64,000 nucleotides of DNA from Pseudarthrobacter sp. MM222 (lineage in GTDB: Bacteria > Actinomycetota > Actinomycetes > Actinomycetales > Micrococcaceae). The stretch covers positions 3,534,001 through 3,598,000 of the forward strand of contig NZ_OX352321.1 of assembly GCF_947090775.1 (NCBI RefSeq), in the 5' to 3' direction. Position 1 is the stretch's first letter, and the number at the start of each line of letters is the position of its first letter. The translations under genes were made by a program, and so were the position numbers. The notes under the pieces are model-generated. The model worked only from the letters and a program-made list of their open reading frames with translations, did not search any database and had not been told where the DNA came from. This document shows positions 1-64,000 of this stretch, piece by piece.

Positions 1-166
1 AAGCTGCGGGGCAGCCGGCGAGGCTTCGTAGAACGCAGCCCCGGCGCCCGACCTCCCACCTGGTTGCCTCCGGCTTTGCCGACCAAACCAGGAATGGTTC
101 CGACGTGCTGTTGACCGGGCTCAAATTCCCTAGATAACGGGGGTATCGCGGTCTACAGTGAGAGCC

Positions 167-901
167 ATGAGCAACCCTGATGATGTCCGGCCGCCGCAGC
201 AGCCGGGTGCCCAGCCCCCGCAGCCCGGCAATCTACCGCCCACCGGCTCCGAACCGGCTCCGGCAGGAGCTCCGGCCGGCCCTCCGGCAGGAGCGGGATA
301 CCAGCCGCCGCAGCAGGGTCACTACGTACCGCCGCAGGGCTATCAGCCACCGCCGCAGGGCCACGGCCAGGCTCCGGGATACCAGCCGCCGGGGCAGCCC
401 GGAGCGCCGGGGGGCTTCCGCTTCGAAATGCCTGCCGACCGGCCCCGGAACGTCAACGATGTTCTGCCCCAAGGGGGCTTCTCCGGCATGTTCAGCGTCG
501 CCAGCATGCCGACCGAGCTGAAAGTGTCCTACTGGATCTGGCTCATCGGAGGTCTGCTCGGGCTGCTGGGTGGCGTTATTGGCCTCTTCGGATCCTTCGT
601 CCTTCTTACCGTCGCTCCCGGCATCGGCATCGTGGTGCTGCTGCTCGTGCTGGTGGCGCTTGCGTTGGCCGCCGCCCAGTTCATCCTGGCCATGAAAATG
701 AAGGAAGGCCGTGAATGGGCCCGGCTCGCCCTCACGATTCTGGCCGGCGTATCCCTGCTCCTGACCATCATCAGCGCCAGCGCCACGGACGGACGAAGCG
801 GCAGCAGTTGGCCGGGCTTCATCATCAGCCTGGCGGCGACCGTGCTGATGTGGCTGCCTAATTCGCAGGCCTGGTTCGCGTCACTGCGCGGCCGTGTCTG
901 A
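167..901 (+). CDS. Pro/Gln-rich four-helix membrane protein
   Basis: I do not recognise a specific function. The protein is about 244 aa. Residues 1-90 are low-complexity Pro, Gln and Gly (repeated PPQQG / YQPPPQG), probably a disordered cytoplasmic tail. After a short charged stretch come about four hydrophobic helices (starting near VSYWIWLIGG, GIGIVVLLLV, LALTILAGVS and WPGFIISLAA). Between helices 2 and 3 is a KEGREWAR segment, which matches RKGKNWAR in the next gene, so the two are tandem paralogs. I chose ATG at 167; an in-frame GTG at 158 is possible. Neither has a strong ribosome binding site. Confidence 0.75.
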   Translation: MSNPDDVRPPQQPGAQPPQPGNLPPTGSEPAPAGAPAGPPAGAGYQPPQQGHYVPPQGYQPPPQGHGQAPGYQPPGQPGAPGGFRFEMPADRPRNVNDVLPQGGFSGMFSVASMPTELKVSYWIWLIGGLLGLLGGVIGLFGSFVLLTVAPGIGIVVLLLVLVALALAAAQFILAMKMKEGREWARLALTILAGVSLLLTIISASATDGRSGSSWPGFIISLAATVLMWLPNSQAWFASLRGRV

Positions 902-1135
902 CCGCCGGTGCGGCCGGAGGACCCGGCCGCACCGCTGAAAAACCGCTTCGCGGCGCCGAAAATGGTGCCCTGCCGGCATCCGGGTTCCGTCTGGGAATCC
1001 GTGGCCGAGAATACCTCTCGGGAATGATCCGCGCAGCGCTTGGTCCGCTGTACGGTTGAACTAAAACCATGCTGGGGGCAGGGCAGGATTACTGGTCCCG
1101 GTAGCCGATCCAGATCGACTTACAAAGGACCGACC

Positions 1136-1843
1136 ATGAGTATTCCTCCAGTCCCGCCGTCAAACCCGGACGGTCCCATTCCGGGCGATCAGCCCGCGCC
1201 CCAATACGGTCAAAACGCACCCCAATACGGCCAGAACGCACCCCAGTACGGCCAAAACGCCCCGCAGTACGGCCAAAACGCGCCGCAGTACGGTCAAAAC
1301 GCACCCCAGTACGGCCAAAACGCGCCGCAATACGGCCAATCACCCTATGCCCAGTACCCGGCAGGCCAGCAGCAATCGGGCGACGGTGTGCCGAAGCTCG
1401 TCAACATTGCCTTCTGGCTGATTGTCGGCTCCGGAGTGGTTTGGCTGCTCTCGCTCCTGCTGTCCATCGGCACCCTGGACACCCCCGCCGTGCGGGACAT
1501 GTTCCAGGAGCAGATGGCGGCAAGCGGCGCGGACGTCAACTTCAATGAGATCAAGCCCTTCCTGGTCGGGACCATCGTCGTGTTCGCCCTGATCAGCGCG
1601 GCCCTTTACGCCCTCGTGGCGCTGAACGTCCGCAAGGGTAAGAACTGGGCACGGATTCTGGGCACGGTCTTCGCCGCGCTCTCGGTCTTCAGCCTGTTCC
1701 CGCTGAGCATCGGCACCCTTGCGGTGCTGGCCGGTATCGCGGGCATCGTCATGCTTTACCTGCCTGCGACCTCCCCGTACTTCCGCAAGCAGCAGCCTTT
1801 CGCCAATCCCTACGGACAGCCGGGCGGCCCGTTCCAGAAGTAG
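1136..1843 (+). CDS. Membrane protein with seven PQYGQN repeats
   Basis: The protein is about 235 aa and of unknown function, paralogous to the preceding gene. Residues 22-70 consist of seven perfect or near-perfect PQYGQN(A) heptads, then a short linker and about four transmembrane helices (VNIAFWLIVGSG, FLVGTIVVFALIS, ILGTVFAALSVF, IGTLAVLAGIAG). A conserved RKGKNWAR loop lies between helices 2 and 3. Start ATG 1136 is preceded by AAAGGA at good spacing, so the longer frame from 1040 is not needed. Tyr/Gln-rich repeats on small actinobacterial membrane proteins are common, and their function is not established. Confidence 0.8.
   Translation: MSIPPVPPSNPDGPIPGDQPAPQYGQNAPQYGQNAPQYGQNAPQYGQNAPQYGQNAPQYGQNAPQYGQSPYAQYPAGQQQSGDGVPKLVNIAFWLIVGSGVVWLLSLLLSIGTLDTPAVRDMFQEQMAASGADVNFNEIKPFLVGTIVVFALISAALYALVALNVRKGKNWARILGTVFAALSVFSLFPLSIGTLAVLAGIAGIVMLYLPATSPYFRKQQPFANPYGQPGGPFQK
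1199..1345 (+). repeat. 21-bp coding tandem repeat (7 units)
   Basis: Seven consecutive 21-bp units encode PQYGQNA. Units differ mainly at synonymous positions (caa/cag, ggt/ggc, gca/gcc/gcg), so the heptad is kept at protein level. Copy-number change would not shift the frame. Confidence 0.9.
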
Positions 1844-1889
1844 ACCGCCACCTCCGGCGCACTGGGCGCAGGAACCGGAACGTCAGACC

Positions 1890-2597
1890 CTAGTCTGCGT
1901 CCTCCGGATCCTGCGCCCTTTGTGCGTGATAGGCAAGGATCTGGAGCTCGGTCGCCATGTCCACCTTGCGTAGGTTAACGCCCGGCGGGACCTGCAGCAT
2001 CACCGGGGCAAAGCTGAGGATGCTGCGCACACCGGCGGCAACAACGCGGTCGCACACGCTCTGCGCTACCGCGGCGGGGAGTGCCAGCACCACCATGTTC
2101 GTGCCCGTCCGCAACAGGACCGACTCGAGGTCCGCCGCGTCGCTGACCCGCAGCCAGCCCACTTCGCTGCCGACCACCATCTGGTCGGCATCAAAGATCG
2201 CGACGATCTCAAATCCACGGGACTCAAAGCCGCCGTACCGGGCCAGGGCCTTGCCCAGGTTGCCGGCGCCGACAATCGCAACCCTCCAGTCGTGCGTCAG
2301 CCCCAGCGCGGCGGCAATATTCCGGTTGAGGTATTGAACCTCGTAGCCCACCCCGCGCGTCCCGTAGGAGCCCACGTAGGACAGGTCTTTGCGCAGCGTA
2401 GACGAGCTGACGCCGGAGGCCTCGGCGAGGGACTCCGAGGAAACCCGGTCCACCCCCTCCGCCAGCAGGGTGGTGAGGGCGCGCAGATAAATTGTCAGCC
2501 GGGCCACGGCCGCGGGCGGAATCTGCTTAGAGGCAGTCCCGGCTCCCCCGGGCAAAGCCTCGGGAGATGAATCCAGCGAAGTCACTATCTGCTCCAT
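1890..2597 (-). CDS. rex: Redox-sensing transcriptional repressor Rex
   Basis: The protein is 235 aa, a little longer than the usual 210-220. An N-terminal winged helix (about residues 25-85, with SSSTLRKDLSYVGSYGTRGVGY, typical of Rex) is followed by a Rossmann domain with VAIVGAGNLGKALARY and the domain-swapped C-terminal helix. Rex binds its operator when NADH/NAD+ is low and releases it when NADH rises, controlling respiratory and fermentation genes. The first 25 residues are a low-complexity extension. It is alone on its strand, next to the glutaredoxin-like gene. In many actinobacteria rex lies close to a glutaredoxin gene and heme genes; the heme genes are not in this window. Confidence 0.93.
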   Translation of the reverse strand: MEQIVTSLDSSPEALPGGAGTASKQIPPAAVARLTIYLRALTTLLAEGVDRVSSESLAEASGVSSSTLRKDLSYVGSYGTRGVGYEVQYLNRNIAAALGLTHDWRVAIVGAGNLGKALARYGGFESRGFEIVAIFDADQMVVGSEVGWLRVSDAADLESVLLRTGTNMVVLALPAAVAQSVCDRVVAAGVRSILSFAPVMLQVPPGVNLRKVDMATELQILAYHAQRAQDPEDAD

Positions 2598-2658
2598 TGC
2601 GTCGCGTTGTGCTTCCCACTCTAGAGCCCACGCAGTTCAGCCAACAAAGCAATGGCGC

Positions 2659-2931
2659 TCAGGACTGCGTGTCCAGCGCCCTTCGCAGGGTGCGGGCAAG
2701 CCGGACTTCGTCGATCTTCCAGAAATCCCGCTGAATGCCGTCGACGAGCACCACGGGAATCTCCTCGGCGAAGCGCTCCCGCAGCGCCGCGTCCTGATCG
2801 ACCGACTGCTCGGTCCAGCCGATGCCGAGGGCGGCGGTGACACGCCCGACGGCGGCGCGCGCCTCGGCACAGAGGTGGCAGTCGGCTTTGGTGACCAGAA
2901 CGACATCGGGGAGGCGCGCGGGCTTGGACAT
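2659..2931 (-). CDS. Glutaredoxin family protein
   Basis: A 90-aa thioredoxin-fold protein. It opens with VVLVTKADCHLCAEA, a CxxC (CHLC) redox motif at the expected end of beta-1, followed by the EEIPVVLVDG cis-Pro segment and a C-terminal helix. This matches the short DUF836/glutaredoxin-like family. I chose ATG 2931 because it starts immediately before beta-1; a longer open frame to 3078 would overlap the divergent HAD gene. Its partner protein is unknown. Proximity to rex suggests a redox role by context only. Confidence 0.85.
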   Translation of the reverse strand: MSKPARLPDVVLVTKADCHLCAEARAAVGRVTAALGIGWTEQSVDQDAALRERFAEEIPVVLVDGIQRDFWKIDEVRLARTLRRALDTQS

Positions 2932-3032
2932 GGTTCCACCGTAGCCCGGCCGGCCATCCGGCGTCGACGCCCGGCCGTCGCGCTCCGGTCCGGTGCGAAA
3001 GGCCCCGCCCCGGCAGGAACTAGACTCGATGC

Positions 3033-3851
3033 ATGCCCGAGGAGAAGTACGTCGCTGTGGCCACGAACCCTGTTGCATCGTCGCAGCACGGCGAAGCGGC
3101 CTTCTTCGACGTTGACAACACCCTCATGAAGGGCGCCAGCCTGTTCCACGTGGCCCGCAAAATGCATCAGCGCGGGGCGTTCACCATCCCGCAGGCGGCC
3201 GGCTTTGCGTGGAAGCAGCTCATGTTCGTGCTGCGCGGCGAAAACATGGACGACGTGCACGCCGTGCGCGACTCTGCCTTGACCCTGGCCTCCGGCTTCA
3301 CGGTCGAAGATGTGGAGGCGCTCGGCGAAGAGGTCTACGACGAGATGATCGAATCCCGCATCTGGCCGGGTGCCAAGGCCCTGGCCGAGCAGCACCTCAG
3401 GGTGGGGCGCCGGGTCTGGCTGGTGACCGCCACGCCGATCGAGGTCGCCACGGTGATCGCCAGCCGGCTGGGACTCACGGGAGCCCTCGGGACCGTCGGC
3501 GAGATCCTGGACGGTTCGTACACGGGGCGGCTGGTGGGCGACATCCTGCACGGCCCGGCGAAGGCCGTGGCAGTCCGGGAGATAGCGCGGGTCGAAGGCC
3601 TGGACCTCAACCGGTGCTGGGCCTACAGCGATTCGCACAACGACATTCCGCTGCTGAGCATGGTGGGGCACCCCGTAGCGATCAACCCCGACGCCCGGCT
3701 CCGACGCCACGCCCGGGAAAACAACTGGCCTGTGTACGACTTCCGCGCCGGGCGGCGAGCCGCCACCCTGGGCCTCAAGGCTGCAACGCTCGGCGGTGCC
3801 ATCTATGGCCTATGGCGGGGATTCTCCCGCTTCCGGGGCCCCACCCGGTGA
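3033..3851 (+). CDS. HAD-IB family hydrolase (SerB-like phosphatase)
   Basis: A 272-aa haloacid dehalogenase-superfamily phosphatase of subfamily IB. Motif I is FFDVDNTLMKG (nucleophile Asp and acid/base Asp), motif II is VTATP, and motif III/IV is the Lys plus CWAYSDSHNDIPLL segment. A helical cap lies between motifs I and II (about residues 40-110). The protein ends with a possible membrane-associated helix. Close relatives in actinobacteria are annotated as phosphoserine phosphatase-like or linked to lipid phosphate metabolism; the substrate cannot be read from sequence. It diverges from the glutaredoxin gene across a 101-bp gap. Confidence 0.9.
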   Translation: MPEEKYVAVATNPVASSQHGEAAFFDVDNTLMKGASLFHVARKMHQRGAFTIPQAAGFAWKQLMFVLRGENMDDVHAVRDSALTLASGFTVEDVEALGEEVYDEMIESRIWPGAKALAEQHLRVGRRVWLVTATPIEVATVIASRLGLTGALGTVGEILDGSYTGRLVGDILHGPAKAVAVREIARVEGLDLNRCWAYSDSHNDIPLLSMVGHPVAINPDARLRRHARENNWPVYDFRAGRRAATLGLKAATLGGAIYGLWRGFSRFRGPTR

Positions 3852-3885
3852 CCTGGGGCTGACCGGCTGCTTCCCCCGCGGCAGA

Positions 3886-3926
3886 CGAAAAAAGATGCCC
3901 GCCGCCTGAAAGGCAACGGGCATCTC
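3886..3926 (-). terminator. Rho-independent terminator after bS22 gene
   Basis: On the minus strand the stem AGATGCCCG / CGGGCATCT, with an inner GCCT/AGGC pairing, is followed by a run of T residues. It starts about 20 bp after the bS22 stop codon and before the convergent HAD gene. Confidence 0.8.
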
Positions 3927-3946
3927 TTCCGCAGTTCGAAGTATTG

Positions 3947-4045
3947 CTACTTCTTATTGCGGCGCTGGTGGCGCGTCTTGCGAAGCAGCTTGCGGTGCTT
4001 CTTCTTGGCCATACGCTTGCGACGCTTCTTAATAACTGAACCCAC
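3947..4045 (-). CDS. Ribosomal protein bS22 (AURKAIP1/COX24 domain)
   Basis: A 32-aa very basic protein starting (M)GSVIKKRRKRMAKKKHRK and ending RHQRRNKK. It matches the tiny actinobacterial 30S subunit protein bS22 known from mycobacterial ribosome structures. The start is GTG at 4045, preceded by TAAGGAA at 6 nt. An internal ATG at 4012 would remove the conserved N-terminus. It has its own terminator. Such genes are often missed because they are under 40 codons. Confidence 0.92.
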   Translation of the reverse strand: MGSVIKKRRKRMAKKKHRKLLRKTRHQRRNKK

Positions 4046-4237
4046 GAAAGTTCCTTACCGGCTAGATGTAGTACCTGCCTGTTGGTAAGGGTCCGCGGGC
4101 TAAGCAGCAGACTGTACAACGGACAGGTTCTTACAATGACGTAAAACGTTCCTTAACAGGGTACCGCCTATCCGGGGCACACCATGACCGACGCCGCGGC
4201 ACGGGGCCCGCGGTCGGGGTCCTCAGACCTACAGGTT

Positions 4238-4450
4238 TCAGGCAGTCCCGGTGTGACCGTCGACGACGGCACCCTTGAGATACTGTTCGACGGCGCTTTC
4301 GGGCACCCGGTACGAGCGGCCGAATCGGACGGCGGGCATCTCGCCGGAGTGCACGAGACGGTACACCGTCATTTTGGACACGCGCATGACCTCCGCGACT
4401 TCCGCCACGGTCAGGAATCGTGCATTGGAGAAATTGGCCTCCGGTGACAT
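4238..4450 (-). CDS. bldC: BldC-type MerR-like HTH regulator
   Basis: A 70-aa protein, essentially one winged-HTH domain: FLTVAEVAEVMRVSKMTVYR (helix-turn-helix), then LVHSGEMPAVRFGRSYRVPE (wing) and a short C-terminal helix. Length and sequence fit the BldC family, small MerR-like proteins that bind DNA as head-to-tail oligomers and control development in Streptomyces. The role in a non-sporulating relative is unknown. Start ATG 4450 follows AAAGGGA. The long in-frame extension upstream to 4723 has no family similarity. Confidence 0.88.
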   Translation of the reverse strand: MSPEANFSNARFLTVAEVAEVMRVSKMTVYRLVHSGEMPAVRFGRSYRVPESAVEQYLKGAVVDGHTGTA

Positions 4451-4590
4451 TTCTTTTATCCCTTTATTCAACAAGCGGCAGCCCCATCTAGATGACATGG
4501 CGGTGTGCCGATGCTGAGCTATCCAACAACCATGTGATAGATACTCTAGGTGCTCATGGTGCCCCTGTGAAAGAGTTCCGCAGTAATCCC

Positions 4591-4625
4591 GCCGGAGTTT
4601 CCGCAGGAATTGCGGAAACTCCGGC
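4591..4625 (-). terminator. Perfect 14-bp hairpin downstream of DAHP synthase
   Basis: GCCGGAGTTTCCGC pairs perfectly with GCGGAAACTCCGGC across a 7-nt loop, 20 bp beyond the stop codon of the DAHP synthase gene on the minus strand. There is no T-run, so this is either a high-GC intrinsic terminator or an RNA-stabilising hairpin. Confidence 0.6.
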
Positions 4626-4644
4626 CTCACCGCGGAATCCGCGC

Positions 4645-5757
4645 CTAACTCCGGGTGCGGCGGGTCCGGGCCGACGCGGCCAGCTGCGCCAGCACCGACG
4701 CCGTCACTTCCCAGTCCATGCACGCGTCGGTGACGCTCTGGCCGTAGAGCAGGTCGTCCCGTCCCGCTGCGTGCGCCGCAACGTCCAGGTTCTGCGCCCC
4801 GCCGACCAGGAAGCTCTCAAGCATGACGCCCGCAATGGCGCCCGCCGACGCTCCCCCGGTTTCCAGCTGGGAACCGATTTCAAGGGAAACCTCGGCCTGG
4901 CGGTGGTGGCTTTTGCCGCTGTTGGCGTGGCTCGCATCCACGATCAGACGCGGATTCAGCTGCCGCGCGGCCAAGGCGGCGGAGGCAGCCTCGACGTCTG
5001 CAGCTGAGTAGTTCGGTCCCTTGCGCCCGCCGCGGAGAATGACGTGCGCATCCGGATTGCCGGCCGTCGCCACAAGCGCCGCCCGGCCCTCGTCGTCGAT
5101 CCCGAGGAAAGCCTGGGCCGCGCCGGCGGCGCTGCACGCGTCCAGCGCGACCTGGAGGTCGCCGTCGGTCCCGTTCTTGAAGCCGACCGGCATGGAAAGC
5201 CCTGACGCAAGCTGCCGGTGGATCTGGCTTTCGGTGGTCCGCGCCCCGATGGCTCCCCAGGAGACGAGGTCCGCCATGTACTGGGGGCTGATCGGTTCAA
5301 GGAATTCGGTGGCCGTGGGCAGCCCGAGCGCGGTGACCTGCTGGAGGAACCGGCGGGCGGCCTGGAGCCCGGCGGCAATGTCGTGGCTGCCGTCGAGTCG
5401 GGGATCGTTGATCAGGCCCTTCCAGCCGACGGTGGTCCTCGGCTTCTCGAAGTAAGTGCGCATCACAATCAGCAGGTCTTCGCGGTGCTTCTCGGCCTGG
5501 CTGACCAGCCGGCGGGCGTACTCCAGCCCTGCCTTGGGGTCATGGATCGAGCAAGGACCGACAATCACCAGAAGCCGGTCATCGACGCCGTCCAGGATGG
5601 CGCGGACCTCGTCCCGGCCGCGTCCGACGACCTCGGCGGCCTGGGTGTCGAGCGGCAGCTCGGCCATCACGGCCTGCGGCGTGGGCAGCGGAGTGAACTC
5701 GCTGACACGGAGGTTGGACGTGGACTGCTGTGATTCGGGGGCTGCGTCGATGCTCAT
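4645..5757 (-). CDS. aroF: Class I DAHP synthase (first step of shikimate pathway)
   Basis: A 370-aa 3-deoxy-7-phosphoheptulonate synthase, which condenses phosphoenolpyruvate and erythrose 4-phosphate. Family segments are VIVGPCSIHDPKAGLEYA near the N-terminus, MRTYFEKPRTTVGWKG, ATEFLEPISPQYMADLVSWG, IGARTTESQIHRQLASG and LIVDASHANSGK. Length fits the AroF/G/H type. Which aromatic amino acid inhibits it cannot be told from sequence, so the symbol follows corynebacterial usage. It stands alone on the minus strand, with an aromatic leader peptide upstream (5871-5930). aroQ at 45.7 kb is a second shikimate enzyme. Confidence 0.94.
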   Translation of the reverse strand: MSIDAAPESQQSTSNLRVSEFTPLPTPQAVMAELPLDTQAAEVVGRGRDEVRAILDGVDDRLLVIVGPCSIHDPKAGLEYARRLVSQAEKHREDLLIVMRTYFEKPRTTVGWKGLINDPRLDGSHDIAAGLQAARRFLQQVTALGLPTATEFLEPISPQYMADLVSWGAIGARTTESQIHRQLASGLSMPVGFKNGTDGDLQVALDACSAAGAAQAFLGIDDEGRAALVATAGNPDAHVILRGGRKGPNYSAADVEAASAALAARQLNPRLIVDASHANSGKSHHRQAEVSLEIGSQLETGGASAGAIAGVMLESFLVGGAQNLDVAAHAAGRDDLLYGQSVTDACMDWEVTASVLAQLAASARTRRTRS

Positions 5758-5818
5758 GTTCGGTCCTGTTCCGGGATGCGGAGCGGGCCCTGATCAGAAC
5801 CCGCCGAGAAATGGCGAA

Positions 5819-5901
5819 GGGCAGAGAATGATCTCTGCCCTGTTGGCTCTGAAGGAAAGTTGGATGCGTGTCAGTTAGACGCGGGCCCCTCCAGAGCCAA
5901 C
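5819..5901 (-). promoter_or_regulatory. Candidate attenuator stems of DAHP synthase leader
   Basis: On the minus strand, GTTGGCTCTG (5901-5892), inside the leader peptide gene just after its WYAYF codons, is exactly complementary to CAGAGCCAAC (5851-5842). Directly downstream GGGCAGAGA / TCTCTGCCC (5840-5819) forms a 9-bp hairpin with a 4-nt loop. A ribosome stalled at Trp, Tyr or Phe codons would mask the first arm. The exact switch (termination or RBS access) is inference, since no clear U-tract follows the last hairpin. Confidence 0.6.
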
Positions 5902-5930
5902 GAAAAATACGCATACCAACGGTTTGTCAT
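5871..5930 (-). CDS. Aromatic leader peptide (MTNRWYAYFSLALEGPASN)
   Basis: A 19-codon ORF ends 113 bp upstream of the DAHP synthase start. Residues 5-9 are W-Y-A-Y-F, so all three aromatic amino acids occur within five codons. This is the expected composition for a ribosome-sensed leader of an aromatic biosynthesis gene. An upstream in-frame ATG (5942) would add four residues. A GGGGCT stretch precedes both starts. From memory there is precedent in Corynebacterium glutamicum for a leader peptide gene before a DAHP synthase gene. Expression is not shown by sequence. Confidence 0.65.
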   Translation of the reverse strand: MTNRWYAYFSLALEGPASN

Positions 5931-6016
5931 AGCCCCGACCATAGCCCCGGGAACGTCCCTGCGGCAAACCTGGCTGCGTAACATTGCACTGCGGCCGCCC
6001 GTTTGGTTTCCCGGAA

Positions 6017-6706
6017 CTAGTTCCCGGCGCCCAGCCCGGCCGCCGCGTAATAGCCTTCGATGTGGTCCGCCACCAGCTGCGCTGCACGGCCGCCGTCGTG
6101 GTTGGCGATGGCCGCCAGGATGCCCCGGTGCTCCGCCCGGAGCCGCGCCGCCATGGCGTTCCAGTCCGGCACGTTCCCGGTGAGCCGGCCGGCGTAGTCC
6201 TGGATGGCTTCGCGCAGGGAACCCATCATGGCGCTGACCACGGCGTTGCCCGCCGCGTCCGCCAGCGCCAGGTGGAAACGCACGTCCAGGGCAAGGAACT
6301 CGTCGGTTCCGTTGCAGCCGTCCATCGCCTCCAGCAGCCGGGCGGCCTCGGCGAGCGCCGGAGACCCGGGCCGGGCCCGCGACGCCGCCCAGGACTCCAA
6401 CAGCACCCGCGTCTCCACGATGTCCTGCACGGGCAGGTGCGAGGTGGCCACATGCAGGCGGAGGGCCGAACCCAGGGCTGCGGTGGGGTCGGCGATCACG
6501 ACCGTGCCGGCGTCCGGGCCGGAACCCACGCCGGCGCGGAGCACACCCATGGCCTCAAGGACCCGGATGGCCTCGCGGACGGAGGTACGGGACACCCGGA
6601 GCTGCTCGGCGAGCGACCGCTCGGCCGGGAGCCGGCCCCCCACGGCCAGCTCCCCATTGGAGAGCTGCCCCTCGATCCACTTCAGGACAAGCTGGTGCGT
6701 TCGCAT
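6017..6706 (-). CDS. lldR: GntR/FadR-family lactate regulator LldR
   Basis: A 229-aa protein. The N-terminal winged helix (residues 1-70) contains GGRLPAERSLAEQLRVSRTSVREAIRVLE, classic GntR. The C-terminal all-helical FCD domain has the metal-binding His/Asp pattern (FLALDVRFHLALADAAGN and HRGILAAIANHDG). It is divergent from lldD, and two FadR-type operators lie between them, so it is most likely the lactate-responsive repressor of lldD and probably of itself. ATG 6706 begins the domain directly (MRTHQLVLKW); the upstream extension only translates the operator sequence. Confidence 0.88.
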   Translation of the reverse strand: MRTHQLVLKWIEGQLSNGELAVGGRLPAERSLAEQLRVSRTSVREAIRVLEAMGVLRAGVGSGPDAGTVVIADPTAALGSALRLHVATSHLPVQDIVETRVLLESWAASRARPGSPALAEAARLLEAMDGCNGTDEFLALDVRFHLALADAAGNAVVSAMMGSLREAIQDYAGRLTGNVPDWNAMAARLRAEHRGILAAIANHDGGRAAQLVADHIEGYYAAAGLGAGN

Positions 6707-6724
6707 GGGCCCATCGTACTTGAT

Positions 6725-6761
6725 GTGGTTGGACCACACGCCTAGACTGTGGTTGGACCAC
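6725..6761. promoter_or_regulatory. Two GTGGT-TGG-ACCAC operators (LldR sites)
   Basis: Two identical perfect palindromes, GTGGTTGGACCAC at 6725-6737 and 6749-6761, have centres 24 bp apart, a little over two helical turns. TGGTnnnACCA is the known recognition pattern of LldR/FadR-subfamily GntR regulators. They sit in the lldR-lldD divergent promoter region. Confidence 0.82.
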
Positions 6762-6825
6762 ACCCCGGTGAAGCTTTGCCGGGCACCAGAGCACCGCGCA
6801 CCACCAAACCTGCCCGGAGGCAACC

Positions 6826-8151
6826 ATGACGCACACCCTCGAGCCCGGCAACCCCGAGGCGCCCACCACCCCGCCGGACGCCTCGCCGAACGGCCGGCCC
6901 CCTGTTGCGGCCGGGCTGGTTCCGGCCGCCCTGAAGCGCCGCGTGCCGAAGTACGCGGACCTTGCTCCGCTGATGCAGTTCAAAAGGCCGGAGTTCAGCC
7001 GGGCCGCCAGGCTCCGTCGCGCCAGCACCATCTGGGACCTCCGCGACATGGCCAAGCGGCGCACGCCCCAGGCTCCCTTCGACTACACCGACGGCGCTGC
7101 AGAAGCGGAGATCACGCTGCGCCGGGCCCGCCAGGCGTTCCTGGACATCGAGTTCCGGCCCGGCATCCTGAGGGATGTCTCCAAGGTGGACCTTGGCACG
7201 GAGATCCTGGGAAAGCCGTCCCGGCTGCCGGTAGGAATCGCACCCACCGGATTCACCCGGATGATGCAGTCGGAGGGAGAGTATGCAGGCTCCCGTGCCG
7301 CCGCGGAAGCGGGCATCCCCTACACCCTGTCGACCATGGGGACCGCGTCCATCGAGGACGTGGCCGCGGCGGCCCCGGACGGCCGAAACTGGTTCCAGCT
7401 CTACCTGTGGACGGACCGGGACCGCTCGCTGGAACTGATCGAGCGGGCCGCCAAGGCCGGCAACGATACCCTCATGGTCACGGTGGACACCGCCGTCGCC
7501 GGCGCCCGGCTCCGCGATGTGCGCAACGGCATGACCATCCCGCCGGCGCTGACGCTCAAGACCGTACTGGACGCGTCCTACCGCCCGGCCTGGTGGTTCA
7601 ATTTCCTCACCCATGAGCCGCTGACCTTCGCCTCCCTCTCGGGCTATACGGGAACGGTGGCGGACCTCATCAACTCCATGTTCGACCCGACCCTGACCTT
7701 CGACGACCTTGACTGGCTGCGCGAGACCTGGAAAGGCAAGCTCGTGGTCAAGGGCATCCAGACCGTGGAGGACGCACGCCGGGTGGTGGACCACGGCGCG
7801 GACGGCATCATCCTTTCCAACCACGGCGGCCGCCAGCTGGACCGCGCACCGATCCCCTTCCACCTGCTGCCGGACGTGACAGCAGCGCTGGATGCGGATC
7901 ACAGTGATGCCGCAGTCATCCTGGACACCGGCATCATGAGCGGCGCGGACATCATCGCTGCGCTGGCTCTCGGCGCGGACTTCACGCTGATCGGCCGCGC
8001 CTACCTCTACGGGCTGATGGCCGGCGGGCAGGCCGGGGTAGCCCGCGCCCTCCAGATCCTGGAAAAGGACATGGTCCGCACCATGGCACTGCTGGGCGTC
8101 AGCCGGCTCTCCGAGCTGACCCCGGACCACGTGCGGCTGCTTCCGAGGTAG
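6826..8151 (+). CDS. lldD: L-lactate dehydrogenase (quinone/FMN-dependent)
   Basis: A 441-aa FMN-dependent alpha-hydroxy-acid dehydrogenase that oxidises L-lactate to pyruvate. Visible motifs are [31 protein letters not shown] (FMN contacts), the Lys in LVVKGIQ, the active-site segment [16 protein letters not shown] and the FMN-phosphate loop near [19 protein letters not shown]. About 40 extra residues precede the conserved start ([13 protein letters not shown]). An RBS-like GGAGG precedes ATG 6826. Regulation by the adjacent lldR through the twin operators is likely. The enzyme would deliver electrons to the quinone pool at the membrane. Confidence 0.92.
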
Positions 8152-8161
8152 CCCGGGCGGC

Positions 8162-8731
8162 TTACTTCCTCCGGCCGAATTTCGGCAGGTTGGCGAGCAG
8201 GTCGGCGGCCTTCGTGGCGGCGCGGCCGACTGTGCGTCCGATCTGTTGCGGCATCTTGTCCTCGCCGGCGGAACCGACGGGGATAACGACGGCGGGGCTC
8301 AGCGGGCTGCCCGCGGCGCGCCCCGCCAGGGCGGCGGCGGGTTGCGGCGCGGTGGGTGAAGCGGGCTGCGGCGCGGCCGGGGCGGCTGCGGCTGCGAGTC
8401 CGTCCGGAGCGGTCTGGAGCAGCTTGTCGGGGACGCGGTCCGCGGATGACTCGGAAACCACCACCGGCCTGCCGACGTCGAACGTTGCCAGCCAGCTGGC
8501 GATGCCCGCGAGGGGTTTCGGGTTCAACGCGTAGTAGCGTTTCTGGCCCTGGGCGCGCATGCTGACGAGGTCCGCTTCTCGGAGGACTTTGAGATGCTTG
8601 GAAATGGTGGGCTGGCTTGCCTCAAGCTCCTGGACCAGCTCCCCCACCGCCTTATCCCCCTTGCGGAGGGCCACCAGAATGTCACGCCGGGTTGCCTCAG
8701 CAATGACGGCAAATACGTCGTCTGTCACCAT
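8162..8731 (-). CDS. ArsR-type HTH regulator with long disordered tail
   Basis: About 189 aa. Residues 1-75 form an ArsR-like winged helix (IAEATRRDILVALRKGDKAV, ASQPTISKHLKVLREADLV, YYALNPKPL). No ArsR metal-binding CxC motif is present. The remaining 110 residues are Ala/Pro-rich and end with a basic stretch (NLPKFGRRK). The start is either ATG 8731 or GTG 8728; GGAGG spacing (2 nt versus 5 nt) slightly favours the GTG. It is convergent with lldD, 10 bp apart. The target genes are unknown. Confidence 0.82.
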   Translation of the reverse strand: MVTDDVFAVIAEATRRDILVALRKGDKAVGELVQELEASQPTISKHLKVLREADLVSMRAQGQKRYYALNPKPLAGIASWLATFDVGRPVVVSESSADRVPDKLLQTAPDGLAAAAAPAAPQPASPTAPQPAAALAGRAAGSPLSPAVVIPVGSAGEDKMPQQIGRTVGRAATKAADLLANLPKFGRRK

Positions 8732-8809
8732 GCCCTCCACACTAGCGACATATACGCCGGATGGCATCAACTATTTCAAGCTGGCGGGCAACGGGGACCC
8801 GCGGTCGCG

Positions 8810-10033
8810 TCAGTCGAACCAGGGGTCCAGTCCGTAGAGCGGAAATACTTCCTTGCGGGTGGCCATCACGGTGCGGTCCACGTCGTCATTGGGGTCGAAG
8901 CCGACCTCCCAGGAACGCCACCACAGGTCGACGTCGTCCCCCATGAACTGAGGCGGTTCCACACCGTAGCGGGCCCCGTAGGTCTCCTGCACATAGCGGC
9001 GCCAGTCCTCCGGGACCGGGGTACGGAGCGGGACGGGACGCCCCGCCGCGATCGCGATCAGGTGGCTCCAGGAGCGGGGCACGACGGTGACGACGTTGTA
9101 GCCGCCGCCGCCCGTGGAGATCCAGCGGTTGTCGCAGTACCGGGCCGCAAGGTTGCCGATCGCCGTGGTGACCTCGCGCTGGCCGTCCACGCTGATGTTC
9201 AGGTGCGTCAGCGGATCCAGCCGGTGCGAGTCACAGCCGTGCTGGCTGACAATCACTTCCGGCGCGAAGGCTCCGACCAGCTGCGGCACCACCGCGTGAA
9301 ACGCCCGGAGCCAGCCGGCATCGCCGGTGCCGGCCGGGAGGGCCACATTCACGGCGCTGCCCACGGCGCTCGGTCCGCCGATCTCGTTGGCGAAGCCGGT
9401 GCCCGGAAAGAGGGTCAGTCCCGTCTCGTGCAGCGAGACGGTCAGCACCCGTGGATCGTCCCAGAAGATACTCTGGGTGCCGTCGCCGTGGTGCGCGTCA
9501 ACGTCGAGGTACGCGACCCGCTGCACGCCGCCGTCCAGCAGGCGCTGGATCGCCAGGGCGGCGTCGTTGTAGATGCAGAAGCCGCTCGCCCGCTCGCGCG
9601 AGGCGTGGTGCATCCCCCCGCCGAAGTTAACCGCCCGGACCGCGCTGCCGTCCAGGATGGCGGCGGCGGCGAGCAGCGAGCCCCCGGCCAGCCGGGCGCT
9701 GGCCTCATGCATGCCGGCGAAGGCGGGGTCGTCCTCGGTGCCGAGCCCGCGTTCCAGGTCGATGCTGTCCGGGTCCTCGCTGACGCGGCGGACAGCGGCG
9801 ACGAACTCGGGGCTGTGCACGGTGCGGAGTTCCTCGTCGGAGGCCACCTCGGGGGCCGCCACGCTGACGTGGTCCAGATCCAGCAGGCCAAGACTCCTGG
9901 CCAACCGGGCCGTGAGTTCCATCCGCTCCGGCGCCATGGGGTGGCCATGGCCGAAATTGTAGGCAGTCATGTCCGGGTCCCACACCACCGTCGTCGGCAA
10001 TGCGGTCTTGGTGAGGCCGGGCAGGTATGTCAT
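8810..10033 (-). CDS. acuC: AcuC-type histone-deacetylase-family protein
   Basis: A 407-aa protein of the zinc-dependent class I deacetylase fold. Motifs are YNFGHGHPMAPERM near the N-terminus, VNFGGGMHHASRERASGFC, YLDVDAHHGDGTQSIFW (Zn-binding Asp/His), SQHGCDSHRLDPL (second Zn Asp) and STGGGGYN near the C-terminus. Bacterial AcuC deacetylates acetyl-CoA synthetase in Bacillus, and an acs gene sits at 43.4 kb of this window, but the physiological substrate here is inference. ATG 10033 is used; the frame also has a TTG immediately before it. Confidence 0.9.
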   Translation of the reverse strand: MTYLPGLTKTALPTTVVWDPDMTAYNFGHGHPMAPERMELTARLARSLGLLDLDHVSVAAPEVASDEELRTVHSPEFVAAVRRVSEDPDSIDLERGLGTEDDPAFAGMHEASARLAGGSLLAAAAILDGSAVRAVNFGGGMHHASRERASGFCIYNDAALAIQRLLDGGVQRVAYLDVDAHHGDGTQSIFWDDPRVLTVSLHETGLTLFPGTGFANEIGGPSAVGSAVNVALPAGTGDAGWLRAFHAVVPQLVGAFAPEVIVSQHGCDSHRLDPLTHLNISVDGQREVTTAIGNLAARYCDNRWISTGGGGYNVVTVVPRSWSHLIAIAAGRPVPLRTPVPEDWRRYVQETYGARYGVEPPQFMGDDVDLWWRSWEVGFDPNDDVDRTVMATRKEVFPLYGLDPWFD

Positions 10034-10136
10034 CAATCACAGGCTACCCGAGCCGAGGGGCCCTCAGCCCCGTCATCGCGCGGACTTTAGTGGTTTACTA
10101 CTGAAGGAAGAAGTTTCAACCGAGGACAAGCCACAC

Positions 10137-11567
10137 ATGACGCAACGCCAGTCGAGGTCCGAGAGCGCGGTCAGCTGGCAGCCCGGCCCTCCGGAGCGGG
10201 AGGGCCTGTGGATCTTCACGCGGCTGCGCGACTTCATCGACAACATCGCCAACAGCTCACCAGCACGCCTCGCGCTGACCACGTTCGCCGTGGTGATCCT
10301 GGTCTTTACGGCACTGCTGTCGCTGCCGCTTTCCTCAGCCACGGGAACGGTAACCCCCCTGCACCAGGCGCTCTTCACCGCGGTGTCCGCCGTCTGCGTC
10401 ACCGGCCTGACGGTGGTGTCCACGGCCGCGCATTGGTCCTTCTTCGGACAGCTCATCATCCTGATCGGCATCTTCGTCGGCGGGCTGGGCACCCTGACGC
10501 TGGCATCCCTGCTGGCGCTCATGGTCAGCAAAAGACTCGGAGTCCGCGGCAAGCTGATTGCTCAGGAGGCCATGAACGCCGGCCGGCTGGGCGAGGTCGG
10601 CACCCTGCTGCGGATCGTCATCGTCACGTCCGTGGTGATTGAGGCGGCGCTCGCCCTCGCACTGATTCCGCGGTTCCTCGCACTCGGCGAGAGCTTCGGC
10701 CAGTCGGTCTGGCACGGGGTGTTCTACTCCATCTCCGCGTTCAACAACGCCGGCTTCACCCCCCACTCCGACGGCATCGTTCCCTATGAGACCGACCTGT
10801 GGATTCTCGTCCCGCTCATGTTGGGTGTCTTCCTCGGCAGCCTGGGCTTCCCCGTGGTCATGGTGCTGCAGCAGAACGGCCTGAACTGGAAGAAGTGGAA
10901 CCTCCACACCAAGCTGACCATACAGGTGTCATTTATCCTCCTCGGCGCCGGTACGGTGCTCTGGGGGCTGATGGAGTGGGAAAACGTCCGGACCATCGGC
11001 GGCATGGACGACGCCGACAAAGTCATCCATTCGCTCTTCGCGTCCGTGATGACCCGGTCCGGCGGATTCAACCTGGTGGACCAGAACCAGATGGATTCGA
11101 CCACCATGCTGCTGACCGATGCCCTGATGTTCGCCGGCGGCGGCTCCGCGTCAACCGCCGGCGGCATCAAGGTCACCACAATCGCCGTCATGTTCCTGGC
11201 GATCGTGGCCGAGGCCCGCGGCGACTCCGACGTAAAAATCTACGGCCGCACCATCCCGGAGGGCACCATGCGGGTGGCCATCTCCGTGATCGTCGCAGGC
11301 GCCACCCTCGTGGCGGTTTCGGCCCTGCTGCTGCTGCAGATCAGCGGTGCGTCCCTGGACCGGGTCCTGTTTGAAACCATTTCCGCCTTCGCCACGGTGG
11401 GCCTGAGCACCAACCTCAGCGCCGAACTACCGCCGTCGGGGGTCTATGTCCTCAGCGCCCTGATGTTCGCTGGGCGCGTCGGGACAGTCACCCTTGCCGC
11501 CGCCCTCGCCCTGCGCCAGCGCAGCCAGCTGTACCACTACCCGGAAGAGAGACCCATCATTGGCTAG
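10137..11567 (+). CDS. trkH: TrkH-family potassium transporter
   Basis: A 476-aa integral membrane protein of the KtrB/TrkH superfamily, with four M1-P-M2 repeats. Selectivity-filter regions are seen at TAVSAVCVTGLT, SISAFNNAGFTPH, SVMTRSGGFN and FETISAFATVGLST. The N-terminal 45 residues are cytoplasmic. It is overlapped by trkA, so both subunits are made from one message. It imports K+, driven by the membrane potential or Na+/H+. Start ATG 10137 begins MTQRQSRSES; the frame is open further upstream but runs into the divergent acuC gene. Confidence 0.92.
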   Translation: MTQRQSRSESAVSWQPGPPEREGLWIFTRLRDFIDNIANSSPARLALTTFAVVILVFTALLSLPLSSATGTVTPLHQALFTAVSAVCVTGLTVVSTAAHWSFFGQLIILIGIFVGGLGTLTLASLLALMVSKRLGVRGKLIAQEAMNAGRLGEVGTLLRIVIVTSVVIEAALALALIPRFLALGESFGQSVWHGVFYSISAFNNAGFTPHSDGIVPYETDLWILVPLMLGVFLGSLGFPVVMVLQQNGLNWKKWNLHTKLTIQVSFILLGAGTVLWGLMEWENVRTIGGMDDADKVIHSLFASVMTRSGGFNLVDQNQMDSTTMLLTDALMFAGGGSASTAGGIKVTTIAVMFLAIVAEARGDSDVKIYGRTIPEGTMRVAISVIVAGATLVAVSALLLLQISGASLDRVLFETISAFATVGLSTNLSAELPPSGVYVLSALMFAGRVGTVTLAAALALRQRSQLYHYPEERPIIG

Positions 11568-12249
11568 TTCATCAACAGGCGCCGTCGACCGGCCCGCCCA
11601 CAACGCCCCGGTGCTGGTCGTTGGGCTGGGCCGCTTCGGCTCGTCCACCGCCGAGCAGCTGGTCAAGCAGGGCCGTGAGGTGCTCGCCATCGAACGCGAC
11701 CGGAACCTGGTGCAGAAATGGGCCAGCGTCCTGACGCACGTCGTCGAGGCCGACGCCACCAACATCGATGCCCTTCGGCAGCTCGGCGCGCAGGAGTTCA
11801 GTTCCGCTGTGGTGGGGGTGGGCACCTCAATCGAGTCCTCGGTGCTGATCACGGTCAATCTCGTGGACCTCGGCATCCAGCACCTCTGGGTCAAAGCGAT
11901 CACGCCCTCGCACGGCAAGATCCTGACCCGGATCGGCGCGCACCACGTCATCTACCCGGAGGCGGACGCGGGCGTCCGCGCCGCGCACCTGGTCTCCGGC
12001 CGGATGCTGGACTTCATCGAGTTCGACGACGACTTCGCGATTGTGAAGATGTACCCGCCGCGCGAAACAGTGGGCTTCACCCTCGAGGAGTCCAAGGTCC
12101 GGTCCAAATACGGCGTCACGATTGTGGGCGTGAAATCCCCGGGCGAGGACTTCACCTATGCCCGGCCGGAGACGAAGGTCTCCGCCCGGGACATGCTCAT
12201 TGTTTCGGGCCACGTGGACCTGCTCGAGAGGTTCGCCGCGAGGCCGTAA
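11560..12249 (+). CDS. trkA: TrkA regulatory subunit of potassium uptake
   Basis: About 229 aa. The RCK_N Rossmann domain begins VLVVGLGRFGSSTAEQLV (GxGxxG) and continues with the acidic IERDRNLVQKW; a RCK_C (TrkA-C) domain follows from about residue 150. It gates TrkH in response to nucleotides such as NAD(H), ATP/ADP or c-di-AMP in various families. The start is most likely TTG 11560, which overlaps the trkH stop by 8 bp and has GGAAGAG at suitable distance, implying translational coupling. Confidence 0.9.
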   Translation: MASSSTGAVDRPAHNAPVLVVGLGRFGSSTAEQLVKQGREVLAIERDRNLVQKWASVLTHVVEADATNIDALRQLGAQEFSSAVVGVGTSIESSVLITVNLVDLGIQHLWVKAITPSHGKILTRIGAHHVIYPEADAGVRAAHLVSGRMLDFIEFDDDFAIVKMYPPRETVGFTLEESKVRSKYGVTIVGVKSPGEDFTYARPETKVSARDMLIVSGHVDLLERFAARP

Positions 12250-12287
12250 GGCGCGGGCGGAACGCAAGGCCGGAAGTCGGCTCCCCG

Positions 12288-13121
12288 CTAGGCGAGTTGC
12301 TTCGTGATTTCGGCTGCCCGCGCGGCGGCAGCCCGTGCGCCGTCGGCCACGATCGCGGGAAGACCGCGCTCGTCAAAGGTGGCAATGGCTCGTTCCGTGG
12401 TGCCGTTGGGGCTCGTGACGGCCCTCCGCAGCGCTGCCGGATCCGCGCCGGGCTCGGCCAGCATGAAACCTGCCCCAGCAACGGTTTCCCGGGCGATCAG
12501 CAGCGACAGGTCCGGGTCCAGCCCAAGCTCCACGCCGGCGGCGGCCATGGCTTCGGCCAGGTAGAAGGCGTAGGCCGGGCCGGAGCCGCTGACCGCTGAC
12601 AGGGCGTCGACCTGGTCCTCGGGAATCTCGACGACGGTGCCGGCGGCGGCCAGGAGATCCTTGGCCAGTTGGAGCTGCTGTGCGGTGCAGTGGGTGCCCG
12701 GGGACACGGAGACGACGCCCCGGCCCAGCTTCGCCGGGGTATTCGGCATGGTGCGGATGACCGGCTGGCCGGCCGGAAGGGCCGCTTCCAGCTGCTCAAG
12801 CGACACGGCGGCGGCGACGCTGATCACGATAGTGTCCGGCGCGAGCGAATCACCGATCTCGCGGGCAAGGTCGGCGATGCCCACGGGCTTGACGCCAAGG
12901 ATCACGACATTGGATCCGGTGGCCGCCTGTTTGTTGTTCTCCGGCTCTTCCTCCCCGGCAATTGCCGTGATGCCTTGGTGCCGTTCGGCGAGTTCTGCGG
13001 CGCGTTCGGCGCGGCGGACTGTAGCGACGATGTCCGCCGGGTCGGCGCCGCCCGCGATCAGGCCGCCCAGGATTGCCTCGTTCATTGACCCACAGCCCAG
13101 GAATGCAATTCGGTTGCTCAT
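12288..13121 (-). CDS. proC: Pyrroline-5-carboxylate reductase
   Basis: A 277-aa enzyme for the last step of proline synthesis, NAD(P)H-dependent. The N-terminal Rossmann motif is IAFLGCGSMNEAILGGL; VILGVKPVGIADL and IRTMPNTPAKLGRGV are typical of the family; the C-terminal dimerisation domain contains DALSAVSGSGPAYAFYLAEA and PNGTTERAIA. ATG 13121 has GGGGG directly upstream. The gene is read from a 537-bp region with duplicated repeats and hairpins, an unusually long leader for a housekeeping gene. Confidence 0.94.
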   Translation of the reverse strand: MSNRIAFLGCGSMNEAILGGLIAGGADPADIVATVRRAERAAELAERHQGITAIAGEEEPENNKQAATGSNVVILGVKPVGIADLAREIGDSLAPDTIVISVAAAVSLEQLEAALPAGQPVIRTMPNTPAKLGRGVVSVSPGTHCTAQQLQLAKDLLAAAGTVVEIPEDQVDALSAVSGSGPAYAFYLAEAMAAAGVELGLDPDLSLLIARETVAGAGFMLAEPGADPAALRRAVTSPNGTTERAIATFDERGLPAIVADGARAAAARAAEITKQLA

Positions 13122-13196
13122 GCCCCCATCATTGCAGTCCGGCAGGATTCCCAGCCAGCTCACATCCACGGCGCAGCCTTTTCCCAAACTCCGGGA

Positions 13197-13547
13197 CTAC
13201 GTTAGGAATTACCTCATTGAGGGTGCGAGTGATACCGCAACCATGCGGATGGTTGCCTGGCACCGGCAGTTTGCAGCGGGTTTTCCCCCATTTTCCCGAA
13301 GCGAACGGCCGGTGCCTTCGCCGTTTAACGCCACGCCGGGTACAGGGCCCGGCGCCGTAGGAGCGAATCAACTCCGAGCCGGTTTGCCAGCCAATACCCA
13401 GCTGAATTTCCTGGAACTCACAAGGTGGGCCGCTACTTTAGGAAGTGCCTCAACCAGGTGCGAGTGATGATAGTAGCGCCGGGCGGCTGCAGAAGGGATC
13501 CCCCCAGTTCCCCTGCGGAGCCGCCCGGCGCTAACTCGTTTAACGCC
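13197..13547. repeat. Duplicated hairpin cassette in 537-bp gap upstream of proC
   Basis: The 13122-13658 gap holds no gene I can support. It contains two related cassettes. Each has a 36-37-bp motif (13197-13233 and 13433-13468, about 30 of 36 positions identical, sharing TTAGGAA, CCTCA and GTGCGAGTGAT), then a perfect hairpin, then CGTTTAACGCC (13322-13332 and 13537-13547). Hairpins: 9 bp at 13259-13267/13308-13316, an extra 8 bp at 13237-13244/13249-13256, and 14 bp at 13475-13488/13519-13532. Stem sequences differ between cassettes while pairing stays perfect, which suggests structure is selected. Confidence 0.7.
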
Positions 13548-13658
13548 GCCGGCCGGACACCCAGACGAGGGCCTGGCCCCCTAGCCCCGGATTGGCCGCA
13601 CTTCAAAGGGCAGGGTGGCTGCCCGGGCCAGATTGTCCGCCCGGCCGGCTCCGCACCG

Positions 13659-14669
13659 TCAGCGGACGTCGGCGGCCCGGTTGTTGCTCCGACCACTGTC
13701 TGCGAGCTGGCCCACGTGGGGCGCGGGCTCCAGCGGTCCGTCGAAGACCAGCTGGTCCAGGCGCCGGAGAATAAGTCCCTCACGCAGGGCCCAGGGGCAG
13801 ATTTCCATGCTGGGAAACTCGAACAGTTCCAGGGCGGCCTCCGCCACGAGCGCCCCGGCCAGCAACTGGGGCGCACGGGCTTCCGAGACGCCGGGAAGGT
13901 GCAGCCGGTCCTCCACCTGCATGGCCGAGATGCGCTGTGCCCACAGGCCCAAATCCGTCGCGAACAGCTCCCGTTTGACGTACGGCCCAGCGGCACTGGG
14001 CGCGGCCCCCGCGATGCGCGCCAGCGAACGGAAGGTCTTGGAGGTTCCGGCCACGAGGTTCGCCCGGCCCAACTTCCCGAAGTTGCGAACCACGGGGCTG
14101 AGCGTGTCCCGGACGTAGCGCCGAAGTTCCTTGACGCTCCTGGCCGAGGGCGGGTCCTCAAGCAGCCAATCCCGGGTAAGCCGGCTGGCTCCGAGCGGGA
14201 CGGACATCGCGAGTTCCGGCAGTTCGTCCTGCCCGTAGGCCATCTCGAAGGATCCGCCGCCGATGTCGAGGTCCAGGACAGGGCCGGCGCCCCAGCCGTA
14301 CCAGCGGCGGACAGCGAAGAACGTCATGGACGCTTCTTCACTGCCGGTGAGCTCCTGCAGCGTCACGGTGGTCTCATGCTTGACGCGGGCCAGGACGGCA
14401 AGCCCGTTGGTGGCCTCGCGGATCGCCGAGGTACAGAAGGCCAGAAGGTCGTCGGCTTTGTGCTTGGCCGCGAATTCCCAGGCTTCCAGGACGAACTCGA
14501 TCAGCTCGTGCTGGCCGGCGTCGTTAATGTTGCCGTCGCCGTCGAGGAACTGGACGAGGGACAGCGGGCGCTTGTGCGAGGCGAAAGGCACCGGGCGTGC
14601 GCCCGGGTGCGCGTCAACCAGCAGCAGGTGCACGGTGTTTGAACCGATATCGAGGACGCCAAGACGCAT
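13659..14669 (-). CDS. Ppx/GppA-family exopolyphosphatase
   Basis: A 336-aa protein of the ASKHA (actin-like ATPase) fold. It begins MRLGVLDIGSNTVHLLLVD (phosphate-1 loop); FCTSAIREATNG and VLDLDIGGGSFEMAYG (phosphate-2) follow, with the catalytic Glu in the SEEA region. Length matches the short actinobacterial Ppx type without the C-terminal HD domain. The likely activity is hydrolysis of terminal phosphate from polyphosphate and/or pppGpp; which one dominates is not visible. The stop is 1 kb upstream of proC on the same strand, separated by the structured gap. Confidence 0.9.
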   Translation of the reverse strand: MRLGVLDIGSNTVHLLLVDAHPGARPVPFASHKRPLSLVQFLDGDGNINDAGQHELIEFVLEAWEFAAKHKADDLLAFCTSAIREATNGLAVLARVKHETTVTLQELTGSEEASMTFFAVRRWYGWGAGPVLDLDIGGGSFEMAYGQDELPELAMSVPLGASRLTRDWLLEDPPSARSVKELRRYVRDTLSPVVRNFGKLGRANLVAGTSKTFRSLARIAGAAPSAAGPYVKRELFATDLGLWAQRISAMQVEDRLHLPGVSEARAPQLLAGALVAEAALELFEFPSMEICPWALREGLILRRLDQLVFDGPLEPAPHVGQLADSGRSNNRAADVR

Positions 14670-14711
14670 GCTGCCATTATTCCCCGGTCGAAGCTGCGGG
14701 CCTAACCGCCG

Positions 14712-15164
14712 TCAGCCCTGCTCGCCGTCGGGCCCGGCGGCGTCGCCCGCGTCGTCGGCCGGCTTGAAGTCGCGGCGGATGTTGGCGACGCCTTCCGGAT
14801 CGATTTCGAAACCGAACGCCGCGCCGGGGTTGATAACCATGCCGAGCTCGTCTCCGAGGTTGCCGATGATCGCTGCACCCTGCGTGCCGAGCACGTTGGG
14901 AGCGGCCTCGAGGTACTGCTCGCCGACCCGGCTGGGGTGTGAGAATACGGCCAGCACGGGCTTCCCGGAGGAGTTGGCGAGCACGAGCGGCTCGACCTGC
15001 GAGTCGGCCCCTTCGAGGGCGTCGGAGCTGACCACGTAGACCTCGTTGTTGAGGAAGGCCAGGATGACGTCAACGGGGTTGGCGTCCGGCTGCTCGCCCC
15101 GGGCGAGCTGCTCTTCGAGATCGTTCAGCGGCTGGGGATCCAAGGGAGTCTGCTGTTCAGTCAT
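14712..15164 (-). CDS. SseB-like domain protein
   Basis: 150 aa. After a 25-residue polar N-terminus, residues 28-130 match the SseB N-terminal domain pattern: DVILAFLNNEVYVVSS, AVFSHPSRV, GAAIIGNLGDELGMVINPGA, then a hydrophobic strand FGFEIDPEGVANIRRDF. Such proteins are widespread in actinobacteria and have no established biochemical function. It lies between ppx and topA on the minus strand, with a 42-bp gap to ppx. The C-terminus is acidic and low-complexity. Confidence 0.75.
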   Translation of the reverse strand: MTEQQTPLDPQPLNDLEEQLARGEQPDANPVDVILAFLNNEVYVVSSDALEGADSQVEPLVLANSSGKPVLAVFSHPSRVGEQYLEAAPNVLGTQGAAIIGNLGDELGMVINPGAAFGFEIDPEGVANIRRDFKPADDAGDAAGPDGEQG

Positions 15165-15221
15165 GTTCCTACTCGATCACGATTCCGACCGGCTCCGCAA
15201 ACGCGAAATCGCCGGTCCGCT

Positions 15222-15253
15222 GCGGGTTCGCCGGAAAATTCCGGCGAACCCGC
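15222..15253. terminator. Perfect 13-bp hairpin between topA and SseB gene
   Basis: GCGGGTTCGCCGG is perfectly complementary to CCGGCGAACCCGC across a 6-nt AT loop. It lies 30 bp beyond the topA stop codon on the minus strand and upstream of the SseB-like gene. No T-run follows on either strand. Confidence 0.55.
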
Positions 15254-15283
15254 GCGCTTCCGGCGAATTCGGTGTGGCTGTTC

Positions 15284-18022
15284 CTACTTCTTCGCGGCAG
15301 CCTTGCGTGCGGGAGCCTTGCGGGCCGTCGTCGTGCGCTTGACCGGTCCTTTGGCGCGCTTTTCGGCGAGGAGTTCGACGGCGCGTTCCCGGGTCAGTTC
15401 CTCCAGCGACGTGGTGCGCGGCACGGTGATGTTGGTGACGCCGTCGGTGATGTAGGGGCCGAAGCGGCCTTCCTTCACCACGATGTTCTTCTCCGAGACC
15501 GGGTCCGGGCCGAATTCCGCGAGCGGGGGGACAGCGGCGCGGGCGCCGCGCTGTTTGGGCTGGGAGTAGATCTCCTGCGCCTGTTCCAGCGTGATGGTGA
15601 AGATTTCCTCCTCGGAGCCGATCGACCGGGAGTCCGTGCCCTTCTTCAGGTACGGGCCGAAGCGGCCGTTCTGGACCGTGATCGGGTTGCCCTCCGCGTC
15701 CTGGCCAAGCACGCGGGGCAGGCTCATGAGCTGCAGCGCCTCGTCCAAGGAGATGCTGTCAACGCTCATGGAGGCGAACAGGGATCCGGTGCGCGGCTTG
15801 GCCTTGACGGGCTTCTTCGCGGGCTTGGGCTTGCCGTTCTTGTAGTACTCCACCGGCTGGTTGGCGAGCTGCTCCTCGGTCATCTCGGGGATGACCTCCG
15901 TGACGTAGGCCCCGTAGCGGCCGTTCTTCGCCACGACGGTGTGCCCGGTGTGCGGGTCCTTGCCGAGCACGCGCTCTTCCGGCGCCGCGGTTTCCATCAG
16001 TTCGACGGCCTTGGCGGCCGTGAGCTCATCCGGGGCCAGGTCCTCGGGAACATTGGCGCGGGCCGCTTCCACCACTTCGCCGGTCTCCGGATCCACGGTC
16101 GCAGTGGAGCTTTCCAGGTACGGTCCAAACTTGCCGACCCGCAGGGTGATTTCGTCCGTGATGGGGATGGAGTTGATTTCCCGGGCGTCGATCTCGCCAA
16201 GGTTGTTCACGATGCTCAGCAGGCCCGGCTCGGAGTCTTCACCGAAGTAGAAGTGCTTGAGCCAGGCGGGTCCGGCCGCCTGGCCGTTGGCGATCTTGTC
16301 GAGGTCGGCTTCCATGTCGGCCGTGAACTCGTAATCCACGTAGTCGTGGAAGTGCTGCTCGAGGAGCCGGATTACGGAGAACGCGATCCAGCTCGGGACC
16401 AGCGCGGAGCCCTGCTTCCGCACGTAGCCGCGGTCCTGGATCGTGGAGATGGTCGAGGCGTAGGTCGACGGGCGGCCGATGCCCTTCTTCTCCAGCTCCG
16501 CGGTCAACGAGGCTTCGGTGAAGCGCGGCGGCGGAGAGGTCTCGTGGCCGACGGCGACAATCTCGGAGGCGGTCAGCGCGTCGTCCTTGGCCACGTTGGG
16601 CAGCCGGCGTGCTTCCTCGGAATCCTCGTCGCCGCGGCTTTCGTCCTTGCCTTCTTCGTAGGCGGCGAGAAAGCCAGGGAAGGTGATGACCGTGCCGGAG
16701 GCCGAGAACTCGGCGTCCCGGCGGTCGGACGCGTCACCAACAGTGACCGCGCCGAGGCGGATGGTGGCGGTGGAGCCCTTTGCGTCGGCCATCTGCGAGG
16801 CGACGGTGCGCTTCCAGATGAGCTCGTAGAGCCGGAATTCGTCGCCCGAGAGCTGCTTGGCCACCTGGGCGGGGGTCCGGAAGGAGTCGCCGGCGGGGCG
16901 GATGGCCTCGTGGGCCTCCTGCGCGTTGGCTGCCTTGCCGCTGTAGACGCGCGGCGACGCCGGAATGTACTCGGGTCCGTACAGCTCCGAGGCCTGGCGC
17001 CGTGCCGCCGTGACGGCCTCGTTGCTCAAAGCGGACGAGTCCGTACGCATATAGGTGATGTAGCCGTTTTCGTACAGGCGCTGGGCCACCTGCATCGTGC
17101 TCTTCGAGGAGAAGCGCAGCTTGCGGCCGGCCTCCTGCTGCAGGGTCGACGTCGTGAACGGCGCTGCCGGGCGGCGCGTATACGGCTTGGTGTCGACGGA
17201 GCGGACCCGGAAGTCCGCGTCCTGCAGGCCCGCCGCGAGCGACGCGGCGAGTTCCTCGTTCAGGTGGACGGCGTTGCGCGACGTGAGCTCGCCGTTGTCG
17301 TTGAAGTCGCGGCCGGAGGCCACCTTGGTGCCGTCGACGGCCGCGAGCTTGGCCTTGAACGAACCGGAACCGGCGCCGAACTGGCCGGTGAGGTCCCAGT
17401 AGGACGCGGCCTTGAAGGCCATCCGCTCGCGTTCCCGGTCCACCACCATACGAGTGACGACGGACTGCACGCGGCCGGCGGAGAGGCCGCGGGCCACCTT
17501 GCGCCACAGCACCGGGGAAATCTCGTAGCCATAGAGCCGGTCCAGCACACGGCGGGTTTCCTGGGCGTCCACCAGGTCCTGGTCGACGTCGCGCAGGTTG
17601 TCCATGGCGCGGTGGATGGCTTCCTTGGTGATTTCACCAAAGGTCATCCGGTACACGGGAACCTTGGGCTTGAGCACTTCCAGCAGGTGCCACGCGATGG
17701 CCTCGCCCTCGCGGTCCCCATCGGTTGCGAGGTAGAGCGCGTCAGCGTCTTTGAGGTGGGCCTTGAGTTCGGCCACCTTTTTCTTCTTGTCCGGGGACAC
17801 CACGTAATAGGGCTTGAAGTCGTTCTCAATGTCGACGGCGAACTTGCCGACCGGGGTTTTCTTCAGTTCCGCGGGGAGCTCCGAGGGCTGCGGAAGGTCG
17901 CGGATGTGACCAATGGAGGCCTCCACAATGAAGCCTTCGCCGAGGTACTTGGCGATGGTTTTGCTCTTGGCGGGAGACTCTACGATCACGAGTTTCTTGC
18001 CGGTTTTGGCCTTGCTTGGCAC
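15284..18022 (-). CDS. topA: DNA topoisomerase I
   Basis: A 912-aa type IA topoisomerase that relaxes negative supercoils. The TOPRIM domain is at the N-terminus (KLVIVESPAKSKTIAKYL, LYLATDGDREGEAIAWHL). The catalytic Tyr lies in YITYMRTDSSAL, and family segments include GRPSTYASTISTIQ. The C-terminal half carries repeated non-zinc topo_C domains (GPYLESS, GRYGAYVTE, GRFGPYLKKG, GRFGPYITDG) and ends in a Lys/Arg/Ala tail, as in other actinobacteria. The start is GTG 18022, with TAGGAG 5 nt upstream; the upstream extension lacks conservation. Confidence 0.95.
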   Translation of the reverse strand: MPSKAKTGKKLVIVESPAKSKTIAKYLGEGFIVEASIGHIRDLPQPSELPAELKKTPVGKFAVDIENDFKPYYVVSPDKKKKVAELKAHLKDADALYLATDGDREGEAIAWHLLEVLKPKVPVYRMTFGEITKEAIHRAMDNLRDVDQDLVDAQETRRVLDRLYGYEISPVLWRKVARGLSAGRVQSVVTRMVVDRERERMAFKAASYWDLTGQFGAGSGSFKAKLAAVDGTKVASGRDFNDNGELTSRNAVHLNEELAASLAAGLQDADFRVRSVDTKPYTRRPAAPFTTSTLQQEAGRKLRFSSKSTMQVAQRLYENGYITYMRTDSSALSNEAVTAARRQASELYGPEYIPASPRVYSGKAANAQEAHEAIRPAGDSFRTPAQVAKQLSGDEFRLYELIWKRTVASQMADAKGSTATIRLGAVTVGDASDRRDAEFSASGTVITFPGFLAAYEEGKDESRGDEDSEEARRLPNVAKDDALTASEIVAVGHETSPPPRFTEASLTAELEKKGIGRPSTYASTISTIQDRGYVRKQGSALVPSWIAFSVIRLLEQHFHDYVDYEFTADMEADLDKIANGQAAGPAWLKHFYFGEDSEPGLLSIVNNLGEIDAREINSIPITDEITLRVGKFGPYLESSTATVDPETGEVVEAARANVPEDLAPDELTAAKAVELMETAAPEERVLGKDPHTGHTVVAKNGRYGAYVTEVIPEMTEEQLANQPVEYYKNGKPKPAKKPVKAKPRTGSLFASMSVDSISLDEALQLMSLPRVLGQDAEGNPITVQNGRFGPYLKKGTDSRSIGSEEEIFTITLEQAQEIYSQPKQRGARAAVPPLAEFGPDPVSEKNIVVKEGRFGPYITDGVTNITVPRTTSLEELTRERAVELLAEKRAKGPVKRTTTARKAPARKAAAKK

Positions 18023-18180
18023 GGTGCTCCTACAGAAAAAGGTTGCTCGGGCAGATGCGCCCATACCCGCCTAGTTCACCATATTTTGCCGATTCCCGCG
18101 CATCCGGGTGGAAATCACGGGCTTCCCGCGACGACTTCCGGCCGTGGTGCGGCGCCGCACTCCGGCCCCTGAAAGCCCCG

Positions 18181-18891
18181 TCAGGCGGGGCCGTCGCCGC
18201 TGCCGGCGGCCGCTTCGGGGACCGGCTTCGGGGAACCTGCTGCCGCGGCCGCGGCGTTGCCTCGGTCATCCGGAATCATCGACCACATCGTCGCCATTCG
18301 CTGGGCGCCTTCGGGTACCCGGTCCGGGTCCTCCAGCTCATAGTCCCGCAGTAAATCGAACAACCGTTCGGTCAGCTCGGTCCGCTGGGCCGGGGTCAGG
18401 TAGAGCAGGTTGCTGGCCAGCACTACGGACGAGGGGCCGTCCGTGGCCCCGCCCCGCTCGCGGCGTTCGTCCCGGGTTCTGGCGTAGGCGTTGACGCGTC
18501 GGCGGAACGCATCCAGCTCAAGGTCCAGTACGGCGAATTCCGGGCTCGCCACTCCCCCGCCGGAGTTGATGGTGAAGTCGGTGCCTGCGGCTTTCCAGCG
18601 GCGTTCGCGGGCGTCTCCGGCAGTAGCGGCCGGAACCACGATGCCCCACTTCTGCAGGGCGCGGAGGTGGTAGCTCATGGCGCTGGGGGTAAGGCCGGTC
18701 TGGGCAGCGAGTTCGGTGGCCGTACGGCTGACCTGGGTGGAATACAGCTCGGAGATAACTTCCAGCCGGGCGGCATGGGCCAGGGCCCGGATCGCCTTCG
18801 GATCAGTGATTTCCACTTTCTTTTCCGGGCGGGGCCTGCGTTTGGCAACCGGCGGAACGACGGACTCCGCCTTTGGGGTTTCTGCATTCAC
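18181..18891 (-). CDS. Winged-helix (ArsR/MarR-like) transcriptional regulator
   Basis: 236 aa. A basic N-terminal linker precedes a helix-turn-helix at residues 35-105 (IRALAHAARLEVISELY, ATELAAQTGLTPSAMSYHLR, ALQKWGIVV). A C-terminal alpha-helical region with the pattern LTPAQRTELTERLFDLL resembles ligand-binding or dimerisation segments of helix-turn-helix domain-20 regulators. The start is a GTG (18891). Neighbouring genes are topA and a methyltransferase on the same strand, without obvious operon structure. The target is unknown. Confidence 0.82.
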   Translation of the reverse strand: MNAETPKAESVVPPVAKRRPRPEKKVEITDPKAIRALAHAARLEVISELYSTQVSRTATELAAQTGLTPSAMSYHLRALQKWGIVVPAATAGDARERRWKAAGTDFTINSGGGVASPEFAVLDLELDAFRRRVNAYARTRDERRERGGATDGPSSVVLASNLLYLTPAQRTELTERLFDLLRDYELEDPDRVPEGAQRMATMWSMIPDDRGNAAAAAAGSPKPVPEAAAGSGDGPA

Positions 18892-19013
18892 CCAACCAGT
18901 CTATCCAGCATCGCCAAACCATGAAAGAAATGCTTGACACCTCAACCGGGTGGGCGCGCGGCCGCTCCTGCCTGCCGGGCCACCACTGGCAGGGACAGTC
19001 AGTCGGCTCCCCG

Positions 19014-20651
19014 TCAGGCGGGCAGCAGAAAGCCGTCGCGGACCAGGTTTTCCACTTCCGCGCGGAGTCCGCCGTGGAAGGACTCGGCGTCGAAGCCGTC
19101 GTATCCGCCCAGCAGGGCCTCCAGGGCGCCGATGATCTGGCCGACGGACAGGTCGCCGTCGCACGCTGAGACAAAGCCGGCCAGCTCGGTGCTCAGCAGG
19201 TTGGTGCGGCGCAGGCCGGCGCCCTGGCGCAGCAGGATGACGCCGGGGTGTTCGGCGCCGGGGCGCTGATGCCGTTCCTCGGTGACATCCTCGGCCACCA
19301 GCAGGTGCGCGTCATTCAGTTCGTGGGCGGCCAGCCAGTCGGCGCGTTCGACGGCGGCGCCGAGGTGCGGCCCGACGGGCTGTTCGATCGGGTAGGTGAT
19401 TTCCTCGAAGCGCGAGAGTACCGGGCCGGCGCCCTGCTCCGGGCGCCGCAGCCAGATCATCCCGAAGCCGATGGCCTGGACGTTCCGGGAGGCAAAGTCG
19501 TCAAGGTAGGCCGTGTAGGAATCCTGGTAGAGCCGCCGGTCCCGGGATTCGGAGGCGTCCTGCAGCCAGGTCTCGGCGTACTGTTCGGGGCCGACCTGTT
19601 CGCGCTGGATGAACCACACATCCACGTCCGGACCGGCCCAGCTTTGCGGCCGTTCGTCCCAGGACGCACCGCCCGGGATTTCCCAGTTGCCCAAAAGCTG
19701 GGCTGTACCCGCCGGGGCCAGGACCGAGGGCAACGCCCGGACCAGCGAGGCGACGATGTCATCCCCCGGCAGGCCGCCGTCGCGATAGGTGAACTGATCG
19801 GCCGCGGCTTCGTCCGTGCTGCGCGGCGTGATGACGAACGGCGGGTTGGAGACCACCAGTTCGAACTCCTCGCCCGCCACCGGTTCCAGCATGGAACCCA
19901 GGCGCAGGCTCACGCGGTCCGCCAGGTTGGCGGGGTCCACGTGCAGTTCAGGGGCGTTGAGCAGGAGATTGAAGCGGGTGAACGCGAGGGCGCGCTCGGA
20001 AATGTCGGTGGCGGTCACGTGCTCCGCGTGGTGCAGCAGGTGGAAAGTCTGGATGCCGCAGCCGGTGCCGAGGTCCAGTGCCCGGGCAACATGCCGTCGG
20101 GCGGTGACCTGCACCAGGGTGGTGGAGGCCTGGCCGATCCCCAGCACATGGTCGTGGCGGAGGACGCCCGGGCGCTGGTGCGCGGCGAGGTCGCTGGCGA
20201 CCCACAGGTCCGCCCCGCCGCTGCTGACGATGCCTTCCCCCGGGATGCCGGCCCAGCCGTACGGCCGCAGGTCCACCTTTGCCCGCACCAAGCCATTCTC
20301 GGCGGGCTCCACCAGGCCGAGCTGCAGCAGGCCCTGGGTGCGGACGCCCGGGAGGGCGGCGTCAACGGTCTCGGCCCGCTGCGGCTCCGCCAGCAGCCAG
20401 AGCCGGACGACGGCGGCGAGCGCCGCCGTCGTCGGCTCCCCGCCGAGGGCGCGTCCGGTGACAATCAGCGCCGGGATCAGCTGGTCCCGGCCAAGGGCGG
20501 AATGCGCGGCTTCGCCGAGGAGCTCCGCCACCCCGTCAACGGTGTAGCCGATGCTCCGCAAGTCCGCGCTGAGCGCTTCGAGCAGGGCCGGGAGGTCGCT
20601 GCGGGGCGCGTCAGGGATGTTGCCGGCGATGAAGTGCGTTGAGTCGGTCAC
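19014..20651 (-). CDS. Class I SAM-dependent methyltransferase
   Basis: A 545-aa protein. An N-terminal winged-helix-like region of about 150 residues leads into a Rossmann methyltransferase domain with ALDLGTGCGIQTFHLL (SAM-binding motif I) and ELVVSNPPFVITPR (NPPF motif IV, typical of N6-adenine, N5-glutamine and rRNA guanine methyltransferases). The last 150 residues form a separate C-terminal domain. Relatives in actinobacteria are annotated only as methyltransferases; the substrate (rRNA, protein or other) is not known. It starts with GTG 20651 and lies 9 bp from the TipAS regulator upstream, so co-transcription is likely. Confidence 0.85.
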   Translation of the reverse strand: MTDSTHFIAGNIPDAPRSDLPALLEALSADLRSIGYTVDGVAELLGEAAHSALGRDQLIPALIVTGRALGGEPTTAALAAVVRLWLLAEPQRAETVDAALPGVRTQGLLQLGLVEPAENGLVRAKVDLRPYGWAGIPGEGIVSSGGADLWVASDLAAHQRPGVLRHDHVLGIGQASTTLVQVTARRHVARALDLGTGCGIQTFHLLHHAEHVTATDISERALAFTRFNLLLNAPELHVDPANLADRVSLRLGSMLEPVAGEEFELVVSNPPFVITPRSTDEAAADQFTYRDGGLPGDDIVASLVRALPSVLAPAGTAQLLGNWEIPGGASWDERPQSWAGPDVDVWFIQREQVGPEQYAETWLQDASESRDRRLYQDSYTAYLDDFASRNVQAIGFGMIWLRRPEQGAGPVLSRFEEITYPIEQPVGPHLGAAVERADWLAAHELNDAHLLVAEDVTEERHQRPGAEHPGVILLRQGAGLRRTNLLSTELAGFVSACDGDLSVGQIIGALEALLGGYDGFDAESFHGGLRAEVENLVRDGFLLPA

Positions 20652-20660
20652 CGGACAAGT

Positions 20661-21431
20661 TTAGAGGTGCTTCTCCGCGTAGATCCGCAGGGCGTCGCGG
20701 ACGAACGCCGCTCCCGCCTCGCCGCCGTAGTTCGCAGCGAAGCGGGGATCGGCCACGTACATCTCGCCGAGACCGGTCACGTATCCCTTGATGTCCCTGT
20801 TACGGCCCGTGGCGGATGCTGCCGCGGGCGTCCCCGGGATGCCGGTCAGCCACTCCACGTGCCGCCGGGCCAGCTCCTGCGCTTCTCGGCTGTCCGGCGC
20901 GACACCCGCCGCCGCGGCCGCGGTCCAGTCGCTGCCCAGTTCCTTGGAGCGCCGCTTCCAGGCGTCCTTTTCCGAGGCCCGCATTCCCCGCCACCAGGCG
21001 TCGCCCGCGGCATAGGCGTCCTTTCCCCACCGCTCCTCGACCTCCTCCTTGTACTGGGTGTGGTCAAAGCCGTCGAACATTTCCTCTGCCATGATTCCAG
21101 TTCCTTTCTTCACAGCTTCCATGGTTTGCCGGACCGCGGCGATCTGCCGGGTCAGCCTTTCCTGCTCCTGCCGGAGCCACTCGAGGTGCCGGCCCAGGGC
21201 CTTCCCTGCGTCCGCTTCCTGGCCAATGACCTCTGCAACGGCCGGCAGGCTTAGCCCGAGCTCCCTCAGGAGCAGGATGCGCTGGAGCCGCACAAGCGCT
21301 GCTTCGTCGTAGTACCGGTATCCGTTGTCCCCGGTGCGGCTGGGCTTGAGCAACCCGATGTCGTCGTAGTGGCGCAGCGTCCGGCTTGTTGTGCCGGCAA
21401 GCCTTGCGATTTGTTGCACTGACCAGTCCAT
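20661..21431 (-). CDS. MerR regulator with TipAS effector domain
   Basis: 256 aa. The MerR DNA-binding domain is at residues 1-75 (SVQQIARLAGTTSRTLRHYD, IGLLKPSRTGDNGYRYYDE), then a long dimerisation coiled coil (about 80-120). The C-terminal TipAS-like domain (about 135-256) has aromatic and Trp residues (DAWWRGMRASEKDAWKRR) typical of the thiopeptide/albicidin-binding fold. Proteins of this type sense hydrophobic antibiotics and act as activators or sequestering proteins. It precedes the methyltransferase, which might be a regulated target. That is inference from a 9-bp gap only. Confidence 0.9.
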   Translation of the reverse strand: MDWSVQQIARLAGTTSRTLRHYDDIGLLKPSRTGDNGYRYYDEAALVRLQRILLLRELGLSLPAVAEVIGQEADAGKALGRHLEWLRQEQERLTRQIAAVRQTMEAVKKGTGIMAEEMFDGFDHTQYKEEVEERWGKDAYAAGDAWWRGMRASEKDAWKRRSKELGSDWTAAAAAGVAPDSREAQELARRHVEWLTGIPGTPAAASATGRNRDIKGYVTGLGEMYVADPRFAANYGGEAGAAFVRDALRIYAEKHL

Positions 21432-21558
21432 GGGCGGCCTTCCTCCCCTGATCTTGTGAGCTTCCTGGCCTTGTTCTCTGACTCTAAAGGTTGACGTTGC
21501 GTCAAGGTCAAGTGGCCTTCGGCGCTGCTCGGCAGTCCCGTACCATGGAGCTATGCAG

Positions 21559-21624
21559 ATGCAGCAGCGATTTATCAGCCCTCGGCCGCTTTCCAGCCGT
21601 ACGGGCTACTTGACGCGCGCATAA
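21559..21624 (+). CDS. Possible leader peptide before PheS-like ligase
   Basis: A 21-codon ORF with GGAG 8 nt before its ATG ends 82 bp upstream of the ligase gene and is followed by two hairpins. It encodes MQQRFISPRPLSSRTGYLTRA. An in-frame ATG at 21553 would add two residues. There is no run of one amino acid, but Arg, Ser and Pro are enriched. Position and structure suggest a cis-acting leader. Translation is not proven. Confidence 0.45.
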   Translation: MQQRFISPRPLSSRTGYLTRA

Positions 21625-21627
21625 CTG

Positions 21628-21680
21628 CAGCCGCCGGGGTCCGTCCGGCGCAGCGGCTGAGGGTGAGTGAGTTCCCCCTC
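21628..21680 (+). promoter_or_regulatory. Leader hairpins upstream of PheS-like ligase
   Basis: CGCCGG/CCGGCG (21632-21637 and 21645-21650, 7-nt loop) is extended by CAGC/GCTG (21628-21631 and 21656-21659). It is followed by GAGGG/CCCTC (21659-21663 and 21676-21680), which shares one base with the first structure. The elements lie between the short ORF and the AAGGA ribosome binding site at 21696-21700. Confidence 0.45.
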
Positions 21681-21706
21681 CCGCACCGAACATTTAAGGA
21701 CCCCCC

Positions 21707-22864
21707 GTGAACAAATACCTGACCCCTACCGAACTGCAGTCCGCCCTCGCGCTCCGCGACCTCAGCGATCCGTCCGGCGGCCCGCACGCCTTGCAGTTGT
21801 TGCTGGACGAGGTGACCTCAGGGCTCCAGCGGCTCTGGCATGTCGAGGCTTCGACGCACCGGCTCAGTCCCCTCGTGGCGACGGCCGACAATTACGACCG
21901 ACTGGGTTACTCCGCCGACGACGTCACAAGGGACTCGCGCTACTCGCGCCATGTCAGCCCCACGGTCATGCTGCGCAGCCATACCTCCGCGGGCATGCCG
22001 GCCTTGTTGGACTCGCTCCGCGGCGAACTGGGCCACTATGACCGGCTGCACGTTCTGCCCGGAGTGGTGTACCGGCGGGACGCGATTGACCGCACCCACG
22101 TCGGCGCCCCGCACCAGGTGGACCTGTGGCGGCTCAAGGCCCGCGGGCTGCTGGGGCCGGCCGAGCTCCAAAGCATGATGGCCGCGGTGGTGGAAGCGGT
22201 GCTGCCGCCTTCCCAGTACCCGGATGTGCGGTGGCGTGCCACCGCGTCGAACCACAGCTACACCGCCGGCGGCCAGCAATTGGACGTGCTGGTCCGGCAG
22301 CCCGACGGCAGCCGGGAATGGCTGGAGCTTGCCGAGTGCGGAATGGTGGACTCGGCAATCCTGCGGGGCTCCGGGCTGAACCCCGGGCGGTGGGCCGGGC
22401 TGGCTCTGGGTTTGGGGCTGGACCGCGCCGTCATGCTGCGCAAGGGCATCCCCGACATCCGGCTCCTCCGCTCGGATAAACCCGGCGTCCGGACGCAGAT
22501 GCTGGACCTGCACCCGTACCGGCCGGTCTCGGTCCTGCCTGAGGTCCGGCGCGACCTGTCCCTCGTCCTGGACACTGCGGACGAGGCCGACGTCGAGCTG
22601 CTGGGTGATCTGGCCCGCACCGCCTTGGGAGCGGAGGCCGATGTGCTCGCGGCCCTGGAGATCGTGGCGGTGACGACGGCAGCGGCGCTACCGCCTGCCG
22701 CCGTCGAACGCCTGCGGATGGGGCCGGAGCAAGTGAACGTGCTCCTTCGACTGGTGCTGCAGCCGCTGGACCGCACGCTCACCGATGGGGAAGCGAACCG
22801 GCTGCGTGACAGGGTGTACCGTGCCCTGCACCGGGGAAAGATGCTCGAACTCAGTGCCGGCTAG
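21707..22864 (+). CDS. srmL: PheS-related single-chain ligase (SrmL-like)
   Basis: A 385-aa protein with the architecture of mitochondrial PheRS. It has a class II aminoacyl-tRNA synthetase core (about residues 60-260; late core motif LALGLGLDRAVMLRKGIPDIRLL) followed by a ferredoxin-fold anticodon-binding-like domain (about 275-383; starting YRPVSVLPEVRRDLSLVLD). The normal bacterial enzyme is an (alpha-beta)2 PheS/PheT complex. Here alpha-like core and beta-like tail are in one chain, with no PheT partner nearby. I recall the family name PheS-related mystery ligase SrmL. Its substrate is unknown. The start is GTG 21707 with AAGGA 6 nt upstream. Confidence 0.8.
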   Translation: MNKYLTPTELQSALALRDLSDPSGGPHALQLLLDEVTSGLQRLWHVEASTHRLSPLVATADNYDRLGYSADDVTRDSRYSRHVSPTVMLRSHTSAGMPALLDSLRGELGHYDRLHVLPGVVYRRDAIDRTHVGAPHQVDLWRLKARGLLGPAELQSMMAAVVEAVLPPSQYPDVRWRATASNHSYTAGGQQLDVLVRQPDGSREWLELAECGMVDSAILRGSGLNPGRWAGLALGLGLDRAVMLRKGIPDIRLLRSDKPGVRTQMLDLHPYRPVSVLPEVRRDLSLVLDTADEADVELLGDLARTALGAEADVLAALEIVAVTTAAALPPAAVERLRMGPEQVNVLLRLVLQPLDRTLTDGEANRLRDRVYRALHRGKMLELSAG

Positions 22865-22972
22865 CGCCGGCAAGGGGCGGTCCCAGCGCGGTCCCAGCGC
22901 CGTCCTCCCGGGGAATCGGCGGGACCCCTGGCTGTCGGGCGGGACCCCCTTGGCGCGGGGTAGGTTGGAGTA

Positions 22973-23434
22973 ATGCCCTTCCGTACCTCCCGTTCCCTCC
23001 GCAACCCCGGCCCGTGGCGGCGGTTCGCCGGCGCGGCGGCCGGCGCCGCCGTCGTGCTCGCCGCCTCGGCATGCTCGCCGGTCCGTTCCATCGAATCCGC
23101 CGATGTGCCGGCCTGGCGAGCGACCGCGCTGCCCGCGGCCAGCGGAATTGTGCTGGAGGACGCGGGTAAGATCCTCAACCGCGACCCGATCGTCAAGGCG
23201 GCCGCAGGAGTCCCTGCCGGCCTGTACACGCTTACTGCGAGCTGCGAGGGCGGCGGCAAGGCCTTCTTCGAGGTCTCGCTGGACGGACGCAGGCTGACGG
23301 AGGCGGGAGCGGCCTGCAACGGCAGCCGCGAGACGGCGCGCATTTCGGTGCCGACGGCCGGCGCAGTGGAGATCAGTACGGCCAGTGTGGACGCCCCGCT
23401 CATCTATGCCTACCACCTCGCTCCCGCCGCTTAG
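22973..23434 (+). CDS. Secreted lipoprotein, first of three paralogs
   Basis: 153 aa. A positively charged N-terminus and a hydrophobic stretch end in LAASAC, a lipobox with Cys at about residue 34, so it is likely membrane-anchored outside the cell. The mature part is a small beta-rich domain with the pattern GLYTLTASCEG ... FFEVSLDG ... AACNGS. The two Cys residues after the lipobox could form a disulfide. The same layout recurs in the next two genes. Function is unknown. It lies 109 bp after the ligase gene on the same strand. Confidence 0.75.
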   Translation: MPFRTSRSLRNPGPWRRFAGAAAGAAVVLAASACSPVRSIESADVPAWRATALPAASGIVLEDAGKILNRDPIVKAAAGVPAGLYTLTASCEGGGKAFFEVSLDGRRLTEAGAACNGSRETARISVPTAGAVEISTASVDAPLIYAYHLAPAA

Positions 23435-23474
23435 CGCCTTTGCGTTTCTGGCACCAGCCAGTATGCTCAGGTGC

Positions 23475-24053
23475 ATGTCAGCCGCCGGGGGTCCGCGATG
23501 GCGGCGCCAAGCGGCGCTGCTGGTGGCGCTGGCCGCCGGTACATCCGGACTCGCGGGGTGCGAATACGCGGACGACGTTGGCATGGCCCCAGCCGCTGTC
23601 AGCCCGTCTGCCCCGGCCGGACCGGACGCTCCACGGGCTTCCCGCGACGCCGGACTCGCCGCCGCGGAGGCCCGGAACACAGCAGAGCTTGAACGGGTGC
23701 TCGGGGCCCCGCCCGACGGGCTGATCATCAGCGGCGCCGGCGGCCTTGGCACCAGCGCCAGCAGAGGTACCACGACATCTGTCCAGGTCATCGAGGCGGG
23801 TCGGTACACCGTCACGGCGGCGTGCATCGGCGCGCCGGGCGCGCAGTTGAGCGTGACCCAGGGATCCCGGCAGGGCGGAACCGCGAGCACCCTGCTCGAG
23901 CTCAACCTTGAGTGTGGCGGAGTCGCCACTTCGGAAGTCACGCTTGAGACCGGCTCCGTCTCGGCCCATCTAGTGCAGTTCCCGGCGGGCTCCGGTCCCG
24001 GAACCGGTGCCGTTGCTGGCGTCCGGATCAGCGGGAGTGGCCCGCCTCCGTAG
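23475..24053 (+). CDS. Secreted lipoprotein, second of three paralogs
   Basis: About 192 aa. The signal peptide ends in LAGC (lipobox), followed by an Ala/Pro-rich linker and a C-terminal domain with GRYTVTAACIG and ELNLECGG, corresponding to the Cys pair of the neighbouring paralogs. The start is uncertain: ATG 23475 places a normal signal peptide, but the RBS is weak (CAGG), and ATG 23463 is also in frame. The gap to the preceding lipoprotein gene is 40 bp. Confidence 0.7.
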   Translation: MSAAGGPRWRRQAALLVALAAGTSGLAGCEYADDVGMAPAAVSPSAPAGPDAPRASRDAGLAAAEARNTAELERVLGAPPDGLIISGAGGLGTSASRGTTTSVQVIEAGRYTVTAACIGAPGAQLSVTQGSRQGGTASTLLELNLECGGVATSEVTLETGSVSAHLVQFPAGSGPGTGAVAGVRISGSGPPP

Positions 24054-24138
24054 GTCCGGCTGGGAGTGGGAGACCGGCGGTCCAACACTGGGCCGTTCGG
24101 CTCTATCGGATCAGTTTCGGCGCATCTAAAGTCAGGGC

Positions 24139-24690
24139 ATGCCTGGCACGGAAACTGCGCGGGGAAAAATGATGCCGCGGATGCGCTGCACAGCAGCCGC
24201 CTCCGCGACCGCCGTTGCGTTGCTTGCCGGCGTCCTGACCGGTTGCGCCTACGAGTACGACGAAGGCCTATCCGGTGAAGGCGGCGGTCCGTCCGCCGCG
24301 CCAACCCGCAGCGATGCCGCAATCCCGCAGGATCCCAGTCTGAACCAGCCCGTGTCAGGGGCGGAACTTGATGCCTGGGTACTGCAGGTGTTGCCCGATG
24401 CCAAGGGAGAGACCTTCCACACCGGCTTCGGGTCCCTGGAGGCCGACGAGGAGCGGGGCGATACGACGGCGCAGTTGCCCAAGGGCACCTACGCCCTGAC
24501 GCTCGCCTGCCGGAGTGCGCGCCGGGTGTCCTTTTCCATAGAAAACGGTGAAACCGAGCTGGTGGACCTCAGTCTCCGGTGCGGAACCTCACGGGTGAGT
24601 GTGGTGACCCTCCCCGATGACGCGATCCTCAGCCTCAAGGTGGATGCGAACGCCCCGGCAAACTACGCCTACCGCATAAGCCGCATCTGA
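24139..24690 (+). CDS. Secreted lipoprotein, third of three paralogs
   Basis: 183 aa. The N-terminus has several possible Met starts (24139, 24169, 24172, 24181). The hydrophobic region ends in LTGC (lipobox). The mature domain carries LPKGTYALTLACRS, VSFSIENGE and LSLRCGTS, the same beta pattern and Cys pair as the two genes upstream. Function is unknown. The trio may bind a ligand in the cell envelope; this is inference only. Confidence 0.72.
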   Translation: MPGTETARGKMMPRMRCTAAASATAVALLAGVLTGCAYEYDEGLSGEGGGPSAAPTRSDAAIPQDPSLNQPVSGAELDAWVLQVLPDAKGETFHTGFGSLEADEERGDTTAQLPKGTYALTLACRSARRVSFSIENGETELVDLSLRCGTSRVSVVTLPDDAILSLKVDANAPANYAYRISRI

Positions 24691-24742
24691 GGACAGCCGG
24701 CCGGAGCGCACCAGGCAGCAGCGTGCCCGGCCCGGCCGGGTC

Positions 24743-25636
24743 CTAGGCTGCGCAACCTTCGGGGCAACGCAGCGTCTCGGGGCTGGCGGCGCACTCAGCG
24801 CAATACAGTGTGAGCGTGCGGCACACCGGGTTGGAGCAGTTCTCGAATTTGCTGGTTGGCGCCGCGCAGCGGACGCACTGGCCGATCGTCTTGGCATCCT
24901 CGCTGAATTCAAGGTGCATGCGCTTGTCGAACACGTAGAGCGAGCCTTCCCAGAGGCCCTGGTCCCGGAACGTCTCCCCGTAGCGGACGATCCCGCCGTC
25001 GAGCTGGTAAACCTCCTTGAAACCGCGGTTGACCATGAGGCTGGAGAGCACTTCGCACCGGATGCCGCCGGTGCAGTAGGTGACGACCGGCTTGTCCTTG
25101 AGGCCGTCGTACTTGCCGGAATCGAGTTCCTTGATGAAGTCATGGGTGGTCGCGACGTCAGGAACGATTGCATCCTTGAACTTGCCGATCTGGGCCTCAA
25201 AGCCGTTGCGGCCGTCGAAGAAGACGACCTCGTCGCCGGAGGCCTTCCTGGCTTCGACCAGCTCGTGGACTTCCGCGGGGGTGAGGTGCCTGCCGCCGCC
25301 CACGACGCCGTTCGCGTCCACTTTGAGTTCGCCGGGGGCGCCGAAGGACACGATCTCGTCCCGCACCTTGACGCTGAGTCGCGGGAAGTCCTCGGCGCCG
25401 CCATCGGACCACTTCACGTCGATGCCGTGGAACGCCTTGTACTCGCGCGTGGTCTTCACGTACTGCTTGACAGCCTGCAGTTCGCCGCCGACAGTGGCGT
25501 TAATGCCGTCCTTGGAGATGATGATGCGCCCGGTCAGCCCGAGTTTCTCGCACAGGGCACGCTGCCAGAGCCGGACGGCATCCGGATCCGACAGGGGGGT
25601 AAAGCCGTAAAAGAGCACAATTCGATTCAAAGCCAC
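24743..25636 (-). CDS. trhO: tRNA uridine(34) hydroxylase TrhO (rhodanese family)
   Basis: A 297-aa oxygen-dependent enzyme family that forms 5-hydroxyuridine at the wobble position of tRNA. An N-terminal acylphosphatase-like domain ([12 protein letters not shown] ... [20 protein letters not shown]) is followed by a rhodanese domain with active Cys in [16 protein letters not shown]. The C-terminus has a Cys cluster ([31 protein letters not shown]) resembling zinc-binding sites. Length and domain order match YceA/TrhO proteins. It is convergent with the lipoprotein genes. Confidence 0.92.
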
Positions 25637-25751
25637 GTATTTAAGGGTACTGGAGGGTCCGACGGCGCCGACACCGGCGGCGCCGCGGGGGCCGGGGGCC
25701 GGGACCGGCGAATCCGGCCCCGGCCAATCCGGCCAAGCCTGGGGTGCCGGG

Positions 25752-25837
25752 GGTGCCGATGTGGGGACGCCGCGGCGCGGCGGACGGGGGCGCGGGTGCC
25801 GATGCGGGGCCGCCGCGGCGCGGCGGACGGGGGCGCG
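25752..25837. repeat. 43-bp tandem duplication, GC-rich
   Basis: Two adjacent 43-bp units (25752-25794 and 25795-25837) differ at only a few bases and contain CGCCGCGGCGCGGCGGACGG. They lie in the 295-bp region between divergent trhO and the GNAT gene. The rest of that region is also GC-rich and repetitive (GGCCGGGGGCCGGG), with no gene visible. Confidence 0.75.
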
Positions 25838-25931
25838 GGCGGCCTTCCGGGTCAGTCACAATTTCATAAGCGTGCCCGCTTCCCCGACCCGGCCACTGTT
25901 GCTTGCGGCGGGGCTGGAATACGCTCATCTC

Positions 25932-26624
25932 ATGAGTCTGGACGCCATGGTTGAAGACACGACCCATCTGGTGGAAATCTGGGTGGCCGGCTGGGCCGGT
26001 TGCCGTGGTTATGAGACGCGCAGGGAAGGCCGGTTCCCGGCGGCCCTGCGCGCTGATACAACCCGTGAGTGGGAGTATTTCGCCCATGATCCCTCGGATC
26101 CGGAGTTTGCCCAACTGGCCGCGCGGACCGCGGAAGTGCCCGCCCGGATCCTAACCATCTTCACCAACGATCTGGATCGCTATACGTCACTGGCGCAGCG
26201 ACACGCCCTCAATGTCACTTCGGTTTCCCAGAACATGATGATCGTGGACATGGAAACCCAGGACGCGGAGGACCCCTGGCTTTCCGACGACGAGCTCAAA
26301 CTCGAGGTGTCCAGGACCGACGGTGTACACCACGCCGTGGTCAGCGCGGGCGAGGAGGTAGCCGCGAGCGGACGGGTATTTGTGGTGGACCGCACGGCGA
26401 TCTTCGACAAAATCGTCACCGAGCCGGGCTTTCAGCGGCGCGGGCTCGGCAGTTTCATCATGCGGGCGCTGGCCGCGCAGGCATTCGAGTATGAGGTGGA
26501 AACCGGACTGCTGCTGGCCTCCCTGGACGGCCAGAAGCTGTATTCCCACCTCGGCTGGAGCACCGTCTGCCGAGTGCTGATGCTTTCGGCGTCGGATGAG
26601 GGTTCGGACTTGTCCGTGGGCTGA
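25932..26624 (+). CDS. GNAT family N-acetyltransferase
   Basis: About 230 aa. The acetyl-CoA binding motif A is FQRRGLGSFIMRALA, and a conserved C-terminal strand SLDGQKLYSHLGWSTVC follows. The N-terminal 90 residues (starting MSLDAMVEDTTHLVEIWVAG) are a less conserved domain. The substrate is not known. The frame remains open upstream, but ATG 25932 is the first Met followed by conserved-looking sequence and lies outside the GC-rich repeat. Confidence 0.8.
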   Translation: MSLDAMVEDTTHLVEIWVAGWAGCRGYETRREGRFPAALRADTTREWEYFAHDPSDPEFAQLAARTAEVPARILTIFTNDLDRYTSLAQRHALNVTSVSQNMMIVDMETQDAEDPWLSDDELKLEVSRTDGVHHAVVSAGEEVAASGRVFVVDRTAIFDKIVTEPGFQRRGLGSFIMRALAAQAFEYEVETGLLLASLDGQKLYSHLGWSTVCRVLMLSASDEGSDLSVG

Positions 26625-26678
26625 CCTGCCTGTGGGGCCGCGCCCGGCCGATTTGAGCCCGGGTGAAAGAATGTTTGA

Positions 26679-29168
26679 GTGAACCCACATGAGTCCCTGA
26701 TTCCGTTGCTGGGCCGCGGCCCGGACCCGGAACAGCTCCGCCATGTGCGCACTATCCCCTCCCGCCCGGCGGTGAACACGCCGTGGCCCGAGTGGGCGCA
26801 TCCCGATCTGGTAACCGCTTACGGCTCGCTCGGAATCCATGAGCCGTACCGCCACCAGATCCAGGCCGCTGATCTGGCCCATGCCGGAGAGCACGTCGTG
26901 ATCGCCACCGGGACCGCTTCGGGCAAATCGCTGGCCTACCAGCTGCCGGCGCTGGACGCGATCCACCGCTCGGAGCTGCGCGTCCTGGCGGATCCGGGCA
27001 AGATTCATGACGACGGCGCGGTCACGCTTTACCTGTCTCCCACCAAAGCCTTGGCTGCCGACCAACTGGCCGCCATCCGGTCGCTGAAGCTCCCAACCGT
27101 GCGGGCCGAGACCTATGACGGCGACACGGATCCGGCGTCGCGGCGCTGGATCCGGGACCACGCGAACTTTATCCTCGCCAATCCGGACATGCTGCACTTC
27201 GGGATTCTGCCCAACCACGCCTGGTGGGCACGGTTTTTCCGCCGGCTGCGCTACGTGATCGTCGACGAGGCCCACAGCTACCGCGGCGTGTTCGGTTCCC
27301 ACGTGGCCAACTTGATGCGCCGGCTTCGCCGTATCTGCGCCTACTACAGCCCGGACGGTTCGCACCCCGGACCCGTGTTCATCGCAGCCTCGGCCACCGC
27401 CTCGGAGCCGGGGACGTCCTTCGGCAGGCTTATCGGGGCACCGGTCCGCGCCGTATCTGAAGACTCCTCCCCACACGGCTCCACCACTGTCGCATTCTGG
27501 GAGCCTGCCCTGACGGAGCTCCGGGGCGAGAACGGTGCAAAGGAACGCCGGACTGCGGTGGCGGAAACCGCGGACCTGCTGGCCAACCTGGTCTCCTCAC
27601 GGGTGCGGACCATTGCCTTCATCAAGTCACGGCGGGGCGCCGAGACGATTGCGTCCATCACGAAGCGGCTCCTGGACGAAGTGGATCCCAGCCTGCCGCA
27701 GCGGGTCGCGGCGTACCGCTCGGGCTACCTGCCGGAAGAGCGCCGCGCCCTCGAGAAGGCCTTGCGCTCCGGCGAGCTCCTGGGCGTCTCCAGCACGTCG
27801 GCCCTGGAACTCGGCATCGACATCTCCGGGCTGGACGCGGTGCTGGTGGCAGGCTGGCCGGGAACCCGCGCGTCGTTGTTCCAGCAGATCGGCCGGGCGG
27901 GCCGGGCCGGCCAGGATGCCATCGCCGCCTTTGTGGCGAGCGATGATCCGCTGGACACGTATCTCGTGAATCATCCCGAGGCGATCTTCGACGTTTCGGT
28001 GGAAGCCACCGTCTTCGATCCCTCCAACCCCTACGTGCTGGGTCCGCACCTCTGCGCCGCGGCCGCCGAACTACCGCTGGGCTTCGCCGAACTGGAGCTG
28101 TTCGGCGGTACGGCAGAGAAGCTGCTGGACCAGCTCGTGGCCCAGGGCTACCTGCGAAAACGCCCCGCCGGCTGGTTCTGGACCCACCCGCAGAGTGCGG
28201 CGGCCATGGTGAACCTGCGGGCCGACGGCGGCGGGCCGGTGAGCATAGTCGACGCCGACACCGGTTCCCTGCTGGGGACCATGGACTCGCCGCAGACGCA
28301 CTACCAGGCGCACACCGGAGCCGTTTACGTGCACCAGGGCGAGAGCTACGTGGTCGAGGACCTGAACGAGGACGAGCACTGCGTGGTGGTGCGCCGCGCC
28401 AACCCGGACTACTACACCACCGCCCGGGACGTGACGCAGATCGAGGTGCTGGAAACCCAGCGCACCACCCGGTGGGGCAACGTGGCGGTGCATTTCGGCG
28501 ACGTGAAGGTAACAACACAGGTGGTCTCCTTCCAGCGCAAGGCACTGATCTCGAATGAAATCCTCGGTGAGGAACCGCTGCAGCTCGGCGCCCGGGACTT
28601 GTTCACCAAAGCCGTCTGGTTCGTGGTGGACAACCGGTCACTGACTGGAGCCGGGCTGATCGAGGCGCAGTTCCCCGGCGCCCTGCATGCCGCCGAGCAT
28701 GCCGCCATCGGGCTCCTGCCGCTGGTTGCCTCCAGTGACCGCTGGGACATCGGCGGCGTGTCCACGGCCATCCATGCGGACACCGGGGTGCCCACGATCT
28801 TCGTTTACGACGGGCATGCCGGCGGCGCGGGCTTCGCCGAACGCGGTTACGAGAAGGCGAAGGTATGGCTGTCCGCCACCCGCGACGCGATCAATGCCTG
28901 CGAATGCGAGTCCGGCTGTCCTTCGTGTGTGCAGTCCCCCAAATGCGGCAACAAGAACAACCCCCTGGACAAGGATGCCGCCGTCACGCTGATCGATGTC
29001 CTATTGAAGGACGCCTCCGATTTCATGGATGCGGGCGGCACGGCCGAAATAAGTGCCTCCGACGTAGGAGGAGGCTGCCAAGCGGGCGACGGCTCAGCTG
29101 GAGACATGTCAGGGTCGAACGGGAAATACGGCGGCGCGGACCTGAACGTGGCTCCCCTCCAGGCCTGA
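26679..29168 (+). CDS. MrfA/YprA-type DEAH helicase with C-terminal zinc domain
   Basis: An 829-aa superfamily 2 helicase. Motif I is ATGTASGKSLAYQ, motif Ia LYLSPTKALAADQ, motif II VIVDEAHSY, motif III AASATA, motif IV FIKSRRGAE, and motif VI QQIGRAGRAGQ. The C-terminal DUF1998-like region ends in the four-Cys cluster CECESGCPSCVQSPKCGN. Proteins of this type (MrfA in Bacillus, Hrq1 in yeast) act in repair of mitomycin-type and crosslink damage. About 55 residues after the Cys cluster are low-complexity. The start is GTG 26679 with a weak RBS. Confidence 0.9.
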   Translation: MNPHESLIPLLGRGPDPEQLRHVRTIPSRPAVNTPWPEWAHPDLVTAYGSLGIHEPYRHQIQAADLAHAGEHVVIATGTASGKSLAYQLPALDAIHRSELRVLADPGKIHDDGAVTLYLSPTKALAADQLAAIRSLKLPTVRAETYDGDTDPASRRWIRDHANFILANPDMLHFGILPNHAWWARFFRRLRYVIVDEAHSYRGVFGSHVANLMRRLRRICAYYSPDGSHPGPVFIAASATASEPGTSFGRLIGAPVRAVSEDSSPHGSTTVAFWEPALTELRGENGAKERRTAVAETADLLANLVSSRVRTIAFIKSRRGAETIASITKRLLDEVDPSLPQRVAAYRSGYLPEERRALEKALRSGELLGVSSTSALELGIDISGLDAVLVAGWPGTRASLFQQIGRAGRAGQDAIAAFVASDDPLDTYLVNHPEAIFDVSVEATVFDPSNPYVLGPHLCAAAAELPLGFAELELFGGTAEKLLDQLVAQGYLRKRPAGWFWTHPQSAAAMVNLRADGGGPVSIVDADTGSLLGTMDSPQTHYQAHTGAVYVHQGESYVVEDLNEDEHCVVVRRANPDYYTTARDVTQIEVLETQRTTRWGNVAVHFGDVKVTTQVVSFQRKALISNEILGEEPLQLGARDLFTKAVWFVVDNRSLTGAGLIEAQFPGALHAAEHAAIGLLPLVASSDRWDIGGVSTAIHADTGVPTIFVYDGHAGGAGFAERGYEKAKVWLSATRDAINACECESGCPSCVQSPKCGNKNNPLDKDAAVTLIDVLLKDASDFMDAGGTAEISASDVGGGCQAGDGSAGDMSGSNGKYGGADLNVAPLQA

Positions 29169-29259
29169 GCCCGCACTGGCTCTCCGGGTCTTAGCCTGCA
29201 CTGATTCTTTAGGCCATGGCCGGTACTGGCAATCTGCACTGGCACGCTCCCTCGCGACG

Positions 29260-29709
29260 CTACGGCACCGTCTCCGGGGGAGGCGGCTCCGGGGGCGGCG
29301 GCACCGCCTCCGGGGGAGGCGGCTCCGGGGGCGGCGGACCGGCGCGGGCGAGTCCGGTGGCCGCCCCGAACATCGTGCCGGAGTCGAGCTGCGTCCGGAC
29401 CTGAACGGTTTCCCCCTCTCCCTCGGAACAGGTCAGTACCCTCGCATGGTGGCGCCTTGCGACCTCGCTGGCAACAGCGCAAGGCTCGCCGTCGGTGATC
29501 CCCCTGGCCGCATCCGCTGCCGCCAGCGCCGCAAGGTCGGCTGCTGCTGCCGCCCGGGACGCCAACGCTGCCGCCTGCGCCAGCAGCGCGATCAGGACCG
29601 CCGCCATGAGCAGGACCAACCCGAGGGCCAGAGCCAGAACTGTTCCCGAGCCGCGGTCAGGGTGGCTCAGCGGGGCCGACTCCGCAGGGAAAGTCGGGGG
29701 CGGCTTCAC
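29260..29709 (-). CDS. TadG-like (Rv3654c-type) pilus protein
   Basis: About 149 aa. An N-terminal prepilin-like segment, DRGSGTVLALALGLVLLMAAV, supplies one transmembrane helix; the rest is Ala-rich with two Cys and a proline-rich tail (PPPPEPPPP repeats). It is the last gene of the tad operon. The start is GTG 29709, whose GTGA overlaps the stop of the TadE-like gene. Rv3654c-type proteins are minor pilins or pseudopilins. The longer frame from 29814 lies inside the upstream gene. Confidence 0.8.
   Translation of the reverse strand: MKPPPTFPAESAPLSHPDRGSGTVLALALGLVLLMAAVLIALLAQAAALASRAAAAADLAALAAADAARGITDGEPCAVASEVARRHHARVLTCSEGEGETVQVRTQLDSGTMFGAATGLARAGPPPPEPPPPEAVPPPPEPPPPETVP
29272..29337 (-). 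repeat. 30-bp repeat pair in proline-rich tail
   Basis: Two identical 30-bp units (29272-29301 and 29308-29337), six bases apart, encode the PPPPEPPPPE tail of the TadG-like protein. The 36-bp period keeps the frame. Confidence 0.85.
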
Positions 29710-30239
29710 GAACTCAGCCCCAGCGATTGGTGGCGCTGCCCCGGTACGATCCGGACAGGGCCCGCAGCCACGGCGGTCTCTCGCCGCGTCCAGGCGCTGG
29801 CGGAGAGAGTCCACGGCATGAGCGAACCGACGGTGCCTTGGACCCGGCCCGAGACAGTGACACTGCTCCAGGTGCCGTCGGAAGTCACCGCCGACCCGGC
29901 TGATTCCCCGGCCAGCCGCCGCACGATCCCGTCAACGGCGGCAGCACTTTCGCCCCGCGCGAGGGCACGCGCACCCGCCCGGGCGGCTTCCTCGAAGCGA
30001 AGCTGTGTCACCCCGGCGGCCGAGCCGGTCAGGACCATGGCCAGCAGGAGAACGACAGCCGGCAAGGCCACGGCAAATTCGGCGGTAATAGCGCCGCGGC
30101 AGGAGCTGTCCGGGGAAACGGCACGCGCCGCCTGTAGGCGGTCACCTGCCTGTGGAGAGGCGACTGCTGGGTATGCGGAGAGTGCGGGCCGGAGCGGCCG
30201 ACCGCGGGCAGTCTCGGTTTCGGGCCGTCCGGGCTTCAT
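29706..30239 (-). CDS. TadE-like pilus assembly protein
   Basis: 177 aa. A TadE motif is present: CRGAITAEFAVALPAVVLLL, a prepilin-type helix with conserved Glu, followed by LRFEEAARAGARALARGE. The 50 residues before the helix are longer than usual for TadE proteins. Its ATG overlaps the stop of the Flp-like gene (ATGA), and its own stop overlaps the next start (GTGA), showing tight coupling. The likely role is a minor pseudopilin in the Flp pilus machine. Confidence 0.85.
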   Translation of the reverse strand: MKPGRPETETARGRPLRPALSAYPAVASPQAGDRLQAARAVSPDSSCRGAITAEFAVALPAVVLLLAMVLTGSAAGVTQLRFEEAARAGARALARGESAAAVDGIVRRLAGESAGSAVTSDGTWSSVTVSGRVQGTVGSLMPWTLSASAWTRRETAVAAGPVRIVPGQRHQSLGLSS

Positions 30240-30520
30240 GGCAACGCCAGTGCCGTGCGGATGAGATTGAGCAGGAACCCGCGGACCTCGTCACTTCGCA
30301 TAATGAACACGAGGACCCCGGCAAAGCCCACGGCAGCCAGGGTGGCGATGGCGTACTCGGCGGTCGCCATTCCGGCTTCGGAACCCCCGCTCCGCCTTCG
30401 ACGGCTGCCGTGGACCGGGTTGGCGGCGCGTGCTCCGGGATAAATTTCGCGGACCTCCGCGGTGCCAGGCTCGGCGGCTTCCCGGGGGTTTCCGGCCGGG
30501 GCGTCTCGGTGAATCGACAT
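30236..30520 (-). CDS. DUF4244 protein, Flp pilin-like
   Basis: 94 aa. The C-terminal part, GMATAEYAIATLAAVGFAGVLV, is a Flp-type prepilin helix with the conserved Glu at +5 after the cleavage Gly. The N-terminal 50 residues are basic and disordered. The start is ATG 30520 with AAGGAA at 6 nt. This is the likely major Flp-type pilin of the tad locus, but it is separated from tadC by the secreted repeat protein gene. Confidence 0.85.
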   Translation of the reverse strand: MSIHRDAPAGNPREAAEPGTAEVREIYPGARAANPVHGSRRRRSGGSEAGMATAEYAIATLAAVGFAGVLVFIMRSDEVRGFLLNLIRTALALP

Positions 30521-30767
30521 GTGATTTCCTTTCGAAGGACCCGGCTGAACCGCCGGCTCCTTCGACTCTCCCTGACCCCGGCCAGACCGGTAAGGCCGGA
30601 AAACGGCCAAGTGGAAAACGTGGCCATCCGGCAGGCTGTGGAGGATGACTCCGGACGGTCTGCCCCGAGTCGGCCCCGGCCCGGCTCCGCCCCGCGCCGC
30701 CTAAAATCGCCGGGCCGCCCGTTCCAACACCGGCCACGGCGGCAACACCGGCCACGGGACATGAAGT

Positions 30768-30809
30768 GGGCCTCCTAGCATTGGCGGTACGCACCAGGCT
30801 AGGAGGCCC
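30768..30809 (-). terminator. 12-bp hairpin after secreted repeat protein gene
   Basis: GGGCCTCCTAGC pairs perfectly with GCTAGGAGGCCC. It starts 40 bp past the stop codon of the repeat protein on the minus strand. There is no T-run, so termination is likely but not certain. The surrounding 328-bp gap (30521-30848) also has a short direct repeat (CAACACCGGCCACGG, near 30725-30757) and no other gene. Confidence 0.6.
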
Positions 30810-30848
30810 TCAATCATCCGGGACCCTGATTCTGTCCCTGCTCAGTAC

Positions 30849-32699
30849 CTATCGGAGGAAGTAACCGGCCACGTCGGCGATGAGCTGGGAGCTGCCGGTG
30901 GACCGATTGAACAACGAAACCCGCCCGTCGGAGCCGACTGGGACTGCGACCAGGTTCGGAACCGTCTGCCCAGTAGAGAAGTTCAGGTTGGACGCGTTGG
31001 GACGCGCCGTACCGGAAGCGTAGGCGGTGACGAAACCGAAGGACTGAGGCGCCGTGACGGTCAGGTTGAAGACCACGGCAGAGACGTTGGCGGGAATGCC
31101 GTTGGCGCCGGCGACCCGGAAGGCAACCGCTGCGTCCGCCGCGGCGGCCGCGGCATTTCTGGTGTCCAGTGCCCGGGTCGGCCCGATGGCCTTGAAGGCG
31201 CCTGGCGCCGTCGGCGTGCCGGGAAGGTAGTACCCGGCGACATCTGCGATGAGCTGGGCGGTACCGCCGGAGCGGTTGAACAGCGTGACTTTTCCGTCCG
31301 CTCCCACAGGAACGGTTACCAGGTTGGGCACGGTCTGACCGGCAGAAAAGTTCAGGTTGGAGGCGTTGGGGCGTCCGGTTCCGGAGGCATAGGCTGTGAT
31401 GAAACCGAAGGACCGGGCCTCGGTCACGGTGAGGTTGAAGACCACCGACGCCACAGACGCAGGGATGCCGTTGGCGCCGGCGACCTGGAAGGACACCGGT
31501 GAATCCGCACCGACGGGCGCTGCGTTTCGGGTGTCCAGGATCCGGGAGGGTGCGAGGGACTTGAAGGACCCAGGTGTTGCCGGGGCGCCGGTGATGTAGT
31601 AGCCCGTAACGTCAGCGATCAGCTGGGAGCTCCCGGGAGATCGGTTAAAGAGAGTGACCTTTCCGTCGGCCCCTACCGGGACCGTCACAAGGTTCGGAAC
31701 GGTTTGCCCGGCGGCGAAGTTGAGGTTGGACGCGTTCGGGCGACCAGTGCCGGACGCGTAGGCAGTGATGAAGCCTGCGGACCGCGGCGACGTGACCGTC
31801 AGGTTGAACACTACGGATGCCACCTTGGCCGGGATGCCCCCTACGCCCGCGACCTGGAATGACACCGCGGAATCGGCACCCACGGCCGAGGCGTTCCTGG
31901 TGTCTAGCATCCGGGCGGGAGTGATCGGAGCAAAGGTTCCGGGCTGGCCGGTCACACCCTTCGAGCTCTTGATGACGACGTCATCGATGTAGACGTCTCC
32001 TGCCTGCCGCCGGTGTTCAGCGCCCATCTGCACGGCCGACACGGTGTTGACGTCGATGGCGACCTGGCCGCTGGAAAACACCAGCTTGTCATCGAACCAG
32101 ATCTCCACGGTGGTCGATGCTCCGTTGGCGATGGCGTGCAGTTGCAGGTGATGCCAGCTGCCCAGTTTCACGCTGGGCACCAGCCGGGTGTACGTGGGGG
32201 TCCCGGTTGGGGACGCGACCCGCAGCCACAGTGGGCCGATTCCGTTGTTGGAGCGGTACACGTCGAGGACCCGGGTGCCATTGGTGAAGTAGCGGAAGTA
32301 GGGTACGTTGTTGCCGTCCACGCCCTTCGCGGTGACGTTAAACCAGCCGTCAGCGTAGACGTCCTTGCTCCCGGCGGGCAGGGGCGCGGAAAAGTTTGCC
32401 AGGGAGCCCGCCGCGGTGGTCACGTGCAGCTTGGCGGCGCACCGACCGGAATGGGCAGTTACCTCGGAAATCGTGGCCGTGCCTGATCCCGAGGTGAGGG
32501 GGGCGGCGAAGCCGGACGCTGCGATTGTTTGGGCCTCGAAACTCGTGGCCAGCGCTGTTGTGCCCGGAAAGTTGTTGGTAGGTGCCGGCGTTGCTGGGGT
32601 GCAGGTGAGGGCATGAGCCGGCGTGGCGCCAACGGCCAGCCCGGCCACCACCAACAGATTAAGCGCCGCAATAACGCCGGCCCTTCGCAGTCGAATCAT
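30849..32699 (-). CDS. Secreted protein with lectin-like domain and three repeats
   Basis: 616 aa. The signal peptide (MIRLRRAGVIAALNLLVVAG ... ATPAHA) is followed by a LamG-like beta-sandwich (about residues 45-245). Three tandem domains of about 120 aa follow, each starting (P)xRxLDTRN and ending with IADVxGYYL-like text (starts near 256, 376 and 494). There is no LPXTG anchor or other visible wall-binding domain. Proteins with these repeats are extracellular in actinobacteria; binding to polysaccharide or a pilus is speculative. It is inserted between tadC and the pilin gene, with its own upstream region of 172 bp. Confidence 0.82.
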   Translation of the reverse strand: MIRLRRAGVIAALNLLVVAGLAVGATPAHALTCTPATPAPTNNFPGTTALATSFEAQTIAASGFAAPLTSGSGTATISEVTAHSGRCAAKLHVTTAAGSLANFSAPLPAGSKDVYADGWFNVTAKGVDGNNVPYFRYFTNGTRVLDVYRSNNGIGPLWLRVASPTGTPTYTRLVPSVKLGSWHHLQLHAIANGASTTVEIWFDDKLVFSSGQVAIDVNTVSAVQMGAEHRRQAGDVYIDDVVIKSSKGVTGQPGTFAPITPARMLDTRNASAVGADSAVSFQVAGVGGIPAKVASVVFNLTVTSPRSAGFITAYASGTGRPNASNLNFAAGQTVPNLVTVPVGADGKVTLFNRSPGSSQLIADVTGYYITGAPATPGSFKSLAPSRILDTRNAAPVGADSPVSFQVAGANGIPASVASVVFNLTVTEARSFGFITAYASGTGRPNASNLNFSAGQTVPNLVTVPVGADGKVTLFNRSGGTAQLIADVAGYYLPGTPTAPGAFKAIGPTRALDTRNAAAAAADAAVAFRVAGANGIPANVSAVVFNLTVTAPQSFGFVTAYASGTARPNASNLNFSTGQTVPNLVAVPVGSDGRVSLFNRSTGSSQLIADVAGYFLR

Positions 32700-32871
32700 T
32701 GATCTGCCCCCTGCCTTGACTACAACTCCCGATTATTTTTTTCAGACGTACCGAGATACCGGACGCCCTGAGCGGGTAGCAATGACTGGGTCACACACGA
32801 GGGCGCTCGTACTGCGATGCCTACCGCACAGTACCGGTGTGCACTTTGGAAAACCTTGGATGGGCCAGGGG

Positions 32872-33480
32872 TCAGCCGGGCATCATTGCCAGGAACACGG
32901 GCAGGATGCCGAGGCATACAAAGGCCGGCAGTGAGCAGAGGCCCAGGGGGACGACGAGCTTTACACCAAGGGCGGCGGCCCTTTTCTCGGCGGACCTGAA
33001 GCGTTCCCGGCGGATCCGGGCCGCTTGGGCATACAAAACCGCGGACGACGGCGCGCCGGTAAGGGCGGCGAAGCCCAGGGCGTCCTGCAGGTCCAGCAGT
33101 TGGGGCGATCGGACGTTCGAACTACGCCAGGCGGCGTCCCAGTCCGCACCGATAGCCAGCGCTGACACAACCGGGCGAAGCGGCAGGCGGAACTCCTGGG
33201 CGGCGAGGTTCGCGACCAGTTCCAACGCCCGTCCGAGTCCGGACCCTGCGTCCAGCATGGCCCCGATCAGCTCGAGCATCATGGCGGTGTCGCCAAGGCC
33301 TGCGGCGTCGGCCGTCAGCGCGTCGCCCTCGGCGGTTCGAGGGATTTCGGCCCCTGCCCGCCAGGGTTCGTGCTGCCGCCGCCTGAGCCGTTGCCTGGCC
33401 CGGGAGCGGTCGGAAAGTGCCACCGCCGCGGCCCCCGCCAGCAGTAGTGCGACGGCGAGGCCTGCCAGCTCGGCAGTCAT
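32872..33480 (-). CDS. tadC: TadC-like type II secretion F family protein
   Basis: A 202-aa inner-membrane platform protein of the Tad pilus. Hydrophobic helices are at both ends (LAGLAVALLLAGAAAVALSD and LVVPLGLCSLPAFVCLGILP), with a T2SSF domain core (ELIGAMLDAGSGLGRALELV) between. ATG 33480 overlaps the tadB stop (ATGA). With TadB it anchors the TadA ATPase in the membrane. Confidence 0.88.
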   Translation of the reverse strand: MTAELAGLAVALLLAGAAAVALSDRSRARQRLRRRQHEPWRAGAEIPRTAEGDALTADAAGLGDTAMMLELIGAMLDAGSGLGRALELVANLAAQEFRLPLRPVVSALAIGADWDAAWRSSNVRSPQLLDLQDALGFAALTGAPSSAVLYAQAARIRRERFRSAEKRAAALGVKLVVPLGLCSLPAFVCLGILPVFLAMMPG

Positions 33481-34367
33481 CGCGTTTGTCCGGCCGCTGC
33501 CTTGACAAGCCCCGCCGACCAGATCCGTCCGGTCACTGTGAGTGCTACGCCCGCCGTCAGCGCTGCAAGGCCTGCCGGCTCCCCCAGCAGGATATTTATC
33601 GGGTCCACGCCCAGCACAACGCCGAGTCCCAATCCGAGGACGGGCAGCCAGCCGAGCAGGCGAACAGTGGCCCGCGGACCGGCTAGGGCAGTCTGTCGTG
33701 CCGCTTCCGCATCCTCCTCGGCCTCCAACTGGGCGCCGAAACGCGTCAAAACGTCGGCCAACGGACAGCCGCTCGCCTCCGCCACATCGAAGCACGCGGC
33801 GAACTCGATCCAGGCACGGCGTTCCTGGTCGGACACACGGCTTCCCGGCACTTCGCCGGAGACCGGGACCGTGCCTGCCCTGCGGATGGCCTCCCCCACA
33901 GGCACTCCGCACCTCGCGGCAGCGCGGGCGGCGGCGAGGATGGCCCGGGAGGCCGAGCCGAGCCCTGCGGGTGGGGCATCGGCCGCGGACCTGCCCGGCC
34001 GAGGATCGCCGCCATAGAGCAGCCACAGCTCATCCCAGAGCCGCGCGGGCGGGCGGCCGCCTCTGAGCAGCGCGGCGGACTGCTCGACCAGCTGGGCCAT
34101 CGGTACGTGTCGCGGCCCGGACCGAGTCCACGACGCCGGCCGCAGACCGGGGAGCACCGGCACGCCCATCGCGCCGCGTCGCAGGGCAGCCGCGGGTTCC
34201 CGGGCTCGCAACGTGCCGGGTCCCCGACGGTTGGCGGCCGGCCCCCTCCCCGACGCCGCCCATGACGCCGGGGGAATCCGACGTCGGAGCCGCCGGCCCG
34301 GACGGCCGGGCGGCGAAAGCGCCAACCAAACGGCGAGGGCCAACACTCCGATCAGCGCGGGCGTCAC
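33477..34367 (-). CDS. tadB: TadB-like type II secretion F family protein
   Basis: About 296 aa. An N-terminal hydrophobic helix (TPALIGVLALAVWLAL) is followed by a basic, low-complexity region, a T2SSF domain (from about 110: LVEQSAALLRGGRPPARLW), and two C-terminal membrane helices (WLPVLGLGLGVVLGV, GLAALTAGVALTVTG). The start is GTG 34367, overlapping the tadA stop (GTGA). It is a partner of TadC in the pilus platform. Confidence 0.88.
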   Translation of the reverse strand: MTPALIGVLALAVWLALSPPGRPGRRLRRRIPPASWAASGRGPAANRRGPGTLRAREPAAALRRGAMGVPVLPGLRPASWTRSGPRHVPMAQLVEQSAALLRGGRPPARLWDELWLLYGGDPRPGRSAADAPPAGLGSASRAILAAARAAARCGVPVGEAIRRAGTVPVSGEVPGSRVSDQERRAWIEFAACFDVAEASGCPLADVLTRFGAQLEAEEDAEAARQTALAGPRATVRLLGWLPVLGLGLGVVLGVDPINILLGEPAGLAALTAGVALTVTGRIWSAGLVKAAAGQTR

Positions 34368-35623
34368 TCCGGGACTCCCTCTGCCCCTAGGTCCAGCCCC
34401 AGGCGTTCCGCCAGCCTCGGCCACGCCGGGCCGCAGCGGACGCCGCCCTTCGCACCCTCCTCCGCCTCGAGAGCCGCGGTGACAGCCAAGCCTCCTTCGA
34501 GGTCCTCGAGGACTCCGATGCTCGCCACGTGCCGCCGGTTCCCGGTCCGGCCCACGTGGACCACGGCGTCCAGCGCGCTCGCCACCTGCAGGCGCACGGC
34601 GTCCTGGTCCATGCCCGCCAGTGCGCCCAGCGCCGTCAACCGGGCGGGGACGGCTCCAGCGGTATTCGCATGGATGGTTCCGCCGCCTCCGGTGTGGCCG
34701 GTGTTCATGGCCGTCAGGAGTTCCCGGACCTCGGCACCCCGGCATTCGCCCACGACCAGCCTGTCGGGCCGCATCCTCAACGCCTGGCGGACCAGCTCGC
34801 CCAGGTCCACCACACCGGTTCCCTCGAGGTTTCCATGCCGGGTCTCCAGCGACACGACATGCGGGTGCACGGGGTTGAGCTCGGAAGCGTCTTCAATCAG
34901 GACGAGCCGCTCCCCCTGGAGGCACAGGCCGAGGAGCGTGGCGAGCAGCGTCGTCTTTCCTGTACCGGTGGCTCCGCTGATCAAAAAACCCAACCGGCGA
35001 TCGATCATGCGTTCCAGTACCGTCCCGATGAGGGTGCCGAACATGCCGATCTGCCGCAGCTCCAGCATCGTGAACACTCTTTCCCGCCGGATTCTCACGC
35101 TCAGCAGGGTGCCCGTCGTGGAGATCGGCGGCAGGACCGCGTGCACCCGATAGCCGCCGTCGAGCCGGACGTCCACGCACGGAGATCCGTCGTCGAGGCG
35201 CCGCCCGCCCGCCGCGACGAGCCGGGCGGCCAGCGCACGGATCTGTGACTCACCAGAGAAGAACACCGGCACCTTCTCCGGGCCGTTTCCGCGGTCAAGC
35301 CAGACCGAGTCCGGGCCGTTGACGAAGATGTCCGTCACGGCAGGATCCCTTGCGAGTGCCTGCAGCGGACCCAGTCCGGTGAGTTCCGCGCTGATGCTGT
35401 CCACCGCGGCCAGGGCACCCGCGGTGCCGAGCAGCCGTCCGGTCGCTTGCACGGCGGCCGCCACCCGGGTCGGAGTGACCGGACCCGCCTCGGACAGAAC
35501 GGACTCCCGCACCGTCTGCAGCAGGTGCTCGTCCGCTGGGCTGCCCGCCCCTGCCCGGCTGCCGAGGCGGCGCCTGCCGTGCACAGCTGCGTCCGGGGGC
35601 CCCGCCGCTGCGTGCGCGCTCAC
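34364..35623 (-). CDS. tadA: TadA/CpaF-type secretion ATPase
   Basis: A 419-aa hexameric ATPase that powers Flp pilus assembly. Walker A is ISGATGTGKTTLLATLL; the Asp box is LVLIEDASELNP and the Walker B/His box lies around DRLVVGECRGAEVRELLTAMNTGHTGG. The N-terminal domain (VTDIFVNGPDSVWLDRG) is typical of CpaF/TadA. The start is GTG 35623 overlapping the ssd stop (GTGA). All four genes from ssd to tadC are overlapped by 4 bp, one transcript. Confidence 0.93.
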   Translation of the reverse strand: MSAHAAAGPPDAAVHGRRRLGSRAGAGSPADEHLLQTVRESVLSEAGPVTPTRVAAAVQATGRLLGTAGALAAVDSISAELTGLGPLQALARDPAVTDIFVNGPDSVWLDRGNGPEKVPVFFSGESQIRALAARLVAAGGRRLDDGSPCVDVRLDGGYRVHAVLPPISTTGTLLSVRIRRERVFTMLELRQIGMFGTLIGTVLERMIDRRLGFLISGATGTGKTTLLATLLGLCLQGERLVLIEDASELNPVHPHVVSLETRHGNLEGTGVVDLGELVRQALRMRPDRLVVGECRGAEVRELLTAMNTGHTGGGGTIHANTAGAVPARLTALGALAGMDQDAVRLQVASALDAVVHVGRTGNRRHVASIGVLEDLEGGLAVTAALEAEEGAKGGVRCGPAWPRLAERLGLDLGAEGVPE

Positions 35624-36741
35624 CGGAGCTCCCCGACGCTCTGCTCAAGTACCGCTGCGGCGAAACGGCGAACGACGCGTTGCTGCCCCGAAACCAGGAG
35701 CCGTCCAAGTTCAGTTGCCGCAGCCGTGCCCCGGACTTCCGGCATGGTCCCGGACAATGGAAGTCCGACCGAGTCGGCAATCAGCCCTCCGTCCAGCACG
35801 GCTCCGGGCTTGCCCCGGACCACAAGGGAGGTTTCCACGGGAGGGAGATCGTGCAGCAGCCGCGCGGTGGCGACGGCCGCGCGCAGCTGGGCGGGGACGA
35901 TGAGAAGGAGCCGGTCGCAGTCCCAGGCGAAGGCGCGCAAGGGCTCATATCCACGACCGATGTCCAGCACCACCAGTTCAAAGCCGCGCCGGGCAGCTTC
36001 CAGGACGACGGACACCGTGCTGGTCTCCGCAGCCGTGGCACCGTCGCGGCTGCCCGGCCAGGACAGGAAGGAGAAACCTCCTGCGGTCGGCAGGGACTCG
36101 GCCAGCTGGCCCGGATCGATGCTGCCGCTTGCCCCGGCGAGGTCCGGCCAGCGGAGGCCAGGCGTGTCCTCGGCCGCCAAAGCGAGTTCAAGGCCACCGC
36201 CGCGGGGGTCCCCGTCCACGAGGAGGACGTTTGCGCCGCGCCGTGCAGCGGCCTGTGCCAGCCAGATGGCGGCGGTGGTGGCTCCCGCCCCGCCGCAACC
36301 GCCGCTGACGCCGAGGACGAGCCCGCCTGCGACGGGCGATCGGGAGCGGCTGAGGTGCGCGGCAAGCCAGGCCGCGGCGTCGGGCAGCACGGCGACGCAC
36401 TCCGCCCCTATCGCGGCTGCCAATTGCCAGAGGCCCTCCCCGTCTGCGTTCAGTCCGACCAGCACGGCGGGCGCCCGGCGCCGCGGCGGGAGTGTGGTGA
36501 TGTCGCTGCCCACCAGCACCGCCGCGGCAGGGTCCCAGAACGGCGCCGCCTCCACTGCGTCCAGCACTGTCCGCAACGTGCCCCCGGCCGCCGCCACGAT
36601 GCGCTCCACTTCACCGCGGAGCACCTCGTCCCCGGTTACCAGCAGCGTCTCCGCCGACGCGTCCGGCAGCCAGCCCGTTTCACCGGGTCCGGCGCTTCGC
36701 CGGTGTGGGGTGTCGGGGCGAAATAGCTCATGCCGGCTCAT
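35620..36741 (-). CDS. ssd: CpaE/Ssd-like MinD-family protein of the tad locus
   Basis: 373 aa. An N-terminal receiver-like domain (residues 25-115) precedes a MinD-type ATPase domain with VLGVSGGCGGAGATTAAIWLA (deviant Walker A), NVLLVDGDPRGGGLEL and LVVLDIGRGYEPL. In actinobacteria the first tad gene encodes such a septum-site-determining-like/CpaE protein, thought to position the pilus machine. It is the first gene of the minus-strand tad operon, divergent from the polymerase gene across 91 bp. Confidence 0.88.
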   Translation of the reverse strand: MSRHELFRPDTPHRRSAGPGETGWLPDASAETLLVTGDEVLRGEVERIVAAAGGTLRTVLDAVEAAPFWDPAAAVLVGSDITTLPPRRRAPAVLVGLNADGEGLWQLAAAIGAECVAVLPDAAAWLAAHLSRSRSPVAGGLVLGVSGGCGGAGATTAAIWLAQAAARRGANVLLVDGDPRGGGLELALAAEDTPGLRWPDLAGASGSIDPGQLAESLPTAGGFSFLSWPGSRDGATAAETSTVSVVLEAARRGFELVVLDIGRGYEPLRAFAWDCDRLLLIVPAQLRAAVATARLLHDLPPVETSLVVRGKPGAVLDGGLIADSVGLPLSGTMPEVRGTAAATELGRLLVSGQQRVVRRFAAAVLEQSVGELR

Positions 36742-36832
36742 ACGGCCACTCTGCCCCCGGGCCGGACCGGCCGTAAGCCGCGCGCCGGGCTATGTGGACA
36801 AGCCGCACCCAGCCACAGGGCAGAATTGACCT

Positions 36833-38548
36833 ATGTATCTGCTGCTGGCCGCCCACGCTGACGGCGCAGCCCTGCTGGAACTCGCCGCCGGGGGTGCCCC
36901 CCACCCGGCCAGCCCCGAACCGAGGGTCATCGGCGCAGCGGAACTGGCCGGCGTCGTACTCCAACTCGAGAAGCGGCGTCCGCGCTGGATTTGGCACCGC
37001 ACGCAGGACTGGTACCCGTCCCTGCTGGCCGCCGGGGTGGAGTTGGAACGCTGCTACGACCTCGCACTGTGCGGCGCGATCCTGGCACACTCGGAATTCA
37101 CAGCCCACACGGCGTACGCGAGAAACGCGGAGAAGCTGACCCAGGACGATGAGCTGCAGCAGCCGCCGCGAGTGCTCCAGCCGCCGCCTCCGCCCGCGGA
37201 TCAGGGCGCTTTGTTTGACGACCCGGCACTTCGGCAGGCGCCCCGCCACAGCGTCGAGGAGCTGCGTGAAGAATACGCCGCGCAGCAGGACGCGCTCAGC
37301 CAGGCGGGGGCAGGAAGCCAGCCGGACAACCGTAAACAGCGGCTCCAGCTGCTCCTGGCGGCAGAGTCCGCAGGGGCCATGATCGCCGCGGAAATGCAAC
37401 ACGCGGGGGTTCCCTGGCGGACGGAGCTGCATGAGGAGATTCTCGCCGACCACTTAGGACCGCGCCCTCCCCAGGGCCACCGTCCGGCAAAACTTGAGGC
37501 GCTCACCACGGAGCTCCGGCAACTGCTCAATTCCCCTTCGCTCAACCCGGATTCGCCCCAGGAGCTCATGCGAGCCCTGCACCGGAACGGGATCGAAGTG
37601 AAGACCACCCGCCAGTGGGAGCTGAAGGAATCGTCGCATGCGGCGATCGGGCCGCTCCTGGCGTACAAGAAGCTGTCCCGGCTCCATGCGGCCAACGGCT
37701 GGGCCTGGCTCGATGCATGGGTCAAGGACGGCCGGTTCCAGCCGGAGTATGTCGTCGGCGGTGTGGTCTCGGGCCGCTGGGCCTCCCGCGGCGGCGGGGC
37801 GCTGCAGATCCCGCGCCAGATCCGGGGCGCCGTGCACGCCGATCCGGGCCACAAGCTGATCGTCGCGGACGCCTCCCAGCTTGAACCGCGGGTGCTGGTG
37901 GCGCTCGCCCAGGACTCAAAGATGGCCGAGGCGGCCCGGGACAAGGACCTCTACGCCGGCATCGCGGCGCAGGGTTTCGGTGGCGACCGCGCGAAGGCAA
38001 AGGGGGCGCTCCTGGGGGCCATCTACGGGGCAACGACGGGCGAGTCCGGGCGCCTCATGCCCCAGCTTGCCCGCACCTATCCCCGGGCTGTCGGGTTTGT
38101 GGAGAACGCAGCGCGCCAGGGTGAGGCCGGGAAAACTGTCACTTCCCGGCTCGGCCGCAGCACCCCGCCGCCGTCGGAGGGGTGGTTGCGGAGCCAGCGG
38201 TCCGCCACCGCCGAAGAACAGCGCCGTGCCGATTCCCTGGCCCGGTCGCGGGGCCGGTTCACCCGCAACTTCGTGGTGCAGGGCTCAGCCGCGGATTGGG
38301 CGGCATGCTGGCTGGCCGAATTGCGACGGCGGTTGCGGGCCATGCGCACGGGCGGCGTGCCCGCCGGGGAACTGGTGTTTTTCCTCCACGACGAAGTCAT
38401 GGTCCATTGCCCGGACGAAGCGGTGGGGGACTGCATCGTGGCCATCGAGGAGGCTGCTAATGCCGCCAAGGAGCTGCTTTTCGGCCGCATACCGGTCGAG
38501 TTCCCTGTCAGCGTGGCCGTTGTGGACTCCTACGACAAGGCGAAATAG
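36833..38548 (+). CDS. DNA polymerase I-like protein (bifunctional exonuclease/polymerase type)
   Basis: A 571-aa family A polymerase without the 5'-3' exonuclease domain. Polymerase motif A is KLIVADASQLEPRVLVALAQ, motif B RAKAKGALLGAIYGATTGES, motif C FFLHDEVMVHCP. The N-terminal 180 residues occupy the place of the 3'-5' exonuclease, but I see no DxE Exo I motif, so proofreading may be lost. A typical actinobacterial paralog of PolA, often next to the tad locus. The cellular role is unclear. Confidence 0.87.
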   Translation: MYLLLAAHADGAALLELAAGGAPHPASPEPRVIGAAELAGVVLQLEKRRPRWIWHRTQDWYPSLLAAGVELERCYDLALCGAILAHSEFTAHTAYARNAEKLTQDDELQQPPRVLQPPPPPADQGALFDDPALRQAPRHSVEELREEYAAQQDALSQAGAGSQPDNRKQRLQLLLAAESAGAMIAAEMQHAGVPWRTELHEEILADHLGPRPPQGHRPAKLEALTTELRQLLNSPSLNPDSPQELMRALHRNGIEVKTTRQWELKESSHAAIGPLLAYKKLSRLHAANGWAWLDAWVKDGRFQPEYVVGGVVSGRWASRGGGALQIPRQIRGAVHADPGHKLIVADASQLEPRVLVALAQDSKMAEAARDKDLYAGIAAQGFGGDRAKAKGALLGAIYGATTGESGRLMPQLARTYPRAVGFVENAARQGEAGKTVTSRLGRSTPPPSEGWLRSQRSATAEEQRRADSLARSRGRFTRNFVVQGSAADWAACWLAELRRRLRAMRTGGVPAGELVFFLHDEVMVHCPDEAVGDCIVAIEEAANAAKELLFGRIPVEFPVSVAVVDSYDKAK

Positions 38549-38689
38549 GGCAACGGAAACCGCCGCCCGTAACGTACCCGTCGGTAGCGTTGTGTCCGGT
38601 CCATCAGCCCGGTTAGGCTCGAAAAGGCCGACAGCCGTTCTGGTTGCACCGGCCGATGCAACGACGCATGGATTTGGGAAGGCAGCAGA

Positions 38690-38950
38690 TTGGCTGGCAT
38701 TTTTGAGATCGCCGAGGCTGGAGAGAAAGCCTACTTCTTCAAGCTGACCGCACCGGATGGAACGGTGGTCGCCGTTTCGCCATTGTTCAATACCATCAAG
38801 GCCGCTGCCGCGGGCATTACCGCTGTGCGCGAAAACGCCGCCACCGGCTTGGTCGTCGACAAGTCGAGGCCCAGGAAGAACGCGCCGGCCGGCCGGGAGG
38901 CAACCCGGCCCGGCAGCACGCGGACGAGCCCGCGGCTCGCCCCACGCTAG
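38690..38950 (+). CDS. DUF1508 (YegP-like) protein
   Basis: 86 aa. One DUF1508 repeat: FEIAEAGEKAYFFKLTAPDG, NTIKAAAAGITAVRENA, followed by a basic tail of about 25 residues. YegP family proteins usually have two such repeats; here only one is present. Function is not established. The probable start is TTG 38690, with GGGAAGG 7 nt upstream; no ATG or GTG is available before the domain. Confidence 0.75.
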   Translation: MAGIFEIAEAGEKAYFFKLTAPDGTVVAVSPLFNTIKAAAAGITAVRENAATGLVVDKSRPRKNAPAGREATRPGSTRTSPRLAPR

Positions 38951-39003
38951 CGTAGTCCCACGCTAGCCTTGCCCGGGACCGGCTGACGGGCCTTCCTGCC
39001 CCC

Positions 39004-39684
39004 TCAGACGTCGATCCCGTAAAGCCGCGTTCGGTCCCAGGGAACCGCCCAACCCAGCTGCTCGAAGAGCTGGTTAAGGATCATTCCGGTGAAGCCCCAC
39101 ACCACCACTCCGTTGACGGTAAAGGCGGGGCTTTGGAAGGTCTGCCCGGCCCGGCTGACGGTGGCCATCACCCGGTTATCAGGATCCAGCAGGTCACGGA
39201 CCGGCACGCGGAAGACCTGGGCAGACTCGCCGTAGTCCACCACCCGCACAGGTGACTGGGCGGCCCACCAGGCCAGGACGGGCGTCACCAGGAAGTTGCC
39301 GCGGGGCAGCGCCAACTCGGGCATGACTCCGAGCACCTCGACGCCGGACGGGTCCAGCCCGGTTTCCTCCCGGGCTTCCCGCAGGGCGGCGTCAATCACC
39401 GATTCCCCGGCGTCGATACCGCCGCCGGGGAAGGCTACCTGTCCGGGATGGTCATCCAAGGTCTGGGCGCGCTGCAGCAGCAGGACGTCCAGTTCCGCCG
39501 GTGCAAGTTTCTTGCCCGAGGCCGCCGGGACATAGTCAAGGGCACCAAACAGCATCAGGACGGCGGCGCGGCGGACGCGCTCCCCCGGTTCGACAGTGAG
39601 TTCCCGCCAGCGCGGATCCGGCGCCGGGGCCGTGCCGGCCGCGACACCGGCCGCCAGATCGATGAGATCCTGGCGAGCCGTCAC
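39004..39684 (-). CDS. Nudix hydrolase (CoA pyrophosphatase-like)
   Basis: 226 aa. The nudix box is [24 protein letters not shown], preceded by [14 protein letters not shown], which is the UPF0035/CoA-diphosphatase signature. C-terminal strands ([11 protein letters not shown]) complete the fold. The likely activity is hydrolysis of CoA or related nucleotide diphosphates. The start overlaps the stop of the endonuclease III gene by 4 bp (39681-39684), so the two are co-translated. The same pair order occurs in mycobacteria. Confidence 0.88.
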
Positions 39685-40631
39685 TGCGGCTTCCTCTGTG
39701 ATGCCATCCGGATTTCCGCGGCCCGGTGGGTCTCGGCAAGCAGCTTCGCCAGCAGCTCCTCCTGGCCCGGGGCCAGTTCATACTTCAGCAGCTTCTTCGC
39801 CTTCGCCGGGTCGGTCTCGCCCATCCCGTAGCTCGGGCACCAGTTGGCCACCGGGCAGGCCCCGCAGGCCGGTTTACGCGAATGGCAGACCCGGCGGCCG
39901 TGGAAGACGACCCGGTGGGAGAGCATGGTCCAGTCCTTCGGCTCGAAGAGCTCGGCGACGTCGAATTCGATCTTCACCGGATCCTCCGAGTCCGTCCAGC
40001 CGAACCGCCTCGCCAGCCGGCCGAAGTGGGTATCGACGGTGATGCCGGGGATACCGAAGGCGTTCCCCAACACGACGTTGGCGGTTTTCCGCCCGACGCC
40101 GGGCAGTGTCACGAGATCCTCCAGGCGTCCGGGCACCTCGCCGTCGTACTCATCCACCAGACGGTTGCTCAGGGCCAAGAGACTCCGGGCCTTCGCGCGA
40201 AAAAACCCGGTGGGCTTGATGATGGCTTCAAGCTCGGCCGGATCCGCCTCCGCCAAACTCCGTGCATCCGGGTACCGGGCGAACAGCAACTGGGTGATCT
40301 GGTTGACGAGCACATCGGTGGTCTGCGCCGAGAGCACCGTGGCCACGACAAGTTCAAAGGGATTACGGAAATCCAGTTCAGCGTGCGCGTAGGGGTACTG
40401 CTCCGCCAATGCCCGGTTGATCCGGCGCGCCCGCCGCTTTAGTCCGAGCAGGGACTCGCCCGCGGCCTTGATGCCCGCGGCCTTGGTGCCGGCGGGTGCG
40501 GCTCCAGCGGGTGCGGCTCCAGCGGGTGCGGCTCCAGCGGGTGCGGCTCCAGCGGGTGCGGCTCCAGCGGGTGCGGCTCCAGCGGGTGCGGCTCCAGCGG
40601 GTGCGGCTCCAGCGGGTACGGGTCCGGCCAT
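39681..40631 (-). CDS. nth: Endonuclease III with repeat-rich N-terminus
   Basis: A DNA glycosylase/AP lyase for oxidised pyrimidines. Core: [21 protein letters not shown], helix-hairpin-helix [21 protein letters not shown] with catalytic Lys, then Asp in [10 protein letters not shown], and the 4Fe-4S cluster at the C-terminus ([17 protein letters not shown]). The start is unclear: ATG 40631 (316 aa) places the repeats at the very N-terminus; GTG 40724 (347 aa) is the alternative, 10 bp from the upstream gene. Eight PAGAA repeats precede the enzyme, unlike typical Nth. Confidence 0.9.
40492..40626 (-). repeat. 15-bp minisatellite (8 perfect units) in nth
   Basis: Eight identical 15-bp units (GCGGGTGCGGCTCCA on the plus strand, 40492-40611) and one degenerate unit encode PAGAA pentapeptides. 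Perfect identity suggests recent slippage or ongoing expansion. The 15-bp period keeps the frame. Confidence 0.95.
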
Positions 40632-40734
40632 TCCCGGACTGGCGGCAGCGGGCGTTGCCAACCCGGACGCGCCAAGGCTGGCAGGCCCGACGCTGCCGGG
40701 CTGGGACTCCTCCGCGGTGACCACCGGCGTCCGG

Positions 40735-42198
40735 CTAACCGCGCTCGATATTGCTGAGATCGCGCAGCACGCCCACCCTGCCGTCGGTGTGCTGGACCAG
40801 GAACTCGCTTCCCCGGTCTTCCAGGGCCAGGACCCAGCCGCCGGGTTCAATCACGAACGCCGGAACGCCCGTGAGTTCATCGACAGCGGTGCGCGGCTGG
40901 GCGACGGCAAACCAGAAGGCCTCGTGGACGGGCTGGGCCTGGTTCGGCGCTGTCCGACCCGCGGGATCGACGGTGGCCCCGATCGGCTCTTGGGACCGAA
41001 CCTGCGGGTTAACGGTGGTCGGAGCGCTGTTGCTGGCGGCCGCCGGGACGTCCGCCGCGCGCGTCTGCTCGGCAGCGGCTGCGGTCTTTGCCTGCTGTTC
41101 CTCCCGGGTCCGCTCAGCGGCGGCCGCCGTGGCGGCCGCAGCGTTCCCGGCGGGCTGCACGACGCCGGGAGCCCGGGTCTGCTCGGCGGCGGACGGGCCG
41201 GCCGGCCCTCCGACCTCCGGCCGGGCAGCAGCTGCAGTGGGTGCGGCCGCCGTGGCTGCCGGCGCCGCAGCAGCAGTCGGGGCTGCCGCCGTGCCAGGAA
41301 CAACACCGGACATCTGGGTCGCCGGCGCACCGGTCGCCGTAGCACCGGCCCTAGGCGCAGGAGCGGCCTGTGGGGCCGTCGCGGCTTCCGCGGCTTGCGC
41401 GGTCGCAGACGGAACAACGGCGGCGGTGCCTGCAACGGCGTCGTCCGCAGCTTCGGCACGGGGCTCGTCGGTGCGCGGGGCTGAGCCCGCGGTTGCCGCC
41501 GGGCCGCCGGAGGTCATCCGCTTAGCCCAGCCTGCAACGGCCCCCGTGCCGCTGTCCTGGTGATCCTTGGCTTTCGTCTGCTCCTTGGGAGCTTTGGGGG
41601 CACGGGGCTTGCGGGCTGGCGCCGCGGCGTCGCGTGCCACCACATGCGCCGGAGCCTCCTCGCGGTCCAGGAAGTCGCCGGCCAGGTAGGGAATCAGGCG
41701 CGCGAGGACGGTAGCGGCAAAGAGTCCCAGTGCCCCGACGAGGGCCAGCAGCATGCTCGGCACGTAGGCACCGGCCACGGCGAGGAAGAAGAATGCCACG
41801 GCGAAGGACGCCACCACGGAGGCGAACTGGTCCACGGACAAGGATCCGATCCGCATCCTCGTTCCGGGGCTGACGCGGCGCGCCACGAAGAGGGCGCTGA
41901 CAATCAGCGGCAGCAGGATACCGAGGCCCAGGAAGAAGAGGCTCCCCAGGTTCCACAGGTTGTAGCGGACGGCAAACATCGGAATCAGGGAAGCGATGAA
42001 GAGAATTAGCGTGGAGCCGAAGACGGTCAGGTCCCGGACCGTGAACGGGCCGAGGACGGCCTCGTTCTTCATGCCGGACTTTCCCTTCGCCTTGTCCACT
42101 GTGAAACGGGGAGCGTCCCCGAAGCCGGCAGGACGGGCTGGCCCGGCGTCGTGGCTGTCGGAGGGCGCGGGGAGCTGCCCATTAGCTTGCTCGTTCAT
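40735..42198 (-). CDS. Membrane protein with long Ala/Pro-rich cytoplasmic tail
   Basis: 487 aa. I do not recognise the family. After a 45-residue polar N-terminus come four hydrophobic helices (starting [48 protein letters not shown] and [16 protein letters not shown]). About 230 residues of Ala/Pro/Thr/Glu low complexity follow, then a compact C-terminal segment with [17 protein letters not shown] and [23 protein letters not shown] precedes ATG 42198. It is read in the same direction as nth with a small gap, suggesting co-transcription. Confidence 0.75.
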
Positions 42199-42371
42199 TC
42201 TGTTCTCCTTAGCATGGTGCAACCCAGGACGGCGCCGCGGAACGGCGGGCTGACGCTGGCCCGCGCGCGGTACAGGTCGCCTCCATCGGATGTCGCAACT
42301 CCATCTCAGCCTAGCCAAGTGCCCGTCCGATCACTAGCTGACAAGCCGTGCGCGGCACCGCCAGATCCGCG

Positions 42372-43043
42372 TCATCCTTCGGATCCGCCGCTGACCGGCG
42401 CCGTGCCGAGCGCTCGGCTGTAGCTGACGGGATCGTTGCGTGCCGCGGCCGACACAGCGAGGTGGCGCTGCGTGACGCGGCGGGCAAAGTACCCTGCGTA
42501 AGGCAGAACGATGACAGTGTCGAGACCGCCCTCCCAGGCGGCGATCAGCGCTGGAAGGCTCTGCGGTTCGGGCAATGCGGCCGCCGATCTACGGAGCCTT
42601 GTTCGGGCATGCCCGTCGGCCCGCGGCCGGCATTCCCGCTCCCACGCGCTGAAAGCCGCAGCGTCGAGTCCGTCCCAGCCGTAGTCCGCTTGCCACAAGG
42701 GCGGAATCAGGGGGTTGAGACCTTGGCCGGGCTGCGTGGCTGCGCGGATGAATCCTGGCTCCGGGTGGATCGTCGGATCCGGCTCCTGCACTGCATACCA
42801 GTCCCAGGCCCGCCGCCAGGCACGGTGCCACCGGCCTTCCCACTCGGCCTTGTCCGCCGAGCCGGGCAACCGGGAACTGCCGGGGTCCGGAACCGGATCC
42901 AACCGCGGAACGTCAGCATCCGCCGCGATCCCCCAGGCATGACGGGCAAAGAGCAGGATGGTCAGATGGTGCGGAGTGTCGTCCACACTGATGGTCATGC
43001 CGGCGGGCCAGGCCGTGCTCGGCATCGGGCCCCAGAGTCTCAT
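42372..43043 (-). CDS. Hypothetical protein
   Basis: 223 aa, no recognised domain. There is no signal peptide. It has an unusual number of Trp (more than ten) and Pro residues, for example HRAWRRAWDWYAVQEP and LWQADYGWDGLDAAAFSAWE. Codon use looks normal for the genome, so it is probably a real gene. It is upstream of the membrane protein on the same strand with a 173-bp gap. Confidence 0.6.
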   Translation of the reverse strand: MRLWGPMPSTAWPAGMTISVDDTPHHLTILLFARHAWGIAADADVPRLDPVPDPGSSRLPGSADKAEWEGRWHRAWRRAWDWYAVQEPDPTIHPEPGFIRAATQPGQGLNPLIPPLWQADYGWDGLDAAAFSAWERECRPRADGHARTRLRRSAAALPEPQSLPALIAAWEGGLDTVIVLPYAGYFARRVTQRHLAVSAAARNDPVSYSRALGTAPVSGGSEG

Positions 43044-43371
43044 TTTGCCTCTAATTCAACGGTTCCTGGCTCCATTTTGTCCAACGGTGACGGGCAACGC
43101 CAGAGCCGATGCAGCGGCGGGACCGGAACCGGAGGCGGGCGGGGGGGACCGGACCCCTGACCGATGCCATTTGGCGCTTAACAAGCACCGCTCACGGCTC
43201 GCATCTGTGACGGGGAGCACTTTCTGTCGCACCCAGGCATTAGTGTTTGTTGCGGAACAGTTCTTTGCGGTACGGCCGTGATCGACCGCCGCCCGACGTC
43301 GCGCCTGCGGCCCGGCGCGGAGGACATCCGGACGCCCGCGCAGCACGGATCGATGAATGATGAGGTTCACC
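43044..43371. other. 328-bp gap with no gene visible
   Basis: This is the divergent upstream region of the hypothetical gene (minus) and acs (plus). I see no RNA gene, no strong hairpin and no repeat, only a G-rich stretch (near 43138-43148) and one possible cAMP-receptor site, listed separately. Confidence 0.5.
43206..43221 (+). promoter_or_regulatory. Weak GlxR/Crp-like site upstream of acs
   Basis: TGTGACGGGGAGCACT matches 8 of 10 specified bases of TGTGA-N6-TCACA, with a perfect left half. It lies about 150 bp upstream of acs. Acetate genes are known GlxR targets in corynebacteria, so the idea is plausible but the match is modest. Confidence 0.3.
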
Positions 43372-45420
<2,049 letters not shown>

Positions 45421-45471
45421 CGATCGGGCCGACCGCACCAGACAAATACGCACCAGCCAAATACGCACCGA

Positions 45472-45508
45472 CGGCGGCGCCGGCAACCCCCAGGGGAAGG
45501 CGCCGCCG
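45472..45508 (+). terminator. Terminator-like hairpin after acs
   Basis: CGGCGGCGCC pairs with GGCGCCGCCG across a C-rich loop, followed by TTT. It begins 52 bp after the acs stop. A short direct repeat (CAAATACGCACC twice) precedes it. Confidence 0.65.
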
Positions 45509-45692
45509 TTTCCGGCAGGCGGACACCCGTACCGGCCGCAATGTTGCGCCTGATGACCTTCCTGCGTCCGGTATTCCCCGCGAGCCATCCGGCCCGACAG
45601 CTCTAGGCGCGAGTCCGTCCGGTCACGTGAGGCCCAGCGCGGCGGGATGGGCCCGGGGAATCCGCGGGGCTCTCTGCGATACATTGGCAGGC

Positions 45693-46166
45693 ATGAGCGA
45701 AGCCACCCCCGCCGGTGCCGGCCGCGGCACCATACTTGTCCTCAACGGGCCCAACCTGAACCTGCTCGGCACCCGCGAACCGGAGAAGTACGGGACCGCC
45801 ACCCTGGCCGACGTCGAACAGCTCGCCAAGGACGCCGGCGCTGCCCACGGACTGGACGTCGAGTGTTTCCAGTCCAACCACGAAGGCGCCCTTGTCGACG
45901 CCATCCATGCAGCCCGCGGCAAGGCGATCGGCATTGTCATCAACGCCGGCGCGTACACGCACACCTCAGTCGCGATCCGGGACGCGATTTCCGCGGTTCA
46001 ACTGCCCGCCGTCGAGGTCCACATCACCAACGTCCACGCCCGGGAGGAGTTCCGGCATCGTTCCTACCTCTCGGACATCAGCAGGGCAGTAATTGCCGGG
46101 GCCGGGATCCTGGGCTACCGATTCGCGGTGGAATACCTCGCCGGGCTGCCCGCCAGCCACGACTGA
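45693..46166 (+). CDS. aroQ: Type II 3-dehydroquinate dehydratase
   Basis: A 157-aa shikimate pathway enzyme with a flavodoxin-like fold. Conserved segments are [20 protein letters not shown] with catalytic Tyr, [15 protein letters not shown] (Arg/Asn/His region), [18 protein letters not shown] and [23 protein letters not shown] 45693 is used. It stands alone between acs and the convergent marP; the other aro genes, except DAHP synthase, are not in this window. Confidence 0.95.
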
Positions 46167-46188
46167 GCATGTCCCCGGCTCCGGCGGC

Positions 46189-47373
46189 TTACTTCCTGAT
46201 GCACTGCCCCGCGGAGACTGGGTTGTCGAGTCCCGGCGCTTGGGCGGCGACCGGACCCAGATCGGCCATCGTGATCGCGTAGCCGAGTGAGGATCCGGTC
46301 GTGGCCTTGGCAAACACCACGCCGGCGACCTGCCCGTCGGTGCTAAGCAGGGGCCCTCCGGAGTTTCCCGGCTGCACGTCTCCGGCCAGGCGGTAGACGT
46401 CCTCGGGCGCTGCGTTGTTGCCGTAAATGTCCGGAACGAGCACTGTGGTGATGTCCTGCACCGTCGCCGCTTTGGACTGGAACGGCCCGCCGTGCGGATA
46501 GCCGGCAAACGCTGCGGGGCTGCCGGGGGGCAGGTCGGAACCGAACGGCAACGGCGCGGAGCGCAGTCCGTCCACGGCAAGGACCGCAAGATCATGCTGG
46601 CTGTCGAAGTACACGACGCGCCCGGGCAGGGCACCCCCGCCCGGAACCTCGACCACCGGCTCCGGTACCCCAGCGACCACGTGGGCGTTGGTCACCACCC
46701 GGCCCGGTGACACCACGAAGCCGGTGCCCGTCTGGTTCTGTCCGCACTGATATGCGGTTCCGGCAATCTTCAAAACGGAATCCGCCGCAGCATTCAGCGC
46801 AGGAGTGTCAGTACTGGCGTCGGGGACGGACACCGGCTGGCCCTGGGCAAAGCCCTCGAAAAGCGTCGGGATACCCTCGCCGATCACCGCAGACCGCAGC
46901 TGCGCCATCGACGTTTTGATGGGGTTCGGCGTCATTCCGTCGATAAACCGAATCACCTTGGACTCGGCGATCTGCTGCGAGGCAAAGGGAACGCCCAAGG
47001 CGCCAATGCTGAAGGCCAGCAGCGACATGACCAGGGCGGAGACGACCACGTTTACGCCGCCGCCCACCACTCGGTCCGCGGCACGGAGCGGGCTGATCTT
47101 CACGACGCTGCGGATTCTGCGCCCGATCATGGTGCCGAGACCGTGGCCCATAACCATCAACAGGACTGCGGTAGCGACGACGGCCGTCAGCCGCCACCCG
47201 GGGTTGTCCACGAGATCGCTGACGATCGGGACGGAAAAAAAGGCGGCAACGGCACCCGCGGCGAAGCCGGCGATACCTCCGAGGGTCACCAGGAAGCCGT
47301 TGCGCAGGCCGTAGATCAGATAGGACAGCAGCGTTAGGATCAACGCCAAGTCCAGAATGGTCATGCCGAACAC
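46189..47373 (-). CDS. marP: MarP-type membrane serine protease (CvpA plus trypsin-like)
   Basis: 394 aa. Four N-terminal helices form a CvpA/colicin V-like domain (residues 1-160), followed by a periplasmic chymotrypsin-fold protease. The triad is His in VVTNAHVVAG, Asp in SQHDLAVLAVDG and Ser in VQPGNSGGPLLS. Two Cys residues (YQCGQNQTG and the C-terminal QCIRK) match the redox-sensitive disulfide of mycobacterial MarP, which protects against acid and oxidative stress. GTG 47373 is chosen because AAGGAGG lies 4-5 nt upstream; ATG 47364 is 13 nt away. Confidence 0.92.
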   Translation of the reverse strand: MFGMTILDLALILTLLSYLIYGLRNGFLVTLGGIAGFAAGAVAAFFSVPIVSDLVDNPGWRLTAVVATAVLLMVMGHGLGTMIGRRIRSVVKISPLRAADRVVGGGVNVVVSALVMSLLAFSIGALGVPFASQQIAESKVIRFIDGMTPNPIKTSMAQLRSAVIGEGIPTLFEGFAQGQPVSVPDASTDTPALNAAADSVLKIAGTAYQCGQNQTGTGFVVSPGRVVTNAHVVAGVPEPVVEVPGGGALPGRVVYFDSQHDLAVLAVDGLRSAPLPFGSDLPPGSPAAFAGYPHGGPFQSKAATVQDITTVLVPDIYGNNAAPEDVYRLAGDVQPGNSGGPLLSTDGQVAGVVFAKATTGSSLGYAITMADLGPVAAQAPGLDNPVSAGQCIRK

Positions 47374-47405
47374 CGGGCCTCCTTAGGGGCGGGTAGGGAC
47401 TAATT

Positions 47406-47460
47406 CTACCGGCGGTGGCTGACAGTTTGCCGCGCACCGGCGGACTGACTGCGCCGGTAG
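47406..47460. repeat. 9-bp inverted repeat in marP-glxR intergenic region
   Basis: CTACCGGCG (47406-47414) and CGCCGGTAG (47452-47460) are perfectly complementary across 37 bp. It sits in the divergent region between marP and glxR and could be a regulator site or hairpin. Confidence 0.5.
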
Positions 47461-47497
47461 TACAGCGGCCCCCGCAGCTCCCTTTCGCGCCTTCCGG

Positions 47498-47513
47498 TGC
47501 CAACTACGTCACA
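47498..47513 (+). promoter_or_regulatory. Possible GlxR autoregulatory site
   Basis: TGCCAACTACGTCACA has a perfect right half and 3 of 5 bases of the left half of TGTGA-N6-TCACA. It is 66 bp upstream of the glxR start. Autoregulation is known for this regulator family. Confidence 0.35.
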
Positions 47514-47578
47514 GGAGTGCCAAAATTCTGGAAGAATGGCTGAAGCGCCCCAGCCGACACAGTAAGTCAGGAGATTTC

Positions 47579-48256
47579 ATGGACATCGAGGTATTGCGCC
47601 GCGCCCCACTTTTCGCCACGCTCGACGACGAGGCGTTCCGTCTGCTGACGGACGAACTCACCGAGGTGGACCTCTCACGCGGAGCCTCGGTATTCCGGGA
47701 AGGCGATCAGGGTGACCAGCTGTACTTCATCGTCTCCGGCAAGGTAAAGCTCGGCCGCACGTCTCCGGACGGCCGGGAATCGCTTCTGGCCATCCTCGGA
47801 CCGGGCGAGCTGTTTGGCGAAATGGCATTGTTTGATCCGAGCCCCCGGACCGCCACGGCCACCGCCGTCTCAGAAACGCGCCTCGCCGGACTGAAGAACG
47901 AAAGCCTCAACGCGCTACTGCGCACACGCCCGGAAGTTTCCGCGCAGCTGCTGCAGGCCCTGGCCCGCCGCCTGCGCCGCACCAACGATTCGTTGTCCGA
48001 CCTGGTCTTCTCCGATGTTCCGGGCCGCGTGGCAAAGGCCCTTCTGGACCTCGCGGACCGTTTCGGCCGCCCGGCGACCGACGGCGTCCTGGTGGCTCAC
48101 GAGCTCACCCAGGAAGAGCTGGCCCAGCTGGTCGGCGCGTCCCGCGAGACCGTCAACAAGGCCCTCGCCGAATTCGTCCAGCGCGGTTGGCTGCGCCTGG
48201 AGGCCCGCGCCGTCGTCATCCTCGACATGCAGCGCCTCCGTCAGCGTTCCCGCTAA
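47579..48256 (+). CDS. glxR: Crp/Fnr-family global regulator GlxR
   Basis: 225 aa, the usual length. The N-terminal cyclic-nucleotide domain has GDQLYFIVSGKVKLGRTSPD and the phosphate-binding cassette GELFGEMALFDPSPRTATA. The C-terminal winged helix is VAHELTQEELAQLVGASRET with recognition helix VNKALAEFVQRGWLRLE. Strong resemblance to GlxR of Corynebacterium and Crp of Mycobacterium, which bind cAMP and control carbon metabolism and respiration. AGGAG precedes ATG 47579. An ordered repeat array follows the gene. Confidence 0.94.
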   Translation: MDIEVLRRAPLFATLDDEAFRLLTDELTEVDLSRGASVFREGDQGDQLYFIVSGKVKLGRTSPDGRESLLAILGPGELFGEMALFDPSPRTATATAVSETRLAGLKNESLNALLRTRPEVSAQLLQALARRLRRTNDSLSDLVFSDVPGRVAKALLDLADRFGRPATDGVLVAHELTQEELAQLVGASRETVNKALAEFVQRGWLRLEARAVVILDMQRLRQRSR

Positions 48257-48370
48257 CAGTTTCCAGCAGCACAACGAAGGCCGGCCCGTGAAACGGGACC
48301 GGCTTTCCGCGTTTAAGGCCGAGAACCAACCGCGGCGCATGCCCACACACCCGTCGCGCAGACCTGCGCG

Positions 48371-48571
48371 GGACATGCTCAATCCCCGGATCGTGGACAG
48401 GACATGCTCAGTGATGGCTCACAGGTGCGCGGGACATGCTCAGTCCCTGGATCGAAAGTTGGACATAATGCCAATATGTCCACCGGCTGGGCCGAGGCGT
48501 GGACATGTCCCGTGGACTCCGGGCCGAGGGGAGGGCAGGTCCATCGGGTGTGACGAGGGGAGAGCATGTCC
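48371..48571. repeat. Decamer/dyad array, cluster 1 (mirror-symmetric)
   Basis: Most of the 386-bp convergent gap between glxR and the nudix gene. RRRCATGYYY-like decamers start at 48371, 48400, 48432, 48501, 48533 (GGGCAGGTCC, one mismatch) and 48562, with intervals 29, 32, 69, 32, 29. A 23-bp dyad TGGACATA-N7-TATGTCCA (48460-48482) is centred exactly at the middle of the 69-bp interval (position 48471). No gene, RNA or terminator is otherwise evident. Orientation, from the CAGTCC following the core decamer, is plus. Confidence 0.9.
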
Positions 48572-48642
48572 ATCGGCTGGAACGCGGGTGCGCACCGGCC
48601 TGCCCTCCAGCCCGACACCCACCGCCCGTCTCCCGGGCCTGG

Positions 48643-49557
48643 TCAGCGTTCCCGCTGAGGCTCCCCCGCTACGGTTTTAGCGGCCTCCACCTCAAGCAGG
48701 AGCCGGCCGTCATCTTCCTCGACGAGCTTGGGCTGGTAGACGTGGGCTTTGCGTTTGTAACTCAGGTACGCGATGCAGCCGTTGGCGGCGGCCATCTTTT
48801 CGAGCATGATCTCGGAGCCTGGCACCAGCAGCTGGCCCAGTGGCAGCCCGACGGTGTTCTCCTGGCCCGCCTCGTCGCCAAGTGCCGTGGTGTCCCGCTC
48901 GTTGATGACCTTCCGGACGCAGACCCACCGGCCCCAGACGCCCTTGCTGGCCAGCAGCGTTGGTTGCTGGTTCATCGGCACCGTGGCCGCGAAATAGCGG
49001 GTGTTGAACCGTCGGTGCGCAAAATCTGGGCTGAGCCAATTGACCAGCGGCTTCAGCAGGTCCGTCCGCACCGACAGCCCGCGTTTGGCCAGCACTTCGG
49101 TGAACGACCTCTCCTGCGCGGCCACGGCTTCCCGGGCGCGCATCCACTCCGGGGTGGACGTGCCCTCCACGGTACTGGACTGGTCCGGGCCGGCCAGCAG
49201 GACGCCGGTCTCCTCGAACAGTTCACGGATGGCGCCCACCACGTGGCGGCGCGCCAGCCCGACGTCGTCCGTGCCCATCTGCTCAGCCCAATGCTGGGGC
49301 GACGGGCCCAGCCAGCCGAGAGCGTCGTCGTCGGACGCCTCCAGGGAGCCGCCCGGGAAGGCGAGCACACCCAGCGGCGAAGACCCCGGACGGTAACCCA
49401 GCCAGGTCTCCAGACCCGTCGGGGAATCCCGGAGAAGGACCACCGACGACGCGTACCGGGCGGCGCGCGGCGTCCGTTCGCCGTGTTCCAGCCAACTGCG
49501 TGCCGCCCCTTCGAGATCGGCGGGTAGAACGAAAAGTCGTCGGGCTAACTGAGGCAA
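48643..49557 (-). CDS. Nudix hydrolase (NUDT19-like)
   Basis: 304 aa. A nudix-type helix GAIRELFEETGVLL follows LAFPGGSLEASDDD, but with a long insertion between the Gly box and the EExGVLL part, as in the NUDT19/acyl-CoA nudix group. A conserved downstream segment is WLSPDFAHRRFNTRYFAATV. The likely substrate is a CoA derivative; not proven. It is the last of a short minus-strand run DUF4177 - ridA - nudix, 18 bp after ridA. Confidence 0.85.
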   Translation of the reverse strand: MPQLARRLFVLPADLEGAARSWLEHGERTPRAARYASSVVLLRDSPTGLETWLGYRPGSSPLGVLAFPGGSLEASDDDALGWLGPSPQHWAEQMGTDDVGLARRHVVGAIRELFEETGVLLAGPDQSSTVEGTSTPEWMRAREAVAAQERSFTEVLAKRGLSVRTDLLKPLVNWLSPDFAHRRFNTRYFAATVPMNQQPTLLASKGVWGRWVCVRKVINERDTTALGDEAGQENTVGLPLGQLLVPGSEIMLEKMAAANGCIAYLSYKRKAHVYQPKLVEEDDGRLLLEVEAAKTVAGEPQRER

Positions 49558-49574
49558 GGGAAGTGACCGGCCCT

Positions 49575-50153
49575 CTAGGCGAATTCGGCGATCAGTTCGA
49601 CCTCAACGGGAGAGTCGAGCGGCAGGACAGCGACGCCGACGGCGGAACGCGCGTGCTGGCCGGCGTCGCCGAGGACCTTGCCGAGCAGTTCAGAAGCGCC
49701 GTTGATGACCCCGGGCTGACCGGTGAAGGACGGGTCCGAGGAGACAAAGCCGACCACTTTAACGATCCGCGTGATGCGGTCCAGGTCGCCGATGACGCTC
49801 TTCACAGCGGCCAGCGCGTTCACGGCGCACACGGCGGCGTAGTCCCGCGCGGCTTCCGGGGAAACAGTCGGCTCGTCCGAGGTACCTTCCGTACCGGAGG
49901 AGACCTTGCCTGTGCCCTGGAGCTTTCCGTTAATGAACGGCAGCTGGCCGGAGGTGTAGACATGATTGCCGGAGATGACGGCGGGAACGTAGGCGGCCAC
50001 CGGAGCGGCGACCTCCGGCAGTGTCAGGCCGAGCTCGGCCAGTCGCTGTTCGACGGCGGACGACGCGCCCGCGTTATCGGTGCCGGCCGCGTTGTTTTCC
50101 GCCTGCGCCGGGATCGCCGAGGAGCCGGGTGTGGCCGCTGCTGGGGTGCTCAT
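49575..50153 (-). CDS. RidA family protein
   Basis: About 192 aa. After a 30-residue low-complexity N-terminus the YjgF/RidA trimer fold appears: YVPAVISGNHVYTSGQLPF, the central helix around ARDYAAVCAVNALAAVKSVI, and a C-terminal strand LPLDSPVEVELIAEFA. RidA enzymes deaminate reactive enamine/imine intermediates. The family Arg is replaced or displaced (HARSAVGVAVLPL contains an Arg in the usual region), so activity is plausible. It is 3 bp from the DUF4177 gene upstream. Confidence 0.86.
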   Translation of the reverse strand: MSTPAAATPGSSAIPAQAENNAAGTDNAGASSAVEQRLAELGLTLPEVAAPVAAYVPAVISGNHVYTSGQLPFINGKLQGTGKVSSGTEGTSDEPTVSPEAARDYAAVCAVNALAAVKSVIGDLDRITRIVKVVGFVSSDPSFTGQPGVINGASELLGKVLGDAGQHARSAVGVAVLPLDSPVEVELIAEFA

Positions 50154-50155
50154 GA

Positions 50156-50311
50156 CTACTGCTTCTCCCGCTTCAGGTAGGCAACCAAGCCGTTTCCGTC
50201 CGGACCGGGGACAACCTGGACAAGCTCCCAGCCGTCGTCGCCCCACTGATCCAGGATCTGCTTTGTAGCGTGGATAATGAGCGGAATCGTGGCGTACTCC
50301 CATTTCGTCAT
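50156..50311 (-). CDS. DUF4177 small protein
   Basis: 51 aa: MTKWEYATIPLIIHATKQIL, then DQWGDDGWELVQVV, typical of DUF4177. It is the first gene of the minus-strand run DUF4177 - ridA - nudix and diverges from ponA 37 bp away. Function is unknown. The same small gene occurs at this position in mycobacteria, as far as I recall. Confidence 0.8.
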   Translation of the reverse strand: MTKWEYATIPLIIHATKQILDQWGDDGWELVQVVPGPDGNGLVAYLKREKQ

Positions 50312-50348
50312 GAACGTAAGCCTAGTACTTGCCGGTAAAGTGGAAAAC

Positions 50349-52661
50349 ATGGCGACTGGTAAGAACCCTCTATTCGACACGGCCACCACCCTCGGAAAGA
50401 TCCTTCTTTTCCTCGGCGTGAGCGCCATTTGTGGTGTCCTGGTGGCGGGGCTGCTGGTCCCGGCCGCTGCCGTTTCAGGCAGCGCGGCGAGCGGGTCGAT
50501 CAAATTCTTCGACACCCTTCCGGCTGAATTGCAGGTGGATCCACCTAGCCAGTCGACGACCGTGCTGGCGGCGGACGGCAGCGTCATCGCCAACCTCTAC
50601 GCCGAGAACCGCACCCGGGTATCCCTGGACCAGATGTCGCCATACATCAAGGACGCGGTGATCGCCATTGAGGACAGCCGCTTCTACGAGCACGGCGGCG
50701 TGGACACCACCGGCATCATGCGGGCCCTCATCAGCACCGCCCGCGGCAACAAGCAGGGCGCGTCGACCATCACGCAGCAGTACGTCAACAACGTCATAAA
50801 CTCTTCGCTCGAGGCCGAGGGCAAGGGCGACCAGGTCCTCCTGAACGGCGTCAACAAGGGTGTCGGAGACAAACTCCGCGAGATGAAGCTCGCCATCGCG
50901 CTGGAAAAGAAGTTCACCAAGGAACAGATCCTTGAGGGCTACCTGAACATCGTGTTCTTCAACCGTGACGCTTACGGGATTGAAGCCGCCTCCAAGTTCT
51001 TCTTCAGCACCACCGCCAAGGACCTGACGCTGCCGCAGGCCGCGCTGCTGGCCGGCGTCGTGAACAGCCCGTCCTTCTACGACCCCATCGCCAATCCGGA
51101 AAACGCGAAGAACCGCCGCGACCTCGTGCTCGGGTCGATGCTCAGCACCGGAAAGATCCAGCAGGCGGAGTACGCCGCCGCCGTCGCCACCCCGGTGGAA
51201 ACCAAGGTCACCCCGGCGCGGCAGGGCTGCGCCTACTCCACCACGGCACCGTATTTCTGTGACTACGTGCTTCACCTGCTGCTGAACAACCCGGCGTACG
51301 GCGCCGACGCCGACGAGCGGGCGAAAAAAGTCTTCCGCGGCGGCCTGACCATCAAGACCACGCTCGACCCGGGCGCCCAGGCTGTGGCGCAGGCCCAGGT
51401 GGACGGGTCTGCCGGCGCCAATCCGGACAAGTGGGGCGCGGCGCTCGTCTCCGTCCAGCCCGGCACCGGCAAGATCACCAACATGGCCCAAAACACGGTG
51501 TGGTTCCCCGCCGAGGGCAAGTTCGATTCCCAGCTGAACTTCAGCGTCGACCAGTATGACGTCGACGGCAATGACCTGAACGGCCTCGGCGGTGCGCAGC
51601 CGGGCTCGACCATGAAGCCGTTCACGTTTGCCGAATGGCTGAACGAGGGCAAGTCGATGAACACCGTGGTCAACGGTGCCGTGCGCAAGTACCCGTTGAA
51701 CTTCCGGTGGCGGAACTCCTGCGGCGTGACCACCGGCGCCTACAACACCGCCGAGAAGGGTCTCGGTGCCGCCGAGGACCTGCAGAACGCCGAGGAGAAC
51801 TACTACCGCTCCATGAGCGTGCTGGAGGGGCTCTACAACTCCATCAACACGGTCACGTTCGCCTCGGCCGCTCAGCTGGACTTCTGTGGCATCCAGAAGA
51901 CCGTCGACGCCGTGGGTCTCCACTCGGGCTTGCCGGCCCGGGACGGCTCCGGCCAGCCGACACGCGATGCCTCGGGCAAGCTCACGGACCCCAATCCGAA
52001 GATCAACATGTTCACCACAGCCAACCTGCTGGGCTCCACACAGACGTCGCCGCTGACCATGGCCAGCGCCTTCGCCACCTTCGCCAACGACGGCAAGTAC
52101 TGCGAGCCGATCGCCATCACCGAGGTGACGGACCAGACCGGCGCGCAGCTTCCGGCCCAGGCGACGAACTGCCGCGACGCGCTCAAGCCCGAGGTGGCCC
52201 GCGGCGTGAACTTCGCCCTGCAAGAAGTCCTCAACCGGGGTTCCGGTTCCTTGATCCAGCCCCGGATCTCCACCCGTACCTCCTTCCCGATCGCGGCCAA
52301 GACCGGTACCTCGAACAACAACGGCTCCACCTGGGTGGTCGGCCACACCAGCGGACTGGCGACGGCATCGTGGTTCGGTGATGCCCTGGGATCGCAGCAG
52401 CGGGCGGGCCAGAACGTCACCATCAACGGCAAGTTCTACCGGGGGGTCGACGGTTACATGATCGCCGGTCCGCAGTTCTCGAACTTCATGTCTACGGTGG
52501 CCCCGACGTACGGAACGAATCCGTTCCCCGCCCCGCCGTCCAACCTGGTCACCGGCCCGGCACCGGTCGTGCGCCCCACCACCCCGGCGACTAAGGAGGC
52601 GGCACCCACGCCCACCGAGAAACCGGAGCCGTCACCGAGCCCCAGCGACAAGAAGAAGTAG
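50349..52661 (+). CDS. ponA: Bifunctional penicillin-binding protein (class A)
   Basis: 770 aa. One membrane helix (ILLFLGVSAICGVLVAGLLV) precedes a GT51 glycosyltransferase (IEDSRFYEHGGVDTTGIMRA, GASTITQQYVNN). The transpeptidase domain has SxxK in GSTMKPFTF, SxN in LYNSINTVTF and KTG in IAAKTGTSNNNGS. The C-terminus is Pro/Lys-rich (about 45 residues) and lacks PASTA. It builds and crosslinks peptidoglycan. The start is ATG 50349 (MATGKNPLFD). The metallophosphoesterase follows 2 bp later, so both are co-transcribed. Confidence 0.94.
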   Translation: MATGKNPLFDTATTLGKILLFLGVSAICGVLVAGLLVPAAAVSGSAASGSIKFFDTLPAELQVDPPSQSTTVLAADGSVIANLYAENRTRVSLDQMSPYIKDAVIAIEDSRFYEHGGVDTTGIMRALISTARGNKQGASTITQQYVNNVINSSLEAEGKGDQVLLNGVNKGVGDKLREMKLAIALEKKFTKEQILEGYLNIVFFNRDAYGIEAASKFFFSTTAKDLTLPQAALLAGVVNSPSFYDPIANPENAKNRRDLVLGSMLSTGKIQQAEYAAAVATPVETKVTPARQGCAYSTTAPYFCDYVLHLLLNNPAYGADADERAKKVFRGGLTIKTTLDPGAQAVAQAQVDGSAGANPDKWGAALVSVQPGTGKITNMAQNTVWFPAEGKFDSQLNFSVDQYDVDGNDLNGLGGAQPGSTMKPFTFAEWLNEGKSMNTVVNGAVRKYPLNFRWRNSCGVTTGAYNTAEKGLGAAEDLQNAEENYYRSMSVLEGLYNSINTVTFASAAQLDFCGIQKTVDAVGLHSGLPARDGSGQPTRDASGKLTDPNPKINMFTTANLLGSTQTSPLTMASAFATFANDGKYCEPIAITEVTDQTGAQLPAQATNCRDALKPEVARGVNFALQEVLNRGSGSLIQPRISTRTSFPIAAKTGTSNNNGSTWVVGHTSGLATASWFGDALGSQQRAGQNVTINGKFYRGVDGYMIAGPQFSNFMSTVAPTYGTNPFPAPPSNLVTGPAPVVRPTTPATKEAAPTPTEKPEPSPSPSDKKK

Positions 52662-52663
52662 CT

Positions 52664-53611
52664 GTGGCCGGGGGAACCACGCTGGCAGGCCGCGTCCAGG
52701 GCATCGGGCGCGGCTTTGCCGTGACCGCGGCGTTCGGCGCCGCCACGGGTGCCGCCGCAGCCTGTTACGGGCTGTGGGAGAAGAACCAGTTCGTCCTGCG
52801 CGAGGAATCCCTGGCCATTCTCCCGCCGGGCCAGAGTCCGATTCGGGTGCTGCACCTCAGCGATATCCACTTCGTGCCGGGCCAACGCCGGAAGGCCGGG
52901 TGGCTCGCCTCGCTGGCGGATCTGAAGCCCGATCTCGTCGTCAACACCGGGGACAACCTTAGCCACGTCAAGGCGGTGGAACCCCTGCTGCAGGCGCTGC
53001 AGCCCCTGATGGAGTTTCCGGGCGTCTTTGTGCCCGGGTCCAACGACTACTTCGGCCCGCAACTCAAGAACCCCGCTTCCTACCTGCGCGGGCCGTCCGG
53101 TGAGCGCCAGAACCCGGTCGAGCTGGACTGGCCGCGGCTGCGCTCCGGCTTCGGAATGGGCGGCTGGGTGGACCTCACCAACCGGTCCCAGTCCATGGTC
53201 ATCAGGGGCCTGCGCGTCGATTTCTCCGGCGTGGACGATCCGCACCTGGGCCTCGAGCGCTACGCGGGCTGGCCGCGCGGCACCAAGGGCCAAGACGCCT
53301 CAGCGCACCTGCGCGTCGCCGTCGCCCACGCCCCGTATCAGCGCGTCCTGGACCACTTCACCGAGGACGGGGCGGACCTGCTGTTCGCCGGCCACACGCA
53401 CGGCGGACAGATCTGCCTGCCGGGCTACGGCGCCCTGGTGTCCAACTGTGACCTCCCCACCTGGCGTGCCAAGGGTCTGAACGACTGGCAGAGCAATGGA
53501 CGCACGACGCCGGTCAACGTCTCCGGCGGCATCGGCACCTCCCGCTTCGCACCGGTCCGCATCGCCTGCCGGCCCGAGGCCGTGCTCCTCACCCTCACGC
53601 CCCGCCCCTAA
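52664..53611 (+). CDS. Metallophosphoesterase (YkuE/YaeI-like)
   Basis: 315 aa. A hydrophobic N-terminal segment (AVTAAFGAATGAAAACYG) suggests a signal anchor. Metal motifs are HLSDIHF (DxH), NTGDNLSH (GDxx), GSNDYF (in place of GNHD/E) and FAGHTHGGQICLP (GHTH). Family relatives cleave phosphodiester or pyrophosphate bonds, including UDP-diacylglucosamine or glycerophosphodiesters. The starting codon is GTG 52664, 2 bp after ponA, implying coupling and a possible cell-envelope role. Confidence 0.9.
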   Translation: MAGGTTLAGRVQGIGRGFAVTAAFGAATGAAAACYGLWEKNQFVLREESLAILPPGQSPIRVLHLSDIHFVPGQRRKAGWLASLADLKPDLVVNTGDNLSHVKAVEPLLQALQPLMEFPGVFVPGSNDYFGPQLKNPASYLRGPSGERQNPVELDWPRLRSGFGMGGWVDLTNRSQSMVIRGLRVDFSGVDDPHLGLERYAGWPRGTKGQDASAHLRVAVAHAPYQRVLDHFTEDGADLLFAGHTHGGQICLPGYGALVSNCDLPTWRAKGLNDWQSNGRTTPVNVSGGIGTSRFAPVRIACRPEAVLLTLTPRP

Positions 53612-53629
53612 ACCCCGCCCCCGGGCTGG

Positions 53630-53708
53630 GAGCGTGCCCTCCCCCGGGCCCCACGAATGGACATAACGGGAATATGCCCACCCGCGGCCGCCAGGACTGG
53701 ACATGTCC
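53630..53708 (-). repeat. Decamer/dyad core, cluster 2 (inverted copy)
   Basis: In the gap between the metallophosphoesterase and ABC genes. Decamer GAGCGTGCCC (53630-53639), dyad TGGACATA-N7-TATGCCCA (53658-53680) and decamer GGACATGTCC (53699-53708) with 18-bp spacers, the same 10-18-23-18-10 geometry as the other cores. On the minus strand GGACATGTCC is followed by AGTCCTGG as in cluster 3, so this copy is inverted. The left decamer begins 19 bp after the stop codon. Confidence 0.85.
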
Positions 53709-53873
53709 CCCGCCGCGCCCGGGCCGTGCATTGTGTAGCGTAATAACTGGACGAGATTCTTTTGCCACCTGGTTTCCTGTGAACCGGGTCACCCGATGGC
53801 CTAGGGTAGTTGCTACAGGAAACTACATCCAGTTGCGTTAGTAACTTCGCAGGCACGTTTTAAAGAAGCAGGC

Positions 53874-55691
53874 ATGGCCAAGCAGACTCCGTTTTTCTCC
53901 TCCATCAGCCGTCTCTACCCCCACATCAGACCCATCTTGCCGCGCCTTGTCCTAGGCCTCCTCTGCGCGCTGCTGGCCAGCGTAGTGGCCCTGACGATCC
54001 CGCAGGTGCTCCGGGTCCTGGTCAATGAATCCCTCCGCCCGGGCGGGAGCACGGACGCGGTCTGGATCGCCTCCCTCGTGATCCTGGGCCTGGGGGTCGC
54101 CGAGGCGGGCCTTGTAGCGCTGCGGCGGCAGTTCGTGATCAATCCGGCCACCACGGTCGAGACCCGGATGCGGGTGTCCCTCTATGGCCAGCTCCAGGAC
54201 CTCACGGTGTCCTTCCATGACCGCTGGGGATCTGGACAACTGCTCTCCCGCGCCATGACCGACCTGAACTTCCTGCGCCGCTGGATGGCCTTCGGCGCAA
54301 TTATGCTCGTGGTCACCACCCTGACCGTCACGATCGGCGTCGTCGTGATGTTCTCGATGAGCTGGCAGCTGGCCCTGATCTTCCTGGCCGCCGCGGTGCC
54401 GATCATGATCTATGGCTTCCGCTTCCGCACCCACTACAGCAAGGTGGCCCGCCGCAGCCAGGACCAGGCCGGGGACCTCGCCACCACGGTCGAGGAGTCC
54501 GTGCACGGCATTCGTGTGCTCAAGGCCTTCGGCCGCAGCCGGGAGGCGCTGGAGAACTTCAATGAACAGGCCGAGGAGCTCCGCCAGACCGAGATCGCCA
54601 AGGCCAAGCACCTGGCCGTCTTCAGCCTGGTGGTCACCCTGCTGCCCGAACTGGCCCTCGGCGCCGGGCTCGTCGTCGGCGTGCTGCTGGCATCCACCGG
54701 GGAACTCAGCATCGGTGCGCTCGTGGCGTTCTTCGCCACCGCCGCCGTGATCGCGGCTCCGGTGGAGTTCTGCGGCATGCTGCTGGCCATGGCGCTGACG
54801 GCAAAGACCGCCATAGACCGCCATTTCGAGGTCATGGATTCGGTCAACACCATCACCAGCCCCCAGGACCCCCGCCGCCCCGCCGAGCTCCAGGGCGCCC
54901 TAAGCTTCCGCAACGCTGCCTTCGCCTTCGAGGACGCCGCCGACAAGCCGATTCTCAAGGACATCAGCCTGGACATCCACCCGGGCGAGACCATGGCGCT
55001 CGTCGGCATCACGGGCAGCGGCAAGAGCGCCCTGCTCCAGCTGGTCCCCCGGCTCTTCGAGGTCACGTCCGGCTCCATCACGATCGACGGCGTGGACCTG
55101 CGCGAATTCAGCGTGGAGGAACTGCGGACCGTCGTCGCCGTGGCCTTCGAGGACACCACCCTGTTTTCCAGTTCGGTCCGGGACAACGTGCTGCTCGGTG
55201 CCCCCGGCACCGCTTCCGAAGCGCACCGCGAGGAGGCCCTCGAGGAGGCGCTCGACGTCGCCCAGGCCCACTTCGCCTATTCCCTCCCCCGCGGGCTGGA
55301 CACACTAATCGGCGAGGAGGGGCTCAGCCTTTCCGGCGGCCAGCGCCAGCGCATCGCCCTGGCCCGCGCCATCGCCGCCCGGCCGAAGGTGCTGGTCCTC
55401 GACGACCCGCTCTCTGCCCTGGACGTCAACACGGAGGAACTCGTCGAGCACCGGCTGCGGGAGGTCCTCGCGGACACGACCACGCTGATCGTCGCCCATC
55501 GCCCGTCCACGGTGGCGCTGGCGGACCGGGTGGCGCTGCTCGAGGACGGCCGAATCACCGCCGTCGGCACCCACGCCGAACTGCTGGCGCAGAACACCCA
55601 TTACCGCTACGTCATCGCCAGCCTCGACCCCGAACCGCGGGACCTCGACTCCGAACTGTCAGACCTCGACGCCGAGGAGGTTTCCCGATGA
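53874..55691 (+). CDS. ABC exporter subunit A (degenerate ATP site)
   Basis: A 605-aa protein with six transmembrane helices (residues 1-310) and an ABC domain (340-580). Walker A is [13 protein letters not shown], signature [16 protein letters not shown], Walker [13 protein letters not shown]. The residue after Walker B Asp is Asp instead of the catalytic Glu, the pattern of the degenerate half-site of heterodimeric exporters. Overlaps the next gene by 4 bp, which has a normal site. The substrate is not known (drugs, lipids or peptides are all possible). Confidence 0.9.
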
Positions 55692-57517
55692 GCGCCGCCA
55701 CCTTCGGCACCGCCAACGAGGACAACGCACACCTGTCCAAGAGCGAGAGCAAGACCGTCCGGCGGCGCTCACTGGCCCTGCTGGGCTCCCTGATCCGCCC
55801 GGTCCGGCGCCGCTTCTGGCTGACCATCGCAGCGGTGGTGCTCTCCCAGGCCGCACGCGTGGCCGGACCTGCCCTGATCGCGTTCGGCATCGACCGGGCC
55901 CTGCCGGCCCTGCGCGCCGGCGACAATCTCCCGCTGGTGCTCACCGGCGCCGCCTACCTCGCCGCCGCCGTCGCGACGGCGGGGCTCACCGCCCTGTACG
56001 TGACCTCGACGGCGAGACTCAGCCAGGGGATGCTGCTGGACCTGCGCGTCCGGGTGTTCCGCCATACCCAGCGGCTTAGCCTGGAGTTCCACGAAAAATA
56101 CACCTCCGGACGCATCATCGCCCGGCAGACCTCGGACCTTGAGGCACTCCGCGAATTGCTGGACTCGGGGGTAAGTTCGCTCGCGTCCGGGATGCTGTTC
56201 ATGATGTTTACGGCCGCCACGGTGTTCGCGCTGGACTGGCGCAGCGGGCTGCTGGTGCTGGCGGCGGGCGTGCCGATGTATTTCCTGGCCCGCTGGTACC
56301 AGAAGCACTCCCAGATCGCGTTCCGCGAGTCACGCGTGGTCTCCGCCCGGCTGATTGTGCACTTCGTGGAGACCATGACCGGCATCCGCGCGGTCAAGGC
56401 CTTCCGCAAGGAACGCGAAAACACCGTCCGCTACACCGAGCTCGCCGAGGACTACCGCAAGGTCACCGTCCGCTCGATCAACCTCAACGGCATCTTCCAG
56501 CCCGGCCTGGTGCTGATCGGGAACGTCTGCGTCGCCGTCGTGCTGCTCTTCGGCGGCTTCCGGGTGCTGAGCGGCGACCTCGCCGTCGGCGTGCTGCTGG
56601 CCCTGATCCTGTCCACCAAACGTTTCTTCCAGCCGGTCGACCAGATGGCCATGTTCTACAACTCCTTCCAGAGCGCCCAGGCCGCCCTCGAAAAGGTCTC
56701 CGGGCTGCTCGAGGAAGTCCCCACCGTCCGCCCGCCCAAGAACCCGGTGGCCCTGCACGATGCGAAGGGCAGCATCGAGTTCCGCGGCGTCGAATTCCGT
56801 TACGGGAATGGTCCGGTGATCATCCCGACCATGGACCTGCACATCCCCGCCGGCCAAACCGTGGCCCTGGTGGGCCAGACCGGAGCCGGGAAATCGACGC
56901 TCGCCAAACTGATTGCCCGGTTTTACGACGTCTCCTCCGGGTCCCTGCTGCTCGACAGCGTGGACCTGCGCCAGCTCACGACGGCGGATCTGCGGCGCAA
57001 CGTTGTCATGGTCACCCAGGAGGCGTTCCTGTTCAGCGGCTCCGTGGCGGACAACATCGCCCTGGGCCGCCCCGAGGCGTCGCGGCAGGAGATCGAGGAT
57101 GCCGCCAGGGCGGTGGGTGCCCACGAGTTCATCGAGGAACTCCCGGAGGGCTATGACACGGACGTCAACAAGCGCGGCGGCCGCGTCTCGGCCGGCCAGC
57201 GACAGCTGATCAGCTTCGCCCGGGCCTTCCTCGCGCGTCCGGCCGTGCTGATCCTCGACGAGGCGACGTCCTCGCTGGACATCCCGTCCGAACGGCTCGT
57301 TCAGAACGGCCTCGCCCGGCTCCTGCAGGGCATCGGCAGCGACGCCGGCCGGACCGCACTTATCATCGCGCACCGCCTGTCCACGGTCGAGACCGCAGAC
57401 CGGGTGCTGGTAGTGCACGACGGTCGCGTCGTCGAGGACGGCACCCCGGAGCAACTGATCGGCGGCGGAGGGCGCTTTGCCCAGCTGCACGGAGCCTGGA
57501 AAGACTCGCTGGTCTGA
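55688..57517 (+). CDS. ABC exporter subunit B (canonical ATP site)
   Basis: A 609-aa partner of the preceding subunit. Six transmembrane helices (35-330) and an ABC domain with Walker [14 protein letters not shown], signature [14 protein letters not shown] and Walker [13 protein letters not shown] with canonical Glu. The signature (VSAGQ) deviates from LSGGQ. The ATG overlaps the upstream stop (ATGA). Together they form an asymmetric type IV exporter. A link to peptide export from the locus at 57.8 kb is possible but the peptide has its own Sec signal. Confidence 0.9.
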
Positions 57518-57615
57518 GCCCCTTCTCCGGATGCGTCCGGGGCGGACAGCCGGCCGATTTCGCATCCGGGGCACACATCGGATACTCTTGTGAAGTTGCT
57601 TTTGTAGCAGCGGAT

Positions 57616-57692
57616 CGGGATGTGGCGCAGCTTGGTAGCGCGCGTCGTTCGGGACGACGAGGTCGCAGGTTCAAATCCTGTCATCCCGACCA
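57616..57692 (+). tRNA. tRNA-Pro (anticodon CGG)
   Basis: 77 nt including encoded CCA. Acceptor CGGGATG/CATCCCG, anticodon loop TTCGGGA with CGG, and T-loop TTCAAAT are all recognisable. The D-arm GCGC/GCGC fits. An intrinsic terminator follows. Confidence 0.95.
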
Positions 57693-57696
57693 ATCA

Positions 57697-57735
57697 AGAA
57701 GAGGGTCTTCCAATCGGAAGGCCCTCTTCTTTTGT
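57697..57735 (+). terminator. Terminator after tRNA-Pro
   Basis: AAGAAGAGGG-T-CTTCC pairs with GGAAG-G-CCCTCTTCTT across AATC, followed by a T run (TTCTTTTG). The A-rich 5' side could make it work in both directions. Confidence 0.9.
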
Positions 57736-57756
57736 GTCCCGGGTAGGGCTCCACAC

Positions 57757-57799
57757 AAAAAGAGCCCCGGAGCATGCTTCGCGCATGTCCCGGGGCTCC
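57757..57799 (-). terminator. Terminator after repeat-peptide gene
   Basis: On the minus strand a 9-bp stem (GAGCCCCGG/CCGGGGCTC, 57762-57770 and 57790-57798) with an inner CATGC/GCATG stem is followed by CTTTTTGTG. It lies 15 bp after the stop codon of the small secreted protein gene and shows that this gene is a transcription unit. Confidence 0.9.
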
Positions 57800-57813
57800 T
57801 CTGCAGGTTCTGC

Positions 57814-58053
57814 CTACATCGGGTCCGGCCAGTTGCCGATGTCGGGCGAGGACGTCATCGGGTCCGGCCAGTTGCCGATCGCCGAAAGGCTGCCCTTCGA
57901 ACTCATCGGGTCCGGCCAGTTGCCGATCGCCGAGGTGTGGCCCATGGGATCCGGCCAGTTACCTATGGCACTTACTGACAGCGCCGCCGGGGCCGCCGCG
58001 GCGAAAGCCAGGGCACCCGCCAGCAGGGCGCCGGCTGCAATCTTCTTCAACAT
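57814..58053 (-). CDS. Secreted four-repeat peptide precursor (IGNWPDPM)
   Basis: 79 aa. Sec signal peptide: MLKK, then a hydrophobic run (IAAGALLAGALAFAAAAPAA) with likely cleavage near AAPAA. The mature part has four exact copies of IGNWPDPM (residues 30-37, 43-50, 59-66 and 72-79), the last at the C-terminus, separated by Ser/Gly/Thr-rich linkers (GHTSA, SSKGSLSA, TSSPD). No Cys. Start ATG 58053 has GAGG 7 nt upstream; a consensus promoter and an intrinsic terminator flank it. Divergent from an XRE-TPR gene. Probable pheromone-type precursor; function not proven. Confidence 0.85.
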   Translation of the reverse strand: MLKKIAAGALLAGALAFAAAAPAALSVSAIGNWPDPMGHTSAIGNWPDPMSSKGSLSAIGNWPDPMTSSPDIGNWPDPM

Positions 58054-58102
58054 AGAGATCCTCAATAAGCGTCGGGGTCTTCACCAAGTCAGCACTACCT
58101 TG

Positions 58103-58142
58103 TTGACACACATTGTAAAATGATTTCCACAGAGACTGTCAA
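58103..58142 (-). promoter_or_regulatory. AT-rich divergent promoter of peptide/regulator pair
   Basis: On the minus strand TTGACA (58142-58137) and TACAAT (58117-58112), 19 bp apart, form a near-consensus sigma-A promoter for the peptide gene. TTGACA also occurs on the plus strand (58103-58108), making an inverted repeat TTGACA/TGTCAA that overlaps the promoter. Dyads CATT-GTAA-AATG (58111-58122) and CATT-N10-AATG (58144-58161) could be regulator sites. Confidence 0.6.
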
Positions 58143-58181
58143 GCATTTAGTACAAAGAATGTCCGGAATTAGGAGGTATCC

Positions 58182-59462
58182 GTGGGGAACGGATTTGGGG
58201 AGAAGCTCCGCGCGGAACGGCTGGATCGGGGACTCACGCAGGCGGAACTGGGCCGGGATTTGTACTCGCCCAGCTATATCTCTCTGCTCGAAACCGGACG
58301 CCGCGAACCGACCGCTGATGTCATCGAAGAGCTTGCCCGCCGCCTCGAACTTGCTCCCAAGGCCCTGGAGGCCTGGAGCCAACCGGTCTCCGTCAGCGAC
58401 GCCGAGTACGTGCTGGCCGGGCTGTATGCCCGGCAGGCCTGGGACCTGAGGGACTACCCGCTGGCGGCCACCCACGCCGCCGCAGCGGCCCAGATCGCAC
58501 TCGAGGCCAAGAACACCAGCGCCTGGTGGAACATGACCTACATGCAGGCGGAATGCCTCATGAAGCAAGGCGAGCTCAAGGAATGCCAGAACCTCGTGCA
58601 GCGGCTGCTGGACCACCCCATGGCGGCCGAATCGGCCGGCCTGGGCGTCCGGGCCCGGCAGATGCTGGCTGCCGTCTGCCACGGGCGCGGGGAACTTGCA
58701 GTCGCCGTCGCGCACGCCCAGGAAGCGGTGCGGCTGTGCGCGGACCTGCCCAAGGGATCCACCCTCATCATCGGGGCGCTTCGGGCGCTGATCGGGGCGC
58801 TGGCCGAAAGCGGGCGGCTGGACGAGGCCTGGCAGTACTGTCAGGACATGAACGCGCAGATGGACGATCATTCGATGACCCAGCTCGCCGGCGAAGTCGC
58901 CTGGGTAATCGGGAACGTCGCTTTTATGCGGCACGACTACGCGGAAGGGATCAAGTACCACGAGCGCGCCGCGCAGATGCTCTCCCCCGCGAACGATATC
59001 GATCTGTGGGCGCGCTTCAACAAGGCGTCCGCCGCCGTGAGATTGTCCTCGGGCATTGTGGAACCGGAGACGCTGACCTCGATCGAACGCGCCGAGCTGG
59101 CGCTTTCCATTGTCGGCGGCAACAGGACGGACCAGCTTGAAGTGGCCTTCATCCGGGCCCGCTGGCTCTACCTGACCGGGGACATTGTCGCGGCAGTCCA
59201 GAAGCTGCGCGAGATCCACGCCGAACACGATGCCCTGGCCCGGCACATCGCCGGCGAGGTGGCTCTCCTGCTCGGCAAGGCGCTCAAGGCCGCCGGCGAA
59301 TCCGATGAGGCCCTGATCTACCTCGACGAGGCGCAGCAGGAGTTCAGCGCAGCCGGAGCCTCGGACCGGGTCCAGCAGGCCCTGGACGCGGTGCTCGAGA
59401 TCCGGCTGGCGAAGCGCCGTGCCGAGGCGGCCGCCTCGGCGAGCACTTCGCCGAAAAGCTAG
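58182..59462 (+). CDS. XRE-HTH plus TPR regulator (RRNPP-like)
   Basis: 426 aa. Residues 1-60 form an XRE/cI-type HTH (FGEKLRAERLDRGLTQAELG, SYISLLETGRREPTADVIEE). About residues 70-410 are repeated helical hairpins of TPR type (AAAAQIALEAKNTSAWWNMT, CQDMNAQMDDHSMTQLAGEV and similar). This HTH-TPR architecture is that of RRNPP regulators (Rgg, NprR, PlcR, PrgX), which bind short re-imported peptides. The start is GTG 58182 with AGGAGG 5 nt upstream. It is divergent from the repeat-peptide gene with 128 bp between them. Peptide binding is inferred from architecture and context. Confidence 0.88.
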   Translation: MGNGFGEKLRAERLDRGLTQAELGRDLYSPSYISLLETGRREPTADVIEELARRLELAPKALEAWSQPVSVSDAEYVLAGLYARQAWDLRDYPLAATHAAAAAQIALEAKNTSAWWNMTYMQAECLMKQGELKECQNLVQRLLDHPMAAESAGLGVRARQMLAAVCHGRGELAVAVAHAQEAVRLCADLPKGSTLIIGALRALIGALAESGRLDEAWQYCQDMNAQMDDHSMTQLAGEVAWVIGNVAFMRHDYAEGIKYHERAAQMLSPANDIDLWARFNKASAAVRLSSGIVEPETLTSIERAELALSIVGGNRTDQLEVAFIRARWLYLTGDIVAAVQKLREIHAEHDALARHIAGEVALLLGKALKAAGESDEALIYLDEAQQEFSAAGASDRVQQALDAVLEIRLAKRRAEAAASASTSPKS

Positions 59463-59470
59463 CCGAACAG

Positions 59471-60427
59471 CTAGCTGAACGCCCTTCCGGTGAGCTTCTC
59501 GTAGGCCTCGACGTAGCGGCTGCGGGTGCGGGCCACGACGTCGGCCGGCAGCGGAGGCGGGGGCACGTCGGAGGACCTATCCCAGCCGGATTCGGCCGAG
59601 GTCAGCCAGTCGCGGACGTACTGCTTGTCGTAGGACGGCTGGGCCTGGCCAGGCTCATAGGTGGCGGCATCCCAGAACCGGGAGGAATCCGGGGTCAGCA
59701 CCTCATCGCCCAGGGTGATGGCGCCGGTGGCGGCGTCGAAGCCGAACTCCACCTTGGTGTCGGCCAGGATGATGCCGCGGTCCCGGGCGGTTGCTTCGGC
59801 CTTTGTATAAATCTCCAGGGTGAGCTCGCGCAGACGCGCCGCGACGTCCTCGCCCACCAGCTGAACGACGGCGTCGTAGGTGATGTTCTCGTCGTGCTCG
59901 CCCACCTCAGCCTTGGCGGAGGGGGTGAAGATCGCCGGCTCGAGCCGGGATCCGTCCACGAGGCCCTCCGGCAGCGGGATGCTGCACACGGTGCGCGTCT
60001 GCCGGTACTCGGCCAGCCCCGATCCGGTGAGGTAGCCGCGGGCGATGCACTCGACCGGGAACATGTCCAGCTTCTTACAGATCATGGCCCGGCCCGCCAC
60101 GGCGGCGGGGACGCCGCCGTCGACCGTAGACGCCAGCACATGGTGCTCAACCCCCAGCTGCTCGAACCACCACAGGCTGAGCTGCGTGAGGATGCTGCCC
60201 TTGTCCGGGATTTCGCTGGCCAGGACGTGGTCGAAGGCGCTGATCCGGTCGCTCGCCACCACCAGGACGCATTCGTGGCCCGTCCGCTCGGTGATAATCC
60301 CATCCTCCGGAACGTACAGGTCGCGGACCTTGCCGGAGTAGACGTGCTTCCAGCCCGGCAGGTCCAGCGTGGCGGTGTCCAGGCCCTTCGACGCGTCGCC
60401 GGGCCGGGAGGAGTCGGTGTTGGTCAT
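59471..60427 (-). CDS. purC: SAICAR synthetase
   Basis: 318 aa. Phosphoribosylaminoimidazole-succinocarboxamide synthase of purine synthesis: ATP-grasp-like N-terminal segment GWKHVYSGKVRDLYVPEDG, CVLVVASDRISAFDHVLASE, then ECIARGYLTGSGLAEYRQT and a C-terminal domain. It is 2 bp downstream of purD on the minus strand, so the two are co-transcribed. Length is normal for the purC of actinobacteria. Confidence 0.95.
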   Translation of the reverse strand: MTNTDSSRPGDASKGLDTATLDLPGWKHVYSGKVRDLYVPEDGIITERTGHECVLVVASDRISAFDHVLASEIPDKGSILTQLSLWWFEQLGVEHHVLASTVDGGVPAAVAGRAMICKKLDMFPVECIARGYLTGSGLAEYRQTRTVCSIPLPEGLVDGSRLEPAIFTPSAKAEVGEHDENITYDAVVQLVGEDVAARLRELTLEIYTKAEATARDRGIILADTKVEFGFDAATGAITLGDEVLTPDSSRFWDAATYEPGQAQPSYDKQYVRDWLTSAESGWDRSSDVPPPPLPADVVARTRSRYVEAYEKLTGRAFS

Positions 60428-60429
60428 GC

Positions 60430-61740
60430 TCAGGCCTTCGCTTTCGTGCTGGCCGCTACGCCGGGCGTCTTGACCTTGATCTCGCCGCGGGCCGCCTTGC
60501 CGCCGATGTCGGTGCGGAACTGGCCGCCCTCCAGCTGGACCAGTTCGACGCCGTCGTACGCCCGTTCCCGGGCCTCGACGAGGTCGGTTCCCAGCGCCAC
60601 CACGGCGAGGACGCGCCCGCCGGCGGACACCACCTTGCCTTCGGCGTCGAGCTTGGTGCCGGCGTGGATGACGTGGACGCCCTCGATGGCTTCAACCTTC
60701 TTGAGCCCGCGGATCCGGTCCCCCGTGCGCGGGGCTCCGGGGTAGTTTTCCGCGGCCACGACGACGGCGACGGCGGACTCTTTGGACCAGCGCAGCGGCT
60801 GGACCTTGTCCAGTTCGCCCTTCGCGGCGGCCATCAGCAGGCCGCCGAGGGGCGTCTTGAGCCGGGCTAGGACGGCCTGCGTCTCCGGGTCGCCGAAGCG
60901 GACGTTGTATTCGATGACGCGGGTGCCGCGGGAGGTGAGGGCCAGGCCGACAAAAAGCACGCCCACGAACGGGGTGCCGCGGTGGGCCATCTGGTTGACG
61001 GTGGGCTGGGCGATGCGGTCGAGAACCTCCTCGACGAGGCCTTCGGGGGCCCACTCCAGCGGGGTGTAGGCGCCCATGCCGCCGGTGTTGGGCCCTTCGT
61101 CGTTGTCGAAGATGCGCTTGAAGTCCTGGGCCGGGGAGAGCGCCACGGTGTTGCTGCCGTCGCAGAGCACGAACACCGAGACCTCGGGGCCGTCCAGGAA
61201 TTCCTCAATCACGACGGTCCCGCCGGCATCGAAGCAACTTTGCGCGTGGGCGAGGGCCTCGCCGCGGTCCTGGGTGACCACGACGCCCTTCCCGGCGGCG
61301 AGGCCGTCATCCTTCACCACGTAGGGCGCCCCGAAGGTGTCGAGCGCGTCGGCGGCTTCCTCGGCGTTGCCGGCCACGCGCGCCATCGCGGTGGGCACGC
61401 CTGCCTCGGCCATGACTTCCTTGGCGAAGGCCTTGGAGGCTTCCAGCTGGGCGGCTGCCTTGCTCGGACCGAACACCGGGATGCCGGCGTCGCGCACGGC
61501 ATCGGAAACACCCGCGGCGAGCGGCGCCTCGGGTCCGACGACCACGAGGTCAACGGTGAGCTTGGTGGCAAGGGCGGCGACGGCGTCGGGGTCGTTCGCG
61601 TCGATCGCGTGCGTGGGGACCAGCTTGCTGATGCCGGCGTTGCCCGGGGCCGCGTGGACCTCGGAAACGTTGGGGTCTGCAAGCAGGGATCGGACAATGG
61701 CGTGTTCGCGGCCGCCGGGGCCGATGACGAGTACCTTCAC
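60430..61740 (-). CDS. purD: Phosphoribosylamine-glycine ligase (GARS)
   Basis: About 436 aa, with an ATP-grasp fold. It begins (V)KVLVIGPGGREHAIVRSL, with SGVSDAVRDAGIPVFGPSKAAAQ, KDDGLAAGKGVVVTQDRG (P-loop-like) and YNVRFGDPETQAVLARLKTP (metal-binding). The N-terminal start is best GTG 61740, where the family usually starts; the in-frame extension upstream is unlike GARS. It reads out of the region holding the large repeat array, suggesting that the array lies in its promoter region. Confidence 0.94.
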   Translation of the reverse strand: MKVLVIGPGGREHAIVRSLLADPNVSEVHAAPGNAGISKLVPTHAIDANDPDAVAALATKLTVDLVVVGPEAPLAAGVSDAVRDAGIPVFGPSKAAAQLEASKAFAKEVMAEAGVPTAMARVAGNAEEAADALDTFGAPYVVKDDGLAAGKGVVVTQDRGEALAHAQSCFDAGGTVVIEEFLDGPEVSVFVLCDGSNTVALSPAQDFKRIFDNDEGPNTGGMGAYTPLEWAPEGLVEEVLDRIAQPTVNQMAHRGTPFVGVLFVGLALTSRGTRVIEYNVRFGDPETQAVLARLKTPLGGLLMAAAKGELDKVQPLRWSKESAVAVVVAAENYPGAPRTGDRIRGLKKVEAIEGVHVIHAGTKLDAEGKVVSAGGRVLAVVALGTDLVEARERAYDGVELVQLEGGQFRTDIGGKAARGEIKVKTPGVAASTKAKA

Positions 61741-61794
61741 ACTTCCCAAGGGTACTTTGTGGACCCGGCAGGCTCCTAAGCTGTGTCCACCACT

Positions 61795-62331
61795 GGACAT
61801 GCCCAGCCCCGTGGTCCATGGCCGGAGGGCATGCCCAGTCCTCGGACCGGGCGCGGAACATGTTCATTCCTCACGCCTGCGAGCGCGGAACATGCCCAGT
61901 CCTGGCCTCGAGCAATGGACACAATGGCACTATGCCCATCCCTGGGCCCGAGCGGAGGGCATGTCCCGTGCGCCGGCGACAGTGCGGTCCGAGGGCTCGT
62001 GCGCGCTCGAACGGATTCTGCTTGGACATGCCCAGTCCCGTGGTCCATGGCCGGAGGGCATGCCGAGTCCTCGTACCGGCCGCGGGACATGTCCAGTCCT
62101 CACGCCTGCGAGCGCGGGACATGCCCAGTCCTGGCCGCGAGCAATGGACACAATGGCACTATGTCCATCCCTGGGCGTGAACGGAGAGCATGTCCCGTGG
62201 GACGCGGACAATCCGCGGGCCGAGGGCTTGTACGCGCTGGAACGGACGCGCTGGACATGCCCAGTCCTGGCCGCGAGCAATGGACACAATGGCACTATGT
62301 CCATCCCTGGGCGCGAGCGGAGAGCATGTTC
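61795..62331 (+). repeat. Decamer/dyad array, cluster 3 (tandemly expanded)
   Basis: Occupies most of the 638-bp divergent gap between purD and the oxidoreductase gene. Twelve RRRCATGYYY-like decamers start at 61795, 61827, 61856, 61888, 61957, 62024, 62056, 62085, 62117, 62186, 62253 and 62322. Three 23-bp dyads are at 61916-61938, 62145-62167 and 62281-62303. Unit order B1-A1-B2-A2-A3: B (91-92 bp) at 61795 and 62024, A (about 136 bp) at 61888, 62117 and 62253. The B1-A1 pair is repeated with a 229-bp period and A once more alone. Confidence 0.92.
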
Positions 62332-62378
62332 CGTGGGACGCGGACAATCCGCGGGGCTCGCGGCTACGAACACCCTGT

Positions 62379-63983
62379 ATGAAGAAGCCCAGCATGCAGA
62401 ACAACACCCGGCAGCCTCGGAAGCAGCGCGGAGGTGCCAACGCGCTGGCCGCGCTGGCAGGTGTGGCCGCCGCCGGCGTCGTCCTGTCCGTGGCGGAACT
62501 GATCGGCGCCTTTTTCACGGCACGGGCGACCCCGCTGATCGCCCTCGGCTCGACCTTCATCGACTTCACGCCGCCGTGGATGAAAGACTTCGCGATCGCC
62601 ACCTTCGGCACGAACGACAAAGCCGCGCTCTTCGTCGGCATGGGAGTGACCATCCTGCTCCTCGCCTGCGTGCTGGGCGTGGTGGCCTACCGCAAGTGGG
62701 CGCTGGGCGTCGCCGGGGTGCTGCTGATGGGCGGCGTGATCGTGGCCAGTGTGGTCACTCGGGCCAGCGTCAAGCCGCTTGACGCGGTTCCTTCGCTGAT
62801 CGGCACTGCCGCCGGCTTGCTCGTGCTCCGGCTCCTGATCACCCGGCTATGGCGGATGCGTGAATGGCCCGACGCGGCCGCGGATGTAGCGGCGAAGGAA
62901 CCGGACCGGCCCGCCACCAGCCGGCGCGCCTTTTTCGCTGCGACCGGCATCACCGCGGCAGCTTCGGCCATCGCCGCAACCGGCGGCCGACTGCTCAGCG
63001 CGGCCCGCAGCAACGTGGCCCAGGCCCGCGAATCCCTGCAGCTGCCCACGCCGGCCAAGGCCGCGCCGCCCGTGCCCGCCGGGGTGCAGTCGAAGGCACC
63101 GGGCGTGACGCCGTGGCTGACGCCCAACAAGGATTTCTACCGCATCGACACCGCCCTGAGTGTGCCGGAAATCAACGTCCAGGACTGGGAATTGCGCGTC
63201 CACGGGCTGGTGGAGCAGGAGGTCCGGCTCACGTTCCAGGACCTGCTGGACGCGGAACTGATCGAATCCCACGTGAGCCTGACCTGCGTCTCCAACCCGG
63301 TCGGCGGCAACCTGGCGGGCAACGCCAAATGGCTCGGCCTGCCCATCCGCGAGGTGCTCAAGATGGCCCGGCCCAAAGAGGGCGCCGACATGGTGCTCTC
63401 CACCTCGATCGACGGCTTCAGCGCCTCCACCCCGCTGGAAGTGCTGACGGATGACCGCGACGCCATCCTCGCCATCGGCATGAACGGCGAACCCCTCCCC
63501 CTCGAACACGGCTACCCGGTGCGGATGGTGGTCCCCGGCCTGTACGGCTTCGTCTCCGCGACCAAATGGGTGGTGGACCTCGAAGTCACGCGCTTCGCCG
63601 ACAGCAAGGCCTACTGGACGCAGCGCGGCTGGTCCGAACGCGGACCGATCAAGACCATGGCCCGCATTGAGGTCCCCAAATCCTTCGCACAGGTACCCGC
63701 CGGCCGCGTCGCGATCGGCGGCACCGCCTGGGCCCAGACCCGCGGCATCACCAAAGTCGAGGTGCAGATCGACGACGGACCCTGGACCGAGGCGACGCTC
63801 TCCGACGAGGCTTCCCTCATCACCTGGCGGCAGTGGTCCTTCGACTGGGAGGCGACCCCCGGCCCGCACTACATCAAGGCCCGAGCAACCGACGGCACCG
63901 GCGAAGTCCAGACCGACAAGCGCGCGGATCCGGTCCCCGACGGCGCCTCCGGCTGGCAGTCGGTTATGGTGACCGTGCAATAA
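62379..63983 (+). CDS. Molybdopterin-dependent oxidoreductase (sulfite oxidase family)
   Basis: About 534 aa. An N-terminal membrane part has four helices (residues 20-160). Then a TAT-like SRRAFFAATG segment leads to an oxidoreductase molybdopterin domain with Moco-binding Cys in LTCVSNPVGG and DLEVTRFADSKAYW, and a C-terminal Mo-co dimerisation domain (VEVQIDDGPWTEATL). The likely role is an extracytoplasmic oxidoreductase. Start uncertain (ATG 62379 or 62394, weak RBS). After the stop, CGGGAG and a TTG at 63996 suggest another gene starting at the window edge. Confidence 0.88.
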   Translation: MKKPSMQNNTRQPRKQRGGANALAALAGVAAAGVVLSVAELIGAFFTARATPLIALGSTFIDFTPPWMKDFAIATFGTNDKAALFVGMGVTILLLACVLGVVAYRKWALGVAGVLLMGGVIVASVVTRASVKPLDAVPSLIGTAAGLLVLRLLITRLWRMREWPDAAADVAAKEPDRPATSRRAFFAATGITAAASAIAATGGRLLSAARSNVAQARESLQLPTPAKAAPPVPAGVQSKAPGVTPWLTPNKDFYRIDTALSVPEINVQDWELRVHGLVEQEVRLTFQDLLDAELIESHVSLTCVSNPVGGNLAGNAKWLGLPIREVLKMARPKEGADMVLSTSIDGFSASTPLEVLTDDRDAILAIGMNGEPLPLEHGYPVRMVVPGLYGFVSATKWVVDLEVTRFADSKAYWTQRGWSERGPIKTMARIEVPKSFAQVPAGRVAIGGTAWAQTRGITKVEVQIDDGPWTEATLSDEASLITWRQWSFDWEATPGPHYIKARATDGTGEVQTDKRADPVPDGASGWQSVMVTVQ

Positions 63984-64000
63984 CGGGAGTATCCCTTGAG

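Follow-up and report, generated by a model that had tools for sequence, protein, structure and literature searches.

A four-copy peptide precursor and a divergent HTH–TPR protein as a likely secreted-peptide signalling pair in actinobacteria

Within a 64,000-nt stretch of the Pseudarthrobacter sp. MM222 genome (contig NZ_OX352321.1, positions 3,534,001–3,598,000; hereafter, the window), a small gene for a four-copy peptide precursor lies divergent from the gene of a likely TPR receptor. We estimate a probability of about 80% that the pair is an RRNPP-like secreted-peptide signalling system of actinobacteria. According to two papers, RRNPP signalling belongs to Firmicutes, and quorum sensing in actinobacteria typically relies on small molecules (PMC10075063, PMC9765709).

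The precursor gene occupies 57814..58053 on the minus strand (ATG at 58053, stop at 57814) and encodes 79 amino acids. Its N terminus resembles a Sec signal, MLKKIAAGALLAGALAFAAAAPAALSVSA, in which a lysine pair is followed by a hydrophobic run to AAPAALSVSA. The first IGNWPDPM directly abuts this signal and the fourth forms the C terminus of the protein; all four copies in the ORF translation are exact and are separated by short polar linkers. At the DNA level, three copies are the same and one carries synonymous differences only. The ORF reading and the Sec-like signal thus agree with the initial annotation, which had described a small Sec-secreted protein with four exact copies. The system is flanked by a tRNA gene (57616..57689, plus strand) and, upstream, by two adjacent ABC exporter half-transporter genes (53874..57517, plus strand), which may take part in exporting the peptide.

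The divergent gene (58182..59462, plus strand, GTG start) encodes a 426-aa HTH–TPR protein, identified as the likely peptide receptor and regulator by Pfam, conservation, an AF2 model and a fold search. The HTH and TPR regulator claimed at the outset was borne out by matches to HTH_31 (E=2.3e-11), HTH_3 (4.1e-10), TPR_12 (4e-7) and TPR_14 (1.9e-5). TPR_12 and TPR_14 exceed the Pfam cut-offs, providing the TPR superhelix typical of RRNPPA receptors, and HTH_31 provides their N-terminal HTH, which is absent in Rap. In the AF2 model, residues 70–420 are helical with pLDDT mostly 80–96, and the fold search aligned the model with Rap, NprR and AimR. Five residues at the concave TPR surface (W241, N245, H260, W276 and N280) are unchanged across all 24 diverged receptors compared. 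RNPP_C scored 11.7 bits against this protein (Pfam cut-off 26.5, E=0.19), and a PDB profile search with the receptor gave RapJ at E=0.13, so that sequence-profile homology to RRNPPA members was not found and the protein is not filed as one. The RRNPP-like label given initially therefore stands for the likely mode of action, with a compatible fold, but not for membership by sequence, because RNPP_C stays below its cut-off.

The two genes share a non-coding, divergent intergenic region of 128 bp (58054..58181). A promoter-like element on the minus strand (58112..58142) consists of TTGACA (58142–58137), a 17-nt spacer and TTTACAAT (58119–58112); it is likely to be the promoter of the precursor. 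A generic scan listed no sigma-70 promoter, this element included, but TTGACA-N17-TTTACAAT is conserved in receptor loci, with 144 matches there (overlapping loci each counted) and one elsewhere, itself a receptor locus. Alignment of 27 intergenic regions revealed TTGACA ... TTGTAAAAT ... TGTCAAG in common, with few departures. A candidate operator with inverted arms, TTGACA (58103–58108) and TGTCAA (58137–58142), spans 58103..58142 and is near-invariant in the 27 aligned loci; the arms may be operator half-sites, and they belong to an imperfect 15-nt dyad (73%). Last, an intrinsic terminator follows the precursor gene (57762..57798, minus strand, T tail to about 57757): the segment 57745–57816 on that strand folds at −39.7 kcal/mol (z=−4.9) with TTTTT after the stem, although the same generic scan, restricted to loops of 3–8, listed none. 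These results support the terminator of the initial annotation and offer a conserved candidate for its promoter and an imperfect pair for its dyads.

Next, we examined whether the gene pair co-occurs in relatives; the initial annotation had named a lack of co-occurrence as grounds for refuting it, and it passed this check. When one genome per species was scanned, 19 loci with a relative of the small protein emerged, and at 17 of them a receptor homologue (82–93% identity) was found nearby on the opposite strand; the other two loci are leaderless satellites, described below. The pair is kept together across the genus, with a receptor homologue in 197/198 genomes (E<=1e-30) and GNWPDP motif DNA somewhere in 190/198. 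A backwards control pattern occurred in 2/198 genomes, indicating that the motif is not there by chance. Eight genomes of the genus lack the motif; the locus was read in seven, and all seven have a variant at the same place, namely SGNWPNPM (4), TGIWPDPM (1), TGNWPNPM (1) or SGNWPYPV (1). The eighth genome, G155, also lacks a receptor match.

Beyond the genus, receptor homologues were detected in 88/197 genomes and 17/32 genera of the family (E<=1e-20). We collected 148 receptor loci, a subset of all matches made up of top matches from several searches plus extra regions, and counted a locus as positive if a small divergent ORF within 650 bp had a signal peptide and a WP, a rule fixed after the first peptides were known. 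With export signals called by a hydrophobicity rule, 128/148 loci had such an ORF bearing a WP core; RRNPPA systems, too, are characterized by a small gene of this kind beside the receptor, encoding a propeptide with an export signal. WP was present in 128/140 signal ORFs of the divergent 650-bp zone versus 11/98 elsewhere in the same loci. Four of the 20 negative loci (L103, L159, L160 and L177) do have a precursor that the filter missed. Among the other 16, L191 and L200 have weak leaderless candidates ending in GDWPHAD and VGNWPD, and 14 show none; 11 of the 16 sit in genomes with another receptor match and five are the sole match, four of these in genus g24, where one of the five loci read is positive. 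By tally, the pair with changed repeats extends to 15 of the 17 receptor-bearing genera, each with a secreted WP precursor beside the receptor, and genera g10 and g32 have the weak leaderless candidates only. The cores include GNWPDPM, GNWPDPA, GNWPDAV, GNWPDRF (8 copies), GDWPH (8 copies), GEWPH, WIWPD, GGLWPY, GGNWPY and NNNWPL, and among single C-terminal copies IGWWPN, AGNWPH and VNNWPG. Copy number ranges from one to eight, with one C-terminal copy in many loci.

Outside the family, loci of another family of the order, f17, carry TVGGSWPT three times in one case and a C-terminal SDTWPA in another. Four such loci were read with candidates only in L234 and L235 (two of four without), seven further loci gave candidates only in L252 and L250, and a phylum sample matched in 6/396 genomes, two from the same genus as the window; the order and phylum searches scored just 4–6 candidates per genome, which makes absence there weak. 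L250 (same phylum, family f63) combines a weak receptor homologue with a divergent signal-like ORF ending in GGNWPFFDD, which may be chance.

To determine how the repeats evolve, we compared codon pairs between copies. Across 87 distinct precursors and under a loose copy rule, the eight-residue core showed 685 synonymous versus 91 nonsynonymous pairs, and the three core positions unused in copy finding showed 277 versus 72. For the linkers, taken as the three codons after each core (86 precursors), the counts were 63 synonymous versus 265 nonsynonymous. The peptide is thus held whereas the linkers are not, and these counts reject recent DNA duplication as the only reason for the identical repeats. 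A stricter pattern, which itself fixes most core positions and so undercounts changes, gave 655 versus 34; the loose rule adds six degenerate copies, GNWADQL in five precursors and GNSPDSV in one. Core identity among stricter-pattern copies was 0.985 within and 0.870 between precursors. The copies of a precursor change together, not absolutely, as the degenerate copies show. Precursors with several copies are frequent: 2–6 copies were counted in 86 distinct ones, and the maximum is eight.

The same genome repeats the paired design independently. A second receptor homologue (L125, 340 aa, 39% identical), which lacks the HTH according to Pfam, has a divergent precursor with four copies of PGWWPDAK. 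Paralogues of this type were detected in 46/121 genomes (E<=1e-80), with more diverged HTH-less forms in others. The residue preceding WP was N or I at 57/57 loci whose receptor is at least 75% like that of the window, and W or Y at 35/35 loci whose receptor is at least 44% like the paralogue; in the full set of 128 positive loci, N or I was found at 77/79 HTH-type loci and W or Y at 38/49 HTH-less ones, the 11 exceptions all lying in other genera, and these counts are purely descriptive because the rows share descent and are not independent. A scan of the receptors for switch positions is weak past residue 203, as some rows end at contig ends. Separately, a run of similar repeats occupies window positions 61780–62450, with ORF readings such as GHAQSWPRAMDTMALCPSLG and the like on both strands, and L021 and L143 show comparable readings downstream of an HTH-less receptor. 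As an alternative to signalling, the precursor could yield an antimicrobial, bacteriocin-like peptide, with the regulator as its controller or immunity switch. Its small size, exported appearance, repeats and upstream ABC exporters would fit; the core, however, is short, varies little in the genus and is present in nearly every genome, and receptor type tracks core within the genus, so that we regard this explanation as very unlikely.

Away from the receptor, many genomes among the matches listed contain small ORFs with the same core and no signal peptide, in forms such as MQDNNRLIGNWPDPMSKGGI, MSTH... with 3–4 copies, and MNRIGNWPDPM. Their neighbours differ from locus to locus, and some of these satellites can be read as 11–20 aa. 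They preserve the core amid otherwise unrelated sequence. Secreted repeat proteins are common, and the repeats might in principle serve a structural or cell-wall-binding role, the neighbouring HTH–TPR protein regulating them by happenstance; the satellites that keep only the core and the precursors with anything from one to eight copies, many ending in a single one, make this highly improbable. A more serious alternative is purely intracellular: the TPR protein would bind IGNWPDPM in cytoplasmic proteins (satellites and uncleaved precursor) for titration or sensing, and export would be just removal, with no cell-to-cell signal. The abundance of leaderless ORFs, some of them very short, speaks for it, as do the two receptors of other genera with weak leaderless divergent candidates. 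We nevertheless consider it improbable, given that a signal-peptide precursor is kept at 128 of the 148 receptor loci, some with up to eight copies, and that exporting every copy merely for removal would presumably be costly. Secreted-peptide signalling is thus the reading that we prefer, and the two genes very likely encode a peptide precursor with its cognate receptor.

The residue before G agreed between main precursor and satellite in 33/37 genomes (I/I 25, V/V 8; Fisher p=1.3e-5, uncorrected for kinship), and the other four combine I in the main precursor with V in the satellite; L291, which has no SD and reads GGNWPDPA, was retained in this comparison and gives one V/V genome an additional G. 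Some satellites join IGNWPDPM to IGWWP- or IGFWP-type cores, and the precursor of the HTH-less receptor ends in IGWWPN or IGWWPD in all five mixed-core genomes read (G019, G065, G115, G148 and G158). At L093, L094, L305, L358, L367 and L369, a single leaderless ORF combines the core of one receptor type with that of the other (IGNWPDPM with IGWWP...), as though meant for two receptors. At 15 satellite loci, nine satellites face a convergent gene and three (L092, L094 and L096) have a codirectional downstream gene, a layout that makes a role as attenuator uORFs less likely. The TTGACA-17-TTTACAAT element was looked for before satellites and not found. At L089 and L091, tiny ORFs ending in IGNWPDPM and a gene for a sensor histidine kinase (so identified by Pfam at L091 only) point away from each other, and at L097, L099 and L100 an MQ...IGNWPDPM satellite is convergent with a gene for a beta-lactamase-family protein (Pfam for L097 only). 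Single GNWPDP matches at L095, L098, L288, L292, L293, L294, L299, L301, L307, L315 and L316 had no plausible small ORF; they were judged to be chance and set aside ahead of the comparison of main precursors with satellites.

Many satellites are preceded by a structured leader (for example, L070:1689-1791, minus strand; also L093, L097, L312 and others), which was found at 35/52 loci (34 by tail pattern and L308 by model) and not at 17, among the matches listed. Its layout is CCNGACTGA ... GGTC, hairpin, GACC ... hairpin ... TCAGTCAGGAG-ATG, and the closing stem includes the Shine–Dalgarno region. The loci examined contain CAGTCAGGAG at 39 distinct positions, 38 of which precede an ATG, and one leader folds at z=−5.67. 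Rfam gave no match at or near the gathering score in 15 loci (10 + 5); the few sub-threshold matches fall outside the leader or on the opposite strand. A leader model matched 97/179 genomes at E<=1e-3, counting opposite-strand and weaker second-class matches, and had no match in the genome of the window. All 18 strong matches that were read open a GNWPDP ORF. A second class (L376:1556-1659, plus strand, and 16 further loci, L377–L392) was read at 16 matches, 11 before a secreted Ala-rich protein of 164–545 aa and five before a short WP-less ORF. In alignments both fitted to the model, covariation was weak for the satellite leader alone (A6; seven pairs with double changes, a number reached by 265/500 shuffles), its paired cells and covariation score nonetheless lying above all 500 shuffles, and strong for the second class (A7; double changes in 19/26 pairs, 0/500 shuffles). 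The satellite leader probably represents a new cis-regulatory RNA.

We propose that the precursor would be exported by Sec and probably cut by signal peptidase after SVSA, directly ahead of the first copy, further proteases then helping to set free several identical peptides. An oligopeptide permease would re-import these, and they could dock on the TPR concave face with W241, N245, H260, W276 and N280. Binding would alter how the HTH contacts the TTGACA/TGTCAA region, thereby controlling the precursor, the receptor and other targets. Leaderless satellites may supply the same receptor from inside, or via a different export route, and the HTH-less paralogue would provide another channel with an address of its own (PGWWPDAK), acting by protein contact. 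More tentatively, the Micrococcaceae might share a private WP-core peptide language, in which each TPR receptor, HTH-type or Rap-like HTH-less, has its own variant, and scattered leaderless genes behind a new SD-sequestering RNA switch, some with the cores of both receptors in one ORF, add the same words internally; the signal of the population and the internal state of the cell would then meet at one receptor. If true, a near-universal peptide–receptor pair in Arthrobacter relatives would mean a peptide language for actinobacteria, and its many natural receptor–peptide variants would be a data set for decoding TPR–peptide specificity.

The RRNPP/RRNPPA systems of Firmicutes comprise Rap-Phr, NprR-NprX, PlcR-PapR, PrgX, Rgg-SHP, ComR-ComS and AimR-AimP. 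A search of the open-licence literature found no account of the GNWPDP motif, nor of any RRNPP pair in actinobacteria. In both the known systems and the pair described here, an HTH–TPR or HTH-less TPR protein adjoins a small signal-peptide precursor, the peptide is often at the precursor C terminus, and receptors exist with and without HTH (compare NprR/PlcR with Rap). The present pair differs in being actinobacterial, with no RNPP_C match above cut-off, and in its divergent arrangement around a conserved common promoter region. Its WP core is also kept family-wide, whereas RRNPPA pheromones are described as fast-evolving in one paper, which also mentions repeated propeptides in NprR/AimR/PlcR/Rap systems (PMC9765709). 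Tandemly duplicated propeptides, Phr3T and Phr105, appear in another paper (PMC11343458); they likewise carry multiple pheromone copies per secreted propeptide, but multi-copy precursors are common here. Finally, the leaderless communication peptides sensed by RopB, as described in PMC10518010, resemble the satellites in being signal-type peptides encoded without a signal sequence; the leaderless genes here differ as extra copies of a precursor-borne peptide, distant from the receptor, and, at 35 of the 52 loci among the matches listed, by standing behind a structured RNA leader.
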